64,000 nucleotides of DNA from Gammaproteobacteria bacterium (GTDB lineage Bacteria; Pseudomonadota; Gammaproteobacteria; Nevskiales; Nevskiaceae), in assembly GCA_026398815.1 (NCBI GenBank), contig JAPLSA010000028.1:124001-188000 (forward strand), in the 5' to 3' direction. How positions within the stretch are numbered: position 1 is the stretch's first letter; each line of letters begins with the position of its first letter. The notes beneath the pieces were generated by a model, which saw only the letters and a list, made by a program, of their open reading frames with translations, was not told the DNA's origin and did no database searches. Shown here piece by piece: positions 1 to 64,000 of this stretch. A program made the translations under genes and the position numbers.

Positions 1-1217
1 TCGGCGCACTGCAGGTGACCACGCCGGTGAGCGGCGGTGAAATCGCCACGCTGTCGCCGTCCTCGGCCGCACGCGGCAGCAGCCGCGACGTGACGATCTT
101 CGGCGCCGGCACCGCGTTCACTGCCGATTCGGTCGTGCAGTTCCTCCGCAGCGGCTCGGTGACGCCGAACATCACGGTGAATTCCCGCACGCTGGTCTCG
201 CCGACCGAACTGCGCGTCAACGTCACCATCGCCGACGCGGCCGTGACCTCGTTCTACGACGTTGCCGTCGACAGCATCACCGAGGCGCGCGGCTTCACGG
301 TGACCGAAGTGGCGCCGGTGGTGCCGACCATCGTGTCGCTGACGCCCAGCGCCAGCGCCCGGGGCGTGACCGGCCTGCCGGTGACCCTGGTCGGCCAGAA
401 CGTCAGCTTCACCGATGCCAGCGTGGTCAGCTTCGGCGACGGCATCACCGTCACCGGCACCACCCTGGTCGACGCCACCACGCTGACCGCGACGATCTCG
501 GTCGCCGCCGATGCCGCACCGGGCTTCCGCGATGTCACGGTCAACACCGCTGGCGTCACCGCAGCGATCCTGGCCGGCTTCCAGGTCACCGTGCCGCCGG
601 CCGACATCGTGTCGGTGACGCCGGGCAGCGGCAGCCGCGGCGCCAGCGGCCTGGCGGTCACCATCGTCGGAGAGAACGTCGCCTTCAGCGCCGACAGCGT
701 CGTCAGCTTCGGCGATGGCATCACCGTCACCGGCACCTCGCGGCTCAACCCGACGACGCTGGTCGCCACGCTCAGCATCGCTGCCGATGCGGCGGTCGGC
801 CCCCGCAATGTCTCGGTGACCACCGATGGCCTGACGCTGGTGGAGAGCAACGGCTTCACGGTCAGCAATGCCGTCATTACCGGCCTTGCACCGGACAGCG
901 CGCAGGCCGGCAGCCGCAGCGTGACGCTGACCATCTCCGGCAGCGGCTTCGGCAGCCCGGCGGCGGTGGCGTTCTCCGGCACCGGCATCACCGTGCGCAG
1001 CGTGACCGTCGATAGCGCCACCCGCATCACCGCCGTGATCGACCTCGATCGCAATGCGGCGGTCGGCCTGCGCGATGTCACGGTGACCGTCAGCGGCGTC
1101 TCCGCCCAGTTCGGCTTCCGGGTGCTGCAGCGGCGCAGCGGCGGCGCGGCTGGCCTGGCGCTGGTGCTTGGCCTTGGCGCGATGGCTGGCCTGCGGCGCC
1201 GGTCCCGGCGCCGCTGA
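1..1217 (+). CDS. Secreted TIG/IPT-repeat protein with GlyGly-CTERM-like sorting tail (5' end outside the window)
   Basis: The reading frame is open from the left edge, so the start codon lies upstream; the GTG at 15 is only an internal valine. The visible ~400 residues form four repeats of about 90 residues, each opening with a motif like SLTPSASARG or GLAPDSAQAG, followed by beta-rich Gly/Thr/Val sequence with the recurring segment SFGDGITVTGT. This matches IPT/TIG immunoglobulin-like folds of bacterial surface proteins. The last ~28 residues are RRSGG, one hydrophobic helix and an Arg cluster (RRRSRRR). That is the layout of GlyGly-CTERM signals, which in known systems are processed by rhombosortase on type II secretion substrates. 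Function is unknown; surface adhesion or matrix is inference. Confidence 0.75.
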   Translation, partial: GALQVTTPVSGGEIATLSPSSAARGSSRDVTIFGAGTAFTADSVVQFLRSGSVTPNITVNSRTLVSPTELRVNVTIADAAVTSFYDVAVDSITEARGFTVTEVAPVVPTIVSLTPSASARGVTGLPVTLVGQNVSFTDASVVSFGDGITVTGTTLVDATTLTATISVAADAAPGFRDVTVNTAGVTAAILAGFQVTVPPADIVSVTPGSGSRGASGLAVTIVGENVAFSADSVVSFGDGITVTGTSRLNPTTLVATLSIAADAAVGPRNVSVTTDGLTLVESNGFTVSNAVITGLAPDSAQAGSRSVTLTISGSGFGSPAAVAFSGTGITVRSVTVDSATRITAVIDLDRNAAVGLRDVTVTVSGVSAQFGFRVLQRRSGGAAGLALVLGLGAMAGLRRRSRRR

Positions 1218-1270
1218 GCGGGCGCACACGCCGGCAACGCTGATCGCCTGATCGGCTGATCCGGCCCAGC

Positions 1271-1308
1271 AAAAAGCCCCCCGTAGCTCAGGCTGCGGGG
1301 GGCTTTTT
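1271..1308 (+). terminator. Strong, symmetric rho-independent terminator
   Basis: A perfect 13-bp stem (AAAAAGCCCCCCG paired with CGGGGGGCTTTTT) encloses a 12-base loop. The arm has a T-run on its 3' side on both strands, so it can end the TIG-repeat gene on plus and the thioesterase-like gene on minus. Confidence 0.93.
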
Positions 1309-1352
1309 CATGGATCGTCCGTCAAGGCGACCGTCACGGCGACCGGCGGCGC

Positions 1353-1892
1353 TCAGGCCTCGGTGGCGGGCCGCGGGCTGCGCACCGGCTTGCGTCGCAC
1401 GTACAGCTCCTTCTCGACCCGGGCCACGACATCGCCCTTGCTGTCGAGCACCTCGACGTGGAACACCGGCAGGTACTTGGCGCCGCCGGCCGTGGCCTGC
1501 CGTGCAGCATCGACGTCGGCCTCGCTGATCCGGAACTTCGCGCGCACCGTGCCCTTGCCGGGGCGCAGAAATTCGATCTTCGCGGCCTTGTCCCAGACCA
1601 GGTAGCCAGGCCCCAGGCCGGCAAAGAACTGCAGGCAGTAGAACGGATCGACCATCGCGTACAGGCTGCCGCCGAAATGGGTGCCGAAGGCGTTGGCGTT
1701 GCCGGGCTGGCGACGCAGCTCGACATCGATCTCCCGGAAATCACGGCTGACCCGCGTCACCCGGATGCCGGCGCCGAGGTAGGGCGGATACAGGTTCATG
1801 CGCAGCCGGAACACGGCGGCGTTCCGGTACAACAAGCTGGACAACAGGTCCGCCGCCTTGGCGCGCAGGCCGCCGGGCTGGGTGGCCGCCAT
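1353..1892 (-). CDS. DUF4442 / hotdog-fold thioesterase-like protein
   Basis: A 179-residue protein. The centre, with GTHFGGSLYAMVDPFY followed by a strand-rich second half (KIEFLRPGKGTVRAKF), is typical of the DUF4442 branch of the hotdog thioesterase superfamily, which acts on acyl-CoA-like substrates; the actual substrate is unknown. The ATG shares one base with the purU stop (TGATG), so the two genes are probably translationally coupled. The gene ends about 45 bases before the bidirectional terminator at 1271-1308. Confidence 0.8.
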   Translation of the reverse strand: MAATQPGGLRAKAADLLSSLLYRNAAVFRLRMNLYPPYLGAGIRVTRVSRDFREIDVELRRQPGNANAFGTHFGGSLYAMVDPFYCLQFFAGLGPGYLVWDKAAKIEFLRPGKGTVRAKFRISEADVDAARQATAGGAKYLPVFHVEVLDSKGDVVARVEKELYVRRKPVRSPRPATEA

Positions 1893-2758
1893 CAGTTGAA
1901 CACCACGGTCTTGTTGCCGTCGACGATGATCCGGTCCTCGACATGCCAGCGCACCGCGCGTGCCAGCACCTGGCGCTCCAGATCGCGGCCGAGGCGGCGC
2001 AGTTCGTCGATGCCTTCGGAGTGCGAAACGCGCGCCACGTCCTGTTCGATGATCGGGCCCTGGTCCAGCTCGGCAGTCACGTAGTGGGCGGTGGCGCCGA
2101 TGATCTTGACGCCGCGCTCGTGAGCCTGCCGGTACGGATCGGCGCCGACGAAGGCGGGCAGGAACGAGTGGTGGATGTTGATGATCTTCGACGGCCACAG
2201 GGCCGCGAAATCGCCGCTCAGGATGCGCATGTAGCGCGCCAGCACGATGAATTCGGCCCGCGCCTCGACGAGGATCTTTTGCATTGCCGCCTCGGCTTCC
2301 GGCCGGGTCGCGGTCTCGAACGGCACGTGGTGGAACGGCACGCCGAAGCCTTCCACCGCCTTGCGCAGCGCCTCGTGGTTGGAGATCACGCAGGGAATGT
2401 CGACTCTGAGCTCGCCGCGCTGCCAGCGCCACAGCAGTTCCATCGCCGCGTGGTCGTGGGCCGACACCAGGATCGCCATGCGCGGCTTGTCGGCGGCATA
2501 GCTCATCCGCCAGTTCATCCGGTGCTGGGCGGCGACGGTGTCGGCGAACGCGCGTTCGAGCGCGGCACGCGGCAGGTCGATGGCCGGCGTCTGGAATTCC
2601 AGCCGCATGAACAGCTGGCCGTCGGACGGGCTCGTCGAGTGCTGGTCGAGCTCGGTGATGTTGGCGCCGTGGTGATACAGGAACGTGGTGGCGGCCGCGA
2701 CGATGCCGGGGCGGTCATCGCAGCGGATCAGCAGGCGGGCAATGGTTTCGGGATTCAT
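1892..2758 (-). CDS. purU: Formyltetrahydrofolate deformylase
   Basis: A 288-residue enzyme that hydrolyses 10-formyl-tetrahydrofolate to formate and tetrahydrofolate, balancing one-carbon pools and feeding formate to PurT-type purine synthesis. Residues 8-85 are an N-terminal ACT domain (CDDRPGIVAAATTFLYHHGA). Residues 92-280 are a formyltransferase fold with NIHHSFLP at 194-201 and the ATAHYVTAELDQGPII segment at 222-237 carrying the catalytic Asp. Length is normal for the family. It overlaps the downstream thioesterase-like gene by one base. Confidence 0.95.
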   Translation of the reverse strand: MNPETIARLLIRCDDRPGIVAAATTFLYHHGANITELDQHSTSPSDGQLFMRLEFQTPAIDLPRAALERAFADTVAAQHRMNWRMSYAADKPRMAILVSAHDHAAMELLWRWQRGELRVDIPCVISNHEALRKAVEGFGVPFHHVPFETATRPEAEAAMQKILVEARAEFIVLARYMRILSGDFAALWPSKIINIHHSFLPAFVGADPYRQAHERGVKIIGATAHYVTAELDQGPIIEQDVARVSHSEGIDELRRLGRDLERQVLARAVRWHVEDRIIVDGNKTVVFN

Positions 2759-2844
2759 GGTCGGGTCGGAAGCCGGAGCGGTCAGCGGCGGTCATTGTCG
2801 CATTCCGCACCTGTCGCGCCGCAGCCGCGCGGCCCCCGCACGGC

Positions 2845-3876
2845 TCAGGCCCGGTCGAGCACCGCCGCCTGGTAGCCGCGCTGACACAGCAGGTAGGCCG
2901 CCACGGCGCTGCGCCGCCCGCTGTCGCAGATGCAGATGTACAGCCGCTCGCGCGCCAGCTGGCGGGTCTTGGCGCGCAGCAGCCGCAGCGGCAGGTTCAG
3001 GCTGCCGGGCGGGGCATCGTCGCGACATTCGCCAGGCAGGCGCACATCGAGCCAGCAGGCGCTGCCGTCGGCCACGCGCCGGGCGGCGGCTTCCGGGTCC
3101 AGCCGCAGCAGCAGCGGCTCTTCGAGCAGTTCCAGGAAATCGCTGCGCGCCAGCCGCATCAGCCGGCCATCACTGAGCATCACCGCGCTGGCGTTGCGCG
3201 GCAGGCCGGCGATCAGCGCTTCCTCGCCGAAGCATTCGCCGGGGCCGAATTCGGCCAGCGTCAGCGACTTCGGCTGCTGGCCCTGCAGCTCAATTCGGCA
3301 ACGCCCTTCGACCACCACGTAGAACCAGTCGCCGGATTCGCCTTCGCGGATCACCGGCTCGCCCTGGCGCACGTCGACCGGCTGCAGACGCTGGAACAGC
3401 GTGTGCAGGTTGGCCGCCGGCAGGCGCTGGAACGCCGGCGCCTGCAGCATCCGGGTCATCCAGTCATCCGGCGCAGCCTCGTCGATGCCGGCCACCTGAT
3501 AGCCGCCGGACTGCTCCCAGGTCAGCACCAGATCGAGCAGCGCGGCGTCGAGTTCCAGCACGCGGGCGGCGGTCTGCGCGAACACCGTTGCCGCAGCCGA
3601 CGGCGGCCCGGCCAGCCGGTGGGCAGCACGCGGATCGGTCGGATGGATGACGCACGGCATCCGGCCGCTGCTGTCGTCGATCTGCACGGCGCCGTCGAGC
3701 AGCCAACTCGACAGCGCCAGCGGCTGGCCGCCGCGCGCCACGGTCTGGCCGGCCGCCAGCGTGCGGATCGAGGCCGCCGGCAGCAGCCGGCGCAGCGAGT
3801 CCTCGGTCAGCGCTTCCATCGGCACGAAACGGCGCAGCACCGCGAGGTCGATCAGCGGCTGGCGAATCTGGCTCAT
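2845..3876 (-). CDS. Cyclic-nucleotide-binding / rhodanese fusion protein
   Basis: A 343-residue cytoplasmic protein without signal peptide. Residues 10-120 look like a degenerate CNB fold. Residues 145-250 are a full CNB domain whose phosphate-binding cassette (FGEEALIAGLPRNAS, about 217-230) keeps the Gly-Glu and Pro-Arg positions expected for cNMP binding. Residues 265-343 are a rhodanese domain with active loop C317-DSGRRS, so the sulfur-accepting Cys is present. There is no DNA-binding helix-turn-helix, so it is not a CRP-type regulator. A cNMP-gated sulfurtransferase or redox protein is inference. Confidence 0.82.
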   Translation of the reverse strand: MSQIRQPLIDLAVLRRFVPMEALTEDSLRRLLPAASIRTLAAGQTVARGGQPLALSSWLLDGAVQIDDSSGRMPCVIHPTDPRAAHRLAGPPSAAATVFAQTAARVLELDAALLDLVLTWEQSGGYQVAGIDEAAPDDWMTRMLQAPAFQRLPAANLHTLFQRLQPVDVRQGEPVIREGESGDWFYVVVEGRCRIELQGQQPKSLTLAEFGPGECFGEEALIAGLPRNASAVMLSDGRLMRLARSDFLELLEEPLLLRLDPEAAARRVADGSACWLDVRLPGECRDDAPPGSLNLPLRLLRAKTRQLARERLYICICDSGRRSAVAAYLLCQRGYQAAVLDRA

Positions 3877-3922
3877 GGCAATCGCTCCTCCGGCAGGCGC
3901 GGCGAGCCGCAGTCCGGCAGCG

Positions 3923-3948
3923 GTCCGGCGCCGATCGCGGCACCGGAC
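3923..3948. repeat. GC-rich hairpin between the CNB-rhodanese and ComEA-like genes
   Basis: An 11-bp arm GTCCGGCGCCG faces CGGCACCGGAC across a 4-base loop, with one mismatch. It lies in the 90-base gap after the ComEA-like gene on the minus strand. There is no T-run, so it is at best a weak or rho-assisted terminator. Confidence 0.4.
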
Positions 3949-3966
3949 GCTGCGTGGCGGTACCGG

Positions 3967-4266
3967 CTACTTGCCGTCCTTCTTGTCGGCCGGCTTGGCC
4001 GCCGCCTTGCCGCCCAACGTGATGTTGCTGCGGTTCTTGGTCAGCGTGGCCTGCCCGATTCCGGGCACCTTCTCGAGCTCGTCGACGCTTTTGAACGGCC
4101 CGTTCTTGCTGCGGTACTCAACGATCGCCGCCGCCTTCGAAGGACCGATGCCATCGAGCGTTTCAAGGGTTTTGGCGTCGGCGCTGTTGATGTCGACCGG
4201 CGCCGCCCAGGCCAGAGATGCGAAGGCCAGCAGCAATCCCGCGAGCAGCGATGAAAGAAGTTTCAT
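3967..4266 (-). CDS. Exported ComEA-like helix-hairpin-helix protein
   Basis: 99 residues when started at the ATG preceded by an excellent AGGAGGT ribosome-binding site (4274-4280, minus strand); a longer in-frame start upstream has no such support. A signal peptide (MKLLSSLLAGLLLAFASLAWA) is followed by two helix-hairpin-helix units (LETLDGIGPSKAAAI and LEKVPGIGQATL) preceded by the conserved VDINSADAKTL, and a Lys-rich tail. ComEA-family proteins bind double-stranded DNA non-specifically in the periplasm during natural transformation. No other competence gene is visible here, and many proteobacterial homologues are untested, so the role is inferred. Confidence 0.88.
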   Translation of the reverse strand: MKLLSSLLAGLLLAFASLAWAAPVDINSADAKTLETLDGIGPSKAAAIVEYRSKNGPFKSVDELEKVPGIGQATLTKNRSNITLGGKAAAKPADKKDGK

Positions 4267-4446
4267 GGCGCATACCTCCTGTGTAATCGAGAACGTGGAA
4301 AGCGCCGATGAAGGCTTGAGTCCCGATCGCATCCATGCGACGCCAGCCGATGCTGCTCGCTTCAACAGGGGGTTGTCGTGATGCCGTTCACAGCGGCGCC
4401 GGCAGCGCCCGCGCCGCCGCTGCCGGTTCGTGCGGTGCTGCGCAGA

Positions 4447-5754
4447 TCAGCCGCGATCGCGGGCGCTGGCGGCGTGGGCCTGCAGGCCTTCGGCGTCGGC
4501 GATGGTGCCGGCGATGCCAGCCAGCCGCTTGGCGCCCTGCGGCGTGATCTCGATCAGGCTCGAACGCTTCTGGAACTCGTAGACACCAAGCGGATTGCTG
4601 AAGCGCGCGGCGCGCGAGGTCGGCAGCACGTGGTTCGGGCCGGCGCAGTAGTCGCCGAAGGCTTCCGGTGTGTGGCGGCCGAGGAACACCGCGCCGGCAT
4701 GCTGGATCGATTCCAGCAGCTTTCGCGGATCGGCCACCGACAGCTCCAGGTGTTCCGGCGCGATGCGGTTCGACACCGCTGCCGCCTCATTCAGGTCGCG
4801 GACCAGGATCAGCGCGCCTCGGCCGGCGATCGACTGGCGGACGATGTCGGCGCGCGGCAGCTCGGCCAGCCGCGCGTTCATCGCGGAGAACACCGCGTCC
4901 AGATACGCCGCGTCTGGGCAGATCAGGATGCTCTGCGCCACCTCGTCATGCTCGGCCTGGCTGAACAGATCCATCGCGATCCAGCGCGGATCGGTCAGGC
5001 CGTCGCCGATCACCACGATCTCGCTCGGGCCGGCGATCGAATCGATGCCGACCTTGCCGAACACCAGCCGCTTGGCCGCCGCGACATAGGCATTGCCGGG
5101 GCCGACGATCTTGTCGACCGCCGGAATCGTCCGCGTGCCGTAGGCCAGCGCCGCCACCGCCTGCGCGCCGCCGATGGTGAACACGCGATCGACGCCGGCC
5201 AGGTGGGCAGCGCCGAGCACCACCGGGTTGACCACGCCGTCGCCGGCCGGCACCACCATCACCAGTTCGCCGACGCCGGCCACCTTGGCCGGGATCGCGT
5301 TCATCAGCACGCTGGACGGATAGGCCGCCTTGCCGCCCGGCACATACAGGCCGGCGCGGTCCATCGGCGTCACTTTCTGGCCGAGGCGGTTGCCGTCGGC
5401 ATCGGTGAATTCCCAGCCTTCCAGCTTCTGGTGCTGCGCGTAGGCGCGAATGCGCTCGGCGGCGGCTTCCAGCGCCGCCTTCAGCTTCGGGTCCAGCGAA
5501 TGCCAGGCGGCTTCGCGCGCCGCCTTCGGGATTTCCAGCTCGGCGGCCGAGGCAACGCTGCGGCGATCGAAGCGGTTGGTGTACTCGACCAGCGCCTCGT
5601 CGCCGCGGGCGCGGATCGCCGCGATGATGTCGGCGACCACGGCGGTGACTTTCGGATCGGCTTCCGGCGCGCGGTCGAGCAGCGCGCCGAGCTTCGCGTC
5701 GAAATCGGCGGCGCGGGAATCCAGACGGCCAATCTCAAGCACATTCTCAAGCAT
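4447..5754 (-). CDS. hisD: Histidinol dehydrogenase
   Basis: 435 residues from the ATG at 5754; a TTG two codons upstream is also in frame but too close to the GGAG ribosome-binding site. The enzyme oxidises L-histidinol to L-histidine with two NAD+, the last step of histidine synthesis. Family segments are clear: [42 protein letters not shown] and LFSQAEHDE, the last including zinc/catalytic residues. It overlaps the end of hisG by 8 bases, so hisG-hisD are one translation-coupled unit. The next his genes do not follow; a ComEA-like gene lies downstream. Confidence 0.96.
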
Positions 5755-6394
5755 CGGCAACGGCTCCGGCCAGGCGATCGAGCAGCGCGCGGATCGCCGC
5801 GTGCTTCATCTTCATCGCCGCCTTGTTGACCACCAGTCGTGCGGTGGAGGTGTAGATGGTTTCGATCTCGACCAGGCCGTTGGCGCGCAAGGTGCCACCG
5901 GTGGCGACCAGATCGACGATCACGTCGGACAAGCCCACCAGCGGCCCGAGTTCCATCGAGCCGTAGAGCTTGATCACTTCCACCTGCTCGCCGCGCGCGG
6001 CGAAGAAGCGGCGCGTGGTTTCCGGGTACTTGGTGCAGACGCGCAGGCGGCGGCCGAAGCTGTGGCGCGGGTTCTTCACCAGCGGCGAATCGTTCTTGGT
6101 CGCCACGCTGAGCCGGCAGGTGGCGAAGCCCAGATCCAGCGGCTCGTACAGCGCGCCGCCGCCGTGCTCCAGCAGGATGTCCTTGCCGACGATGCCGAGA
6201 TCGGCGGCGCCGTATTCGACATAGGTCGGCACGTCGGTCGGCCGCACTTCCAGCAGTTCGACGCCGGGATCCTCGGTCGGAATCCGCAGCAGGCGGCCGG
6301 CGTCAACCGCAGGCGCGATGCCGGCGGCCTTCAGCAGCGGCAGGCAGTCGTCGAGGATGCGGCCCTTGGACAGGGCCAGCGTCAAGGCAGTCAT
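5747..6394 (-). CDS. hisG: ATP phosphoribosyltransferase catalytic subunit, short form
   Basis: 215 residues, starting at the only sensible ATG ([21 protein letters not shown]). It condenses ATP with PRPP in the first, feedback-controlled step of histidine synthesis. Conserved segments are [23 protein letters not shown] in the N-terminal half and the PRPP loop [14 protein letters not shown] near residue 160. The ~80-residue C-terminal regulatory domain of long HisG is absent, so by family knowledge this is a short-form HisG that needs HisZ for activity and regulation. hisZ is not in this window. It is divergent from eutB, with a 111-base gap. Confidence 0.96.
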
Positions 6395-6505
6395 GGTGAT
6401 GTCGCGCGCAGCGGGGAGGATCGCGATTTTACCCGCCGCTGCCCGGCCTTGCGTCCGTCGATCGCGGCCCGCAGGCTGGCATGGCTTGCGCATCCCGGAA
6501 AACAC

Positions 6506-7900
6506 ATGAGCTACCGCACCTCGATCGGCGTCCGCAGCCATGTTTTCGACAGCCTGGCCGAACTGCTCGCCAAGGCTTCGCCGTTCCGCGCCGGCGACGC
6601 GCTGGCCGGCGTCGCGGCGGTATCCGCCGAAGAACGGATGGCCGCCCGCGTGCTGCTGGCCGACCTGCCGCTGCGAGCGTTTCTCGACGAGGCGCTGATT
6701 CCCTACGAGCAGGACGAGGTCACCCGGCTGATCGTCGACAGCCACGACACGACGGCGTTCGCGCCGGTCGCCAGCCTGACCGTCGGCGCCTTCCGCGACT
6801 GGCTCTTGTCGCCGCAGGCCGACACAGCGGCGCTGGCCGCGCTGGCACCGGGGCTGACGCCGGAAATGGCGGCGGCGGTATCGAAGCTGATGCGCAACCA
6901 GGACCTGATCCTCGCCGCCCGCAAGATCCACGTGGTCACGGCATTCCGCTCGACCATCGGCCTGCCCGGCCGGCTGGCGATCCGCTTGCAGCCGAACCAC
7001 CCGGCCGACGATCCGCGCGGCATCCTCGCATCGACACTCGACGGCCTGCTGTACGGCGCCGGCGACGCCTGCATCGGCATCAACCCGGCCAGCGACGACC
7101 CGGCGAAGCTGCGCGCGCTGTGGGAACTGCTCGACCAGCTGATCGCCCGCCACGGCATTCCCACCCAGTCCTGCGTACTGGCCCATGTCACACGCCAGAT
7201 CGAGGCGATCGAGCACGGCGCGCCGGTCGATCTGCTGTTCCAGTCGGTCGGCGGCAGCGAGGCGCTGAACCGCAGCTTCGGTGTGTCGCTGGCGCTGTTG
7301 CGCGAAGCCCGCGATGCCGGCCTGAGCCTGCAGCGCGGCACGGCCGGCCAGCACGTCATGTACTTCGAGACCGGCCAGGGCGCCGCGCTATCGGCCAACG
7401 CCCATCACGGACTCGATCAGCAGACCTGCGAGGCGCGCGCCTACGCCGTCTGCCGCGCGTTCGCGCCGCTGCTGGTCAACAGCGTGGTCGGCTTCATCGG
7501 CCCGGAGTACCTGTACGACGGCAAGCAGATCATCCGCGCCGGCCTGGAAGACCACTTCTGCGGCAAGCTGCTCGGCCTGCCGATGGGCGTGGACGTCTGC
7601 TACACCAACCACGCCGAGGCCGACCAGGACGATATGGACAACCTGCTGGTGCTGCTCGGCGCAGCCGGCGTCAATTTCGTGATGGGCGTGCCCGGCGCTG
7701 ACGACGTGATGCTCGGCTACCAGAGCACCAGCTTCCACGACGCGCTGGCGCTGCGCGAAACCCTGGGCCTGCGCCACGCGCCGGAATTCGAGGCCTGGCT
7801 GCACGACCAGCAGCTGATCGACGGACACGGCCGGCTGCGCGCGCCCGGCAGCCTGCCGGCGCTGCCGCTGGCCGACAGCATCGAGGCGCTAGGCCGATGA
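6506..7900 (+). CDS. eutB: Ethanolamine ammonia-lyase, large (alpha) subunit
   Basis: 464 residues, the usual EutB size, starting [14 protein letters not shown]. With EutC it splits ethanolamine into acetaldehyde and ammonia using adenosylcobalamin. The sequence matches EutB throughout, including [48 protein letters not shown] and [20 protein letters not shown]. The stop overlaps the eutC ATG (ATGA), as expected for a 1:1 complex. No eutA reactivase, permease or aldehyde dehydrogenase is adjacent. It probably lets ethanolamine serve as a nitrogen and/or carbon source. Confidence 0.97.
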
Positions 7901-8670
7901 CGCCCCCGAAGCACGAGCACCACCCCGCGCCGCCGACGGCCGCCGATCCCTGGGCGGCGCTGCGCGTCCACACGCCGGCCCGCATCGCCCTTGGCCGCAG
8001 CGGCGCCAGCCTGCCGACCCGCGAACTGCTGGCCTTCGGCATCGCCCACGCCCAGGCCCGCGATGCGGTGCACGCCGTGCTCGACGTACCCGCGCTGCGC
8101 GCCGATCTCGCCGGCTTCGGCCTGCCGGTGATCGAGGTGCGCAGCGCCGCGCCGAACCGCGCCGCCTATCTGGCCCGGCCGGACTGGGGCCGGCGGCTCG
8201 ATCCGGCCTCGGCGGCGACCCTGGCGTGCCCCGCAGCGACACCCGATCTCGTGTTCGTGATCGCCGATGGCCTGTCGGCCGTCGCCGTGCAACGCCATGC
8301 CGCACCGCTGCTGGCGATCGGCCTGCCGATGCTGGATGACCTGGTGATCGGCCCGCTGGTGATCGCCAGCCAGGCCCGCGTCGCACTGGCCGACGCGGTG
8401 GCAATGGCGCTCGGTGCACGGCTGGTGGTCAGCCTGATTGGCGAGCGGCCAGGGCTCAGCGCGCCGGACAGCCTCGGCGCCTATCTGACCCACGCGCCGC
8501 AGCCCGGCACCACCGATGCCGAGCGCAACTGCCTGTCCAACATCCGCCCGGACGGCCTCGGCTATGCCGCGGCAGCGGCCGAGCTGGTGGCGCTGATCCG
8601 CCGCGCGCGGGCCGCTGGCATCAGCGGCATTGGCCTGTCCGCCGCCACTGCGCTGGCGGCGGTCGGCTGA
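7897..8670 (+). CDS. eutC: Ethanolamine ammonia-lyase, small (beta) subunit
   Basis: 257 residues. Family segments include ARIALGRSGASLPTRELLAFGIAHAQARDAVH, DLVFVIADGLSAVAVQRHA, SLIGERPGLSAPDSLGAYLTHAP and RNCLSNIRPDGLGYAAAA. EutC contributes to the cobalamin-binding interface of the lyase. The start lies within the eutB stop (ATGA overlap). The stop is only 7 bases from the convergent stop of the NYN gene, with no room for a terminator. Confidence 0.96.
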   Translation: MTPPKHEHHPAPPTAADPWAALRVHTPARIALGRSGASLPTRELLAFGIAHAQARDAVHAVLDVPALRADLAGFGLPVIEVRSAAPNRAAYLARPDWGRRLDPASAATLACPAATPDLVFVIADGLSAVAVQRHAAPLLAIGLPMLDDLVIGPLVIASQARVALADAVAMALGARLVVSLIGERPGLSAPDSLGAYLTHAPQPGTTDAERNCLSNIRPDGLGYAAAAAELVALIRRARAAGISGIGLSAATALAAVG

Positions 8671-8677
8671 TCGCGGC

Positions 8678-10351
8678 TCAGTCGGCCGACGCCGGCTTGC
8701 TGGTGCGGCTGCGGCGCTTCGGCGCATCCGGCACATTCGGCGCCGGCGCAGCCTTGCTGGCCGCTGCGGCCGCCTTGGTCACGGCCTTGGCTGCAGCCTT
8801 GGTGACGACCTTGGTCGCCGCCTCGGCGATCACCTTCGTTACGGCCTTGGTCGCCGCCGCCTTCTTCACTGCCGGCTTGCGGGCGGCCGTCTTGCGCGGT
8901 GCGGTCTCGGTCGCGGCGGCGACCGGAACAGCCGCAGGCGTGGCCTCGGCCGGCGCTTTGGCGGCCACCTCGGCGGCCGGCTGGACGACCGGCGCGACCA
9001 CCGGAACCACCGGTGCCGCTGCCACCGGCTCGGCCGGCCGTGCTGCGGCCGGTGCAGCGGCTGGCGACGGCTCGGCAGCTGCCGCCGGCAGGATCGGCAC
9101 CGGCGTCACCGCCCAGGTCGGACGGCGATCATCGCGGCGCGGCGCCCAGCCGGCACCGGCCAGCGCCTTCAGTTCTTCGTCGGTCGGCTCGGCCGGCAGG
9201 CCCTGCAGCGCCGGGCGCGGCGGACGCGGCCCCTGTTGCTGCGGCTTGCCGCCCTGCGGCGGACGCGGCGGCTGCGGCGGGCGCGATGCGGCCTGCGGCG
9301 CTGACGGGCGCGGCGGCTGGCTGGCGCCATCCGCCTTCGGCTCGACCGCCACCACCGGCGTCGCCGCCGCTGCCGAAGGCGTTGCCACATCACCGGCGGC
9401 AGCAGTCTCGGTGCGAGCGCCGACCGCGATCTCGCCGCCATCGCGATCGCGCTTCTCGCGAACGAACAGCGCGCGCGAGCGGCCGGGTTCGCCGCGTTCG
9501 TCGACTTCGAAGATGGCGATCGCCGCGAACAGGTCGCTGAGCTTCTTGCGGCCGTAATTGCGCGGATCGAATTCCGGCATCCGCTTGCTCAGCAGGCTGC
9601 CGACGGCGCCGAGCCCGGCCCAGCCATCGTCGTCACAGGCGTCGGCCACTGCCGCACGCAGCGGATTCAGCAGCGCCGGATCATCGAGCGGCGCGCCGCG
9701 CGGCACGGCGGGGCGACGATCACCCGCGCCCTGGCTGCTGTTGCCGGCATCGGCCGGCTTGTCGGCGACCGGCGCGGCCGGACGTGCGGCGGCTGCCTGC
9801 TGCGCCACCGGCGCCGGCTGCGGCCGGCGGCCGTTCTGGATCGTCCGCCGTTCGCCGGTCGGCGGTGCGACCACCGCCGGCTCGGCCGCCGCGTCGTCCT
9901 CGCCTTCGGTCTGGCCGAGCACTTCGACATAGATGAAGCGATCGCAGGCGCGCACGAACGGCTGCGGCGTCTTGCGCTCGCCGAAGCCGTAGACGGTCAG
10001 GCCGGCTTCACGGATGCGCGAGGCCAGCCGCGTGAAGTCGGAATCCGAGGAGACGATGCAGAAGCCGTCGAAGCGCTCGGTGTAGAGCAGATCCATCGCG
10101 TCGATGATCAGCGCGCTGTCGGTGGAGTTCTTGCCGCGCGTATTGCTGAACTGCTGCATCGGCTGGATCGCGTGGCGGGCCAGCGTCTGCTTCCAGCTGC
10201 CAAGGTGCGTGTTGGTCCAGTCGCCGTAGGCGCGCTTGGTGGTGGCGCGGCCGTACTTGGCCACTTCGGCGAGCAGGCCGTCGATGCGCTTGGCATTGGC
10301 GTTGTCGGCGTCGATCAGCACGGCCAGCTGGGCCTGCGGGGTGGTTTCCAT
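8678..10351 (-). CDS. NYN-domain (PIN-like) nuclease fused to a LOTUS/OST-HTH-like domain and a histone-H1-like tail
   Basis: 557 residues. Residues 8-150 are a LabA/DUF88-type NYN domain: LAVLIDADNANAKRI carries the first acidic pair, NSTDSALIIDAMDLL and FCIVSSDSDFTRLASRI the others, so the metal-binding acidic cluster looks intact. Residues ~215-300 (NPLRAAVADACDDDGWAGLGAVGSLL... FDPRNYGRKKLSDLFAAI) fit an OST-HTH/LOTUS RNA-binding fold. The remainder is low complexity: Pro/Ala/Gln-rich, then a Lys-Ala tail from about residue 480 with repeated KAVTKA/KKAAATKA units resembling histone H1. RNA processing is suggested by the domains; substrate is unknown. It is convergent with eutC. Confidence 0.87.
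   Translation of the reverse strand: METTPQAQLAVLIDADNANAKRIDGLLAEVAKYGRATTKRAYGDWTNTHLGSWKQTLARHAIQPMQQFSNTRGKNSTDSALIIDAMDLLYTERFDGFCIVSSDSDFTRLASRIREAGLTVYGFGERKTPQPFVRACDRFIYVEVLGQTEGEDDAAAEPAVVAPPTGERRTIQNGRRPQPAPVAQQAAAARPAAPVADKPADAGNSSQGAGDRRPAVPRGAPLDDPALLNPLRAAVADACDDDGWAGLGAVGSLLSKRMPEFDPRNYGRKKLSDLFAAIAIFEVDERGEPGRSRALFVREKRDRDGGEIAVGARTETAAAGDVATPSAAAATPVVAVEPKADGASQPPRPSAPQAASRPPQPPRPPQGGKPQQQGPRPPRPALQGLPAEPTDEELKALAGAGWAPRRDDRRPTWAVTPVPILPAAAAEPSPAAAPAAARPAEPVAAAPVVPVVAPVVQPAAEVAAKAPAEATPAAVPVAAATETAPRKTAARKPAVKKAAATKAVTKVIAEAATKVVTKAAAKAVTKAAAAASKAAPAPNVPDAPKRRSRTSKPASAD
8757..8895 (-). repeat. Degenerate short coding repeats in the H1-like tail
   Basis: Plus-strand copies of a unit like GCCTTGGTCACG/GCCTTGGTCGCC recur with 9-24 base spacing and encode alternating Lys, Thr, Val and Ala. 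Such degenerate coding repeats are prone to length change. Confidence 0.6.
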
Positions 10352-10470
10352 CGAATCTTGCTCCAGGGCCGCCGGATGGCGGCATTGCGGTGGCGAAGCT
10401 TACGGCGATCGCCGGGGCGGGGTGGTGCGGCAGCCCGCCCGGCGCGGGGCGGCAGCCGACGGGGCGCGGC

Positions 10471-11588
10471 TCAGCGCAGTGGCTTGAGCACCAGCGGCTG
10501 CAGCTGGTTGTCGGCCAGCGAACGCCAGGTGCCCTCGATGCGGCCACCGGGCTTGCCGAACAGCGTGAACTCGCACAGCAGTTCATCGCTGCTGGCGCCG
10601 GTCTCGTAGAGCTTGGCCTTGCCGTCGCGCTGGCTGCGGCCTTCGAGCCGGTGGTAGCGCCGATCAAGCACGAAGCTGCCGCTGATGCGGTCGCCGTCGT
10701 ACTTGCGCTCGAACACCACGGTGACCGGCCGCTTGCCGATGGTGCCGGCATAGCTGCCCGGCTGCGGGCCTTCGCCGACCGTCGCCGGGCACGGCGCGCG
10801 GCCGGTGCCGAGCAGCAGGCAGCGGCCGTAGTCGTTGAGATCGGACGCCAGTTCGGTGAACGGAATCTCCACCCGCAGCGGCCGCAGCACGTCGTAGTCG
10901 AGATAGTCCGGCGCCGCGCAGTCGCCGTGCTCGAGCGCGATGCGATCGGCGCCGATGAACAACTGATCGTCGGTCAGCGTGTCGCCGCGAATGCGATCGA
11001 GGCAGTCGTCGTAGATGGCCAGTGTTTCGGCCGTGGTGTTCTCGTCATCGGCGTCCTGGCCCAGGGTCTGCTGCAGGTTGCGGACGCGCTGCACGCGCTG
11101 AGTAGCCACCCGCTGACGCAGCCGGCCGTAGCCTTCCGGGCTGAACAGCGCGCCGATCGCCACCGGCCGGCCGTTGCCGGCGTCGAAGGTCCAGCCAACA
11201 CTGCGCGGATGGCGGAGGCGGCCGGCTTCGAGCCGCTCGATCCGCAGCGACAGCAGGCGCGCGCTGTTGCCGACCACCTGGTAATCGATGCCGAGCGTGG
11301 TGCGCGGCAGCGCAGCGAAAGCGGCGCTGCTGTCGCCGCCGGGCTGCGTCTGCAGTTCGATCGAATGCAGGAACAGGTTGATCGCCCGGGCGACCTCGCT
11401 GCCGCCGGCCACGATCGGGAAGCGGTTGTCACCGCCGCGCCGTGGCGCGCTGACCGTGTCGATCCTGAAGCCGTCAGCAGCGGCCTGTTTCGTGGCCTGC
11501 TTCGCAGCGGCAGCCGCAAGGCCGCTGCCGCCGAGCGCGAGCAGTCCCAGCAGCACGCCGGCGAGGAAACGCACCGGCGAGCCGCGCA

Positions 11589-11589
<1 letters not shown>
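10471..11589 (-). CDS. Exported protein, possibly DUF3298-like; function unknown
   Basis: 372 residues from the ATG overlapping the murA stop (TAATG). It begins with a signal peptide (VRFLAGVLLGLLALGGSGLAAAAA), so it is probably periplasmic. Residues ~100-260 contain ALFSPEGYGRLRQRV, then DDQLFIGADRIALEHGDCA and VEIPFTELASDLNDYGR, an arrangement that loosely recalls DUF3298/RsiV C-terminal domains; the assignment is tentative. The last 90 residues (SYAGTIGKRPVTVVFERKYDG ... GGRIEGTWRSL) look like a second beta-rich domain. Co-expression with murA suggests an envelope role. Confidence 0.6.
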
Positions 11590-12848
<1,259 letters not shown>

Positions 12849-12894
12849 TCAACACTCGGAAATGGAGGCTGCGCCGGGGCAGCGCTCCAGGATT

Positions 12895-13116
12895 TCAACC
12901 GGCGCGCGTCTTCAGCGCCAGCGCGTGGATCTCGCGGCCCATCTTGCCGCCCAGTGCGGCGTAGACCGCCTGGTGCTGCTTGACCATGCTCAGGCCGGCG
13001 AAGCCGCTCCAGCTGACATCGGCCTCGAAGTGCTGGCCGTCGTCGCCGCGCACCTCGATGGTCGCGCCGGGCAGGCCGGCATCGAGCAGGGCCTTGATCT
13101 GTTCCTTGGTCATCAT
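12895..13116 (-). CDS. ibaG: BolA/IbaG-family iron-sulfur metabolism protein
   Basis: 73 residues. It has the BolA fold signature: ATIEVRGDDGQHFEADVSW, the conserved GLSMVKQHQAVYAALGGKM helix with its His, and the C-terminal IHALALKT. BolA-like proteins partner monothiol glutaredoxins in Fe-S handling. The position just upstream of murA is the conserved IbaG position. It overlaps nothing and starts 13 bases after the ABC permease stop. Confidence 0.93.
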   Translation of the reverse strand: MMTKEQIKALLDAGLPGATIEVRGDDGQHFEADVSWSGFAGLSMVKQHQAVYAALGGKMGREIHALALKTRAG

Positions 13117-13129
13117 GTTCTGCGAATCC

Positions 13130-13900
13130 TTATTTTCTGAGCTTGTAGCCGGTGACCAGCATCCACAGGCAGATCGTCGCCATCAACACGAAGAAGCCGG
13201 CGGTCCAGCCGAGGCTGAGCCAGATCGACACGTCGGCGTGACCGAAGAAGCCGTAGCGGAAGCCGTCGATCATGTAGAAGAACGGGTTCAGGTGCGACGC
13301 GGTGAACCAGATCGGCGGCAGCGAGTGCACCGAATAGAACACACCGGACAGGAACGAGAGCGGGGTGATGATGAAGTTCGAGAACGCTGCCAGATGGTCG
13401 AACTTGGTCGACACGATGCCGGCGATCATGCCGAGCACCGCCAGCGCCGAACCGGCGAGCAGGAACATCGCCAGCAACGCGACCGGGTTGGCGATCGGCA
13501 GCCCGACCAGCGGACCAGCCACCGCCAGCATCGCCAGCGCCACCAGCAGCGCCCGCACCAGCGCGGCACCGACATAGGCGAGGAACATCTCGATCGGCCC
13601 GATCGGCGCCATCAGCAGGAACACCAGGTTGCCGTTGACCTTCGACTGCGCCAGCGACGACGAGGTGTTGGCAAAGGCGTTCTGCAGCACCGTCATCATC
13701 ACCAGGCCGGGCAGCAGGAACTGCGTGTAGCTGACGCCGTCGTAGCCGGTCACGACGCGGCCCTGCAGCGCCTGCGCGAACACCAGCAGGTACAGCAGCG
13801 CGGTCAGCACCGGCGCGGTGACGGTCTGGCCCAGGACCGACCAGAAGCGCATCACTTCTTTTTTCAGCAGCGTGTAGAAGCCGAGCTGGTTGGGGCTCAT
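13130..13900 (-). CDS. ABC-2 type transporter permease (YadH/NodJ-like)
   Basis: 256 residues with six hydrophobic segments (for example APVLTALLYLLVFAQAL, LLVALAMLAVAGPLVGL, LLAGSALAVLGMIAGIV). It carries the ABC-2 signature around FITPLSFLSGVFYSVHSLPPI. The start was chosen because its ATG overlaps the stop of the upstream ATPase (ATGA). The pair would export an unknown substrate, in this family often a drug, lipid or polysaccharide. It sits where many gammaproteobacteria carry mla genes. Confidence 0.93.
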   Translation of the reverse strand: MSPNQLGFYTLLKKEVMRFWSVLGQTVTAPVLTALLYLLVFAQALQGRVVTGYDGVSYTQFLLPGLVMMTVLQNAFANTSSSLAQSKVNGNLVFLLMAPIGPIEMFLAYVGAALVRALLVALAMLAVAGPLVGLPIANPVALLAMFLLAGSALAVLGMIAGIVSTKFDHLAAFSNFIITPLSFLSGVFYSVHSLPPIWFTASHLNPFFYMIDGFRYGFFGHADVSIWLSLGWTAGFFVLMATICLWMLVTGYKLRK

Positions 13901-14835
13901 GACGCGACTCCCGACGCGGACTTGGTGGTCAGCTCGACGAAGATGTCTTCCAGATCCGGCTCGCGGGTGGAGACATCGGCGATCTCGACGCCGGCGGCCT
14001 TGAGGCCGGCGAACACGCTGGCGATCGGGTGGCGTTCGCGGTCCAGCTTCAGTTCGATGCTGCCGGCCTTCTCGCTGGTCACCAGCTCGGCCAGCTGCGA
14101 CGGCAGCCGCGCATCGTCGGCGAGCTTCAAGGTCAGGAAGCGGAACGGATGGCGGTTGAGCAGGCCTTCGGTGGTTTCCACGATCCGCAGCTGGCCCTTG
14201 TCGACGATGGCGATGCGCTCGCACATCTCCTGCGCTTCTTCCAGATAGTGCGTGGTCAGCACCACGGTCGTGCCGCGGCTGTGCAGGTCGCGCATGAAGC
14301 GCCACAAGGTGCGGCGCAGTTCGACATCGACGCCGGCAGTCGGCTCGTCGAGGATCACCACCGGCGGCCGGTGCACCAGCGCCTGGGCGATCAGCACGCG
14401 GCGCTTCATGCCGCCGGACAGGCTGCGCATCATCGCCGTGCGCTTGTTGCCCAGTTCCAGCCGCTCCAGCATCTCGTCGATCCACGGCCAGACTTCGCGG
14501 CCGCAGCCGTAGTAGCCGGCTTGGATGCGCAACAGGTCGACGACCTTGAAGAACGGGTCGAAGACCAGTTCCTGCGGCACCACGCCGAGCTGGCGGCGGG
14601 CGGCGCGCCAGTCGCGCACGGTGTCGTGGCCGAGCACCGACACCGTGCCTTCATCGGCGCGGATCAGGCCGGAAATGATCGAGATCAGGGTCGACTTGCC
14701 CGCACCGTTCGGACCGAGCAAGCCGAAGAACTCGCCCTGGCGGATGTCGAGACGGAGCCCGTTCAGCGCCTGCACGGCGCCGTAGGCTTTGCGGACGCCG
14801 TCGATCGACAGGGCGGCCGGAGAGGAAGTATTCAT
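13897..14835 (-). CDS. ABC transporter ATP-binding protein (YadG-like)
   Basis: 312 residues. Walker A is GLLGPNGAGKST (about 38-49), the signature motif is LSGGMKRRV, and Walker B is VVILDEPTAGVD, followed by a switch His in LTTHYLEEA. The C-terminal ~80 residues (RLPSQLAELVTSEKAGSIELKL onward) are the extension common in ABC-2 exporter ATPases. It powers the permease encoded next, with which it overlaps. Confidence 0.95.
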   Translation of the reverse strand: MNTSSPAALSIDGVRKAYGAVQALNGLRLDIRQGEFFGLLGPNGAGKSTLISIISGLIRADEGTVSVLGHDTVRDWRAARRQLGVVPQELVFDPFFKVVDLLRIQAGYYGCGREVWPWIDEMLERLELGNKRTAMMRSLSGGMKRRVLIAQALVHRPPVVILDEPTAGVDVELRRTLWRFMRDLHSRGTTVVLTTHYLEEAQEMCERIAIVDKGQLRIVETTEGLLNRHPFRFLTLKLADDARLPSQLAELVTSEKAGSIELKLDRERHPIASVFAGLKAAGVEIADVSTREPDLEDIFVELTTKSASGVAS

Positions 14836-14927
14836 GGGTGCGGCGATTATATCGCCGCCCCGGTCCGGTACCGGCTGCGCGGGTGTCAGCTGCCGCTACA
14901 CTGCGGTGCACCCTGCCGGAGGCCACC

Positions 14928-16706
14928 GTGAGCTACGAGTACAACCCCGCGTCGTCACGCTTCGAAGTTCCGAACCCGCACCGGATCGAAAACCTGTTCC
15001 TGTTCGGCGCGGCGTCGATCTGCATCGGCCTGGCGCTGGTGGCGCTGCTGATCGCCCGCGACACCCTGTCGTCCGCGCATGCCGCGCCAGCGGCGATGTC
15101 GATCGCGGTGGCGGCGATCCTGCTCGGCTTCGGCCTGTCGTTCGGCATTACCGCACTGCGCCAGCTGCGCTTCTTCTTCGGCCGGGGCCAGCCGGCCGGG
15201 TTGGCGCCCGACCTGATGGGCGATATCGAAGGCGGCAGCGAGCAGGCAGCGACCCTGCGCGAAACGATCCGCCAGAACGCGATCCGCTACGAGATCCCGA
15301 CCGGTGCGCTCGACAACGTGCTGTATTCGCTGGTCCGCGACCTGGTGTTCTCGCCGCCGCGCACCCAGCAGCTGGCGCGCGCGGAATTCCACAACGCCGC
15401 CGGGCTTGCCTTCCTGCTGCTGTGCTTTGCGGTGTCGATGATCGGCGTGTCGTCCGGCGCGGTGCGCGGCTGGGTCGGCGCGCTGTACTTCGTGCTGGCC
15501 AATGCGCTGGTGCTGCTGCCGCTGCGCCAGGGCCAGCTGAAGGGCCGCAGCCTGTCGATCCGCACGATCGTCGCGCTGGTGATCGCGGCGATGATCGGCC
15601 CGATCCTGCTCAGCCGCTCGGCCGCCACGTCGGCCCAGCCGCTCGGCGGCGTGGTGCAGTTCGTGCCGGTGACGGTGACCATCCTGATCGCCGCGCTGAT
15701 CGCCGCCGGCCTGCTGCTGAAGGCGGCGGTGGCGCAGGTGGTGCGGCCCAACCAGATCGCGATGGCGCAGAAGCTCCAAACCCTGTCGATGAACGCGCCG
15801 CCGGCCCAGCTGTTCCAGGAGTTCGATCGCGAGATGCAGCGCGGCTGGACCGAAACGGTGCCGAACCGCGTCTACATCCGCCAGCCGCCGAAGCTGGGCG
15901 CCGGCCAGGCCGGCGAGTTCGAAGGCCATGCGCTGCAGGAAACCCAGCCGATGCCGAACGACCTGCAGCCGCTGACCTTCGGCCGCTGCCTGGCGCTCGA
16001 CAGCTACCGCTGGCTGCTGGCGCTCGATGCCTTCTCGCTGCTGGCCTCGGCGGTCGGCGCCGGGCTGCTGCTGCAGGCCGCGCGCGTCAGCCAACAATGG
16101 GGCGCGCTGCTGATCGGCGGCTCGCTGCTGCTGATCGCCCGCTTCGGCTTCAGCGGCGGCAATGGCCTGTGGCGGCGCTTCGAGTTCACCTCGCGGATCT
16201 ACTGGCTGGAAACCCACGGCAGCTACCAGCGCGCCCGCACCGAGATCGGCACCCTGCTGCAGGACCGGGTCAAGACCCAGAAGGACATCGTCAACGTCGA
16301 GGACATGAGCCTGCGGCTGTGGGTGGCCGAGGTCGATTCGGTGAGCTTCGGCCCGGATCTGGCCCGTGCGCTGGTGTCGATCCGCGGCCTGCCGCACGAG
16401 GCCGAGCGGCTGTCCGCGCACCTGGCCGAGTTCGGTGTCCGCCAGTCGTCGATCGTCGCACCCGGCTCGCAGACCGACCTGCAGCGGCTGGCGATCCTCG
16501 ACAAGATCAACCCGCCGCAGGGCGCGAATCCGGCGCTCGGCGCCGGCGTGCAGCAGGCCCTGACTGGGGCGCCGACGACAGCGCAAGTGCCACCGTCCGC
16601 AGCCACCAGCCGCTTCTGCACCCAGTGCGGCACGCCAGCCAATGCCACTGCCGTGTTCTGCGGCCAGTGCGGCACGCGTCTGCCCGGCGCCACGACTTCT
16701 CCCTGA
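14928..16706 (+). CDS. Multi-spanning membrane protein with C-terminal zinc ribbon; function unknown
   Basis: 592 residues from a GTG preceded by GGAGG at 14918-14922. About seven hydrophobic helices are visible: two near the N-terminus (LFGAASICIGLALVALLI and SIAVAAILLGFGLSFGITAL), three or four between about 150 and 245, two near 365-400. A cytosolic-looking region of about 120 residues separates the two membrane blocks. The C-terminus carries a double CxxC zinc ribbon (FCTQCG ... VFCGQCGTRLPG). I do not recognise the family. Zinc-ribbon tails of this kind often mark poorly described membrane proteins. It is 15 bases upstream of the photolyase gene and probably co-transcribed. Confidence 0.72.
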   Translation: MSYEYNPASSRFEVPNPHRIENLFLFGAASICIGLALVALLIARDTLSSAHAAPAAMSIAVAAILLGFGLSFGITALRQLRFFFGRGQPAGLAPDLMGDIEGGSEQAATLRETIRQNAIRYEIPTGALDNVLYSLVRDLVFSPPRTQQLARAEFHNAAGLAFLLLCFAVSMIGVSSGAVRGWVGALYFVLANALVLLPLRQGQLKGRSLSIRTIVALVIAAMIGPILLSRSAATSAQPLGGVVQFVPVTVTILIAALIAAGLLLKAAVAQVVRPNQIAMAQKLQTLSMNAPPAQLFQEFDREMQRGWTETVPNRVYIRQPPKLGAGQAGEFEGHALQETQPMPNDLQPLTFGRCLALDSYRWLLALDAFSLLASAVGAGLLLQAARVSQQWGALLIGGSLLLIARFGFSGGNGLWRRFEFTSRIYWLETHGSYQRARTEIGTLLQDRVKTQKDIVNVEDMSLRLWVAEVDSVSFGPDLARALVSIRGLPHEAERLSAHLAEFGVRQSSIVAPGSQTDLQRLAILDKINPPQGANPALGAGVQQALTGAPTTAQVPPSAATSRFCTQCGTPANATAVFCGQCGTRLPGATTSP

Positions 16707-16721
16707 CCATGTCCTTCTTCC

Positions 16722-18182
16722 GTGACCACTGCCCTCGTCTGGTTCCGGCGCGATTTCCGCGTTGCCGACCATCCCGCCCTCCACCATGCCCTGCAGACCC
16801 ATGCCCGGGTCATTCCGGTCTACATCCACGCGCCGGCTGAGGAAGCCGGCTGGCCGCCCGGCGCGGCCAGCCGCTGGTGGCTGCATCACAGCCTGAGCGC
16901 CCACGCAGCGCGGCTGGCCGAACTCGGCGCGCCGCTGGTGATCCGCCAGGGTTCGGACTCGCTGGCCGAACTGCGCCGGCTGATCGCCGAAACCGGCGCC
17001 ACCGCCGTGCACTGGAACCGGCTGTACGAGCCGGCGATCGTCGCCCGCGACAAGGCGATCAAGGCAGCGCTGCGCGAAGCCGGCATCGCCGCCGAAAGCC
17101 ACAATTCCGCTCTGCTCGCCGAACCCTGGGAAGTGAAGACCGGTGGCGGCGATCCCTACCGCGTGTTCACGCCGTTCTGGCGCAATGCCGGCGCCCGCGC
17201 GATGCGCGATCCGCTGCCGGCGCCAGAGCGGATTCCGGCGCCGGCGCAGCCGCCGGCCAGCCTGCCGGTCGAGGCGCTGAAACTGCTGCCGACGATCCGC
17301 TGGGACGGCGGCTTCTACGAACACTGGACGCCGGGCGAAACCGGCGCCTGGGCGCAGGCCGAAGCCTTCTGCGCCGATGGCGCCGCGCGCTATCACGACC
17401 AGCGCGACCTGCCGGCCGCGGCCAGCACCTCGAGCCTGTCGCCGCATCTGCATTTCGGCGAGATCGGCCCGGTGCAGCTGGTGCAGCGCAGCCGGCGGCT
17501 GATCGCCGAAAACCATGCGCAGGGGCTGATCGGCAATGTCGAGCACTTCATCCGCGAACTGGGCTGGCGCGAGTTCTCGCACCACCTGCTGTTCCATTAC
17601 CCGGCGACCACCGAGCGGCCGATGTACGACAAGTTCGCGGCCTTTCCGTGGCGCGAACCGGCCGACTACGCCGACGATCTGCGCGCCTGGCAGCGCGGCG
17701 CCACCGGCGTGCCGATCGTCGATGCCGGCATGCGCCAGCTCTGGCACACCGGCTGGATGCACAACCGGGTGCGGATGATCGTCGCCAGCTTTCTGACCAA
17801 GAACCTGCTGATTCCCTGGCAGGAAGGCGCGCGCTGGTTCTGGGACACCCTGGTCGACGCCTCGCTGCCGCAGAACTCGCTCGGCTGGCAATGGGCAGCC
17901 GGCTGCGGCGCCGACGCGGCGCCGTACTTCCGGATCTTCAATCCGGTGCTGCAGTCGGCGAAGTTCGACGGCGAAGGCCGCTACCTGCGGCGCTGGGTGC
18001 CGGAGATCGCCAAGCTGCCCGACGCCAGCCTGCACGCGCCCTGGGAAGCGAAGCCCTCGGTCTGGCTGGCAGCGAAGTTCTCGCCCGGGCGGGACTATCC
18101 GAAGCCGATCGTGTCGTTAAGCGAATCGCGCGACCGGGCACTGGCCGCCTATGCGCGGATCAAGGGCGGCGGCGAAGGCTGA
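16722..18182 (+). CDS. phrB: Deoxyribodipyrimidine photo-lyase
   Basis: 486 residues from a GTG start (MTTALVWFRRDFRVADHPAL). The N-terminal photolyase domain is followed by the FAD-binding domain: STSSLSPHLHFGEIGP, ELGWREFSHHLLFH, GVPIVDAGMRQLWHTGWMHNRVRMIVASFL and LGWQWAAGCGADAAPYFRIFNP. The Trp residues expected for electron transfer to FAD are present in the last blocks. It repairs UV-induced cyclobutane dimers using blue light and is of class I CPD type. Confidence 0.96.
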   Translation: MTTALVWFRRDFRVADHPALHHALQTHARVIPVYIHAPAEEAGWPPGAASRWWLHHSLSAHAARLAELGAPLVIRQGSDSLAELRRLIAETGATAVHWNRLYEPAIVARDKAIKAALREAGIAAESHNSALLAEPWEVKTGGGDPYRVFTPFWRNAGARAMRDPLPAPERIPAPAQPPASLPVEALKLLPTIRWDGGFYEHWTPGETGAWAQAEAFCADGAARYHDQRDLPAAASTSSLSPHLHFGEIGPVQLVQRSRRLIAENHAQGLIGNVEHFIRELGWREFSHHLLFHYPATTERPMYDKFAAFPWREPADYADDLRAWQRGATGVPIVDAGMRQLWHTGWMHNRVRMIVASFLTKNLLIPWQEGARWFWDTLVDASLPQNSLGWQWAAGCGADAAPYFRIFNPVLQSAKFDGEGRYLRRWVPEIAKLPDASLHAPWEAKPSVWLAAKFSPGRDYPKPIVSLSESRDRALAAYARIKGGGEG

Positions 18183-18207
18183 AGCCGGCGCGGCTGCCGG
18201 GCGCGCC

Positions 18208-18262
18208 GACCGGGTCAGCAAGGACACACCGAACGCCTGTCGACACAGGTGCTGACCCGGTC
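18208..18262. repeat. Nested inverted repeat downstream of phrB
   Basis: A perfect 13-bp outer arm, GACCGGGTCAGCA (18208-18220) with TGCTGACCCGGTC (18250-18262), encloses a perfect 5-bp hairpin CCTGT-CGAC-ACAGG (18236-18249). There is no T-run, so it is an atypical terminator, a protein-binding site, or a REP-like element. Confidence 0.85.
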
Positions 18263-18380
18263 ACACCGGCCCGTCGAACTGCGCTAAGTTCGGGCCAGCA
18301 ATAAGGATCGTGGCCCCGGCAGGCGGATCGCCGGAGGACTGCGACAGGCGAGCCGGAGGAGCAAGCCCGAGGGGTGCCGT

Positions 18381-18408
18381 CGGCCGATCGACCGAAGTCG
18401 ATCGGCCG
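18381..18408. repeat. Perfect 12-bp hairpin with CGAA loop upstream of the mxaR-like gene
   Basis: CGGCCGATCGAC (18381-18392) and GTCGATCGGCCG (18397-18408) flank a 4-base CGAA loop. It lies 103 bases before the mxaR-like ATG. It could be an operator, an attenuator or an RNA stability element. Confidence 0.85.
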
Positions 18409-18510
18409 TCTGTCAGCGCACCGTGCCGGCTTGCGTTCGGCTCGTGGACCGAACGACCACTCCGCGCGGCGCGCAGCGCAGCACGGCCCGACACGAGCCC
18501 CTTCGCGACG

Positions 18511-19530
18511 ATGACCACCGATTCCGACCTGCAGGACTGGCGCACCCAGGCGCTGAAGATCGAGACCGAAGTGAACCGTGCGGTGATCGGCGCGCCGGCC
18601 ACCGTGCGGCTGATCAACATCGCGCTGTTCGCCCGCGGCCATGTGCTGCTGGAAGGCGATGTCGGCGTCGGCAAGACCACCGTGCTGCGCGCCTTCTCGC
18701 GCGCCATCGGCGGCGATTTCGAGAGAGTCGAAGGCACGGTCGACCTGATGCCGGGCGACCTGATCTACCACACGTATGTCGACGAGCACGGCAAGCCGCG
18801 CATCGACCCCGGCCCGCTGCTGCGCCATGGCGAGCGGCTGGTGACCTTCTTCTTCAACGAGATCAACCGCGCCCGGCCGCAGGTGCAGTCGCTGCTGCTG
18901 CGGGCGATGGCCGAGCGCACGGTCAGCGCCTTCAACCGCGAATACCGCTTCCCGCACATGACGGTGTTCGCCGATCGCAACAAGATCGAGCGCGAGGAAA
19001 CCTTCGAGCTGGCCTCCGCCGCTCGCGACCGCTTCATGTTCGAGCTGCGCATGGCCACGCCTTCGGATCAGGAGATCCGCCGCCAGCTCGCCTTCAACCC
19101 GAACTTCCACGACACCGACCGGCTGATCGAAAGCGTGCCGGCCGGCCTGCTGCCCTGGGAGAAGCTCAACGAGATCGGCGCCGGCATCCAGGCCTCGGTG
19201 CGCGCCAGCGAAGCGCTGGAGCAGTACGTGCTCGCGCTCTGGGAAGCCACCCGCAACCCGCTGGCCGCCGGCGTGCAGCTCGAAAGCGTCGACATGCACC
19301 GGCTGATCCTGGCCGGCGCCAGCCCGCGCGGCGTGTCGGCGCTGGTGCGCGCCGCTAGAGTCGTCGCCTGGCTGGCCGGGCGGGACTACCTGACGCCGGA
19401 CGACATCCAGGCGGTGTTCCCGTCGACGATGGTCCACCGCGTGTTCTTCACGCCTGTCTACGAACTGCGCCGCGCCGAACTGGCCGATGCGCTGGTCGCA
19501 CAGATCCTCGAACGGGTGCCGGCGCCGTGA
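18511..19530 (+). CDS. mxaR: MoxR-family AAA+ ATPase, MxaR-like
   Basis: 339 residues from the ATG at 18511; the frame stays open upstream but the protein similarity starts here. Walker A is GDVGVGKTT, Walker B is FFFNEINRA as in MoxR proteins, and the C-terminal helical lid follows. It is the first of six genes that overlap or abut in the order MoxR ATPase, DUF58 protein, MxaA-like, vWA, MxaK-like, vWA. That order is the mxaRSACKL segment of methylotroph methanol-oxidation clusters, where the products help mature PQQ methanol dehydrogenase. There is no clear ribosome-binding site; coupling to an upstream short frame is possible. Confidence 0.85.
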   Translation: MTTDSDLQDWRTQALKIETEVNRAVIGAPATVRLINIALFARGHVLLEGDVGVGKTTVLRAFSRAIGGDFERVEGTVDLMPGDLIYHTYVDEHGKPRIDPGPLLRHGERLVTFFFNEINRARPQVQSLLLRAMAERTVSAFNREYRFPHMTVFADRNKIEREETFELASAARDRFMFELRMATPSDQEIRRQLAFNPNFHDTDRLIESVPAGLLPWEKLNEIGAGIQASVRASEALEQYVLALWEATRNPLAAGVQLESVDMHRLILAGASPRGVSALVRAARVVAWLAGRDYLTPDDIQAVFPSTMVHRVFFTPVYELRRAELADALVAQILERVPAP

Positions 19531-19546
19531 TCGCGCCCTGCCGCCG

Positions 19547-20434
19547 ATGAGCAGCCCGGCCACCGATTTCTACTACCGCCTGCCGACCCGCGCCGGCACC
19601 CAGCGGCCGGGTTCGCATCCCGGCACCAGCCACGGCAACGGCCAGGAATTCGTCACCCACGCAACCCTGTTCAGCCGCCCCGATCCGCGCCGTCTCGATG
19701 TCCGCGCCAGCTTGCGCGACGTCCGAGGCGACTGGCTGGTGCGAGTGATGCGCCAGCGCGTCGGCGTGCCGGTGTGGCTGGCGGCCGATGTCTCGGCGTC
19801 GATGGTCTTCGGCGCCGCGCGAACCAAGCTCGCAGTGCTCGCCGACCTGGCGCGGGCGATCGGCGCCAGCGCCACCCGGGTCGGCGATGCCGCCGGCATG
19901 GTCGCCTTCGACAGCCGCGAGCGCGAAGACCTGCAGGTGCCGGCCAGCATGAGCCGCGGCATCGGCCACGTGATGGCGGCCGCGCTCGACGATCCGCAGC
20001 GGGCCGTGCAGGCGGAGGTCGGCGAGCGCCACGCCGGCGATCCGGTCGATGGCCTTGCTGCCGCGCTGCGGGCGCTGGCCGGCCGTCAATGCCTGGTGTT
20101 CCTGGCCTCCGATTTCCATTTCCCGCTGGCCCGGCTCGACGAGGCGCTGGACCCGCTGTCGCGCGCCTTCATCGTGCCGGTGATCATCTGGGACCCGGCC
20201 GAGATCGAACCGCCGCCGCTGAACGGGCTGGCGTCCTTGCGCGATGCCGAATCGGCAGCGCGCAGCGCGATCTGGCTGCGGCCGCGCCTGCGCGCGCAAT
20301 GGCGCGATGCGGTTGCCGAACGGCGCGCCACGCTGGCCGCGTACTTCGCCAATCGCGGCCTGCGGCCGTTCTGGGTGCAGGGCGCGTTCGACGCCGACGC
20401 GATGTCCGAATACTTCTTCGAGGCCAACGCATGA
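19547..20434 (+). CDS. mxaS: DUF58/vWA-like protein, MxaS-like
   Basis: 295 residues, soluble. It has a degenerate DUF58 region and a vWA-type metal site (AADVSASM, DxSxS intact), then CLVFLASDFHFPLARL. MxaS partners the MoxR ATPase in the mxa cluster, and MoxR-vWA pairs generally act as metal-cofactor or complex-assembly chaperones. The start is 16 bases after mxaR; the stop overlaps mxaA (ATGA). Confidence 0.83.
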   Translation: MSSPATDFYYRLPTRAGTQRPGSHPGTSHGNGQEFVTHATLFSRPDPRRLDVRASLRDVRGDWLVRVMRQRVGVPVWLAADVSASMVFGAARTKLAVLADLARAIGASATRVGDAAGMVAFDSREREDLQVPASMSRGIGHVMAAALDDPQRAVQAEVGERHAGDPVDGLAAALRALAGRQCLVFLASDFHFPLARLDEALDPLSRAFIVPVIIWDPAEIEPPPLNGLASLRDAESAARSAIWLRPRLRAQWRDAVAERRATLAAYFANRGLRPFWVQGAFDADAMSEYFFEANA

Positions 20435-21591
20435 GGCGCGCGGCCGTCATCGCGCTGTTGCTGCTGGCGCTGCCGCTGGCACATGCGCAGGAGCCGCCGA
20501 ACCGCGACTACAAGCCGCCGTTCAAGGGCGAGGCGGTGTTCGATCCGCGCCCGGCCAAACGCGCCGCCCGCGAAGCCGAAGCGGCACGGCTGAAGGCCGA
20601 GGAAGACGCGCGCATCCAGGCGCTGACCGTCGACAACCCGCTGAACGGCCCACCGCCATCGCAGCAGGAACCGGCCGCTGCGCCGACACCGGACAGCAGC
20701 GATGCGATGCCGGTCGCCGAAGGCTATGTGCCCGATGCCGCAGCCGTGCAGGGCTATGTCGCGCCGCCGCCGCCACCCGCCGTGGTGGTGCCGGTGCGCT
20801 CGCCGGTCGACAACCCCCGCCCGTACGGCTATCTGGTCGGCGACACGCTGACCCAGCGCGTGCAGCTGACGGTGGACGGCAAACCGGTCGAGCTGACCGA
20901 GCTGCCGCGCAAGGACCGCTTCGGCGTCTGGATCAGCCGCCGCAGCGCGCGCATCGACCGCGATCCGGACGGCAGCCGCTGGCTGGCGATGGAGTACCAG
21001 ATCATCAATGCCTCCAAGGACGTCGATGTCATCAGCCTGCCGAAGCTGAAGCTGCGCACCACGACAGCCGATGTCTTCATCGAGGTCGCCGACTGGCCGA
21101 TCACGGTCGGCGCGATCACCGCGAGCCTGGTCCGCAACCAGGGCGGGCTGCTGCCGCTGCAGCCGGACCGGCCGGCGCCGACCGTTGCCCTCGCACCGAT
21201 CCGCCACCAGCTGCATCTGGCGCTGGGCGGCCTCGCCGCAACCCTGGTGCTATGGCTCGGCTGGTGGCGCTGGCGGGAATGGCGGGCGTCGGCGCAGCTG
21301 CCGTTCGGCCGCGCGCGCCGCCGGCTCGGCCGTGTCGACGCGCAATCAGACGAAGCCTGGCGGCTGCTGCATCAGGCCTTCGATGCCAGCGCCGGGCGCG
21401 CTATCCAGCCCGGCACCCTGGCCCTGCTGTTCCGCGCGCGGCCGGAGTTCGAGGCGGCACGCGCGTCGATCGAGCGCTTCTACGCCGAATCGGCAGCGCG
21501 CTTCTTCGGTGGCCGGCCGGCTGCGGATGGCGTGTCGCTGCGCGCGCTGTGCGCCGAGCTGCGGGCCATCGAGCGCGCGCACGAACGATGA
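20431..21591 (+). CDS. mxaA: MxaA-like exported/membrane-anchored protein
   Basis: 386 residues. A signal peptide (ALLLLALPLAHAQ) leads into a charged segment, then a Pro/Ala-rich linker with a run of five prolines near residue 110. The folded part starts at about residue 128 (YGYLVGDTLTQRVQLTVDG). One membrane helix (LALGGLAATLVLWLGWW) lies near residue 265, followed by a ~100-residue cytoplasmic tail. In methylotrophs MxaA is needed for active, Ca-loaded methanol dehydrogenase. Assignment rests on position plus layout; sequence identity to MxaA could not be tested. Confidence 0.75.
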   Translation: MRRAAVIALLLLALPLAHAQEPPNRDYKPPFKGEAVFDPRPAKRAAREAEAARLKAEEDARIQALTVDNPLNGPPPSQQEPAAAPTPDSSDAMPVAEGYVPDAAAVQGYVAPPPPPAVVVPVRSPVDNPRPYGYLVGDTLTQRVQLTVDGKPVELTELPRKDRFGVWISRRSARIDRDPDGSRWLAMEYQIINASKDVDVISLPKLKLRTTTADVFIEVADWPITVGAITASLVRNQGGLLPLQPDRPAPTVALAPIRHQLHLALGGLAATLVLWLGWWRWREWRASAQLPFGRARRRLGRVDAQSDEAWRLLHQAFDASAGRAIQPGTLALLFRARPEFEAARASIERFYAESAARFFGGRPAADGVSLRALCAELRAIERAHER

Positions 21592-22604
21592 TCGACGGGC
21601 AAAACCTGCCGCTGGATTTCGCCATGCCCTGGGCGCTGCTGCTGTTGCCGCTGGCGGCACTGCCGCTGCTGCGCCGGCGGCGCGAGGAACTGGCGTTCCC
21701 GTCGCTGGCCTGGCTGCCGAAGGACCGCCTGGGCATCTGGGTGGAGCGCTTCGGCCGGGCAGCGGCGGTGATCGCGATCCTGGCCACGGTGCTGGCGCTG
21801 GCGCGGCCGGGGCGGCCGGAGTGGGATGTCGAGCGGATCGGCCGCGGCGCGGAAATCGTCGTGCTGTTCGACTCGTCTTTAAGCATGGACGACGAGATGC
21901 TGGCGCGCGGCGCGCATCCCAAGCGCCGCCGCGACAGCCCGCTGCGCAAGCGCAACATCGCGCGCCAGGCGCTGTCGGCGTTCGTCGAGCGGCGGCCGGC
22001 GGATCGCTTCTCGCTGTTGATGTTCGGTGCTGCGCCGTTCCGGGTGACGCCGTTCTCGCAGTCCCCGGAAGTGATCCAGGCCGGCATCACCGCCGCCGGC
22101 ATTTCCAACGGCCTGCCGGGCACCGATCTCGGCCGCGGCCTGATGGCGGCGATCGAGCAGTTCAATGGCCGCGCCTACACCGGCAGCCGGGTGATCCTGC
22201 TGGTGTCGGACGGCGCCGCCGAGATCGACGAGATCACCCGCCAGAACATCCGCAACGGCATGCGCCAGAACCGCATCGCGCTGAACTGGATCTACCTGCG
22301 CTCGGTGAACTGGCCGCGGCTCGATTCGGAGAAGGAGCCGGAAGCGGTCGGCCTGATCACCGATGTCGCGATGCACCGCTTCTTCAAGACCCTGCCGACC
22401 ACCTACAAGGTCTACGAGGCGGAAAGCCCGGACGCGGTGGCGAAGGCGGTGGCCGACATCGAGCGCGCCCAGAACCTGCCGCTGGAATACAGGGAACGGA
22501 TTCCGCGCCGCGACTTCACGCCGTACTTCTACCTGACCGCGATCCTCGCCTGTCTGGGCCTGCTCGCCCATCGCGCCACCACCGTGCGGAGCTTTTCGCG
22601 ATGA
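21588..22604 (+). CDS. mxaC: von Willebrand factor A membrane protein, MxaC-like
   Basis: 338 residues. Two N-terminal hydrophobic segments (ALLLLPLAALPLL and AAAVIAILATVLALA) precede a vWA domain with an intact metal site (LFDSSLSMDDE, DxSxS) and SDGAAEID. A C-terminal membrane helix follows (YFYLTAILACLGLLA). This is the BatA/MxaC layout. The start overlaps the mxaA stop and the stop overlaps the mxaK start (both ATGA). Confidence 0.83.
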   Translation: MIDGQNLPLDFAMPWALLLLPLAALPLLRRRREELAFPSLAWLPKDRLGIWVERFGRAAAVIAILATVLALARPGRPEWDVERIGRGAEIVVLFDSSLSMDDEMLARGAHPKRRRDSPLRKRNIARQALSAFVERRPADRFSLLMFGAAPFRVTPFSQSPEVIQAGITAAGISNGLPGTDLGRGLMAAIEQFNGRAYTGSRVILLVSDGAAEIDEITRQNIRNGMRQNRIALNWIYLRSVNWPRLDSEKEPEAVGLITDVAMHRFFKTLPTTYKVYEAESPDAVAKAVADIERAQNLPLEYRERIPRRDFTPYFYLTAILACLGLLAHRATTVRSFSR

Positions 22605-23200
22605 CACGCGCCCCGATCCATCTCGCCTTCGGTGTGGTTTCGCTGGTGCTGGCCGGCACCGCACTGACCTTGGGCCTGCGCCTGCAGGCCGCCGAACGCG
22701 CCAATGCGGTGATCGCCGATGCAGCCGCCTTTGCCGCCGAGGCCGCACGGGTGAAAGCGGCCGGCGAGGCCGCCGGGCAGCCCGCGACGCTGGCGCCGCC
22801 GACGCTCGACACACCCGAAGCGGCGCTGGCCTTCGCGCTGGCGCTGGCCCACAACGATTCAGGCGGCGGCGATTACGACCGGGCGCTGAAAGCGCTGGAA
22901 ACGCTGTCGCAATCGCCGCGCGACGACATCCGCCTGATCGCCCGCTACGACCTCGGCAACCTGCACCTGCGGCAGGCGCGGCTGATCGGCGACGAGCAGG
23001 TGGCCAAGGGCCGGACCCTGGTCGAACTCGGCAAGCAGGCCTACCGGCGCGTGCTCGACGAGGACCCGCAGCACTGGCAGGCGCGCTACAACCTCGAACG
23101 GGCGCTGTGGCTGGAGCCGGAAGCCGACGACGGCAATGTCGAAGTGACGCCGCCGCCGGCCGTCGAACGTCCGAACGGCGACAAGCCCGAGCTGCCGTGA
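22601..23200 (+). CDS. mxaK: MxaK-like membrane-anchored protein
   Basis: 199 residues. One N-terminal membrane anchor (GVVSLVLAGTALTLGLRL) is followed by an Ala-rich segment and a helical TPR-like region (DYDRALKALETL ... ARYDLGNLHLRQA ... YRRVLDEDPQHWQARYNLERAL). Its position between two vWA genes is the mxaK position, and size fits the family. Adaptor or scaffold in the maturation complex is inference. ATGA/GTGA overlaps on both sides. Confidence 0.8.
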   Translation: MTRAPIHLAFGVVSLVLAGTALTLGLRLQAAERANAVIADAAAFAAEAARVKAAGEAAGQPATLAPPTLDTPEAALAFALALAHNDSGGGDYDRALKALETLSQSPRDDIRLIARYDLGNLHLRQARLIGDEQVAKGRTLVELGKQAYRRVLDEDPQHWQARYNLERALWLEPEADDGNVEVTPPPAVERPNGDKPELP

Positions 23201-24153
23201 GCGCCACCCGCCCGACCGATGACGGCCGGCGCAGCGGCGGCGTGCTTGCCTACGTCGGCAACGCGCTCGGTGGCGGCGGCTGGCTGCTGCTGCCGGTGAT
23301 CGCCCTGCTCGCCGCCGCAGTCTGGCTGCCGAAGCTGCCGGTGACCCGCGACGCCTACGATCATCTGGTGATCTTCGACGTCTCGCAGAGCATGAATGTC
23401 GAGGACTATCGGATCGGCGATCGCGTGGTCAGCCGCCTGCAATTCGCCAAGCACGCGGTCGCCGAAGCGCTGAAGAACCCGAAGTGCGATACCCGGATCG
23501 GCTGGGCAGTGTTCGCCGGCCGCAAGATCGTCACCCTGCTGGCGCCGGTCGAGGTCTGCCGCAACTACAGCGCGCTGCTCGCCGCGCTCGACAACATCGA
23601 CAGCCGCATGGCCTTCGAGCGGTCCAGCGAAATCCAGGAAGGCCTGCTGTGGACGATGACCAATGTCCGCGACCTGAAACCGCTGCCGACGGTGATCTTC
23701 ATGACCGACGGCCACGAAGCACCGCCGCTGCCGCCGGAACGGATCCGCAGCTACGACGGCGCGCTCGGCGAAGTACGCGGCTGGGTGGTCGGCGTCGGCG
23801 GGCTGCAGCCGCAGCCGATCCCGAAATCCGATCAGGACGGTCGCCGCATCGGCTTCTGGCGCGCCACCGAAGTGCTGCAATGGGGCGGCGCGGCCAATGT
23901 CACCGGCGGCACCCGCCACGAGCACCTGTCGGAACTGCGCGAGGCGCATCTGCAGCAGCTGGCGAAGAACGTCGGCTTCGGCTACACGCGGCTGATCGAC
24001 ACGCAGTCGCTGGACGCTGCGTTGCACGACCGCGAACTGGCCCATCCGGCGGTCGTCGAAACCGATCTGCGCTGGATTCCGGGCCTGCTGGCGCTGCTGC
24101 TGCTGGGCTGGTGGTTCCGGCCGGATCAAAGGCCGGCGCGACAGGCCGGCTGA
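23197..24153 (+). CDS. mxaL: von Willebrand factor A membrane protein, MxaL-like
   Basis: 318 residues from a GTG overlapping the mxaK stop. An N-terminal membrane helix (WLLLPVIALLAAAVWL) precedes a vWA domain with an intact metal site (VIFDVSQSMNVED) and TVIFMTDGHEAPPLP. A C-terminal helix (LLALLLLGWW) returns it to the membrane. It is the last gene of the cluster; mxaD and the dehydrogenase genes mxaFJGI do not follow, and gmhB is convergent 19 bases away. Confidence 0.83.
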   Translation: MSATRPTDDGRRSGGVLAYVGNALGGGGWLLLPVIALLAAAVWLPKLPVTRDAYDHLVIFDVSQSMNVEDYRIGDRVVSRLQFAKHAVAEALKNPKCDTRIGWAVFAGRKIVTLLAPVEVCRNYSALLAALDNIDSRMAFERSSEIQEGLLWTMTNVRDLKPLPTVIFMTDGHEAPPLPPERIRSYDGALGEVRGWVVGVGGLQPQPIPKSDQDGRRIGFWRATEVLQWGGAANVTGGTRHEHLSELREAHLQQLAKNVGFGYTRLIDTQSLDAALHDRELAHPAVVETDLRWIPGLLALLLLGWWFRPDQRPARQAG

Positions 24154-24172
24154 CGGAAAGCGCTGCCGCCGC

Positions 24173-24724
24173 TCAGCCTGCGCCGGCCTGCAGGCGCTCG
24201 ATATAGGTGCGGGCAAAGCTCAGCAGATCCGGGAAAACCTCGTAATCGTCTGTGGTTTGCTTCTTTTTGGTGCGTTCACCGTTACCAGTAAGCACCAAAA
24301 TAGGGCGCGCGCCGGCGGCACGCGCTGCATCGAGGTCCGAACCGGAGTCGCCGACGAAGGGCACGCCGTCGAGGCTGACATTCAGCCGCTTCGCGAGGTC
24401 CTTCAGCATGCCGGGGGCCGGCTTGCGCATCTCGCTGGCCTGATCCGGATGTTCGGGGGCGAAGAACACGCCCTCGATGCGCCCCCCCAGCTCGGCCAGC
24501 GCGCGCTGCATCTTGTCGCTCATCGCGAACAGCGCATCGAAATCGAACAGGCCGCGGCCGATGCCAGACTGGTTCGAGGCCACGAACACCCGCACGCCGG
24601 CCTGGCACAGCAAGGTGATCGCCTCCAGCGAGCCGGGCACCGGATGCCATTCGTCGACCGACTTGATGTAATCCGGCGAGTCTTCGTTGATGACGCCGTC
24701 GCGGTCGAGGATCACGAGTTTCAT
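24173..24724 (-). CDS. gmhB: D-glycero-beta-D-manno-heptose 1,7-bisphosphate 7-phosphatase
   Basis: 183 residues. HAD-family enzyme: nucleophile motif MKLVILDRDGVINED (DxD), VASNQSGIGRGLF, and GDSGSDLDAARAAGA near the end. It removes the 7-phosphate in ADP-heptose synthesis for the LPS inner core. The order glyQ-glyS-gmhB is conserved in gammaproteobacteria. A partial copy of its own 5' end lies just upstream (24815-24846). Confidence 0.94.
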   Translation of the reverse strand: MKLVILDRDGVINEDSPDYIKSVDEWHPVPGSLEAITLLCQAGVRVFVASNQSGIGRGLFDFDALFAMSDKMQRALAELGGRIEGVFFAPEHPDQASEMRKPAPGMLKDLAKRLNVSLDGVPFVGDSGSDLDAARAAGARPILVLTGNGERTKKKQTTDDYEVFPDLLSFARTYIERLQAGAG

Positions 24725-24749
24725 GGGCAGCGCGCTCCGGCGTCCCCCG

Positions 24750-24771
24750 GCCCGGTGCCAAGGCACCGGGC
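24750..24771. repeat. 10-bp hairpin between glyS and gmhB
   Basis: GCCCGGTGCC and GGCACCGGGC flank AA, a near-perfect palindrome, in the gap between the glyS stop and the gmhB start. A second, 7-bp hairpin (GCGGAGC/GCTCCGC, 24782-24798) is adjacent. Confidence 0.8.
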
Positions 24772-24814
24772 GTCAGCCGGCGCGGAGCCGTGCTCCGCGA
24801 CAGTTCCGTCTGAC

Positions 24815-24846
24815 CCGTCGCGGTCGAGAATCACCCGTTTCATGGG
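24815..24846 (-). repeat. Duplicated fragment of the gmhB 5' end
   Basis: The minus strand reads ATGAAACGGGTGATTCTCGA followed by CCGCGACGGG, encoding MKRVILDRDG, almost identical to the true gmhB start (MKLVILDRDG) 119 bases downstream. The copy then diverges and ends in a short out-of-frame peptide, so it is a non-functional duplication remnant. Confidence 0.8.
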
Positions 24847-24851
24847 CTGGC

Positions 24852-26948
24852 TCAGCCGGGCAGGCAGGAAATGTCAGCGACGTCGCGGCAGACGCGGTCC
24901 AGCTGGCGCAGCAACGCCAGCCGGTTGGCCCGCACCGCCGGGTCGTCGGCCATCACCATCACGCCGGTGAAGAAGGCATCGACCGGCGCCTTCAGGCCGG
25001 CCAGCTGCTTCAGGCGTTCGGCATAGCCCGGCGCCGGCGCGGCATTGACGGCCGTCAGTGCCGCGTAAAGCCCTGATTCGGCGTCGTTTTCGAACTTCAC
25101 GGCATCGACGATTTCCGAACCGTCGTCACCGGCCTGCTTCAGCACGTTGCGGACGCGCTTGTGGGCGGCGGCGAGGCTGGCGGCCTCGGGCAGCGCCCAG
25201 AAACCGTGGATGGCGCGCAGGCGGGCTTCGAAATCCAGCGGTTGCGTGATGCCGAGCGCGGCGACGGCCTCGAACATCTCGACCGTCACCGGCCGACCGT
25301 CGATGTCGCTGCCGACCCGCCAGGCGCGATGGCGGTCCTGCACGAAGCTCAGCAGTTCCTTGAGCGTGGCCTCGTCGCGCTTGCCGGCTGGCTGCGCCTG
25401 CAACGCCGCTTCCAGGATGTCGCGCAGGTCCAGCGGCAGCGCGCCTTCGATCAGGATGCGCAGGATGCCAAGCGCGGCTCGGCGCAGCGCATACGGGTCC
25501 TTGCTGGCGGTCGGCTTCTGGCCGATCGCGAAAATGCCGGTCAAGGTGTCGAGCTTGTCGGCCAGCGCGACGATGCGGCCTTCGACGTTCGACGGAATCG
25601 CGGTACCGGCCTGGGTCGGCAGGTAGTGCTCGGCAATCGCTTTCGCCACCGCCGCCGATTCGCCCGCCTTGGCGGCGTAGTAACCGCCCATAAGCCCTTG
25701 AAGTTCCGGGAATTCGTAGACCATCTTGGTCACGAGGTCGTACTTCGCGCGGGCTGCGGCGCGGGTTGCGCCATCGAGTTCGGCGGCACCGATCACGTCT
25801 TGCTCGACCAGCTTTTCAGCCAGCACGAAGGTCGACAGCGTCTGCATACGGGCGGCCTTGTCAGCCACCGTGCCGAGGTCCTTCTGGAAGGTCGCCGAAG
25901 CCAGCTTTTCGGTGTACGGGGCAGCGCCGGAAAACGGCAGCTTCAGATCCTGTTGCCAGAAGAACAGCGCATCTGAGAGCCGCGGCCGGACCACGCGCTC
26001 GTTGCCCTGAACGATCTGCGCCGGGTCCTTCGATTCGATGTTGGCGATGGTGATGAAGGCCGGCAGCAGCTTGCCGGCGGCGTCGAACACCGTGAAATAG
26101 CGCTGGTTGGTTTCCACCGTCGCCACGATGACTTCCGGCGGCAGTTCGAGGAAGCGTTCCTCGATGCGCCCGGAAATGACCACCGGCCATTCGACCAGCG
26201 CGGTCACTTCGTCCAGCAGGCCGGCGTCGATTCTTGCAGTACCGCCGAGTTTTGCGGCTTCCGCCTTGATCTGCCGCTCGATTTCCGCTTTCCGGGTTGC
26301 CACTTCGGCCCAGACCTTGGCGTTTCTCAGACTTTCGACATAGGCCGAAGGTTCAGCCAGGGCGATCGCGGCCGGCGCGTGGAAGCGGTGGCCGTAGCTC
26401 ACGCGGCCCGATTCCAGGCCGAAGCGTCGCAGCGGCACCACGTCCGTGCCGAGCAGCGCCAGCAGCCACTGCACCGGGCGTACGAAGGTCTCTTCACCAG
26501 ACCCCCAGCGCATGCGCTTGGGCACCAGTTCGTCCATCGATTTCAGGGTTTCCTCGAAGATATCGGCCAGCAGTGACGCCGTTGGCTTGCCTTTTTCGCG
26601 CTTGGCATAATGCAGCTTGCCGTTCTTCTCGCCGATCGCGCTGAATTCGACCCCGCACTTGCGGGCAAAGCCGAGCGCGGCTTGGGTCGGCTGGCCGTCC
26701 TTCAGCGCGGCGCTGGTGGCCGGGCCGACCAGTTCGATTGCCTGATCCGGCTGCTGCACGGCCACGCCGTCGACCAGCACGGCGATCCGGCGCGGCGTGG
26801 CCAGCGTGCGGGCGGCGCCGAGCGCGACACCGCGCCGGCTCAGGCCGCCGGTGACGCCGGCAGCGAGCGCATCGGCCAGCGGCATGACGTAACGCGCGGG
26901 CAAATCTTCGCAGCCGATCTCGATCAGCAGCGGGGCGGTTGAGTTCAT
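24852..26948 (-). CDS. glyS: Glycine--tRNA ligase beta subunit
   Basis: 698 residues, usual length, starting MNSTAPLLIEIGCEDLPARYV, the hallmark GlyS N-terminus (the frame continues upstream into glyQ and is a coincidence). Together with GlyQ it forms the bacterial alpha2-beta2 enzyme. Conserved blocks include TPRRIAVLVDGV, PKRMRWGSGEETFVRPVQWLLAL, ETNQRYF and ALADKLDTL, with a C-terminal tRNA-binding region. It starts 2 bases after the glyQ stop. Confidence 0.97.
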   Translation of the reverse strand: MNSTAPLLIEIGCEDLPARYVMPLADALAAGVTGGLSRRGVALGAARTLATPRRIAVLVDGVAVQQPDQAIELVGPATSAALKDGQPTQAALGFARKCGVEFSAIGEKNGKLHYAKREKGKPTASLLADIFEETLKSMDELVPKRMRWGSGEETFVRPVQWLLALLGTDVVPLRRFGLESGRVSYGHRFHAPAAIALAEPSAYVESLRNAKVWAEVATRKAEIERQIKAEAAKLGGTARIDAGLLDEVTALVEWPVVISGRIEERFLELPPEVIVATVETNQRYFTVFDAAGKLLPAFITIANIESKDPAQIVQGNERVVRPRLSDALFFWQQDLKLPFSGAAPYTEKLASATFQKDLGTVADKAARMQTLSTFVLAEKLVEQDVIGAAELDGATRAAARAKYDLVTKMVYEFPELQGLMGGYYAAKAGESAAVAKAIAEHYLPTQAGTAIPSNVEGRIVALADKLDTLTGIFAIGQKPTASKDPYALRRAALGILRILIEGALPLDLRDILEAALQAQPAGKRDEATLKELLSFVQDRHRAWRVGSDIDGRPVTVEMFEAVAALGITQPLDFEARLRAIHGFWALPEAASLAAAHKRVRNVLKQAGDDGSEIVDAVKFENDAESGLYAALTAVNAAPAPGYAERLKQLAGLKAPVDAFFTGVMVMADDPAVRANRLALLRQLDRVCRDVADISCLPG

Positions 26949-26950
26949 GT

Positions 26951-27868
26951 TCAGGCAGCCTTTTCGCGGACCAGCGGGGCAAACCCGACGATTTTCGCGC
27001 GTGCGTTGTAGTACGCCTCGGCGCACAGGCGCGCGAGGGTGCGGACCCGGAGGATGTAGCCCTGACGTTCGGTGACGCTGATCGCCGAGCGGGCATCGAG
27101 CAGGTTGAAGCTGTGCGAGGCCTGCAAGACCCGCTCGTAAGCCGGCAGCGGCAGCGGTTCCGGCAATGAAATCAGCCGCTTGCATTCTTCTTCGGCAACA
27201 TCGAAGCGGCGGAACAGCGCCGCCGTGTCGGCGTGCTCGAAGTTGTAGGCGCTCTGCTCGACCTCGTTCTGGTGGAAGACGTCGCCATAGGTGACGATCT
27301 TGACGCCCCCATCTTTTTCGACATGCCTGGACCAGATCAGGTCATAGACCGATTCGACCTTCTGGATGTACATCGCCAGACGTTCGAGGCCGTAGGTGAT
27401 CTCGCCGGCCACCGGCTTGCATTCCAGACCGCCAACCTGTTGAAAATACGTGAACTGCGTGACTTCCATGCCGTTCAGCCAGACTTCCCAGCCGAGGCCC
27501 CAGGCACCCAGCGTCGGCGATTCCCAGTTGTCCTCGACGAAGCGGATATCGTGGGTCAGCAGGTCAAATCCGAGCGCCTTCAGCGATTCCAGGTACAAAT
27601 CCTGGATATCCGGCGGGCTCGGCTTCATCAGCACCTGGAACTGGTAGTAGTGCTGCAGGCGGTTGGGGTTGTCGCCGTAGCGGCCGTCGGTCGGGCGGCG
27701 GCTGGGCTGGACATAGGCGGCGTTCCAGGCTTCCGGGCCGATCGCGCGCAGGAAGGTCGCGGGGTGGAAGGTGCCGGCGCCGACTTCCATGTCCAGCGGC
27801 TGGACGATGACGCAGCCCTTGTCCGCCCAGAAGGTCTGCAGCGTGAAGATGAGGTCCTGGAACGTCAT
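26951..27868 (-). CDS. glyQ: Glycine--tRNA ligase alpha subunit
   Basis: 305 residues from the ATG at 27868 ([20 protein letters not shown]), matching the family N-terminus; an ATG six codons upstream is less likely. Class II synthetase catalytic subunit with [47 protein letters not shown] and [11 protein letters not shown]. It forms one unit with glyS and gmhB. Confidence 0.97.
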
Positions 27869-28084
27869 GCCTTGCCTTAACCTCATGTCTATCCGGTGTT
27901 TGCGACGATTTTCGATGCCGTTGCAGCGGTTTTCGCGCAGCGGGCGGCGAGTATAGCCAATGGCGGCGCGGCCTCCGGGGCCCGTGCTAGGCTCCCGCCG
28001 CGTCGAAAACGGCGCGGCCCGGCACCGGCGGATTGGGTGCCGAAGACCGCCGCCATGACCACCATCGTCGGGGAGGAGATCCGG

Positions 28085-28363
28085 ATGAAACAGCTCGCAA
28101 TCGCGGTATCGCTGGCGCTGTTGGCGTCGTGCACGGCGTGGGCGGCGGGCGAAACGCCGGAACAGTGCTTCGCGCAGGCGAAGCTCGTTCCCGCCGATCA
28201 GCAGGAAGGCTTCATCAAGGCCTGCCTCGGCAACGCGGCGACGCCGGCGCCGGCTACCGTGAGCCCCGAACAGCGCGCGAAGGTCTGCGCGTCGATCGCG
28301 GCCAGCGAGGGCTTCAAGGGCGAGCAGCTGGATGCGTTTCTCAAGGGTTGCAAGGGCGGCTGA
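28085..28363 (+). CDS. Small exported PsiF-repeat-like protein
   Basis: 92 residues with a good GGAGGAG ribosome-binding site just upstream. A signal peptide ([18 protein letters not shown]) contains a possible lipobox LASC, so it may be a lipoprotein or be cleaved after AWA. Two repeats follow, each with paired Cys ([10 protein letters not shown] ... FIKACLG and [24 protein letters not shown]), close to the PsiF repeat of phosphate-starvation-inducible proteins. Function of PsiF is unknown. It lies between glyQ (divergent) and glnA. Confidence 0.78.
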
Positions 28364-28418
28364 TCGGCCGCCGCCGTCGCGCCCCGGCCGGGGCGGGACA
28401 CTTCCAGCTGCCCACCAC

Positions 28419-28435
28419 TGGCATATTTGCTGCTT
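28419..28435 (+). promoter_or_regulatory. Sigma-54 (-24/-12) promoter of glnA
   Basis: TGGCATATTTGCTGCTT has the GG and GC dinucleotides exactly 10 bases apart, with TGGCA at -24 and TGC at -12. It is 45 bases before the glnA ATG. NtrC, encoded 3.4 kb downstream, is the expected activator; I found no convincing upstream NtrC palindrome. Confidence 0.8.
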
Positions 28436-28480
28436 AACTTATGGCCGCTGCACAGCGCCACATCACCCCAGGAGACCCCC

Positions 28481-29890
<1,410 letters not shown>

Positions 29891-29925
29891 GCGAAGCTCA
29901 GCGCGAGTAGTACCCGGTTGGTCTG

Positions 29926-29955
29926 CCACGGAATCCCGAGGGATTCCGTGGTTTC
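29926..29955 (+). terminator. First hairpin downstream of glnA
   Basis: An 11-bp stem CCACGGAATCC / GGATTCCGTGG with a CGAG loop, followed by TTTCCCC. It is a weak or partial terminator, leaving room for read-through towards the second one. Confidence 0.65.
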
Positions 29956-29978
29956 CCCGGTCGAATGTGATGCTGGAG

Positions 29979-30003
29979 ATGCCCCCGGAAACGGGGGCAT
30001 TTT
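29979..30003 (+). terminator. Rho-independent terminator downstream of glnA
   Basis: A perfect 9-bp stem ATGCCCCCG / CGGGGGCAT with a GAAA tetraloop, followed by TTTT. It separates glnA from the DUF4124 gene and ntrBC. Confidence 0.9.
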
Positions 30004-30114
30004 CGTTGCTGGCGCGGCGGCTGCAGGCAAGGTCCGGCGAAGGCGGTCGGCGCGCGGCCGCCGCTCGACACCTGCGGTTTGCCGCAGCGCGCGGCGCGGC
30101 GCTATCGTCCGGCG

Positions 30115-30630
30115 ATGCGACTGCTCCTGACCCTTGCCCTGCTGCTGCACCTGCTGCCGGCCCGGGCCGACATCTATCGCTGGGTCGATGCGAAGGGCGT
30201 CACCCACTATGGCGACAAGCCGCCGAAGGACGGCGCGAAGCCAGTGGAACTGCCGCCTCTGCAGACCTACACGCCGTCCGAGACGCGGCTGCCGGCACCG
30301 CCCTCCAGTGGTGGCGACAGCAAGGCGGCGACGCCGGCCGAAAGCCGCGTCCGCATCGTGTCACCGGCAGCGGACGACACCCTTCGCGATGCCAGCGGCG
30401 GCGTCAGCATGAGCGTCGACGCCAACCTGCAGCAGGGCCAGGGCCTGCTGTACTTCCTCGACGGCGTGCAGCAGAACCGGACCGCCACCGCCTCGACCGC
30501 CTGGCTGTTCGAGCGCGTGGAGCGCGGCGAGCATCAGCTCGGCGCGGCGATCGTCGATGAGAAAGGCCGCGAGCTGGCCCGGGCAACGCCGGTAACGGTG
30601 CACGTGAAGCCGCCGATCGTGCTGCGCTGA
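30115..30630 (+). CDS. Exported DUF4124-domain protein
   Basis: 171 residues. A signal peptide (LLLTLALLLHLLPARA) is followed by the DUF4124 signature DIYRWVDAKGVTHYGDKPP, a Pro/Ser-rich linker and a C-terminal beta-sandwich-like half (RVRIVSPAADDTLRDASGGVSM ...) that resembles DUF4124 partners of Ig-like fold. Function is unknown. A DUF4124 gene between glnA and ntrB is a familiar arrangement in gammaproteobacteria. Confidence 0.85.
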   Translation: MRLLLTLALLLHLLPARADIYRWVDAKGVTHYGDKPPKDGAKPVELPPLQTYTPSETRLPAPPSSGGDSKAATPAESRVRIVSPAADDTLRDASGGVSMSVDANLQQGQGLLYFLDGVQQNRTATASTAWLFERVERGEHQLGAAIVDEKGRELARATPVTVHVKPPIVLR

Positions 30631-30649
30631 CGCTGTTGCTGCACCTATT

Positions 30650-30665
30650 TGGCTCACATTTTGCT
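30650..30665 (+). promoter_or_regulatory. Sigma-54-type promoter overlapping the ntrB start region
   Basis: TGGCTCACATTTTGCT places GG and GC exactly 10 bases apart and matches TGGC-C-N5-TTGCT, a very good -24/-12 fit. Just before it, TGCACCTATTTGGCTCA (30640-30656) resembles an NtrC half-palindrome (TGCACC-N5-GGTGCA, second half 4 of 6). Transcription would start at about 30676, at or past the annotated ATG. Confidence 0.55.
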
Positions 30666-30670
30666 GACAC

Positions 30671-31774
30671 ATGCGGATGAAATTACCCGTGCTGAACCGC
30701 GTTCAGCCGGCCGGCATCCTCGATGGCCTGACCACGGCGATCATCACGCTGGATTCGGCTCTGCGCGTCACTTATCTGAATTCGGCGACCGAGACGCTGT
30801 TCAGCGTCAGCCGCCGGCATGTCCAGGGGCTGGCGCTGAGCGTGGCCGTGCCGCATCTGGTCGAGCAGCTGCCGCGCCTGAAGCGCGCGATCGAGACCGG
30901 CACCGGCTTCATCGAACGCGAGCTGAAACTGCGCCGTCCGGGCGATGACGCCGGGCACGACAGCCTGACCGTCGATTGCACGGCCACGCCGGCGCAGTTC
31001 TCCGGGCCGAGCCTGGTGCTGGAAATCCTGCCGCTGGATCGCCACCTGCGCATTTCGCGCGACGAGCAGCTGCTGGCCCAGCACCGCGCCAGCCGCGAGC
31101 TGATCCGCGGCCTTGCGCACGAGATCAAGAACCCGCTCGGCGGCATCCGCGGCGCGGCCCAGCTGCTGGAACGCGAGTTCCCGGATTCCGAGCACCTGGA
31201 ATACACGCGGGTCATCATCCGCGAAGCCGATCGCCTGCAGAACCTCGTCAACCGACTGCTCGGCCCGAACCGGCTGCCGCAGAAGGAGATGGTCAACATC
31301 CACGAAGTGCTGGAGCACGTGCGCCAGCTGATCGAGGCTGAAGGCCGGGCGCTGCTGAGCGTGCAGCGCGACTACGACCCGTCGATTCCCGAGCTGCGCA
31401 TCGACCGCGAGCAGCTGATCCAGGCGACGCTGAATCTGGCGCGCAACGCGCTGCAGGCGCTGATCGCCGCCAGCCCGCGTCCGGATCGGCCGCTGATCAC
31501 GCTGCGCACGCGGATGCGGCGGCAGTTCACCATCGGCGGCGTGCGCCACCGGCTGGCGGTGCAGATCGACATCGAGGACAACGGCGGCGGCGTCGCGCCG
31601 GCGATGATCGAGAAAATCTTCTATCCGATGGTGACCACCCGCGCAGAAGGCACCGGACTTGGCCTGCCGATTGCTCAGTACCTGATCAACAGTCACGGGG
31701 GCCTGATCGAATGCCAGTCCCGACCGGGCATCACCATCTTCTCGATCTACTTGCCGCTGGAGCTGCCCGCGTGA
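30671..31774 (+). CDS. ntrB: Nitrogen regulation sensor histidine kinase NtrB
   Basis: 367 residues. N-terminal PAS domain (GILDGLTTAIITLDSALRV, residues ~15-120), then the dimerisation helix with phospho-acceptor H150 in GLAHEIKNPLGGIRGAAQLL, and HATPase motifs (LNLARNALQAL, IEDNGGGVAPAMI, GTGLGLPIAQYL). No membrane segments: cytosolic, as expected. It phosphorylates or dephosphorylates NtrC according to PII signalling. ATG at 30671 or 30677, or GTG at 30690, are possible starts; no ribosome-binding site is clear. Confidence 0.95.
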   Translation: MRMKLPVLNRVQPAGILDGLTTAIITLDSALRVTYLNSATETLFSVSRRHVQGLALSVAVPHLVEQLPRLKRAIETGTGFIERELKLRRPGDDAGHDSLTVDCTATPAQFSGPSLVLEILPLDRHLRISRDEQLLAQHRASRELIRGLAHEIKNPLGGIRGAAQLLEREFPDSEHLEYTRVIIREADRLQNLVNRLLGPNRLPQKEMVNIHEVLEHVRQLIEAEGRALLSVQRDYDPSIPELRIDREQLIQATLNLARNALQALIAASPRPDRPLITLRTRMRRQFTIGGVRHRLAVQIDIEDNGGGVAPAMIEKIFYPMVTTRAEGTGLGLPIAQYLINSHGGLIECQSRPGITIFSIYLPLELPA

Positions 31775-31829
31775 CCACCGTGATCACCGCTCCGCCCCCA
31801 GCGCCGGACCCGAGGGCATCTGCAGAACC

Positions 31830-33380
31830 ATGGGCACCATGAACGCGATGAAGCTGCACGACTCCGCTGCAATCCGCGTGTGGATCGTCGACGACGACGA
31901 ATCGATCCGCTGGGTGCTGGAGAAATCGCTGAGCCGCGAAGGCATGCACGTCGACAGCTTCCCCGGCGCCGCCGAACTGCTCGACGCGCTGCAGGACGCC
32001 ACCGCCGACACGCTGCCGGACGTGATGATTTCCGACATCCGCATGCCCGGCCTCGATGGCCTGGAGCTGATGGACCGCGTGCACAGCGCCAAGCCGGACC
32101 TGCCGGTGATCATCATCACCGCGCATTCCGACCTCGACGCCGCCGTGGCCTCGTTCAAGGGCGGCGCCTTCGAATACCTGCCCAAGCCGTTCGATGTCGA
32201 CGCAGTGGCCAGCCTGGTCCGCCGCGCGGCGCAGAAGCGCGTCGCCGCGCCAGACCTGAAACCGATGGAGCCGCGCGCGGCGATCATCGGCGAAGCCCCG
32301 GCGATGCAGGATGTCTTCCGCGCCATCGGCCGCCTGAGCCAGTCCCAGATCACCGTGCTGATCACCGGCGAGTCCGGCACCGGCAAGGAACTGATCGCCC
32401 GCGCGCTGCACGTCAATTCGCCGCGCGCCTCGAAGCCGTTCCTGGCCATCAACACCGCAGCAATCCCGAAGGACCTGCTGGAATCCGAATTCTTCGGCCA
32501 CGAGCGCGGCTCGTTCACCGGCGCGGCGATGCAGCGCAAGGGCCGCTTCGAGCAGGCCGACGGCGGCTCGCTGTTCCTCGACGAAATCGGCGACATGCCG
32601 GCCGACCTGCAGACCCGCCTGCTGCGCGTGCTGCAGGACGGCCAGTTCTACCGGGTCGGCGGCGTCAGCCCGATTAGCGTCGACGTGCGGATCATCGCCG
32701 CCACCCACCAGGACCTCGACCGCGCGGTGCAGGAAGGCCGCTTCCGCGAGGATCTGTATCACCGCCTGAACGTCATCCGCATCCGCATCCCGCCGCTACG
32801 CGAGCGCAGCGAGGACATCCCGCTGCTGCTGCGGCATTTCCTCGATGCCGCCGCCCGCGAGCTGAAGACCGAGCCGAAGCAGCTGCTGCCGGAAGTGCTC
32901 GACGTGCTGAAGCGCTACGAGTGGCACGGCAACGTCCGCCAGCTGGAAAACACCTGCCGCTGGCTGACCGTGATGGCCCCGGGCCAGGACGTGCACCTGG
33001 CCGATTTGCCGCCGGAACTGCGCGGCGCCAAGGCAGCGGCCGAGGTACCAGCGGCGCTGCTCAGCCCGGTGGCCACCACGACGACCGCAGCGGCCGAGCC
33101 GGCGTCGGCACCGGTCGCCGCGCCGGCGGCACTGCTGCCGGTACCGGCGTCGATCCCGGTCAGCGGCGACTGGCACGAAGCGCTGCGCCACTGGGCCGAG
33201 GCCCGCTTCGCCAGCGGCGACGACGACCTGCTCGGCCACGCCTCGCCGCTGTTCGAACGCACGCTGATCGAAGTGGCCCTGGCCGCCTGCAAAGGCCAGC
33301 GCCAGGAAGCCGCCCGCCGGCTGGGCTGGGGCCGCAACACGCTGACCCGCAAGATCAAGGAACTCGGCATCGAGGATTGA
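31830..33380 (+). CDS. ntrC: Nitrogen regulation response regulator NtrC (sigma-54 activator)
   Basis: 516 residues. Receiver domain 16-130 with phospho-acceptor D69 (VMISDIRMPGLDG), AAA+ domain with Walker A GESGTGKE (~180-187) and the sigma-54 contact loop GSFTGA at 227-232 (usually GAFTGA; Ser at this place is tolerated in some NtrC-like proteins), Walker B SLFLDEIGD. The Fis-type HTH is at the C-terminus (GQRQEAARRLGWGRNTLTRKIKEL). An Ala/Pro-rich insert of about 60 residues before the HTH makes it longer than E. coli NtrC (469). In-frame ATGs at 31839 and 31848 are also possible starts. Confidence 0.96.
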   Translation: MGTMNAMKLHDSAAIRVWIVDDDESIRWVLEKSLSREGMHVDSFPGAAELLDALQDATADTLPDVMISDIRMPGLDGLELMDRVHSAKPDLPVIIITAHSDLDAAVASFKGGAFEYLPKPFDVDAVASLVRRAAQKRVAAPDLKPMEPRAAIIGEAPAMQDVFRAIGRLSQSQITVLITGESGTGKELIARALHVNSPRASKPFLAINTAAIPKDLLESEFFGHERGSFTGAAMQRKGRFEQADGGSLFLDEIGDMPADLQTRLLRVLQDGQFYRVGGVSPISVDVRIIAATHQDLDRAVQEGRFREDLYHRLNVIRIRIPPLRERSEDIPLLLRHFLDAAARELKTEPKQLLPEVLDVLKRYEWHGNVRQLENTCRWLTVMAPGQDVHLADLPPELRGAKAAAEVPAALLSPVATTTTAAAEPASAPVAAPAALLPVPASIPVSGDWHEALRHWAEARFASGDDDLLGHASPLFERTLIEVALAACKGQRQEAARRLGWGRNTLTRKIKELGIED

Positions 33381-33388
33381 ATCCCGCG

Positions 33389-33409
33389 CCCGGCTTTCGC
33401 CGGGATGAC
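33389..33409 (-). repeat. 21-base dispersed palindromic repeat, copy 1
   Basis: The stem CCCGGC-TTTC-GCCGGG plus GATGA forms a hairpin just after ntrC. The same 21 bases occur in reverse orientation at 56183-56203. It may terminate ntrC transcripts. Confidence 0.75.
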
Positions 33410-33556
33410 GCCCCTGCGGCAGCCGTCACAGTGGCGGAAGCCGGTGTCCAGAATCGCAGGCGCGGGCCCCCGCCACGCTTGAATCGCCCGCCCCGGACCC
33501 CAACACAGCTCCATCGGAAAAACGCTCGCCGCTGGCGAGCCTGATGGAGACTTTCC

Positions 33557-34132
33557 TTGGAACAGTTTGACGGCACGACGATCCTCGCCGTGCGCCGTGG
33601 CAGCCAGGTCTGCGTCTGCGGCGACGGTCAGGTGTCGATGGGCAACACGATGGTCAAGGGCAACGCCCGCAAGGTGCGCCGCCTGTACAACGACAAGGTC
33701 ATCGCCGGTTTCGCCGGCGGCACCGCCGATGCGTTCACGCTGTTCGAACGCTTCGAAGGCAAGCTCGAGAAGCACGCCGGCCACCTGACCCGCGCGGCGG
33801 TGGAGATGGCCAAGGACTGGCGCTCCGACCGCTACCTGCGCCGCCTGGAAGCGCTGCTGCTGGTGGCTGACGCCGACACCACGCTGATGATTTCCGGCAA
33901 TGGCGACGTGATGGAGCCGGAAGCCCACGGCGTGCTGGCGATCGGCTCCGGCGGCAGTTTCGCGACCGCTGCCGCCCGCGCGCTGGTGGCCAACACCGAT
34001 CTGTCGGCCCGCGAGATTGCCGAGCGCTCGCTGCACATCGCCGCCGACATCTGCATCTACACCAATCACAACCTGACCATCGAGACGATCGACAAGCAGC
34101 CGCCGGCGCTGACCGCCGACGCCGGCCGCTGA
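33557..34132 (+). CDS. hslV: ATP-dependent protease proteolytic subunit HslV
   Basis: 191 residues from a TTG with GGAG 8 bases upstream; a nearby ATG (33544) is out of frame. The reading [14 protein letters not shown] implies that a six-residue propeptide is removed to expose the N-terminal catalytic Thr. Then [39 protein letters not shown] and [17 protein letters not shown] match HslV. It forms two hexameric rings capped by HslU and degrades unfolded or regulatory proteins. Confidence 0.96.
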
Positions 34133-34143
34133 GAGCCCGCCCC

Positions 34144-35526
34144 ATGAACGACGTTCCGCCCCCCGAAGCCCTGCAGTCCGCCGCCGCTGGCGCCACGGCG
34201 ATGACGCCGCGCGAGATCGTGTCCGAGCTCGATCGCCACATCGTCGGCCAGGCGGCCGCCAAGAAGGCGGTGGCCATCGCGCTGCGCAACCGCTGGCGGC
34301 GCCAGCAGACGCCGGAAGCGATCCGCGCCGAGATCACGCCGAAGAACATCCTGATGATCGGGCCGACCGGCGTCGGCAAGACCGAGATCGCCCGTCGCCT
34401 CGCCAAGCTGGCCAACGCGCCGTTCGTGAAGGTGGAAGCGACCAAGTTCACCGAAGTCGGCTACGTCGGCCGCGATGTCGATTCGATCATCCGCGAACTG
34501 GCCGATGTCGCCGTCAAGCTGACCCGCGAGCAGGCGATGGCGAAGATGCGCGGCAAGGCCGAGGACGCGGCCGAGGAGCGCATCCTGGATGCGCTGCTGC
34601 CGCCGCCGTCGAACTTCGGCGAAGCCTCCACGCATCGCGAGAGCGAGAACGGCGCCGCCCGCCAGGTGTTCCGCAAGAAGTTGCGCGAAGGCCGGCTCGA
34701 CGACACCGAGATCGAGCTGAAGATGAATGTCGCGCCGCCGACGATGTCGGTGATGGGCCCGCCCGGCATGGAAGAGATGACCAGCCAGCTGCAGGCGATG
34801 TTCAAGAACCTCGGCAATGGCCAGCAGAAGCCGCGCAAGCTGAAAATACGCGATGCCCGCAAGCTGCTGGTCGACGAGGAAGCGGCGAAACTGATCGACG
34901 AGGACGCGATCAAGATCGAAGCGCTGAAGAACGCCGAGGACAACGGCATCGTCTTCATCGACGAGATCGACAAGGTCTGCAAGCGCGGCGAGTACGGCGG
35001 CGCCGATGTCTCCCGCGAAGGCGTGCAGCGCGACCTGCTGCCGCTGGTCGAAGGCAGCACGGTGTCGACCAAGCACGGCGCGATCAAGACCGATCACATC
35101 CTGTTCATCGCCAGCGGCGCGTTCCACATGGCCAAGCCCAGCGACATGCTGCCGGAGCTGCAGGGCCGCCTGCCGATCCGGGTCGAACTCGACGCGCTGA
35201 AGACCGACGATTTCGTGCGGATTCTCAGCGAGCCGACCCATTCGCTGACCGAGCAGTACAAGGCGCTGCTGGCCACCGAGGGCGTGACGCTGGCGTTCAC
35301 GGCGGACGGCCTGAAGCGGCTCGCCGAGTTCGCCTGGCAGGTCAACGAGCGCACCGAGAACATCGGCGCCCGGCGCCTGCACACAGTGCTGGAACGGCTG
35401 ATGGAAGAGGCCGCGTTCGATGCGCCGGACAAGGCGGGCACCACACTGACCGTCGACGCCGCCTACGTCGATGCCAAGCTCGAGAAGCTGGCCGGCAACG
35501 AAGACCTGAGCCGCTTCATCCTCTGA
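34144..35526 (+). CDS. hslU: ATP-dependent protease ATPase subunit HslU
   Basis: 460 residues. AAA+ unfoldase with Walker [12 protein letters not shown], pore loop GYVGRDVDS, Walker [11 protein letters not shown], an I-domain insertion between about 110 and 240, and the C-terminal tail ending SRFIL that docks in HslV. Starts 11 bases after hslV. Its stop is 3 bases from the convergent LysR stop. Confidence 0.98.
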
Positions 35527-35529
35527 GCC

Positions 35530-36495
35530 TCAGCCTGGCTCCGCGCCTGCCAACCGGCGGGCGCGGACGCCATCAAGTGCCGTGCGCAGCCGCAGGATTT
35601 CGTCGGTGACCTCGCTGATGAACGCCGCTGCGGCCGCCGGAATCGGCCGCTCGGCGAGCGTCGCCACCATCACCGGCGCGCGGACGTGATCAAGATCGAC
35701 GATGTCGAGCATCGCGAATTCCGACGGCGACAGCTCGGCCGGAAACGCGCGGACCACGCCGGCGGTGATCGCGTCGGTCTCGTGGACGATGTGGCGGATG
35801 ACGGTGAAATCCTCGGTCTGCAGGAACAGGTCGTGCAGCCCTTCGGATTCGCTGCCGCCGCCGTAGTGCTCGGCCAGCCACAGCAGATACCAGCGAGGCA
35901 GTTTCGGCACCAGCAGCGGGTACGGCAGCACGTCCCGGATGCGGATCTCCGGCAACCGGGTCAGCGGATGCTCGCGCCGACACAGGATCACCGGCGATGA
36001 CAGTTCGTACGTGGTTGCCTCGATGCCCGGATCGAGCGCATCGAACGGCGAGCCGACGTAGACATCGATGCGCCGCGCCAGCAGTTCGCCCTGGAGTTCG
36101 TCCCAGCCCTGGCTGCGCAGCCTGAAACGCAGCTTCGAGTGCTTGCGCAGCAGCTTCGATAGCGCCGGCGCCACGATGATGTCGGCCATCCACGGGTCGG
36201 AGCCGACGATCACCTTGCCGGAGTCGAGATTGCGCAGCAGTTCGATCTCGCGCCGGCCTTCGGCCAAGGTCGATCCGGTTTCCCGCGCCAGCCGCACCAC
36301 CACCTCGCCGTATTCGGTGGGCCGCACGCCGGCCTGATCGCGGATGAACAGCGGCACGCCGTATTCGTCCTCGATCCGGCGGATGCTGACCGACAGCGCC
36401 GACTGGGTCAGATGCACTGCTTCTGCCGCCCGCCGGTAGTTGCGGTGTTCGTACAGCGCCAGCACGTGACGCAGCTGCCGGAACGATTCGGTCAT
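35530..36495 (-). CDS. LysR-type transcriptional regulator divergent from alkB
   Basis: 321 residues. N-terminal winged HTH (FRQLRHVLALYEHRNYRRAAEAVHLTQSALSVSIRRIEDEYG, residues 5-46), linker helix, then a LysR substrate-binding domain to about 300. It is transcribed away from alkB across a 107-base gap holding a perfect inverted repeat, so it is the likely regulator of alkB; the inducer is unknown. LysR regulators of alkB are less common than AraC, GntR, TetR or LuxR types. Confidence 0.9.
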   Translation of the reverse strand: MTESFRQLRHVLALYEHRNYRRAAEAVHLTQSALSVSIRRIEDEYGVPLFIRDQAGVRPTEYGEVVVRLARETGSTLAEGRREIELLRNLDSGKVIVGSDPWMADIIVAPALSKLLRKHSKLRFRLRSQGWDELQGELLARRIDVYVGSPFDALDPGIEATTYELSSPVILCRREHPLTRLPEIRIRDVLPYPLLVPKLPRWYLLWLAEHYGGGSESEGLHDLFLQTEDFTVIRHIVHETDAITAGVVRAFPAELSPSEFAMLDIVDLDHVRAPVMVATLAERPIPAAAAAFISEVTDEILRLRTALDGVRARRLAGAEPG

Positions 36496-36507
36496 GACAA
36501 AAATTCA

Positions 36508-36533
36508 CCAATTCGGCAATAACAATGAATTGG
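36508..36533. promoter_or_regulatory. Inverted repeat, likely operator of the LysR/alkB divergent promoters
   Basis: CCAATTC (36508-36514) and GAATTGG (36527-36533) are perfect arms spaced by 12 bases; the core ATTC-N12-GAAT fits the LysR T-N11-A rule. It lies in the AT-richest part of the gap, 13 bases from the regulator's ATG and 70 bases from alkB. Confidence 0.65.
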
Positions 36534-36602
36534 AATGCTGCGCCGCAGCTCTGTCAACGTCCAGCGGCCATCGTGGCCGTGCAGACAGAGGAGACCGACA
36601 AC

Positions 36603-37799
36603 ATGAGCGTTCAGGCAACCAATGCCGAAGGGCAGATCGTCCGCTATACCGACCGACGCCGATGGCTGTGGTCGCTGTCGCTGATGTGGCCGCTGCTGCC
36701 TGTCATGTCCTGCGTGATCGTGGCCAAGACCGGTCAGCCGGCGTGGTACTGGGCCACCTGGATGATCTGGTACCTCGCGGTGCCGGTCATTGATCACCTG
36801 CTGCCGCCCGATGCCAGCAATCCGCCACCGGAAGTCGTGCCGCAGCTTGATGCCGACTGGTACTACCGCCTGCTGCCGATGCTGACCGTGCCGGTCCACT
36901 ACATCACGCTGTTCTACTGCGCCTGGGTGATCGGCACCGGCGATCTCGCCTGGTATTCGATCCTGGGGCTCGCGCTGTCGGTGGGGCTGGTCAACGGCAT
37001 CGCCATCAACACCGGCCACGAGCTGGGCCACAAGACGACCGCCCTCGAACGCTGGTGCGCGAAGACCGTGCTGGCCGTGGTCGGCTACGGCCACTTCTTC
37101 ATTGAGCACAACAAGGGCCATCACAAGGATGTCGCCACGCCGGACGACCCGGCCTCGTCGCGCATGGGCGAGAACATCTACGGCTTCGCCTGCCGCGAGA
37201 TTCCGGGCGCGATCCGCCGGGCCTGGGCTTCCGAGAAAACCCGTCTGGCCCGCAGCGGCAAGGGCCCGTGGACGCTGGAAAACGAAGTGCTGCAGCCGTT
37301 GCTGATCACTGTGCCGCTGTACGTCGGCCTGACGGTCGCGTTCGGCTGGGTGATGGTGCCGTTCCTCGCGCTGCAGATGATCTGGGGCTGGTTCGGCGTG
37401 CTGACCAGCGCCAACTACATCGAGCATTACGGCCTGCTGCGGCAGAAGCGCGACAACGGCCGTTTTGAACCCTGCCAGCCGTACCACTCGTGGAACTCCA
37501 ACCACGTGATGTCGAACCTGATCCTGTTCAACCTGCAGCGTCATTCCGACCACCACGCCAATCCGACGCGCCGCTACCAGAGCCTGCGCAACTTCGACGA
37601 TCTGCCCGAATATCCGAGCGGCTACCCGCTGATGTTCCTGATCGCGCTGTTCCCGCCGATCTTCTTCGCGGTGATGAATCCGAGAGTCGTCGCCTGGGCG
37701 GACGGCCACTTCGACCGCATCAACATCCGACCCGGCTACCGGGCGCGGCTCGAAGCCCGCTGGGGCCGGCACGGCAGCAAGGCCGGCGCCGGAACCTGA
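36603..37799 (+). CDS. alkB: Alkane 1-monooxygenase (AlkB-type, membrane di-iron)
   Basis: 398 residues. Four histidine boxes are intact: HELGHK (139-144), EHNKGHH (168-174), NYIEHYG (271-277) and [10 protein letters not shown] (311-320). About six hydrophobic helices surround them. The enzyme hydroxylates the end of medium-chain alkanes using O2 and electrons from rubredoxin. The next gene is a rubredoxin 2 bases away, so the pair is co-transcribed. No alcohol or aldehyde dehydrogenase, nor rubredoxin reductase, is in this window. Confidence 0.97.
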
Positions 37800-37801
37800 A
37801 C

Positions 37802-37981
37802 GTGGCCGCCTACCGTCGCTACTTCTGTCCCGGCTGCGGCTACCGCTACGACGAGCAGCGTGGCGATCCGCACGAAGGCTTCCCACCCGGTACCCGTTGG
37901 GAACAGGTGCCGGACGACTGGGCGTGTCCGGCCTGCGCGGTTCGCGAGAAGCCGGACTTCGTTGCCGAAGCCGGCAGCTGA
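37802..37981 (+). CDS. Rubredoxin (AlkG-like)
   Basis: 59 residues from a GTG start. Cys9, Cys12, Cys42 and Cys45 are present ([26 protein letters not shown]). The second knuckle has one residue more than the usual CPxCGxxK spacing: Cys45 to Lys50 instead of Lys49, with Ala in place of Gly. From memory, AlkG1-type rubredoxins carry an extra Arg at this place and do not pass electrons to AlkB, whereas AlkG2-types do. It shares the transcript with alkB. Confidence 0.92.
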
Positions 37982-37986
37982 TCGAG

Positions 37987-38023
37987 AGGCTGAACAGCGG
38001 CGATAATCGCTGCTGTTCAGCCT
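37987..38023. terminator. Strong 17-bp hairpin after the alkB-rubredoxin cassette
   Basis: AGGCTGAACAGCGGCGA (37987-38003) pairs with TCGCTGCTGTTCAGCCT (38007-38023) with one G-T wobble and a 3-base loop. It starts 6 bases after the rubredoxin stop and ends 16 bases before the next ATG. The T-run is missing, so termination is plausible but may need Rho. Confidence 0.7.
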
Positions 38024-38038
38024 TCCGAGATTGCGCCG

Positions 38039-38485
38039 ATGGTCGCTGCCCCTGCTGCCATTCCCACCGACATCAAGCTGCACCGCAAATCCCGCCTGCT
38101 GGAAGTGGTGTGGGCGGATCGCAGCGATTCCCTGCCGCTGGAATACCTGCGCGTGTTCAGCCCGAGTGCGGAGGTGCGCGGCCATGGCGGCGGCGAACCG
38201 ATGCTGGTGGCCGGCAAGCGCGAGGTGAATGTCAGCGCCATCGAGCCGGTCGGCCGCTACGCGGTGCGGCTCAAGTTCGACGATGGCCACGACAGCGGCC
38301 TGTTCTCGTGGCCGACGCTGCGCGAGCTGGCCGACCAGCACGCCAGCTGGTGGGCGCGCTACGAGCAGCGTCTGGCCGAGCACGGCATGAGCCGCGACAA
38401 CGCCACCGTGAAGCTGTCCGCGCTCGGCGTCGGCAAGTTCAAGCCGGCGGCGCCGGTCGGCCGCAATCCCGGCGGGTCGACATGA
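38039..38485 (+). CDS. DUF971 family protein
   Basis: 148 residues. The core ([40 protein letters not shown] ... [27 protein letters not shown]) is the DUF971 domain, also seen at the N-terminus of gamma-butyrobetaine hydroxylases. Possible Fe-S or iron-linked role is inference. It normally sits near hslVU and ubiE; here an alkB cassette precedes it. It overlaps def (ATGA). Confidence 0.85.
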
Positions 38486-39015
38486 TCCGCGATGTGCTGC
38501 GGATGGGCGATGCGCGGCTGCTGCGCGTCGCCGAGCCGGTACCGGCGGCGCTGTTCGGAAGCGACGCGCTCAAGGCCCTGATCACCGACATGCAGGACAC
38601 CATGGCCGCACTGAATGGCGCCGGCCTGGCCGCGCCGCAGATCGGCGTCAACCTGCGGCTGGTGATCTTCGGCGTCGGCGCCAACCCGCGCTATCCCGAC
38701 GCCGAAACGGTGCCGTTCACCATCCTCTGCAACCCGGTGCTGACGCCGATCGGGCCGGAGATGGAAGACGGCTGGGAAGGCTGCCTGTCGGTGCCCGGCA
38801 TGCGCGGCGTGGTGCCACGCCATGCGCAGCTGCGCTACACCGGCGTCGATCAGCACGGCGAAGCCATCGACCGCATGGTGGCCGGCTTCCACGCCCGCGT
38901 GGTCCAGCACGAATGCGACCATCTCGACGGCATCCTGTACCCGCGCCGTATCCGCGACTTGAGCCAGTTCGGCTTCACCCGGGAACTGTTCGGCGAAGAC
39001 CTGGCTGATGATTGA
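38482..39015 (+). CDS. def: Peptide deformylase
   Basis: 177 residues. All three motifs are present: [18 protein letters not shown] and HECDHLDG, so metal ligands (Cys, two His) are complete. It removes the formyl group from nascent proteins. It is a stand-alone def without fmt; many genomes carry a second copy with fmt elsewhere. It overlaps the DUF971 gene by four bases. Confidence 0.95.
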
Positions 39016-39039
39016 TCAGGCCTTGGCTTGAGCCTCGAA

Positions 39040-39190
39040 AATCAACCGTTAAACGCAAAGGCGCAAAGGGACAAGAAAGGACGCAAAGAAAAACATCTTG
39101 AAAAGCACCTGCCGTCACTTTTCCTTAGCTTTACGGCTTTTCTTTGCGTCCTTTCTTTTGTCTCTGCGCCTTTGCGTTGAACTTTTGATT
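39040..39190. repeat. 151-bp low-GC inverted-repeat element between def and ubiE
   Basis: Two 53-base arms, 39040-39092 and 39138-39190, are inverted copies with only 7 mismatches, flanking a 45-base loop. Each arm carries CGCAAAG three times. An inner pair (GAAAAG/CTTTTC) extends the structure. Base composition is clearly lower in GC than its surroundings. It has no coding capacity and no flanking transposase. It could be a MITE-like element or a structured RNA. Confidence 0.9.
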
Positions 39191-39268
39191 CTTGCTGTCC
39201 AATCCCGCGCGCAGCTGTCGTCCAGCGAACTGCGATAATCCGGCCACTTCCGACTTCCCCCGCCGACC

Positions 39269-40036
39269 ATGGCCCAGCAAGACGAGCGCAACCCGCGCGG
39301 CACCACGCACTTCGGTTTCGAGCAGGTGCCGGTCGCCGAGAAACAGAAGCGCGTGCGCGAAGTGTTCTCGTCGGTCGCCTCGAAGTACGACGTGATGAAC
39401 GACCTGATGTCGTTCGGCATCCACCGGCTGTGGAAGCGCTTCGTGATCGACCTGGCCGGCGTGCGCGCCGGCGAAAAGGTGCTCGACCTCGCCGGCGGCA
39501 CCGGCGATCTGGCCCGCGAGTTCCGCAAGCTGGCCGGCACCCGAGGTCTCGTCACCCTGGCCGACATCAACGCCGCGATGCTCAATCAGGGCCGCGCCGC
39601 GCTCGCCGACAAAGGCGTGGTCGACGTGCCGCTGGTGCAGGCCAACGCCGAATGCCTGCCGTTCGAGGACGGCAGCTTCGACTGCATCACCATCGCCTTC
39701 GGCCTGCGCAACGTCACCGACAAGGACAAGGCCCTGGCCTCGATGCGCCGGGTGCTGAAGCCGGGCGGCCGGCTCCTGGTACTGGAATTCTCCAAGCCGC
39801 AGACCGAACTGCTCAGCAAGGTCTACGACCAGTACTCGTTCAAGCTGCTGCCGCTGATGGGCAAGCTGGTCGCCAACGATGCGGACAGTTATCGGTATCT
39901 CGCCGAGTCGATCCGCATGCACCCGGATCAGGAAACCCTGAAAGGCATGATGGAAAACGCCGGCCTCGCCCGCGTGCAGGTCTACAACCTGACCGGCGGC
40001 ATCGTCGCCGTGCATCGCGGCTATCGGCTGGACTGA
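39269..40036 (+). CDS. ubiE: Ubiquinone/menaquinone C-methyltransferase
   Basis: 255 residues. SAM-dependent class I methyltransferase with motif [16 protein letters not shown] and motif [15 protein letters not shown]; the N-terminus has [35 protein letters not shown], typical of UbiE. It methylates the ring C in ubiquinone synthesis. Usually ubiJ and ubiB follow; here an mrr gene intervenes. Confidence 0.97.
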
Positions 40037-40047
40037 GCGCGGCTGCG

Positions 40048-41013
40048 ATGGCGATTCCGGATTACCAGACGCTGATGCTGCCGCTGCTGAAGCTGGCTTC
40101 TGACGGCCAACTTCATGCGGTCCGCGACTCGGTCAATCGCCTCGCGGATCAGTTTGAGCTGACCGAAGACGAACGGCAGCTGCTATTCGCCAGCGGCAGC
40201 GAACTATTTGCCGGTCGCGTGGGGTGGGCGCGTACATACCTGAAGCAGGCGGGATTGCTAGCCGCACCGAGGCGGGGCACGTTCAAGATCACGGACGTGG
40301 GCAGCGCTTTGCTCGCAACCGATCCGCAAAGAATCGATAACAGGACGCTGCTTCAGTACTCGTCTTTCGTCCGGTTCATCACGAGAGCGAAAGACGCTTC
40401 CGACGAAACTGGTGCAGCGGCCTCGCCACCACTTTCGCCCGCGGCCATGCCGGGGCCGATCAATGAATCGACGCGCTTTTTCGCAGCAACCGAGCAGACG
40501 CCCGAGGAAGCAATCGCGTCAGCGGACCGGCATCTGCGGGAAAGCCTGGAGGCGGAAGTGCTGGACCGCATCAAGCAGGTTTCGCCGGCGTTCTTCGAGC
40601 GCTTGGTCATCGATGTGCTGGTCACGATGGGCTACGGCGGCACTCGCGCCGATGCCGGCCGCGCGATCGGCAAGAGTGGCGATGGCGGCATCGACGGGAT
40701 CATCAACGAGGACCGGCTCGGCCTCGATGTGATCTACGTGCAGGCGAAGCGCTGGGAAGGCACGGTCGGTCGTCCTGAAATCCAGAAATTCGCCGGCGCC
40801 CTGCAAGGCCAGCGCGCGACCAAGGGCGTGTTCATCACGACTTCGACCTTCACCCGCGAAGCACGCGACTTCGCCGGCAGCATCGCACTGAAGATCATCC
40901 TGATCGACGGCGAGCGCCTCGCCGCGCTGATGGTCGAGCACGATGTCGGTGTCGCCCGTATCGGCAGCTACGTGCTCAAGCGTCTCGACAACGACTACTT
41001 CGACCCCGCCTGA
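40048..41013 (+). CDS. Mrr-family restriction endonuclease
   Basis: 321 residues. Residues 5-95 are the Mrr N-terminal winged helix (LMLPLLKLASDGQLHAVRDSVNRLADQFEL ...). Residues ~175-300 are the catalytic domain of the PD-(D/E)xK fold with GDGGIDG (D216) and QAKRW (K234), so the active site looks intact. Mrr proteins cut methylated DNA. No methyltransferase or specificity gene is adjacent. The codon mix of the first half (CTA, TTG, TCT, AGA) differs from neighbours, suggesting acquisition. It sits between ubiE and ubiJ, 11 bases from the first and 1 base from the second. Confidence 0.9.
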   Translation: MAIPDYQTLMLPLLKLASDGQLHAVRDSVNRLADQFELTEDERQLLFASGSELFAGRVGWARTYLKQAGLLAAPRRGTFKITDVGSALLATDPQRIDNRTLLQYSSFVRFITRAKDASDETGAAASPPLSPAAMPGPINESTRFFAATEQTPEEAIASADRHLRESLEAEVLDRIKQVSPAFFERLVIDVLVTMGYGGTRADAGRAIGKSGDGGIDGIINEDRLGLDVIYVQAKRWEGTVGRPEIQKFAGALQGQRATKGVFITTSTFTREARDFAGSIALKIILIDGERLAALMVEHDVGVARIGSYVLKRLDNDYFDPA

Positions 41014-41014
41014 C

Positions 41015-41629
41015 ATGCCCGCCCCAACCGTTGTCTGCGCCACGCTGGAAGTCGCGCTGAACCGCTACCTGCGCCTCGAACGCAGCGTCGTGGCCGATTG
41101 CGCGGCGATGGCCGGCAAGTCGATCGCGCTGGAAGCAGCCGATCTGGGCTGGATGTTCGTGATCGAGCCGATCGCCACCGGCGTGCGGGTGTCGAACGTC
41201 GCCGAGGACGAGCCGGATGTGCTGGTGTCGGCCCCCACGCTGCGGCTGGCGCGGCTGGGGCTGAACCAGCTGACGCGGCGCGAAGGCCTGCCGACCGGCG
41301 TCGACGTGGTCGGCGACATCGAGCTGCTGAACCGTTTCGGCGGCCTGCTGAGCCGGGTCGGTTTCGATCCCGAGGAACTGGTGGCCAAGGTGGTCGGCGA
41401 TGGCGCGGCGCATCGGCTGGTCGGCGGGCTGAAGGGCCTGTTCGGCTTCGGCCACTCGGCAGCCGACCGCTTGAGCCGCGACACCGCCGAGTACCTGACC
41501 GAAGAAAGCGAAGACCTGGCCCGCGCGGCCGATGTCGAGGAATGGATGGACGCAGTGGACGGCTTGCGGGAAGGTGTCGACCGGCTGGAAGCGCGGCTGG
41601 CGCGGCTCGAACAGCGGAGCGCGCCATGA
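41015..41629 (+). CDS. ubiJ: Ubiquinone biosynthesis accessory factor (SCP2 domain)
   Basis: 204 residues. The N-terminal SCP2-like lipid-binding region (ALNRYLRLERSVVADCAAMAGKSIALEAADLGW ... DVVGDIELLNRFGGLLSRVGFD) and a C-terminal coiled-coil tail (LREGVDRLEARLARLEQR) match UbiJ, formerly YigP. It scaffolds the soluble Ubi complex. ATGA overlap with ubiB. Confidence 0.9.
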   Translation: MPAPTVVCATLEVALNRYLRLERSVVADCAAMAGKSIALEAADLGWMFVIEPIATGVRVSNVAEDEPDVLVSAPTLRLARLGLNQLTRREGLPTGVDVVGDIELLNRFGGLLSRVGFDPEELVAKVVGDGAAHRLVGGLKGLFGFGHSAADRLSRDTAEYLTEESEDLARAADVEEWMDAVDGLREGVDRLEARLARLEQRSAP

Positions 41630-43245
41630 TCCGCGCCACGCCGCGCCTGTGGGCGATCTGGCAGGTGGTGCGCCGCTATCAGCTGTCCGAGTTCTGGAAC
41701 GGCAAGCCCTCGAACGATCCGCGCCCGCGCGGCGAACGCCTGCGGCTGGCGCTGCAGGAACTGGGGCCGGTGTTCATCAAGTTCGGCCAGGCGCTGTCGA
41801 CCCGGCCGGACATCCTGCCGCACGACGTGGCCGCCGAGCTGGCGCAGCTGCAGGATCGGGTCGAGCCGTTCTCGGGCGCGCAAGCGCGGGCACTGATCGA
41901 GCAATCGCTCGGCAAGCCCATCGAGGAGATGTTCATCGAGTTCGACGAGACGCCGCTGGCGGCGGCGTCGGTGGCCCAGGTGCATACCGCGCGGCTGAAG
42001 CCTTCGGATGAAGGCGATCCCGGCTTCGAGGTGGTCATCAAGGTACTGCGGCCGGGCGTGCATGCGCGGGTCGAGAAGGATGTCGACCTGCTGCGCGCGC
42101 TGGCCGAGTTCGCCGAGCGCTGGCATCCGCTGGGCAAGCGGCTGCGGCCGCGCGAGGTGGTGGCCGAGTACGAGCGGGTGATCTTCGACGAGCTGGACCT
42201 GATGCGCGAAGGTGCGAACTGCTCGCTCTTGCGCCGCAACTGGCTGGGCTCGGAGCTGATCTACCACCCGATCGTGTTCTGGGATTACACCCGCGCCGAC
42301 GTGCTGGTGATGGAGCGCATCCACGGTGTGTCCCTGCGCGACATCGACCGCCTGCGGGAGATGGGCGTGAATTTCCAGGTGCTCGCCGAGCGCGGCGTGG
42401 AAATCTTTTTCAAGCAGGTGTTCCGCGACAATTTCTTCCACGCCGACATGCACCCGGGGAACATCTTTGTCGATGTCTCCGACGTGCGGAAGCCGAGCTA
42501 TCTGGCGGTGGACTTCGGCATCGTCGGCCAGCTCGGCCCGGCCGACCTGCGTTATCTGGCCGAGAATTTCCTGGCCTTCTTCAACCGCGACTACCGGCGC
42601 ATCGCCGAGCTGCATCTGGAGTCCGGCTGGATTCCGGCCGATGTCCGCGCCGAGGATTTCGAGAGCGCGATCCGCACGGTGTCAGAGCCGATCTTCGGCA
42701 AACCGATCAAGGACATTTCCTTCGGCGTCTTCCTGCTGCGCCTGTTCGAGATCGCCCGCCGCTTCAACTACCAGGTGCAGCCGCAGCTGGTGCTGCTGCA
42801 AAAGACCCTGCTGACCACCGAAGGCCTCGGCCGCCAGCTGTATCCGGATCTGGATCTGTGGAAGACCGCCAAACCGATCATGGAGCAGTGGATGTGGAAC
42901 CGGATCAACCCGGGCGCCACCCTGGCACGGCTGCGCAAGCAGGGGCCACAGCTGGCCGAGGCGCTGCCGGAGCTGGCGCAGAACGCGATGAAGTTCCTGG
43001 CCAAGGGCGGCGCGCTGCCGAGCAACGCGATGGATGCCGCCAGCGTCGAGTCGCTGCGCGTCGAACTGCGCAGCGCCACCCGCAAGAGCCTGCATGCCGC
43101 GATTGGCGGCACCGCCTGGGTGGTCGGCGCGCTGCTGTACGGGCTGGCTTCGCTGAACGGCACGTCGCCGACGACCGCCGTGGTCGTGCTGTCGTCGGCG
43201 TTCGTCGCGATCGGTTGCTGGGGCTGGCTCAAGGCGTTCCGCTGA
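41626..43245 (+). CDS. ubiB: Ubiquinone biosynthesis protein kinase-like UbiB
   Basis: 539 residues. ABC1/ADCK/UbiB family: LGPVFIKFGQALSTRPDILP, the Ala-rich loop PLAAASVAQVHTA, conserved Lys in VVIKVLRPGV, and FHADMHPGNIFVD and AVDFGIVGQL. Two C-terminal hydrophobic helices anchor it to the inner membrane. Acts as an ATPase in ubiquinone synthesis. Start overlaps the ubiJ stop. Confidence 0.97.
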   Translation: MIRATPRLWAIWQVVRRYQLSEFWNGKPSNDPRPRGERLRLALQELGPVFIKFGQALSTRPDILPHDVAAELAQLQDRVEPFSGAQARALIEQSLGKPIEEMFIEFDETPLAAASVAQVHTARLKPSDEGDPGFEVVIKVLRPGVHARVEKDVDLLRALAEFAERWHPLGKRLRPREVVAEYERVIFDELDLMREGANCSLLRRNWLGSELIYHPIVFWDYTRADVLVMERIHGVSLRDIDRLREMGVNFQVLAERGVEIFFKQVFRDNFFHADMHPGNIFVDVSDVRKPSYLAVDFGIVGQLGPADLRYLAENFLAFFNRDYRRIAELHLESGWIPADVRAEDFESAIRTVSEPIFGKPIKDISFGVFLLRLFEIARRFNYQVQPQLVLLQKTLLTTEGLGRQLYPDLDLWKTAKPIMEQWMWNRINPGATLARLRKQGPQLAEALPELAQNAMKFLAKGGALPSNAMDAASVESLRVELRSATRKSLHAAIGGTAWVVGALLYGLASLNGTSPTTAVVVLSSAFVAIGCWGWLKAFR

Positions 43246-43252
43246 GCCGCGC

Positions 43253-43738
43253 ATGAGCGATCGCCGCGACCTGACGCCGCCCGGCCCCTCGGTCGACGAG
43301 GTGCGAGCGCTGGTGGCCTTCGTCGACAAGACCGCCTGGTGGCTCGACGACTGCCTGACCATTCCGGGCACCCGCTTCCGCTTCGGGCTTGATGCGATCG
43401 TCGGCCTGATTCCGCTGGCCGGCGATGCGCTGGCGCTGGGCGTGTCGGCGCTGACCATCACCCGCGCCGCGCGCGCCGGCGTGCCGCGCGGGCTGCTGCT
43501 GAAGATGGGGCGCAACGTCGCGATCGACTTCGCTGGCGGCCTGCTGCCCGGCATCGGCGATGTCTTCGACGCCGTGTTCAAGTCGCACCGGCGCAACTTC
43601 GAGCTGCTGCGCAAGGCCTACGCGCCGATGCTGGCACCGCTGCCGCCGCGCCGCCGGGCGCCGCTGTGGCTGCGGCTGGCCGGGGCGATCGCCATTGCCG
43701 CGATCGGCTACGGCCTGTGGCAGTTCGTGCGCAGCTAG
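43253..43738 (+). CDS. DUF4112 family membrane protein
   Basis: 161 residues. Typical DUF4112 sequence: TIPGTRFRFGLDAIVGLIPLAGDALALGVSALTI and NVAIDFAGGLLPGIGDVFDAVFKSHRRNFELL, with a C-terminal membrane helix (RLAGAIAIAAIGYGLW). Function is unknown. It begins 7 bases after ubiB and may share its transcript. Confidence 0.85.
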   Translation: MSDRRDLTPPGPSVDEVRALVAFVDKTAWWLDDCLTIPGTRFRFGLDAIVGLIPLAGDALALGVSALTITRAARAGVPRGLLLKMGRNVAIDFAGGLLPGIGDVFDAVFKSHRRNFELLRKAYAPMLAPLPPRRRAPLWLRLAGAIAIAAIGYGLWQFVRS

Positions 43739-43746
43739 AAACGACA

Positions 43747-43767
43747 ACGCCGGCGCAAGGCCGGCGT
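43747..43767. terminator. Hairpin between convergent DUF4112 and ctpA genes
   Basis: ACGCCGGC and GCCGGCGT form an 8-bp stem with a GCAAG loop, extended by outer ACGA/TCGT. No T-run; a candidate shared terminator by its place between converging genes. Confidence 0.55.
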
Positions 43768-43787
43768 CGTGCGCAGCAGCGGCTGCT

Positions 43788-45137
43788 TCAGCGCCCCTGG
43801 GTGATGCTCATGCCCTTCAGCAGGTTCAGCGCCTCGTACAGCTCGTAATCGTTGACGGCGAGGTCGGCGACGTTGATCGGCTCCGGCTTGCCATCCTTCT
43901 TGTCGTCCTTCTTCTCGTCCTTGGCCTTCTCGGCTGCCTTGTCTTCGGCCTTGGCGTTCGGGTTGTCGAGCCGGCCCTTGAGGTCGGCCTCGTGCACGCC
44001 TTCGCCCAGTTCGGAAGGATCGAGCTTGGAAATCTTCAGCGGCTGGATGGTGACGTCTGGCACGATGCCTTCGGCCTGGATCGAGCGGCCGCTCGGCGTG
44101 TAGTAACGCGCCGTGGTGATCTTGATCGCCGAATCGTTGTTGAGCGGCAGGATGGTCTGCACCGAACCCTTGCCGAAGGTCTTGGAGCCGATCAGCACGC
44201 CGCGCTTCTGGTCCTGCAGCGCGCCGGCGACGATTTCCGCCGCCGAGGCCGAGCCGCCATTGACCAGCACCACCAGCGGCTTGCCATCAAGCGCATCGCC
44301 GACCGAGGCGTCGAAGGCGCGGGTCGAATCGGGGTCGCGGCCCTTGATGCTGACGATCGCGCCCTTGTTCAGGAATTCGTCCGACACGTCGACCGCCGCT
44401 GTCAGCAGGCCGCCCGGGTTGTTGCGCAGGTCCAGCACTAGGCCCTTGAGCTCGCCTTCCTTCTTCAGCTTGGCCAGCTCTTCCGACAGGTTCTTGCCGG
44501 TGGTCGCAGTGAACTGGGAAATGCGCACGTAACCGAAGCCCGGCTCGATCGTGCGGCCGCGCACCGACGCCACCTTGATGTAGTCGCGCTTGAGTTCCAG
44601 CACCAGCGGCTGCGGCTGGCTTTCGCGGACCAGGGTCAGCACGATCTTGGTGCCGGGGTCGCCGCGCATCTTGGTGACGGCGTCCTGCAGGGTCAGGCCC
44701 TTCACCGGCGTGTCGTCGATCTTGACGATCAGGTCGCCGGCCTTGACGCCAGCCTTGGCAGCCGGCGTGTCGTCGATCGGCGACACCACTTTCACCAGCC
44801 CGTTCGACAGCTGCACCTCGATGCCCAGACCGCCGAACTTGCCGGTGGTCGAGGCGTTGAGATCCTTGTACTCGGCCTTGTCGAGATACGAGGAGTGCGG
44901 ATCCAGCCCGGCGAGCATGCCGCGCACGGCGTTCTCGAGCAGGGTTTCATCCTTGACCGGTTCGACGTAGTCGCTCTTCACCCGGTTCAGGATCTCGACG
45001 AAGGTCTGCAGGTCCTTCAGCGGCAGCGCCTCCGCCGGGGCCTGCTTTTCGGCGAACACGCCGTGGGTCAGCGTGGCACTGACACCGAAAACGACGCCGG
45101 CCAGCAGGGCCAGGGAAACGCGGGTCGAGGAGGACAT
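43788..45137 (-). CDS. ctpA: Carboxy-terminal processing protease (S41)
   Basis: 449 residues. Signal peptide or N-terminal anchor ([18 protein letters not shown]), PDZ domain ([20 protein letters not shown] ... [11 protein letters not shown]), then the S41 domain with catalytic Ser in [15 protein letters not shown] and Lys in [11 protein letters not shown]. The tail has a Lys/Asp/Glu-rich stretch. It is a periplasmic serine protease; in related bacteria CtpA controls peptidoglycan hydrolases. The neighbour is an EnvC-like hydrolase activator. Confidence 0.95.
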
Positions 45138-45304
45138 GGTGAACGGGTCTGGATGGGAAATTGAGGCGTGATCGGGCCGTGAATTCAGGCGCTATGACGG
45201 TCTTTTCCGAATGTATCACAGCACCGGAAACAGACCCCTGCCGCCCGCGATCGTTCTTCCTGCAAGGCGTTTTTGCCGGCTGCTGCGCGAGCGGCGACCC
45301 GCCC

Positions 45305-46561
45305 TCAGGGGCCGAGCCAGTCCTCGGGATCGACCGGTTCGGTGCCGCGCCGCACTTCGAAGTACAGGCCGCTGCGTTCGTAGCCGCCGGTGCTGCCGGC
45401 GCTGGCGATGACCTCGCCGGACTTCACCTGATCGCCCGCCGTCGCGCTGACCGCCGCGTTGTGGCCGTACAGCGTGAAAAAGCCCTTGTCGTGCTCCAGC
45501 ACCACGATCAGCCCGTAGCTGGACAGCCAGCCGACATAGGCCACCCGGCCACCGGCGCTGGCCCGCACCGGCGCGCCTTCGGCCGCCGCGATCCACAGCC
45601 CTTTCCATTGCAGGCGGGTGTCGAGTTTGGCATCGCCGTAACGGGCCAGCAGGTTGCCGCGCAGCGGCCAGGCGAGCACGCCGCGCATCTTCGGGAACGG
45701 TTTCTGCGGCTTGCTGGGGGCGTCCTTGCCGGGCTTGCGGACCGGGGGCGGGATCGCTGCCAGCGCCTCGCGGAGCTGCTTGAGCAGCGCCTGGAGTTCC
45801 TGTTCGTTGTCCTTCAGCGACTTGAGCCTGGCGCCTTCGTCGGTGATCTGGGCATCGAGCGCCGCCACCGCCGTGCGCCGCTGCTGGCGATCCGTCTCCA
45901 GCCCCGCAAGTGCCCGCTGGCGAGCGGCCTGCACTTCCTTGAGGGCAAGGCGCTCGGCATCGAGCTTCTGCTGTTCGGTCTCGACAGCGGCGATCTCGGC
46001 ATGGATGCCGTCGATCTGCCGGGCGCTGGCCCGGTTCAGGGCGTCGAAATAGGTCAGCAGGCGCGGCACCCGATCCGGCTCCTGCTGGGCCAGCACCAGC
46101 GCCGCCGCGCCGCCCTGCCCGGCGATGTAGGCGGAGCGCACCTGCTCGGCCAGCCGGCGGCGCGCGGCACCGAGCCGCGCCTCGGCCGCCGCCCGGTTGG
46201 CGCTGGCCTCACGCACCCGCTGCTCGGCGCTGGCGAGATCGGCATTGAGCCGGGCCAGCGCGCGCTGGGCATCGGCGATCTTGCGCTCGGCGACTTCGAC
46301 CGCCGTGCGCTGCGCGCTCTGGTCGGCGCGCGCGCGGTCGATGCGCTGGTTGGCGGCCCCGATCCGGGCCCGCACCGCTTCCAGGTCCTGGGTGCCGGCC
46401 TTGAGCTTGCTGGCAGCGTCGCCGGCGGCCAGGGCCGCACCGCCAGCCGCGAGCAGCCCCAGCACGGCGGCCAGCAGCCACGACCGCAGCGCCGCAGGTC
46501 GGGCCACGACCGCGACGTCTGAGTTGCTTTCCGGGGGGGTCATCGGATGCGATAATCCCAT
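45305..46561 (-). CDS. envC: EnvC-like murein hydrolase activator (coiled coil + LytM/M23 domain)
   Basis: 418 residues from an ATG with AAGGGGG 7 bases upstream; an ATG six codons in (46543) is also possible. Signal peptide (SWLLAAVLGLLAAGGAALA), a long coiled coil (about 45-280, heptad-like KLKAGTQDLEAVRARIGAANQRI ...), then an M23 domain (MRGVLAWPLRGNLLARYGD ... GGRVAYVGWLSSYGLIVVLEHDKGFFTLYGHN). As in EnvC, the M23 zinc ligands are not all present, so it should activate amidases rather than cut peptidoglycan. It acts at the septum. Confidence 0.9.
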   Translation of the reverse strand: MGLSHPMTPPESNSDVAVVARPAALRSWLLAAVLGLLAAGGAALAAGDAASKLKAGTQDLEAVRARIGAANQRIDRARADQSAQRTAVEVAERKIADAQRALARLNADLASAEQRVREASANRAAAEARLGAARRRLAEQVRSAYIAGQGGAAALVLAQQEPDRVPRLLTYFDALNRASARQIDGIHAEIAAVETEQQKLDAERLALKEVQAARQRALAGLETDRQQRRTAVAALDAQITDEGARLKSLKDNEQELQALLKQLREALAAIPPPVRKPGKDAPSKPQKPFPKMRGVLAWPLRGNLLARYGDAKLDTRLQWKGLWIAAAEGAPVRASAGGRVAYVGWLSSYGLIVVLEHDKGFFTLYGHNAAVSATAGDQVKSGEVIASAGSTGGYERSGLYFEVRRGTEPVDPEDWLGP

Positions 46562-46594
46562 TGCGACGCCCCCTTGTTCAACGCCCGGCTCCCC

Positions 46595-47023
46595 TTGATC
46601 AACCAACTTCTGCCTTTCGTACAGGCGCATCCGTTCCTGTTCATCGCACTGGCCCTGGCCAGCGCGGCCCTGATCGCCAACGAGGTGCACGGCTCGGTGA
46701 CCGGCGGCAAACGCCTTGGCGCGCTCGAAGCGGTGCGCCTGATCAACGATCGCGACGCGCTGGTCGTCGACGTTCGCCCGGCCACTGACTACAAGAAGGG
46801 CCATCTGCTGAATGCCCTGAACATTCCGCTGGCCAAGTTCGGCGAGCGCGCTGCCGAGATCGGTAAGGACAAGTCGCGTCCGGTGATCGTCTACTGCGCG
46901 CTCGGCACCAGCCAGGTCGAAGCCGCCGCCAAGCTGCGCGTGCTCGGCCATGCCGAGGTCTACCAGCTGAAGGGCGGTCTGAACGGCTGGATGTCCGCCA
47001 GCCTGCCGGTCACCGCCAAGTAA
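46595..47023 (+). CDS. yibN: Membrane-anchored rhodanese-like protein YibN
   Basis: 142 residues from TTG at 46595, matching the length and N-terminus of E. coli YibN; an in-frame TTG at 46574 would add seven residues. One membrane helix (HPFLFIALALASAALIA) is followed by a rhodanese domain (ALVVDVRPATDYKKGHLLNALNIPLA) with YCALGTSQVEAA at the active loop, Cys present. Likely inner-membrane; role unknown. Divergent from envC, only 33 bases between starts. Confidence 0.87.
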   Translation: MINQLLPFVQAHPFLFIALALASAALIANEVHGSVTGGKRLGALEAVRLINDRDALVVDVRPATDYKKGHLLNALNIPLAKFGERAAEIGKDKSRPVIVYCALGTSQVEAAAKLRVLGHAEVYQLKGGLNGWMSASLPVTAK

Positions 47024-47069
47024 GGCCTTTTCCCACCGTAGCCGCCGCCCGAGGCGCGAGGTTGTTCCG

Positions 47070-47327
47070 ATGAAGCCGGTCACCGTCTATTCGACCCGCA
47101 TCTGCCCGTACTGCATGATGGCCAAGCGCCTGCTGACCCAGAAGGGCGTGCCGTACGAAGAGATCCTGATCGACGGCAACGAGCAGCTGCGCATCGACCT
47201 GATGACCCGCACCGGCCGCCGCACCGTGCCGCAGATTTACGTGGGCGATCACCATGTCGGCGGCTTCGACGACCTTGCCGCGCTGGAACGCGCCGGCCAG
47301 CTCGACCCGCTGCTGCACGACGCCTGA
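47070..47327 (+). CDS. grxC: Glutaredoxin 3
   Basis: 85 residues. Dithiol active site CPYC in YSTRICPYCMMAKRLL, then the cis-Pro segment RRTVPQIYVGDHHVGGFDDL. Reduces disulfides with glutathione. Between yibN and secB, a conserved order. Confidence 0.96.
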   Translation: MKPVTVYSTRICPYCMMAKRLLTQKGVPYEEILIDGNEQLRIDLMTRTGRRTVPQIYVGDHHVGGFDDLAALERAGQLDPLLHDA

Positions 47328-47378
47328 AGCCCGGCGCCACGCCGCATCCCGCCTTTCTCCCCGCAGCCCGAATCGAAA

Positions 47379-47891
47379 ATGAGCACTCCGAACCCCGTTC
47401 CGCCGTCCGCCCCGACCGTCGAAGGCGCCCCCGCCCGCCAGGTCTTCCTGCAGCGCCTGTTCCTCAAGGACGCGTCGCTGGAAATGCCGAACGCGCCGCG
47501 CATCCTGACCGTCGAGACCCCGCCGGCGATCGACGTGCAGGTCGGCACCGGCATCGACATGCTGGCCAGCGGCGTGTTCCAGGTGACCTTGCAGGTGACC
47601 GTCACCGCCAAGATCAACGAGGAAGTCGCGTTCCTCTGCGAAGTGCACCAGGCCGGCATCTTCCAGATGGCCAACTTCGACAACAACGCCGAGCTGCAGC
47701 ACGTGCTCGCTGCCTACTGCCCCAGCGTGATCCTGCCGTTCGCCCGCGAGGCGATCGCCAACCTGATCAGCCGTACCGGCTACCCGCCGGTGATGCTGCA
47801 GCCGATCAACTTCGACGCGCTGTACGCCCAGCACCTCGCCCAGCAGGCGCAGGGCGGCGCGGCGGCGCCTGCGGTGCCGACGGTCCAGTAA
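47379..47891 (+). CDS. secB: Protein-export chaperone SecB
   Basis: 170 residues. Characteristic sequence: FLQRLFLKDASLEMPNAP, YCPSVILPFAREAIANLISRTGYPPVMLQPINFDALYAQHLAQQAQ. SecB keeps preproteins unfolded and hands them to SecA. Longer Pro-rich N-terminus than E. coli SecB (155). Between grxC and gpsA as in other gammaproteobacteria. Confidence 0.97.
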   Translation: MSTPNPVPPSAPTVEGAPARQVFLQRLFLKDASLEMPNAPRILTVETPPAIDVQVGTGIDMLASGVFQVTLQVTVTAKINEEVAFLCEVHQAGIFQMANFDNNAELQHVLAAYCPSVILPFAREAIANLISRTGYPPVMLQPINFDALYAQHLAQQAQGGAAAPAVPTVQ

Positions 47892-47905
47892 GCCGTTTCC
47901 GGCTG

Positions 47906-47932
47906 CGGTGCCGCGCCTCCGGCGCGGCACCG
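47906..47932. repeat. 12-bp GC-rich hairpin between secB and gpsA
   Basis: CGGTGCCGCGCC and GGCGCGGCACCG form a perfect stem with a TCC loop. No T-run follows; it may pause or partly end secB transcripts. Confidence 0.7.
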
Positions 47933-47955
47933 CGCGTCTCCATCCGAGGTCCGTC

Positions 47956-48963
47956 ATGCCCGATCAGGCTCCGATCACCGTCCTCGGCGCTGGCGCCTTC
48001 GGCACCGCGCTGGCCATCCAGCTGACCCGTCGCGGCGCGCCCGGCTTCCTGTGGGGCCGCGACGCGACGACCATGGCGACGATGGAGGAAAGCCGCGAGA
48101 ACGTGCGCTACCTCAAGGGCATCGCGCTGCCGGCGAAACTGGTCGCCACCAGCGATCTTGCCCGCGCCGTGCAGGCCTCCGGCGACATCGTCATTTCCAC
48201 GCCCAGCCCCACCTTGCGGGAAACCTGCGAACGGCTGGCGCCGCTGCTGCGCGCCGGGCAGGGCATCGCCTGTGCCGCCAAGGGGCTGGAACCGGGCAGC
48301 GGCCGGCTGGCCCATGAAGTGATCGGCGAGGTGCTCGGCAGCGAGCGCGCAATCGCGGTGATTTCCGGCCCGACCTTCGCCCGGGAACTGGGCCTGGGCC
48401 TGCCAACCTCGGTGACCGTGGCTGCCAACGATCCGACCTTCGCCGAACGGATGGCGCTGCGCTTCCACGGCGACGGCTTCCGCGCCTACACGTCCGGCGA
48501 TCTGGTCGGCGTGGAGATCGGCGGCGCGGCCAAGAACGTGCTGGCGATCGCCGTCGGCATTGCCGACGGCCTAGGCCTCGGCGCCAACACCCGCGCGGCG
48601 ATGATCACCCGCGGCCTCAACGAGATCACCCGGCTGGCCAGCGCCCTGGGCGCCGAACCGGCCACGTTGATGGGCCTCGCCGGCCTCGGCGATCTGGTGC
48701 TGACCTGCACCGACAACCAGTCGCGCAATCGCCGCTACGGCCTGCAGCTCGGCGAAGGCGCGACACCGGAGCAGGCCAAGGCTGGCATCAACGGTGTGGT
48801 GGAAGGCGTGCGCGCCGCGCCCGAAGTGCTGCGGCTGGCGGCGAAGCTCGGGGTCGAGATGCCGCTGCACGAAATGGCGGGTGCTGTGATCGCCGGCACG
48901 GTCAGCCCGATCGAAGCGGTCAAGCGGTTGGCCGAACGGCCGCAGCGGGCCGAGCTGGGCTGA
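47956..48963 (+). CDS. gpsA: Glycerol-3-phosphate dehydrogenase [NAD(P)+]
   Basis: 335 residues from the ATG with GAGGT upstream. Rossmann motif VLGAGAFGTALA; ISGPTFARELGLGLPTSV; KNVLAIAVGIADGLGLGANTRAA with catalytic Lys; GDLVLTCTDNQSRNRRYG. Makes sn-glycerol-3-phosphate from dihydroxyacetone phosphate for phospholipids. Confidence 0.97.
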   Translation: MPDQAPITVLGAGAFGTALAIQLTRRGAPGFLWGRDATTMATMEESRENVRYLKGIALPAKLVATSDLARAVQASGDIVISTPSPTLRETCERLAPLLRAGQGIACAAKGLEPGSGRLAHEVIGEVLGSERAIAVISGPTFARELGLGLPTSVTVAANDPTFAERMALRFHGDGFRAYTSGDLVGVEIGGAAKNVLAIAVGIADGLGLGANTRAAMITRGLNEITRLASALGAEPATLMGLAGLGDLVLTCTDNQSRNRRYGLQLGEGATPEQAKAGINGVVEGVRAAPEVLRLAAKLGVEMPLHEMAGAVIAGTVSPIEAVKRLAERPQRAELG

Positions 48964-48964
48964 G

Positions 48965-50014
48965 TCAGCGGCCGGCGCGGTCGAGCCTGGCCAGCAGGGC
49001 CTCGACCATCAGCGGCAGACCGTTGCGCAGGCCGAGCACCGCCAGCCGCTCGCGGATCTGCCGGCGCTGGCCGTCATCGGCGAGCAACGCGACGGTGACT
49101 GCAGCCAGCGCTGCGGCCTGAGGCTCGGCGGAAATGCACCAGCCGCGTTCCGCCAGATGGCGTACGCGTGCTAGCTGGTCGCTGCCACCCAGCGGCACGG
49201 CGACGCTGGCCGCTCCCACACTCAGCGCCTGCGGAAGCGCCCCGCCACCGCCGCCGGTCACCACCACCGCCGCATGCCGCATGCAGGCAATCAACGCGCC
49301 TTGAGGCAAGCCCGGAATCAGCTCAACGCCAGCGCCCGGCTCGGCATCGATGCCGGCACCGACCACGAGCGTAGCGATGGTCGCCTGCGCGGCCACTCGC
49401 CGAGCTGCGTCGGCGAACAAGGCCCCCGTGCTGCGACCATCGATCTGGTATGCACCGCCCCCCGGAATGAAGAACACGAAGGGCACCGACGGCACCGCAG
49501 CCTCGTCATCGGCCGTCGGTTCTGCGTGACAGACATCGAAGTGCAGGCGGCGCGTCGCACTGATCGCCGCAAGCAATCTTTGCCGCCGGTCAAACGGCGG
49601 ATCGCCGATCCGGTACTGCTGATGCCAGTGCTCGTCGAGCCGCCACAGCCAGTCGAGCCGGAAGGTCTTGTCGCTGGTGCCAGGCTCGAAGGTCGCGCAG
49701 ACCACCGGGATACCCAGCCGGTGACAGTGCCCGAGCAGCGCGCCCCGGCAGGTCTGATCGAACACCACGATCGTCGGGCGCTGGCGGCTGATTTCGCGAG
49801 CATGGAAGCGGGCGCGCTCGCTGTCCGGCAGATCGCTTTCGGTGTACGCGAACGGCAGCCGCGCCCGCAGCGGGCAGGCCTGCGGCATCAAAAAGTGGAT
49901 GCCCACCGTGGCATCGCGGGCGTGCAGCGCTTCGGCCACCGCCAGCAGCCGGTAGAACTCGCCGGTGCCGCCGCCCTGGTGCTGCGGCACGAACAGCACC
50001 GCGCGCGCGCTCAC
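48965..50014 (-). CDS. GT-B glycosyltransferase, MurG/GT28-like
   Basis: 349 residues from a GTG overlapping the GT9 stop. N-terminal half VLFVPQHQGGGTGEFYRLLAVAEAL; C-terminal half FVFFIPGGGAYQIDG and VVVTGGGGGALPQALSVGAASVAVPLGGSDQLARVRHLAERG, the nucleotide-sugar site as in MurG and UDP-glycosyltransferases. Probable role in surface polysaccharide synthesis. Last gene of a four-gene minus-strand operon. Confidence 0.78.
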   Translation of the reverse strand: MSARAVLFVPQHQGGGTGEFYRLLAVAEALHARDATVGIHFLMPQACPLRARLPFAYTESDLPDSERARFHAREISRQRPTIVVFDQTCRGALLGHCHRLGIPVVCATFEPGTSDKTFRLDWLWRLDEHWHQQYRIGDPPFDRRQRLLAAISATRRLHFDVCHAEPTADDEAAVPSVPFVFFIPGGGAYQIDGRSTGALFADAARRVAAQATIATLVVGAGIDAEPGAGVELIPGLPQGALIACMRHAAVVVTGGGGGALPQALSVGAASVAVPLGGSDQLARVRHLAERGWCISAEPQAAALAAVTVALLADDGQRRQIRERLAVLGLRNGLPLMVEALLARLDRAGR

Positions 50015-51036
50015 GGCGCGGCGTCCAGCAGGTCGGCGGCGGCGGTGACGAAGACCTGCAGGTCAAAGCCGTGCAGGCCGTCGTCGCGGGATTCCGGCGC
50101 CACAAAGGCGCGGTGCTGGCCGGGATCGTCCGGGAACCAGTTCTTCAGGTGATGGTTGGGCCGGAACCACGACACCGACGGCGTCGCCGCCAGTCGTGCC
50201 ACATGCAGGCCGCCGGAATCCGGGCCGACATGCAGTGCTGCGCCCTGCACCACCGAGATGAAGCCCGCGACGTCGAGCGAGCCGTCGAACACGTACTCAG
50301 GCGTGAAGCCAATGCCGGCCAGGATCGCCGCCAGCTTGGCGCGGCCGCGATCGGAACCGTGGCCGCTGACCGCGAACGGCCGCTCCGGAAAACGGGCGCG
50401 CAGACGATCCCACAGCGCGATCATCTGCTCGGCCGGCAGGTCGCGGCGGTCGTCGGTGGCGCTGGCGCTCAGGTGCAGGTAACGGCCTTCGTCGGCCTCG
50501 GCGATGCCGGCCGCACGCCGCAGGCCTGCGTCGATCGCGGCGTGGAACTCCGGCCGCTCGCCATCCAGACCCAGCGCCCGCAGCGCGTTCCAGCGCTGGC
50601 GGTACATCGGAATCTCGTGGAACGGGTGCTCGGCGACCACGTCCAGCAGCCACGGCTGCCAGGACCAGCGCTTGTTCTCGTCGGCCTTGCGGGCGATGCG
50701 CAGCGCGGCACCACTGAGGCCGCCGAAGGACACCGCGTGATTGCTGCTGGTGATGACGATGGCGACGTCGGCACGCAGCCGGCGCAGCTGGCCGATGAAG
50801 GCGAGATCGGCCTTCAGCCCGGCCTTGCGGTAGGCGATCGGCCGGTCGATCCACGGCGTCAGCGGCCCGTACAGGCCGGAATTGCCGACCACGCACAGCT
50901 CCGCCTGTGGCGCGTTCTGCCGGATCAGCCACAGCACTGGCAGGCTGTGAATGTGGTCGCCGAGGCCGCCGAGATCGATCACCAGCACCCGGCGGGCGGC
51001 GGAGAGCGCGGCCCGGATGTCACGAATCGGGTTCAT
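50011..51036 (-). CDS. Glycosyltransferase family 9 (heptosyltransferase-like)
   Basis: 341 residues. GT9 features: VLVIDLGGLGDHIHSLPVLWLI at the N-terminus and the C-terminal HVGPDSGGLHVARLAATPSVSWF. Likely adds a heptose-like sugar in LPS core. Starts within one base of the GT4 stop (TGATG) and ends in a GTGA overlap with the next gene. Confidence 0.87.
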   Translation of the reverse strand: MNPIRDIRAALSAARRVLVIDLGGLGDHIHSLPVLWLIRQNAPQAELCVVGNSGLYGPLTPWIDRPIAYRKAGLKADLAFIGQLRRLRADVAIVITSSNHAVSFGGLSGAALRIARKADENKRWSWQPWLLDVVAEHPFHEIPMYRQRWNALRALGLDGERPEFHAAIDAGLRRAAGIAEADEGRYLHLSASATDDRRDLPAEQMIALWDRLRARFPERPFAVSGHGSDRGRAKLAAILAGIGFTPEYVFDGSLDVAGFISVVQGAALHVGPDSGGLHVARLAATPSVSWFRPNHHLKNWFPDDPGQHRAFVAPESRDDGLHGFDLQVFVTAAADLLDAAP

Positions 51037-52082
51037 CAGGCGTCAGGGAGGCAGCGCTTCAGCGCCTCAATGTGTTCGGCCCGGCGCAGGCCGTGGCGGG
51101 CAATGAAGCCGGGTGCCACCCGGTGCGGTGCGGCGCAGGCCGCCTGCAGTGCGGTCAGGATGGCCGGCGCGCTGATTTCCGGCAGCCGGATGCCGTCGTC
51201 CGGGCCCATCAGCTCGGCGACGCCGGCCTCGCCGCCGATGATCGCCGGCGTGCCGCAGGCCAGCGATTCGGCGATCACCAGTCCGAACGGCTCGTAGCGC
51301 GACGGCAGCACCGTCCAGTCGACGGCGGCATAGAGGGCCGGCATATCGTCGACATAACCGAGCGGCGTCACCCGCGGCGGCAGCTGCTTGCGGGCCGCGC
51401 GGCCGGCCACCAGCAGCCGGGCGCGGCGGTCCCCGAGCTGCGCGAAGGCCTCGAGCAGCGGCGCCAGGCCCTTGCGCTCGTGGTCCATCGACGGGAACAC
51501 GAAGGCGATATCGTCGGCCGCGAGTCCGAGGGCCTGCCGAGTGCGCGCACGGCTGGCGGCATCGCGCGGCGCGAAGCGGGTGTCGTCGACCGGCGGATAG
51601 ATCACCCGGGTCTTGGCGGCGGCCTCCGGATAGTACTGGCCGATCTGCTCCGCCAGCGTGCGCGAATGGGCGACGACGACGGCGGCGCTGTCGAGCATCG
51701 CCCGCTCCAGGCGCGTTTCGCTGCGGTCATGCGCGGAATCGGGCCGCCCGAGTGCTGCGCAGTAGCCGGGATGGGCGCCGCCATTGATCGCCAGATGCTG
51801 GCCGCGCGTGCGCGCCAGCGAGATCACCAGCGGATAGCGATCGGTCAGTTCAAGCCGGGCGATACGCGACGCGAACACCCGGTTGCGGAAACGCCTCGGC
51901 AACGGCAGCGGCAGCAGCCGGAAGGCGTTGGCGCCAATCGTCCGCGCCCAGTCGACATCGACCTCGCGGGCATAGACATCCACGGTGTCGCCGGCGGCCC
52001 GGAAGCCGCGCACCAGATCGGCGAGATAGGACTCCATGCCGCCGCCGCGCCGGAGGCTGTAGTGAATGATCGCGACGTTCAT
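51036..52082 (-). CDS. Glycosyltransferase family 4 (GT1-type fold)
   Basis: 348 residues starting MNVAIIHYSLRRGGGMESYLADLVRGF; the in-frame extension upstream overlaps the GT2 gene and was not used. C-terminal domain has FPSMDHERKGLAPLLEAF and PSRYEPFGLVIAESLACGTPAI, the E-x7-E donor-binding motif. WaaG-like role in LPS core or O-chain is inference. Confidence 0.9.
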   Translation of the reverse strand: MNVAIIHYSLRRGGGMESYLADLVRGFRAAGDTVDVYAREVDVDWARTIGANAFRLLPLPLPRRFRNRVFASRIARLELTDRYPLVISLARTRGQHLAINGGAHPGYCAALGRPDSAHDRSETRLERAMLDSAAVVVAHSRTLAEQIGQYYPEAAAKTRVIYPPVDDTRFAPRDAASRARTRQALGLAADDIAFVFPSMDHERKGLAPLLEAFAQLGDRRARLLVAGRAARKQLPPRVTPLGYVDDMPALYAAVDWTVLPSRYEPFGLVIAESLACGTPAIIGGEAGVAELMGPDDGIRLPEISAPAILTALQAACAAPHRVAPGFIARHGLRRAEHIEALKRCLPDA

Positions 52083-52095
52083 CGGCGCATCCGCT

Positions 52096-53085
52096 TCATC
52101 GGCCACCCTTCAGCGCGATGCGCCGGGCGGCGCGGCGGGTGTTGCGGGTCCAGCGCGCATCCGGATCGGCGCGCGCGCCGCGCAGCAGTTCGGCCAGACG
52201 CTCGAAACGCGGCCGGGCGCGGTCGGCCAGCAGCGCATCGACCTGCTGCAGCCAGGCCACCGCCCGATGACCGAGCGACAGATCATCCGCGTACTCGGCA
52301 AACGCCGGGTCGCGGGCCAGCCGCGCCAGCACGTCGAGATGCTCGTCGCGGAAGCGCGGGCCGGTGCTGATGGTTTTCGATTCGCTGTGGAAGCGGAAAT
52401 AGGCCAGCGTGTCGGCCAGGTAATGCACGCGCGGGAAGCGGTGCAGGTAGCGGATCAGCAGTTCGTAGTCGAAGCGGAAGTGGCTGCTGGTGTCGATGCC
52501 GCTGGCGATCATCGCGTCGCGCCGCATCCAGATCGCCGGCTGGTGCCAGCGGCAGCCGGACGGCAGCTGTTCGAGGATCAGCGAGCGCACGTCGAGCTGC
52601 CGGCAGACCACCTTGCCGCGGTTGCCGTGCGCATCGAACTGCTGGGTGACGCCACCGATGAGATCGACCTCGCCCTGCTGGATCGCGGCCGCCACGGTCC
52701 ACAGCGCGCCGGGGGCCAGCACGTCGTCGGAGTTGATCCAGATGAACCAGTCGCCGGTCGCCCGGTGCAGACCTTTGAGGATCGCGTCGACCTGGCCGCG
52801 ATCGCGCTCCGAAACCCAGCCACTGAGCGCCGGCGCGTAATGCTCGATGATGCTGCGGCTGTCGTCCTGGCTGCCGCCGTCGATGACGAAGTATTCGAGC
52901 GCCGGATAGCCCTGGCCGAGCACCGAGCGGATCGTGGTTTCCAGATAGGCCGCCTGGTTGTACGAGGGCGTCACCACGGTCAAGGTCGGCAGCGGATCGC
53001 GCAGGCCGGCGGGGCGCGGCGGCGGCGTCTCCGGCAGGCGCAGTCCGCGCGGGACGAGCAGGGGCTTCAGGCGTTCGGGCAGCAT
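52096..53085 (-). CDS. Glycosyltransferase family 2
   Basis: 329 residues from ATG 53085; a GTG at 53160 would add 25 Ser/Arg/Ala-rich residues and cannot be excluded. GT-A fold: LTVVTPSYNQAAYLETTIRSVLGQGYPALEYFVIDGGSQDDS, then the DxD-type INSDDVLAPGAL. First gene of the minus-strand glycosyltransferase operon. Confidence 0.88.
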   Translation of the reverse strand: MLPERLKPLLVPRGLRLPETPPPRPAGLRDPLPTLTVVTPSYNQAAYLETTIRSVLGQGYPALEYFVIDGGSQDDSRSIIEHYAPALSGWVSERDRGQVDAILKGLHRATGDWFIWINSDDVLAPGALWTVAAAIQQGEVDLIGGVTQQFDAHGNRGKVVCRQLDVRSLILEQLPSGCRWHQPAIWMRRDAMIASGIDTSSHFRFDYELLIRYLHRFPRVHYLADTLAYFRFHSESKTISTGPRFRDEHLDVLARLARDPAFAEYADDLSLGHRAVAWLQQVDALLADRARPRFERLAELLRGARADPDARWTRNTRRAARRIALKGGR

Positions 53086-53211
53086 CGGTGGCAAGGGACG
53101 GACGACGCGGGCGCAGGCCCGGGAGGCGGCAGCGGAACGGCCGGATGATCGTTCCTGCACTCGGATTTATCGTACGGTAATTGCCGAAGCCGCCGCGACC
53201 GACCACCCTGC
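53086..53211. promoter_or_regulatory. Divergent promoter region of the glycosyltransferase operons
   Basis: The 126 bases between the two operons contain the AT-rich ATTTATCGTACGGTAATT (53164-53181), the only low-GC stretch. On the minus strand it gives TACGATAAAT, a possible -10. No clear -35. Confidence 0.35.
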
Positions 53212-54285
53212 ATGCCCCTTCACGCTCCCCGCAGCATTCTCGTCATCTGCATGCGCCGGCTCGGCGACGTGCTGCTGTGCACGCCGCTGATCGCCAGCCT
53301 GCGCCGTGCCTACCCGCAGGCGCGCATCGACGCACTGGTGTTCAAGGGCACCGAGGGCGTGCTCGAAGGCAATCCCGATCTCGATCACTGTCTGACCATG
53401 CCAGCCGGCAGCCGCAAGCTGCCGTTCCCGTGGCGCAGCTATGACCTGGCGATCGGCACCCAGGCCAACGACCGGCCGCATCTGATCGCCTTCCTCGCCG
53501 GCCGGGTCCGGGCCGCCATCGTGCCCGGCCCGCAGACCATCGCCGAACGCTGGAAGCGCTGGCACTGCCGTTACCGGGTCGACAACGATGTCGAGCGTCG
53601 CCATACCGTCGAGCAGGCACTGAAGCTGGCCGATGCGCTCGGGATCGCGCGCCATCCGGACGTGGTGCCGCCGCGCGGCAGCGCCGCGCTGCCGATCAGT
53701 GCAGACCAGGGCGCCTACGCGGTGCTGCATCTGGCGCCGATGTTCAGCTACAAGGCCTGGCCGACCGCGCACTGGGCGGAGCTGGTGTCGCAGCTCCGGC
53801 AGCGCGGCCTGCGCGTGGTGATCAGCGGCGGGCCGGCCGCCAGCGACCGCGCGCTCGGCGACGAACTGTGCGCGCTGCTGTCGCCGGACGGCCGTGCTGC
53901 GCTGGTCGACGTCATCGGGCAGTTGAAGCTCGGCGACCTCGCCAACCTGATTCGCGGCGCGGCGCTGTTCGTCGGTCCCGATACCTCGGTCACCCATCTG
54001 GCGGCGGCCTGCGGCGTGCCGGTGGTGACGCTGTTCGGACCGACCAACCCGGAGGTCTGGGGGCCCTGGCCAGTCGGCCGGACTGGGCGCGGGGAAACGC
54101 CTTGGCAGCGCGTCGCGCCGCTGCAGCAGAATGGCAATGTCAGGATCGTGCAGGGCTTGAAGGCCTGCGTGCCGTGCTCGCTGGAAGGCTGTGACCGCCA
54201 CAAGGACAGCCGCGCCGCCTGCCTCGACGAACTGCCGGCCGCACGGGTGATCGCGGCCATCGACGGCGCTGGCGCTGGTGCATGA
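53212..54285 (+). CDS. Glycosyltransferase family 9 (heptosyltransferase II-like)
   Basis: 357 residues. SILVICMRRLGDVLLCTPLIASLRRAYPQARIDALVFKGTEGVLEGNPDLD matches the GT9 N-terminus; VLHLAPMFSYKAWPTAHWAELV and LFVGPDTSVTHLAAACGVPVVTLFGPTNPEVW the C-terminal domain. A Cys-rich end (CVPCSLEGCDRHKDSRAACLDEL) is typical of this branch. Likely LPS core synthesis. ATGA overlap with the next gene. Confidence 0.92.
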   Translation: MPLHAPRSILVICMRRLGDVLLCTPLIASLRRAYPQARIDALVFKGTEGVLEGNPDLDHCLTMPAGSRKLPFPWRSYDLAIGTQANDRPHLIAFLAGRVRAAIVPGPQTIAERWKRWHCRYRVDNDVERRHTVEQALKLADALGIARHPDVVPPRGSAALPISADQGAYAVLHLAPMFSYKAWPTAHWAELVSQLRQRGLRVVISGGPAASDRALGDELCALLSPDGRAALVDVIGQLKLGDLANLIRGAALFVGPDTSVTHLAAACGVPVVTLFGPTNPEVWGPWPVGRTGRGETPWQRVAPLQQNGNVRIVQGLKACVPCSLEGCDRHKDSRAACLDELPAARVIAAIDGAGAGA

Positions 54286-55268
54286 GCCTGCCGACGCTGC
54301 TGTTCGTCGGCCACAGCTTCCACCTGAAGACCGGCAGCAGCCGCTTCCTGCTTGACCTTCTGGCCCCGCACTTCGCGGTGCGCACGATCTGGGACGACAG
54401 CTGGCAGGCCGGCGGTGCACCGCTGTCCGCCGATCAGCTGAACCGCCACGAGGCGGAACTGATCCTGTTCTGGCAGACGTTGCCGAGACGCGCCGTGCTG
54501 CGCCGGCTGCGCTGCCGGCGCTTGTTCTGGGCACCGATGCGCGACGGCATCCGCCTGGCACCAGGGCCGTGGCGGCGGCTCAAACCGAGCGGGCTGCGGC
54601 TGCTCAGCTTCTGCCGCGAAGCGCACGACTACTGCAGCGCCGCCGGCCTGGAATCGCACGCCGTGCAGTACTGGCCGGCGCCGCTCGGCGACGCGCCGGC
54701 GATCGTCGAGGAACCGTTGAGGCTGTTCTTCTGGATGCGCCGCGGCAGCCCCGGCTGGCCGACGCTGAAAGCGCTGCTCGGCGCGCATCGTCCGGAACGG
54801 ATCGTGTTGCGCACGGTCGCCGATCCCGGCGAAACGCTCGTGCTGCCGACCGAGGCCGAGCGCGCCGAGTACCGCATCGAGCAGGTGCCGGACTGGCTCG
54901 AGAAGGCCGACTACCTGCGCCTGCTCGGCCGCTGCAATGCCTCCATGGCACCGCGCCTGCTCGAAGGCATCGGCCTGTCGGTCCTCGATGCGATGGCGCT
55001 GGGTCAGGCGGTGATCGCGCCGGACCAGGCAACCATGAACGAGTACATCCGGCACGGCGAGAACGGCTGGCTGTATGACCCGGAGCAGCCGCAGCCGTTG
55101 GACTTCTCCGCGCTGCGGGCACTGCGCGAGGAGGCCCGGCGCAATGTCGCCGCCGGCCACCTGCGCTGGCAGGCCAGCATTCCCGGCCTGATCAGCTATC
55201 TGGACGATGGCCGCCCGAACGCCGCGAGCTGGTCCTGGCGCCTGTCGCAGCTTCTGCTTGGCCGTTGA
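54282..55268 (+). CDS. Putative GT-B glycosyltransferase
   Basis: 328 residues. N-terminal half LLFVGHSFHLKTGSSRFLLDLL; C-terminal half SMAPRLLEGIGLSVLDAMALGQAVIAPDQATMNEYIRHGENGWLYD resembles the donor-binding region of group 1 (GT4) glycosyltransferases. Weakly conserved, so family assignment is tentative; context supports a surface polysaccharide role. Confidence 0.72.
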   Translation: MSLPTLLFVGHSFHLKTGSSRFLLDLLAPHFAVRTIWDDSWQAGGAPLSADQLNRHEAELILFWQTLPRRAVLRRLRCRRLFWAPMRDGIRLAPGPWRRLKPSGLRLLSFCREAHDYCSAAGLESHAVQYWPAPLGDAPAIVEEPLRLFFWMRRGSPGWPTLKALLGAHRPERIVLRTVADPGETLVLPTEAERAEYRIEQVPDWLEKADYLRLLGRCNASMAPRLLEGIGLSVLDAMALGQAVIAPDQATMNEYIRHGENGWLYDPEQPQPLDFSALRALREEARRNVAAGHLRWQASIPGLISYLDDGRPNAASWSWRLSQLLLGR

Positions 55269-55286
55269 GCGCCGGCCCGCCCGGAT

Positions 55287-55763
55287 TCAGCCAGCGGCCG
55301 CTGCCGCGCCGGCGAACCCCGACTGCCGCCACACCTCGTAGACCGCCACCGCTACCGCGTTCGACAGGTTCAGGCTGCGCATGCCGGGCTGCTGCGGCAG
55401 GTAGACCTGCCGCTCCGGCGCGATGGTATCGAGCACTTCCTGCGGCAGGCCGCGCGATTCCGGGCCGAACAGCAGCAGATCGCCGGCCTGCCAGGACACC
55501 TGGTCGAAACGCGACGCGCCCTTGGTGGTGAAGGCGAACAGGCGCGCCGCCGGCAAGGCCGCCTGCAGCGCCGCGAGGCTGGCGTGGACCTGCATCCTGG
55601 CGTACTCGTGATAGTCGAGCCCGGCGCGGCGCAGCTTCTTGTCGTCAAGATCGAAGCCGAGCGGCCGGATCAGGTGCAGCTGCGCGCCGCTGTTGGCGCA
55701 CAGGCGGATGACATTGCCGGTGTTCGGCGGGATTTCCGGCTGGTACAGCGCAACGTGGATCAT
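55287..55763 (-). CDS. trmL: tRNA (cytidine(34)-2'-O)-methyltransferase
   Basis: 158 residues starting MIHVALYQPEIPPNTGNVIRLCANSGAQLHLI; the in-frame extension upstream is rejected. SPOUT methyltransferase: LLLFGPESRGLPQEVL and PGMRSLNLSNAVAVAVYEVWRQ form the SAM-binding knot. Methylates position 34 of tRNA-Leu isoacceptors. Confidence 0.95.
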   Translation of the reverse strand: MIHVALYQPEIPPNTGNVIRLCANSGAQLHLIRPLGFDLDDKKLRRAGLDYHEYARMQVHASLAALQAALPAARLFAFTTKGASRFDQVSWQAGDLLLFGPESRGLPQEVLDTIAPERQVYLPQQPGMRSLNLSNAVAVAVYEVWRQSGFAGAAAAAG

Positions 55764-55853
55764 CGGCCGCCGCGCCCCCTCGTTCGGTTGACGCCACCGG
55801 GACCCCCGCATAGGCTCCCGCCACCCTGTTTTCCACCTGCTTCGAGGTTTTTC

Positions 55854-56168
55854 ATGTCGCTGACTACACGCGGTCTGTCGTTGTTGGCCGGTGCCGTATT
55901 GTCGCTGGCGGCGGCCTCCGCGAGTGCCCAGGACGGCACCGGCTACGAAGCCACCACCGGCGGCGCGCCCTCGGCGGCGGCGATGGCCGTCGACCTGCTG
56001 GTCGCCCGGCCGCTGGGGCTGGCCGCGACGGTGATCGGCACCGCGGTGTTCGTCGTCTCGCTGCCGTTCCAGGCGCTGGCCGGCAACGTGTCCGACCCGG
56101 CCCGCAAGCTGGTCACCGAACCGGCCGCGTTCACCTTCGTGCGGCCGCTGGGCGAAGGCGTGAACTGA
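55854..56168 (+). CDS. Small conserved exported protein
   Basis: 104 residues. Signal peptide (LLAGAVLSLAAASASAQ), then AMAVDLLVARPLGLAATVIGTAVFVVSLPFQALAGNV with one hydrophobic segment, and KLVTEPAAFTFVRPLGEG. I recall similar short proteins in other gammaproteobacteria, of unknown function. Followed by two hairpins and a terminator. Confidence 0.75.
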   Translation: MSLTTRGLSLLAGAVLSLAAASASAQDGTGYEATTGGAPSAAAMAVDLLVARPLGLAATVIGTAVFVVSLPFQALAGNVSDPARKLVTEPAAFTFVRPLGEGVN

Positions 56169-56203
56169 CCCGGCGAAATCGGGTCATCCCGGCGAAAGCC
56201 GGG
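56168..56203 (+). repeat. Tandem hairpins including copy 2 of the 21-base repeat
   Basis: GACCCG-N7-CGGGTC (56167-56185) is followed by CCCGGC-GAAA-GCCGGG (56188-56203). Positions 56183-56203 are the exact reverse complement of 33389-33409. Similar palindromes are scattered in many proteobacterial genomes. Confidence 0.75.
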
Positions 56204-56228
56204 ACCCAGAGCCCGCCGATATACCCCA

Positions 56229-56267
56229 CCCCTGATTCCGAACCCCGGAATCAGGGGTTTGTTTTTT
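56229..56267 (+). terminator. Rho-independent terminator
   Basis: A perfect 12-bp stem CCCCTGATTCCG / CGGAATCAGGGG, loop AACCC, then TTTGTTTTTT. It ends the small exported-protein gene and overlaps the stop of the convergent M16 gene. Confidence 0.93.
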
Positions 56268-59047
56268 CAGCGCAGCACCTTCCCGTCCGCATCCAGCACC
56301 TTGACCTCGCCGAGCTTGAGCTTGCGCACCGCCGGCTCGATCTTCGCGAGATCGCCGACCACGAACCAGCTCAGCGCCTCCGGCCGGACCAGCGCCTTCG
56401 CGGCCGCCGCCACCGCGTCCGGCGTCTGCGCGGCGATCAGGGCCGGCAGCCGGTTGTAGTAGTCGTCCGGCTGCTCCAGCTCGATCAGGCTGGCGAAGGC
56501 CGACGCGACCTGGCCGGCGGTCTCGAAGCTGCCGGGCAGGGTCAGCAGGTCGGCGCGCTTGGCGTCGTCGATCTCGGCGGCCGACGGCGGACGCTTGGCA
56601 ACGATGTCGCGCAGCTCCTTCTGCATTTCGACGATCGAATCGGCGGTGCGGTCGCGCTCGACCTGGGCCTGGGCCAGGAATACCTGCGGGCCGCGCGTGC
56701 GGGTGATGCTGGAGCTGGCGCCGTAGCTCCAGTGCTTGTCCTCGCGCAGGTTCAGGTTCAGCCGCGAGATGAACTGGCCGCCGAGCACGGTGTTGGCAGT
56801 CGACATCGGCTCCTGGCCGGCGCTCTTGCCGTCCGGCGCGATGTTGGCCGCCGCGATGATCGACTGCGTGGCGCCCGGCTTGTCGAGCAGGAACAGGCGC
56901 GGTGCGGCCGCCGGGGCCACCGGCGGAACGGTCTTCACCGGCTTGGCCTCGGCTGGCGCCTTCCAGTCGCCGAAGCGGGCTTCGATCTGCGGCCGGATCT
57001 CGTCCAGCGTGGTGTCGCCGACCACCAGCAGGGTGGCGTTGTCCGGCCGCAGCCAGCGGCGGTGGAAGGCGATCAGGTCGTCGCGTGTGGTGGCGGCGAT
57101 CACCGCTTCCTCGCCGCTGCCGACATAGGCATAGGGATGGCCGGCGCCGTAGATCTGAGTCGACAGCACGCGGCGCAGCAGGCCGCCCGGCGCAGCCTTT
57201 TCCTGGACGATGGCCGACAGTAGGTTCTGCTTGCTGCGGTCGAGATCGGCCTGCGGGAAGGTCGGCTTGCGGATGATGGTGGCGTACAGATCAAGTGCGG
57301 CGCCCAGGCTCGGCTTGATCGCCGACAGCGTCACCATCGAGGCTTCGCGGCCCGACGAGGCGCCGATCTCGATGCCCAGCTCGGCCTGCCGGCGGGCGAT
57401 CGCCAGCGAATCGAGATTGCCGGCGCCTTCGTCGAGCTGGCCGAAGGTCATCGCCGAAATGCCGGTCTTGCCCGGCGCATCGGCGGCGCGGCCGGCGTCG
57501 ACGATCAGCGCCATCTCGACCAGCGGCACGCCTCGGCGCTCGATCACCGCCAGCTTCAGGCCGTTGGCCAGCGTGGCGCGGACCATCGGCGGCAGCTGCA
57601 ACGCCGCCGATGCAGCCGGCACCGGCAGCTTCGAGCGGTCGACGGTCTCGGCACTCGCCTTCAGGCCGTTCTCGGGCAGCACCTGCAGCACCAGCTTGCC
57701 GTTGCCCAGCCAGCGCCGCGCGGCATCGCGGACATCGGCGACGGTGGCCTCGCGCTCCCACTGCAGTTCGCGCAGGTAATGGGCCGGATCGCCGTGGAAG
57801 ACCTCGTTGGCAGCCAGCAGCTGGCCCTTGGCACCGACGCCGTCGAAGGCCGGCAGCAGCCCGGCGTAGCGCTGGGTCTTGATCCGCGCCAGTTCGGCTT
57901 CGGTCGGCCCCTGTTCGAGCGCGCGCTGCAGTTCCTCGCGCACGCTCGCTTCGATCACGGCGAGGCTGGCTTTCGGGTCGGCGCTCGGCCGGGCGCTGGC
58001 GACGATGGTGAACTGGCCGGCGATCTCGTCGGCGTCGACCGAGGCGCTGATGCCGCTGGCGCTCTGGTCGCGATAGACCAGCCGCTCGGAGAGCCGGCCG
58101 GTCTTGCCGTTGGTCAGCAGATCGGCGAACAGGCCGAGCAGCACGACGTCGCGGTCGCCATCGCCGGGCAGGTTCCAGATCGCGTACAGCCGCGGCAGCG
58201 GCACCTGATCGTTGATTTCCAGCCGCTTCTCGCCAGCCATCGGCGCCGGCCAGGCCTTGGCGTGGGACACCGGCTCGCTGGCCGGGATGGCGCCAAAATA
58301 CTGCTCGGCCTTGGCCCGGGCTTCGGCGACGGTGATGTCGCCGGCCAGCACCAGCGTGGCGTTGTTGGGCCCGTAGTAGCGCTTGAACCAGGCGCGCACG
58401 TCGTCGAGCGTGGCGGCGTTGAGGTCCTCGTCGGAGCCGATCGTGGTCCACGAATACGGATGGCCCGGCGGGTAAGCCTCCTTCGACAGGATTTCCCGCA
58501 GGCTGCCGTACGGCTGGTTCTCGCCCTGGCGCTTCTCGTTGAGCACCACACCGCGCTGCTCGTCGAGCTTGGCCTGGTCGACCGCGCCGAGCAGGTGGCC
58601 CATGCGATCGGATTCCAGGAACAGCGCCAGGTCGAGCGCGGCAGTCGGCACCGTTTCGAAATAATTGGTGCGGTCGCGGTTGGTGGTGCCGTTGATGCCG
58701 GTGGCGCCGGCCGGTTCCAGCGCCCGGAAGAATTCGTCGTTGAAGTGCTCGGAGCCGTTGAACATCAGGTGCTCGAACAGGTGGGCAAAGCCGTGGCGGC
58801 GCTCCGGCTCGTCCTTGGAGCCGATGTGGTACCAGACGCTGACCGCTACCAGCGGCGCCTTGTGATCCTCGTGAACGATCACCGTCAGGCCGTTGGCGAG
58901 GCGAAATTTCTGATACGGCACGTCGATCGACGGCAGCGCCGCCGCGCGGCCGGCCGCGTCGGTCTTGCCCGGCTTGACCGGTTCGGCAGCGGCAGCAGCC
59001 CCGAGGCCGAGGCAGAACGCCGCAGCCAGTGTGACAATCACGCGCAT
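56267..59047 (-). CDS. M16 zinc metalloprotease (pitrilysin family), two-domain
   Basis: 926 residues with signal peptide (VIVTLAAAFCLGLGAAAAA). The N-terminal half holds the inverted zinc motif HLFEH (H89, E92, H93) in GFAHLFEHLMFNGS with downstream Glu residues in LDEQRGVVLNEKRQ. The second half (about 480-926) repeats the fold (FGQLDEGAGNLDSLAIARR) without the motif. It is a periplasmic or membrane-associated peptidase; PqqL-like or processing-peptidase-like by family, substrate unknown. Confidence 0.92.
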   Translation of the reverse strand: MRVIVTLAAAFCLGLGAAAAAEPVKPGKTDAAGRAAALPSIDVPYQKFRLANGLTVIVHEDHKAPLVAVSVWYHIGSKDEPERRHGFAHLFEHLMFNGSEHFNDEFFRALEPAGATGINGTTNRDRTNYFETVPTAALDLALFLESDRMGHLLGAVDQAKLDEQRGVVLNEKRQGENQPYGSLREILSKEAYPPGHPYSWTTIGSDEDLNAATLDDVRAWFKRYYGPNNATLVLAGDITVAEARAKAEQYFGAIPASEPVSHAKAWPAPMAGEKRLEINDQVPLPRLYAIWNLPGDGDRDVVLLGLFADLLTNGKTGRLSERLVYRDQSASGISASVDADEIAGQFTIVASARPSADPKASLAVIEASVREELQRALEQGPTEAELARIKTQRYAGLLPAFDGVGAKGQLLAANEVFHGDPAHYLRELQWEREATVADVRDAARRWLGNGKLVLQVLPENGLKASAETVDRSKLPVPAASAALQLPPMVRATLANGLKLAVIERRGVPLVEMALIVDAGRAADAPGKTGISAMTFGQLDEGAGNLDSLAIARRQAELGIEIGASSGREASMVTLSAIKPSLGAALDLYATIIRKPTFPQADLDRSKQNLLSAIVQEKAAPGGLLRRVLSTQIYGAGHPYAYVGSGEEAVIAATTRDDLIAFHRRWLRPDNATLLVVGDTTLDEIRPQIEARFGDWKAPAEAKPVKTVPPVAPAAAPRLFLLDKPGATQSIIAAANIAPDGKSAGQEPMSTANTVLGGQFISRLNLNLREDKHWSYGASSSITRTRGPQVFLAQAQVERDRTADSIVEMQKELRDIVAKRPPSAAEIDDAKRADLLTLPGSFETAGQVASAFASLIELEQPDDYYNRLPALIAAQTPDAVAAAAKALVRPEALSWFVVGDLAKIEPAVRKLKLGEVKVLDADGKVLR

Positions 59048-59082
59048 GGAAAAGCCCTTGTTGATGTGGTTCTGGAAGTCCG

Positions 59083-59712
59083 ATGAAGACGCCGATTCGC
59101 GTGTCTGACCGCAGCGTCAGCTCGGACGTTCCGTCGCCGCTGCGGGTGCTCGATCATCGCCTGTCGGGCGCAGCCTATCGCGCCTCGCCGAACTGCGACG
59201 AGCGGCCCGATCCGCGCGACCTGAGCCTGATCGTGATCCACAACATCTCGCTGCCGCCGGACACCTACGGCGCCCACCCGGAGGCGCCGGACGGCAGCTA
59301 CATCGACGACCTGTTCCTGAACCGGCTCGATCCGGCGGCCGATCCCTACTTCGCCGGCATCGCGGCCCTGCGGGTATCGGCGCACCTCTGCATCTTCCGC
59401 GACGGCCGGATCACCCAGTACGTGCCGTTCGACCGCCGCGCCTGGCACGCCGGCGTCAGCGAATGGCGCGGCCGCACGCGCGCCAACGATTTCTCGATCG
59501 GCATCGAACTGGAAGGCAGCGATGTCCGGCCGTTCAGCGAGGCGCAGTACACCGCGCTGATCGCCACCATCGGCGCACTGCAGGCGGCCTATCCGACCCT
59601 GCATCCGGCGGCGATCACCGGCCACAGCGACATCGCCCCCGGCCGCAAGACCGATCCCGGCCCGCATTTCGACTGGCCGCGCCTGCGGGCAGCGCTCGGG
59701 AGCCCGGCATGA
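59083..59712 (+). CDS. ampD: 1,6-anhydro-N-acetylmuramyl-L-alanine amidase
   Basis: 209 residues. Zinc ligands: H53 in LIVIHNISLPP and the pair in TGHSDIAPGRKTDPG. Also SAHLCIFRDGRITQYVPFDRRAWHAGVSEWRGR and FSIGIELEGSD. Cytoplasmic enzyme of peptidoglycan recycling; its loss derepresses AmpC beta-lactamase where ampR/ampC exist. ATGA overlap with ampE. Confidence 0.96.
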   Translation: MKTPIRVSDRSVSSDVPSPLRVLDHRLSGAAYRASPNCDERPDPRDLSLIVIHNISLPPDTYGAHPEAPDGSYIDDLFLNRLDPAADPYFAGIAALRVSAHLCIFRDGRITQYVPFDRRAWHAGVSEWRGRTRANDFSIGIELEGSDVRPFSEAQYTALIATIGALQAAYPTLHPAAITGHSDIAPGRKTDPGPHFDWPRLRAALGSPA

Positions 59713-60569
59713 TCCTGCTGGCGATGCTGCTGGCGCTGGGCGCCGAGCGGCTGCTGTCGTCGCGCCGCCGCAGTGACTCGGCCGATCCGGTACTGGCGCG
59801 GCTGTGGCCGCGTCTGCCGGCAGCCGTCCGCCATGTCGCCGGTGCGCCGTGGCTGCTGGCGCTGGCCGCCGCCGCCGTCACCGCCGCGCTGGCCTGGCAG
59901 CTGCAGCAGGCGCTGCTGGAACTGCTGTTCTCGGCCGCCGTGCTGCTGATCTGCTTCGGCCCGCGCGATCTCGCCGACGACGTGCAGCGGCTGCGCGCTG
60001 CCCGCAGCGCCGGCGACGCCGCCACCGTGGCCCGGCTGAGCCGGGTGCTGCAGCGGGGCCCGATGCCGGATGCCGACCATCGCTCGCTGCTCGGTGCGCT
60101 GTTCATCCAGAGCCACGAGCGGCGCTTCGGCGCCTGCCTGTGGTTCATCGTGCTGGGCCCGGCCGGCGCCGTGCTGTACCGGGTGGCCAGCCGTCTGGCG
60201 GTGCTGATCGAGGACTCCGCCGCGCAGCGCCAGGCGACACTGCTGCATGGCCTGATGGCCTGGCTGCCGGCGCGGATCACGGCGCTGCTCTACGGCATGG
60301 CCGGCAGCATGGACGATGCGCTTGACGCTTTCGGCCGCGTGCAGCGGGAACCGGTCAGCGGCGCCGACGGCTGGCAGCGACGCAGCTGGAGCCTGCTGGC
60401 GGAAACCGCCAATGCCGCGCTCGACTGGGAAGACGCGCCGGACAGCGGCCCGATGATCGCCTCCTCGCTCGACGCCACGCTGGCCGAGGTGCTGCGTATG
60501 GAAACCCGCGCGACCCTGATCCTGCTGGCGCTGGTAGCAATGTTCAGCGCCGGCGCCTGGGTGTCGTGA
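59709..60569 (+). CDS. ampE: Regulatory signalling modulator protein AmpE
   Basis: 286 residues, integral membrane protein with about four helices (LAMLLALGAERLL, LALAAAAVTAALAWQL, ELLFSAAVLLICFG, LILLALVAMFSAGAWV). Sequence like FGPRDLADDVQRLRAA and ALFIQSHERRFGACLWFIVLGPAGAVLYRV is typical of AmpE. Role in envelope stress or beta-lactam response is suggested by the ampD pairing. Overlaps the next gene (GTGA). Confidence 0.9.
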   Translation: MILLAMLLALGAERLLSSRRRSDSADPVLARLWPRLPAAVRHVAGAPWLLALAAAAVTAALAWQLQQALLELLFSAAVLLICFGPRDLADDVQRLRAARSAGDAATVARLSRVLQRGPMPDADHRSLLGALFIQSHERRFGACLWFIVLGPAGAVLYRVASRLAVLIEDSAAQRQATLLHGLMAWLPARITALLYGMAGSMDDALDAFGRVQREPVSGADGWQRRSWSLLAETANAALDWEDAPDSGPMIASSLDATLAEVLRMETRATLILLALVAMFSAGAWVS

Positions 60570-61396
60570 ACCGGATGCGCGCGGGCGCGCTGCTGATCGC
60601 GACAACGCTGCTGGCCACCGGGGCGGCGCACGGCGAGGCACGCCGCGTGGTGACGCTGGCGCCGCATCTGGCCGAACTGGTCTGCGCCGCCGGCGGCTGC
60701 GAGCGGCTGGTGGCGGTTTCCGCGCACAGCGATTTCCCGCCGCAGCTGGCGAAACGGCCAGTGATCGGCGACGGCTGGCAAGTGAACCTCGAAGCGGTGC
60801 TGGCCCAGCGGCCGGACCTGATCATTGCCTGGGATGGCGGCACGCCGGTCGCCAACATCACGCGGCTGCGCCAGCTCGGGCTCAGGGTCGAGGCGCTGCC
60901 GATCAGCTCGCTCGACGGCGTGGCCGATGCGCTGGAAACCGTCGGCGGCTGGCTCGGCACCGGCCCGGCGGCAGCCACCGCCGCCAGCGCCTACCGGCAG
61001 CGGCTGGCCGCGCTGCGGGCCGCGCACCGGAATGACCGACCGGTCCGCGTCGTCTACCAGATCGAGACCGCGCCGGCCTACACGGTCAACGCGAAAAGCC
61101 CGATCTCCGAAGCGATGGCGGTCTGCGGCGGCGTCAATGTGTTCGCGGCGCTGCCGACGCTGGCGGCCGCTGTCGGGGCCGAAGCGATGCTGGCCGCCGC
61201 GCCGGAGGTGGTGCTGTACGGCGGCGAGGAAAACGCCGCCGACATCCGCGCCTATTGGTCGCGGCTCGGCTCGACGCCGGCGGCCCGGCACGGCGCGCTG
61301 TACCCGATCGACGCCGACCGGCTGGCGCGCGCCGGCCCGCGCCTGCTCGACGGCATTGAGCAGGTCTGCAGCCTGCTCGACCGGGCGCGCCGCTAG
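60566..61396 (+). CDS. btuF: Cobalamin-binding periplasmic protein, BtuF-like
   Basis: 276 residues from GTG. Signal peptide (ALLIATTLLATGAAHG), then VVTLAPHLAELVCAAGGCERLVAVSAHSDFP, VIGDGWQVNLEAVLAQRPDLIIAWDGGTP and VYQIETAPAYTVNAKSPISEAMAVCGGVNVF, matching BtuF/type III substrate-binding proteins. It would deliver vitamin B12 to BtuCD, which is not in the window. B12 is needed by the ethanolamine lyase encoded at 6.5-8.7 kb. Confidence 0.88.
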   Translation: MNRMRAGALLIATTLLATGAAHGEARRVVTLAPHLAELVCAAGGCERLVAVSAHSDFPPQLAKRPVIGDGWQVNLEAVLAQRPDLIIAWDGGTPVANITRLRQLGLRVEALPISSLDGVADALETVGGWLGTGPAAATAASAYRQRLAALRAAHRNDRPVRVVYQIETAPAYTVNAKSPISEAMAVCGGVNVFAALPTLAAAVGAEAMLAAAPEVVLYGGEENAADIRAYWSRLGSTPAARHGALYPIDADRLARAGPRLLDGIEQVCSLLDRARR

Positions 61397-62691
61397 AGCT
61401 GCAACTCGGCCACCGCGCCGCCTTCGGGACGATTGCCGAGTTTCAGCTCCCAGCCGTGCCGGCGCGCCAGTGTGCGGGCCACGTACAGGCCGATGCCGGT
61501 GCCGCCGTCGCGACCCCGGAAATGCGGCTCGAACACCAGCGGCAGTTCGTGGTCCGGCACGCCGGGCCCGTTGTCGATCACCCGTAGCCGCTGATGCTCC
61601 AGCTCGATCGTCACCTCACCGTCTGGGCCAGCAGCCCGGGCGGCATTGCGCAGCAGGTTGGAGAAGATCACGTGCACGCTGCCCGGCGAGGCGATCAGCC
61701 GGGTCGGCGACAGCCGCCAGACCAGCCGCGTGGTGGTGGTGTCGTCCAGCTCGGCCCATTCCGGCAGCAGCGTGTCGAGATCGAGCACCCGGCTGGTCGG
61801 CGGCTCGCGCAGCCGCGACAGCGCCAGCAGCGCATCGAGATCGGCCTGCGCCTGCGCCACCGCGCGGCTGATCCGGGCCAGCGGCCGGCTGGGATCGGGC
61901 ACGCCAGCCACCAGCAGTTCGACGGCACCGCGGATCACCGTCAGCGGCGTGCGCAGCTCGTGGCTGGCCGCCGACGAAAACACCCGCTCGCGCTCCACCA
62001 CGGCATCGAAGCGGGCCATGTAGGTGTTCAGCGCCTCGGTGATCACGGCGAGATCGGGGTCGTCGGCGGCGACCAGCCGGGGGGCGCGCTGTTCAGGGTC
62101 CAGCACGCGGATCTGGCCGACCAGCCCGGCCAGCGGCTGCAGCGCCTGCTGCGCCAGCCGCCGGGCCCCCCACAGCGCGATCACCAGCACCACCGCCAGG
62201 CCGAACAGGAACGACACGATCTGCCGCTTGCCGCGCACCTGCAGCCGGCGGCTGTCGTAGGCCAGATAGGCACGGCCGCTCTGGCCTTCAAGCTCCCGGA
62301 CCAGCACCAGATGGTGCAGGCCGGCGATCATCACGTCGCCGTGCCAGCCGGGCTCCAGCGCAGCGATCGCCGGGCTCAGCGGCGTCGGCTGATCGGTACG
62401 GTAGTAGCGCTGACGCAAGCTTCCGACACCCGGTGGTTCGGCGCTCGGCGCGGCGTTGGTCTCGATCATGTAGTCGAGTTCGCGGCTCAGCAGCGTGATC
62501 AGGCTGTCGCGCTCGATCCAGTACTCCAGCGCCCAGAAGCACAGGCCCTGGATGGTCGCCGCGACGATGGTCAGGCCGAGCAGCGCCAGCGCCAGCCGGT
62601 TGCGCAGGCCGGCGATCCGCACCGCCTGCAGCAGCGGCCGGCGTCGGCCGCCATCGCCACCGGCCAGCCCGGAGTCGCTAGCCGTCGCCAA
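61393..62691 (-). CDS. Sensor histidine kinase
   Basis: 432 residues from TTG at 62691, overlapping the regulator gene by 14 bases. Two membrane helices (LALALLGLTIVAATIQGLCFW and FLFGLAVVLVIALWG) enclose a ~110-residue periplasmic sensor. HAMP-like region, phospho-acceptor H244 in AASHELRTPLTVIRG, N-box VIFSNLLRNAARA, G-boxes VIDNGPGVPDHEL and GTGIGLYVARTLA. PmrB/QseC-like. Signal unknown. It converges with btuF, sharing 4 bases. Confidence 0.93.
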   Translation of the reverse strand: MATASDSGLAGGDGGRRRPLLQAVRIAGLRNRLALALLGLTIVAATIQGLCFWALEYWIERDSLITLLSRELDYMIETNAAPSAEPPGVGSLRQRYYRTDQPTPLSPAIAALEPGWHGDVMIAGLHHLVLVRELEGQSGRAYLAYDSRRLQVRGKRQIVSFLFGLAVVLVIALWGARRLAQQALQPLAGLVGQIRVLDPEQRAPRLVAADDPDLAVITEALNTYMARFDAVVERERVFSSAASHELRTPLTVIRGAVELLVAGVPDPSRPLARISRAVAQAQADLDALLALSRLREPPTSRVLDLDTLLPEWAELDDTTTTRLVWRLSPTRLIASPGSVHVIFSNLLRNAARAAGPDGEVTIELEHQRLRVIDNGPGVPDHELPLVFEPHFRGRDGGTGIGLYVARTLARRHGWELKLGNRPEGGAVAELQL

Positions 62692-63361
62692 GATCGGCGA
62701 GCCGGTAGCCGCTGCCGTGGATGGTGTGCAGCAGCTTGCGCGGCCACGGCTTGTCGATGGCTACACGCAGCGCGTACATGTGGGCGCGCAGCACATCGCC
62801 TTCCGGCGCCGTGTCGCCCCACAGCCGGCGCTCCAGTTCCTCGCGGGCCACCACGCGGTGGGTCTCGCGCATCAGCAGCTCCAGCAGCTTGCGCAACGCC
62901 GGCGTCAGGCTGATCGCTTCGCCGCCGCGCCGCGCCATCAGCGTGTCGAGATCGAACTCGAGGTCGGCAACGGCCAGCAGGCGATCGCCGGAAACGGTCG
63001 TCGCGCGGCGGTGCAGCGCCTCCAGCCGCGCCAGCAGCTCGACCATCGCGAACGGCTTGACCAGGTAGTCGTCGGCGCCGGCGCGCAGGCCTTCGACCCG
63101 GTCGTTGACGGTATCGAGCGCGGTCAGCATCAGCAGCGGGATCTGCTGGCCACCGGCGGAACGCAGGCGGCGGCAGACGCTGGCGCCGTCGAGACCCGGC
63201 AGCAGGCGATCAAGGACGATGGCGTCGAAGCGCTGCGACTGCGCCAGCCGCAGGCCGCTCGGGCCGTCGGCGGCGAAGTCGACGCTGTGGCCGTGACTGC
63301 CGAGGAAATCGCCAAGGTTGGCGGCGAGATCGGGGTGATCTTCAACAAGCAGGACGTGCAT
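62678..63361 (-). CDS. OmpR/PhoB-family response regulator
   Basis: 227 residues. Receiver domain with D51 (IVLDRLLPGLDG) and Lys in DYLVKPF; winged-helix DNA-binding domain (SLTPALRKLLELLMRETHRVVAREELERRLWG ... HMYALRVAIDKPWPRKLLHTIHGSGYRLA). Pairs with the overlapping histidine kinase gene. Confidence 0.95.
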   Translation of the reverse strand: MHVLLVEDHPDLAANLGDFLGSHGHSVDFAADGPSGLRLAQSQRFDAIVLDRLLPGLDGASVCRRLRSAGGQQIPLLMLTALDTVNDRVEGLRAGADDYLVKPFAMVELLARLEALHRRATTVSGDRLLAVADLEFDLDTLMARRGGEAISLTPALRKLLELLMRETHRVVAREELERRLWGDTAPEGDVLRAHMYALRVAIDKPWPRKLLHTIHGSGYRLADLGDG

Positions 63362-63526
63362 GGTTGCGGCTCTCCGGCAGGTGCGATCCGGGCAATCTAG
63401 CAATCCCGGCCCGCTCGCGCACAAGGCCGCTGCGCCGCCGTGGGAATTTCCCGGTTGCGCGGCTGCGTAAACAGGTTGTCAGCAGATGCAATCCGATCGG
63501 CGCCAGATACGCGCCGAAGCCGCTCG

Positions 63527-64000
63527 TCAGGAGGTCTCGTCGCCGGTTTCGGCAGCTGGCTGATCGCGAACCACCCAGCGCGAGGCGAGGATGCCGACCT
63601 CGTACAGCAGATAGGCCGGGACGGCGAGCATCAGCTGCGACAGCACGTCCGGCGGCGTCAGGACCGCAGCGGCGACGAACACGCCGACCAGCACGTAGTC
63701 GCGCCGAGCCGCCAGCTGCGCCGGCGTGACGAAGCCGGTCAGCACCATCAGCACGATCGCCACCGGCATCTCGAACGCGAAACCGAAAGCCATGAACAGC
63801 TTCAGCACGAAGTCGAGGTACTTGGAGACGTCGGTCATCACCGCGACGCCGGCCGGCGTCGACCCGATGAAGAAGCGGAACACCGTCGGCAGCACCAGGT
63901 AGTAGGCGAAGGCGATGCCGGCGTAGAACAGCGTGGTGCCGCTGGCGAGGATCGGCAGCACCAGCCGCCGTTCGTTGCGATACAGGCCGGGCGCGACGAA
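63527..64000 (-). CDS. tatC: Sec-independent protein translocase TatC (5' part beyond window)
   Basis: The C-terminal 157 residues are visible. FVAPGLYRNERRLVLPIL, then FYAGIAFAYYLVLPTVFRFFIG, VSKYLDFVLKLFMAFGFAFEMPVAIVLM, YVLVGVFVAAAVLTPPDVLSQLMLAVPAYLLYEVGIL match TatC. It forms the twin-Arg signal receptor with TatB. tatA and tatB are expected beyond the right edge. 165 bases separate it from the response regulator gene; that gap holds the palindrome GGGAATTTCCC at 63442-63452 and nothing else clear. Confidence 0.95.
   Translation of the reverse strand, partial: FVAPGLYRNERRLVLPILASGTTLFYAGIAFAYYLVLPTVFRFFIGSTPAGVAVMTDVSKYLDFVLKLFMAFGFAFEMPVAIVLMVLTGFVTPAQLAARRDYVLVGVFVAAAVLTPPDVLSQLMLAVPAYLLYEVGILASRWVVRDQPAAETGDETS

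Follow-up and report, generated by a model that had tools for sequence, protein, structure and literature searches.

An operon resembling the mxaRSACKL portion of mxaFJGIRSACKLD, the cluster of the calcium methanol dehydrogenase MxaFI whose six mxaRSACKL genes serve methylotrophs in the maturation of that enzyme, was found in a stretch of 64,000 nucleotides (the window) on contig C28 of a Nevskiaceae genome. It has the same six genes, in the same order and with the same overlaps and homology gene by gene, but it is not accompanied by an adjacent mxaFJGI or mxaD. This raises the question of which enzyme, if any, these genes serve in this bacterium.

The mxaRSACKL Operon

The operon is on the plus strand at positions 18511–24153. 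Its first gene encodes an mxaR-like MoxR-family AAA+ ATPase of 339 aa (18511–19530; AAA_3 at 1.3e-26, with AAA_lid_2), in which Walker A (GDVGVGKT) and Walker B are intact and the motif FFFNEINRA is present. This gene is followed by those for an mxaS-like DUF58/vWA protein of 295 aa (19547–20434; DUF58 at 2.1e-16; MIDAS DVSAS), an mxaA-like protein of 386 aa (20431–21591), an mxaC-like, BatA-type vWA protein of 338 aa with membrane segments (21588–22604; VWA_2 at 5.2e-10; complete MIDAS), an mxaK-like protein of 199 aa with an N-terminal hydrophobic segment and a weak TPR-like region (22601–23200), and an mxaL-like vWA protein of about 303 aa (about 23242–24153; VWA_2 at 8.5e-07) with an uncertain GTG start and an N-terminal hydrophobic segment. 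Three of the junctions are overlaps of 4 bp, with gaps of 16 bp between R and S and about 41 bp between K and L. A scan for promoters and terminators gave nothing above shuffles.

The Pfam scan identified AAA_3 in R, DUF58 in S and VWA_2 in C and L, with a TPR match below the cut-off in K and no family above cut-off for A; two MxaA proteins from mxaF-linked sets (L040 and L042) also gave no family above cut-off. As neither Pfam nor NCBIfam gave A, K or L an Mxa name, membership of the MxaRSACKL family rests on direct comparison with mxaF-adjacent operons. Searches with phmmer against L040, a genuine mxaF-J-G-I-R-S-A-C-K-L-D cluster, gave 3e-137 for R, 4e-50 for S, 1e-25 for A, 9e-53 for C, 9e-14 for K and 2e-45 for L, and the gene order, strand and overlaps agreed with those of L040 far beyond chance. 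These results bear out the initial annotation, which had described six overlapping or nearly overlapping genes of this type in this order, and the profile searches did not assign MxaA or MxaK to unrelated families. The metal sites of the vWA proteins are also intact, as it had claimed, with the MIDAS DxSxS found in S, C and L. C also has the MIDAS Thr, and L has Ser at this position, in common with 100 of 103 rows. In the mxaL-like protein, C82 and C106 were invariant in a 9-row alignment.

The mxaA-like protein has a signal-like N-terminus followed by a stretch of about 100 aa rich in Pro, Ala and Glu. Its AlphaFold2 model (mean pLDDT 79.7) has an Ig-like beta domain at about 121–230, a long helix at about 255–288 that is a probable transmembrane segment, and a helical C-terminal domain. 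Foldseek gave no match to this fold with E below 0.001, and VIA-align gave an Ig-like match with a best Z of 7.2, within the range which that tool terms common. The structure was set aside as a functional lead, as the three tools indicated a generic Ig-like domain only. A simple hydropathy analysis identified segments in C, K and L and none in A, so the membrane topology of the Mxa proteins is one that we infer.

PQQ Dehydrogenases of the Genome

The initial annotation had reported no methanol dehydrogenase. This held for the window and for contig C28, which had no PQQ dehydrogenase match, but not for the genome: six places elsewhere exceeded the TIGR03075 cut-off, and one of these, on contig C5, is a XoxF-type methanol dehydrogenase. 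Its motif, FDEWDFDG, has Asp at the lanthanide position, two residues past the Asp of EWD (EWDxD), which we take to be the mark of a lanthanide-type methanol dehydrogenase, and among solved chains it is closest to the lanthanide-dependent XoxF enzymes 6dam and 6oc5. Within about 10 kb of this xoxF are an mxaJ-like gene, a one-haem cytochrome c and a zinc alcohol dehydrogenase that, by our own reading, is a glutathione-dependent formaldehyde dehydrogenase.

MxaF was not found in this roughly 96% complete genome; a XoxF query that finds MxaF at about 1e-180 elsewhere identified only XoxF and an ExaF-like protein. The five further places over the TIGR03075 cut-off are PQQ alcohol dehydrogenases, three of them with a residue other than Asp at the metal position (NDAWDFSG, ADTWDYTA and NDSWDWAG). 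The genes pqqB, pqqC and pqqE are on contig C18, in agreement with the earlier observation that no PQQ gene is close to the operon. In the portions available to us, a paper on Nevskia (PMC10654671) mentions neither xoxF nor mxaF.

Divergence of the Operon and XoxF

Named genomes were scanned with a single peptide pattern, and 80 of the 263 confirmed loci were retained. From 111 operon rows we left out 23 without one of R, S, C or L, including L091 (only R-S-A-C detected, XoxF about 8.5 kb downstream) and the mxaF-linked L103, and kept 88. Among the rows, seven identical pairs arose because a genome was present in two collections; five such pairs fall in the Nevskia group. In two unrooted trees, one of 88 operons and one of 44, the window operon was split from every MxaF-linked operon (43 of the 88, plus one linked to both dehydrogenases) by a branch with SH-aLRT 99. 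On the window side of this branch there were four xoxF-linked rows and no mxaF-linked rows; the XoxF label of G545 in the operon tree was assigned manually, its xoxF being on the neighbouring locus L228.

Outside Nevskia, the closest relatives of the operon were those of Methyloversatilis (L059 and L060) and of G548. In L059 and L060 the set directly precedes xoxF, and only the XoxF of G545 is closer than theirs to the Nevskia XoxF. The operon of G548, the sister of the window operon in the tree, is unlinked, and its XoxF is the only XoxF/MxaF match in that genome. Physical linkage of xoxF to the operon was found in L059, L060 and L072, and the two are about 8 kb apart in G545, where the XoxF is 0.85 identical to that of Nevskia and the operon only 0.43. 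Unlike these Methyloversatilis sets, the window operon is on a separate contig from xoxF. M. thermotolerans also differs in having mxaF with its own set, a second one inside an mxaFJGI..D cluster in which R, S, C, K and L were found and A was undetected at the threshold used; there is one set per dehydrogenase type in this species.

For the XoxF tree, 49 XoxF loci were entered with near-copies left out, six were lost to a motif filter and 43 were kept. Its groupings match those of the operon tree. The Mantel r was 0.75 between operon and XoxF and 0.46 between operon and rpoB, and the partial Mantel r of operon and XoxF given rpoB was 0.69 (p 0.0001, 16 genomes), or 0.49 (p 0.001) on 12 genomes. 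The rpoB gene was found in 17 of the 22 genomes searched; G592, which has no operon, was left out, giving 16. As the operon diverged in step with XoxF, these analyses suggested XoxF as its client. The initial annotation had raised the possibility that the operon matures a different periplasmic quinoprotein, for which the comparative evidence favours XoxF.

Together, these data indicated that the operon is not a MxaFI system in the strict sense, having neither linkage to mxaFJGI nor an mxaF found in the genome and standing apart from the mxaF-linked operons in both trees. Nor is it a strict xoxF-linked RSACKL cluster, with the operon on C28 and xoxF on C5. It does correspond to what we term XoxF-paired RSACKL, in that XoxF is present in the genome and operon and XoxF co-diverge beyond host relatedness, imperfectly in the case of G545.

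Co-occurrence and Alternative Clients

In the order to which the window genome belongs, this type of XoxF was found in 13 of 15 genomes with the operon and in three of 70 without it. In the remaining two operon genomes a XoxF of another type is encoded directly upstream, and in four of the 13 the operon is mxaF-linked or, judging by position, appears so. Within the genus, where nine of 18 genomes have kept the operon, XoxF was matched in all nine of these and in none of the nine others. The identity of GmhB was 83–100% for the operon-bearing genomes of the genus and 67–76% for the operon-less ones (no match in G244), which suggests that the former are one clade and that the contrast represents about one event; for this reason it was not used as statistics. 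Fisher and hypergeometric p-values were also set aside as proof because they ignore relatedness.

An unlikely alternative is a role in calcium loading for at least one of the genome's five remaining PQQ alcohol dehydrogenases. The three with a non-Asp metal position are consistent with this, and MxaACKL are credited with calcium insertion into MxaFI in the part of PMC6028718 available to us. However, such dehydrogenases were present in 51 of the 70 operon-less genomes of the order, an observation that we counted for XoxF, and in eight of the nine operon-less genomes of the genus (though pqqC was in only four of the nine). Only 25 of the 70 have pqqC (21 have both it and a PQQ alcohol dehydrogenase), so some of the dehydrogenases counted may be out of use. 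In addition, in the 80 loci examined, the PQQ dehydrogenases detected close to the operon were without exception of the XoxF or MxaF type.

Somewhat less probable still is that the operon serves as a general chaperone, or as an envelope operon of the Bat kind, with no quinoprotein client, its likeness to mxa being family resemblance only. Bat operons consist of BatA, BatB and BatC with MoxR and DUF58, and they are not known to have a link to PQQ enzymes. In favour of this reading, their domain make-up is similar to that of the window operon, but the profile matches were weak (C to BatA, K to BatC, and the C profile to a BatB structure), and generic vWA relatives scored far below the operon family, at best about 1e-15. 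Also in its favour, operons whose fetched flank lacked a dehydrogenase motif were common (37 of 88 rows), although this label includes L041 and L071, which by eye have mxaJ-, mxaG- and mxaI-like genes upstream, and L050, with an mxaD-like ORF downstream. A client-free operon is at odds with the tracking of XoxF beyond rpoB and with a draw of genomes across the phylum, in which all 13 operon-bearing genomes had a XoxF/MxaF-type match, compared with at least 38 of 398 overall. Of 37 genomes with such a match, 25 had no operon; these counts are lower bounds, as only the top few candidates were scored per genome. The MxaF of G658 was missed in the first searches of this draw and found later, taking the operon-bearing genomes with a match from 12 to 13.

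It is very improbable that the operon is a useless relic left by the loss of mxaFJGI, which was not found here and is part of a full mxa cluster in the related order genomes G300, G302 and G310, because all six genes and the checked motifs are intact, the operon is retained within the genus, and in the trees it branches separately from mxaF-linked operons of the same order.

Several genomes departed from the pairing. XoxF occurred without the operon in G171, G304, G308 and G592, the last with a XoxF of the same clade. The MAG G701 has the operon and no XoxF/MxaF match, and the sole match in G160 is a distant, odd XoxF (HDAWDYDE). G237, with mxaFJGI and R at a contig end, was counted as operon-less, its MxaC match being weak.

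A Proposed Role with XoxF

The occurrence of RSACKL without mxaF has already been published. In the sections of PMC4109929 available to us, extra clusters of the Methylophilaceae are likewise away from mxaFJGI: Methylotenera JLW8 and 301 have two RSACKL copies each, with xoxF and no mxaFJGI, and strain 13 has one RSACKL near xoxFJG. Those sections do not propose a XoxF role for the extra clusters, whose hosts differ from the window genome with its single copy. A 2024 review takes the mxaRSACKL machine as serving the calcium enzyme only, with mxaACKLD and mxaRSEH not required for XoxF (PMC11845868), and in M. extorquens AM1 mxaRSACKL was lowered by lanthanum together with mxaF (PMC6414531). We counted both reports against XoxF, along with the operon and xoxF being unlinked both here and in the sister G548, the many XoxF genomes without the operon, and the exceptions G701, G160 and G545.

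Metal insertion by a MoxR protein with a vWA partner has been established by experiment for NorQ/NorD, which insert iron into NO reductase (PMC9976466, PMC13036017). The window operon resembles this system in its MoxR ATPase and MIDAS vWA partner, but has six proteins rather than two, and its client and metal are proposed from genome comparison, whereas those of NorQ/NorD are experimental.

Based on the comparative evidence, we consider it probable (about 0.6) that the operon represents an MxaRSACKL lineage turned XoxF partner in a Nevskia-like bacterium in which MxaFI was not found; other clients may exist in the same genome. In such a system, MxaR, as a MoxR AAA+ ring, and MxaS would be cytoplasmic, and MxaA, MxaC, MxaK and MxaL would be membrane-anchored with their vWA (MIDAS) and Ig-like domains in the periplasm. 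An ATP-driven conformational change could keep apo-XoxF open for the loading of metal (a lanthanide or perhaps Ca) and/or PQQ, a step that we infer by analogy with NorQ/NorD. More tentatively, this distinct branch may be a dedicated ATP-driven lanthanide and/or PQQ loader for XoxF, exchanged among bacteria along with xoxF and retained as a separate second copy in genomes that also have MxaFI.

If there is a XoxF-paired branch, how lanthanides and PQQ enter XoxF would become directly testable via deletion of the operon in a XoxF-only bacterium. Such a branch could also explain the unlinked RSACKL copies recorded in methylotrophs since 2014.

Identity of the six genes

The six ORFs that the initial annotation had placed at 18511-24153 of the window were all recovered there, on the forward strand. 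Their order is that of the mxaF-J-G-I-R-S-A-C-K-L-D cluster at L040, a compared locus with a genuine calcium-enzyme cluster from a genome of the same class, and direct comparison found counterparts there for all six: R (Pfam AAA_3 and AAA_lid_2; 3e-137), S (DUF58; 4e-50), A (20431-21591, no Pfam family; 1e-25), C (VWA_2; 9e-53), K (TPR below the Pfam threshold; 9e-14) and L (VWA_2; 2e-45). In NCBIfam, C and K matched only Bat-type families, and these weakly. The Walker and MIDAS (vWA metal site) motifs were intact. Two Cys residues were invariant among nine aligned L proteins. We conclude that this is a real, complete set homologous to MxaRSACKL. The Nevskia-type MxaA (window 20431-21591) has a Pro/Ala/Glu-rich stretch of ~100 aa at residues about 25-120; in other groups MxaA, where cleanly called, is about 280-310 aa, the others having been trimmed for alignment.

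Dehydrogenases and PQQ genes of the genome

The window (C28:124001-188000) belongs to a 4.30 Mb genome of 32 contigs that is 95.6% complete, and among named records those nearest to it (MxaC identity 82-97%) are MAGs that bear the labels Nevskia sp., Lysobacteraceae and Gammaproteobacteria. A profile search of this genome with TIGR03075, for PQQ alcohol dehydrogenases, passed the cut-off at six places, none of them on C28. The premise that methanol dehydrogenase genes are lacking is therefore true of the window and its contig, but not of the genome, as one of the six, on contig C5, is a XoxF. Its motif, FDEWDFDG, carries the Asp that we take to be of lanthanide type, and the solved structures that it matched best (6dam and 6oc5) are both named lanthanide-dependent XoxF. 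Within about 10 kb of this gene are genes for a cytochrome with one haem (PF13442), for a mxaJ-like protein (67 bits) and for a zinc alcohol dehydrogenase, which we read as a glutathione-dependent formaldehyde dehydrogenase. No MxaF was identified in the genome, at the completeness stated: at E up to 1e-100 the XoxF query, which elsewhere detects MxaF proteins at about 1e-180, returned only XoxF and one ExaF-like protein. The genes pqqB, C and E lie on contig C18, where a short ORF sits at the position of pqqD.

Two further dehydrogenases were observed. One, on the pqq contig C18 (L032 14607-16394), is a second lanthanide-type candidate (NDHWDFDG) that we read as ExaF/PedH-like. The other, on C8 (L036 9087-11474), has one CxxCH and the motif NDNWDYDA, and is quinohaemoprotein-like yet has Asp at the lanthanide position.

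Operon phylogeny and linkage to dehydrogenase genes

From 111 operons gathered, 23 incomplete rows were left out, giving an 88-row tree; a second tree used 44 chosen rows and a mixture model, and both were unrooted. In both, a branch with SH-aLRT 99 had all the mxaF-linked operons (43 of the 88, plus one linked to both) on one side. Across it lay the window, with 12 other Nevskia-type rows (five identical pairs), whose sister was genome G548; the Methyloversatilis sets L059 and L060 came next, and after them G160 and G545. The same side had another group, made up of L044/L066, L049, L072 and four alphaproteobacterial rows. Among the 26 rows on the window's side, four were xoxF-linked and none mxaF-linked. 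In L059 and L060 xoxF (HDEWDFDG) directly follows the operon, with a mxaJ-like gene further on; in L072 the operon and xoxF-G-J are convergent; and in G545 about 8 kb separates R from a divergent xoxF, on the far side of which are pqqE and pqqC. M. thermotolerans has, besides its xoxF-linked set, mxaF-J-G-I-R-S-C-K-L-D elsewhere (L268), in which A was undetected at the threshold used.

Linkage to xoxF was not limited to one branch, since three genomes on the mxaF side also have an adjoining xoxF. In G238 and G266, of the window's family, one unidirectional run (L164 4482-14766; L165 4630-14355) encodes a xoxF-type dehydrogenase (FDQWDYDG), a mxaJ-like protein, a cytochrome and RSACKL in that order, which looks as though xoxFJG had taken the place of mxaFJGI. 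In G085 the xoxF gene comes after L.

Several side observations concern these loci. The mxaJ-like protein of L164/L165 is long (551-569 aa), and G236 and G245 have a similar xoxF-J-G with RSACKL absent from the fetched stretch. The M. thermotolerans set L059 is directly upstream of tandem xoxF genes. The 3.0 Mb genome G658 has three RSACKL copies (L231, L232 and L233): one belongs to a mxaFJGI..D cluster, and for the other two the fetched stretch shows no dehydrogenase. In the G160 operon (L043 5726-12069) L is followed by an additional vWA (MxaC-like) gene, and no dehydrogenase lies nearby. The label of a MAG named Methyloversatilis universalis may be wrong, because its operon and dehydrogenases strongly resemble those of Methylocaldum sp. 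14B (loci L070 and L075).

PMC4109929 describes RSACKL sets that lie apart from mxaFJGI, including in strains with xoxF but without mxaFJGI, and one set near xoxFJG; mxa accessory genes without mxaFI are reported for Sphaerotilus (PMC13300288). In sources mostly outside subscription papers, and in the portions accessible, we found no statement that an RSACKL branch goes with XoxF. The available part of PMC5023235 lists transcripts of two Methyloversatilis universalis XoxF genes, adjacent by locus tag, and contains no word starting with mxa or moxR.

Co-divergence of the operon and XoxF

Whole-genome searches (E up to 1e-100) of 11 genomes on the window's side (G160, G131, G198, G548 and G696-G702) found a XoxF/MxaF-type match in ten; none was found in the MAG G701. 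Matches inspected by motif were of Asp type, the only XoxF-like match of G160 had the odd motif HDAWDYDE, those of G198 were fragments at contig starts, and MxaF was seen only in G696.

A 43-row XoxF tree contained groups that mirrored those of the operon tree, joining Nevskia, G545, Methyloversatilis and G548 with the operon-less G592 (SH-aLRT 96). It also grouped G131, G698, G699, G700 and G702 (SH-aLRT 94) and G703-G708 (SH-aLRT 100), the unlinked RSACKL sets of the last being one clade on the mxaF side. For 16 genomes with operon, XoxF and rpoB, Mantel r was 0.75 for operon and XoxF, 0.46 for operon and rpoB, and 0.43 for XoxF and rpoB. The partial correlation of operon and XoxF given rpoB was 0.69 (p 0.0001), and that of operon and rpoB given XoxF was 0.23 (p 0.02). 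Thinning to 12 genomes gave 0.51 and 0.23, with a partial value of 0.49 (p 0.001).

The shared groupings cross host lineages: Nevskia G247 is closer to G703-G708 than to M. thermotolerans in rpoB (identity 0.72-0.73 against 0.68), whereas the reverse holds for the operon (0.39-0.41 against 0.52) and XoxF (0.64-0.68 against 0.76). The agreement is imperfect: the XoxF of G545 is 0.85 identical to that of Nevskia, but its operon only 0.43.

Distribution across genomes

Among 85 genomes of the order, 15 matched MxaC strongly (E below 1e-90), 16 had this XoxF type (E below 1e-250) and 13 had both. The two operon-only genomes have another XoxF directly upstream of the operon; G171, G304 and G308 have XoxF without it. 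Four of the 13 (G300, G301, G302 and G310) have an operon linked to mxaF or, in the case of G301, apparently so from its position. At E up to 1e-100, TIGR03075 detected PQQ alcohol dehydrogenases in 51 of the 70 operon-less genomes, and in none of these 51 was XoxF or MxaF the sole match. pqqC was found in 14/15 operon genomes versus 25/70 operon-less ones, 21 of the 70 having both pqqC and a PQQ alcohol dehydrogenase.

Within the genus, operon and XoxF are found in the same nine of 18 genomes, apparently a single clade. In all five operon-bearing relatives inspected (L169, L170, L171, L238 and L239) gmhB and glyS lie downstream of the operon as in the window, and an upstream photolyase is visible in L170 and L171. 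In five of eight operon-less genomes (L285, L287, L288, L290 and L292) gmhB is instead flanked by the same short ORF and a second gene. The difference is consistent with a single gain or rearrangement in the clade that bears the operon.

Of 398 genomes drawn from the phylum, 13 had the operon and all 13 had a XoxF/MxaF-type match, 12 of them in the search of the draw and G658 in a separate search. XoxF without MxaF was seen in G000, G545 and G548, the operon was mxaF-linked in G392, G443, G658 and G695, and in six genomes the match (48-49%) lay 6-7 kb from the operon.

Proposed role

Together, these data indicate that the operon is most likely a XoxF-paired variant of MxaRSACKL, a reading to which we assign a probability of roughly 0.6. 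XoxF clearly can work without the set in some bacteria. In the phylum draw search 25 of the 37 genomes with a XoxF/MxaF-type match lacked the operon, and, with XoxF so common without it, RSACKL is at most a helper of XoxF, in some lineages. A review states that XoxF does not need mxaACKLD or mxaRSEH (PMC11845868), lanthanum lowers mxaRSACKL along with mxaF in M. extorquens AM1 (PMC6414531), and MxaR and MxaS drop with lanthanum in Methylocella silvestris (PMC9291206). These sets belong to MxaF and so do not test the window's branch.

Calcium insertion is the role given to MxaACKL (PMC6028718, in part). The MoxR ATPase NorQ and its vWA partner NorD, which in the accessible text of PMC9976466 and PMC13036017 insert metal into NO reductase and need their Walker B and MIDAS residues, offer a model by analogy for the six proteins. 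Hydrophobic segments are present in C, K and L, and A is predicted to have a long helix and an Ig-like domain; on this basis, A, C, K and L may be anchored in the membrane with their vWA and Ig-like domains in the periplasm, and R and S may act on them from the cytoplasmic side. By the same analogy, RSACKL would carry out a loading step. If, as a proposal related in part of PMC12997753 has it, XoxJ/MxaJ bind the partly folded apo-enzyme for insertion of PQQ and metal, RSACKL could work together with a XoxJ/MxaJ-type protein.
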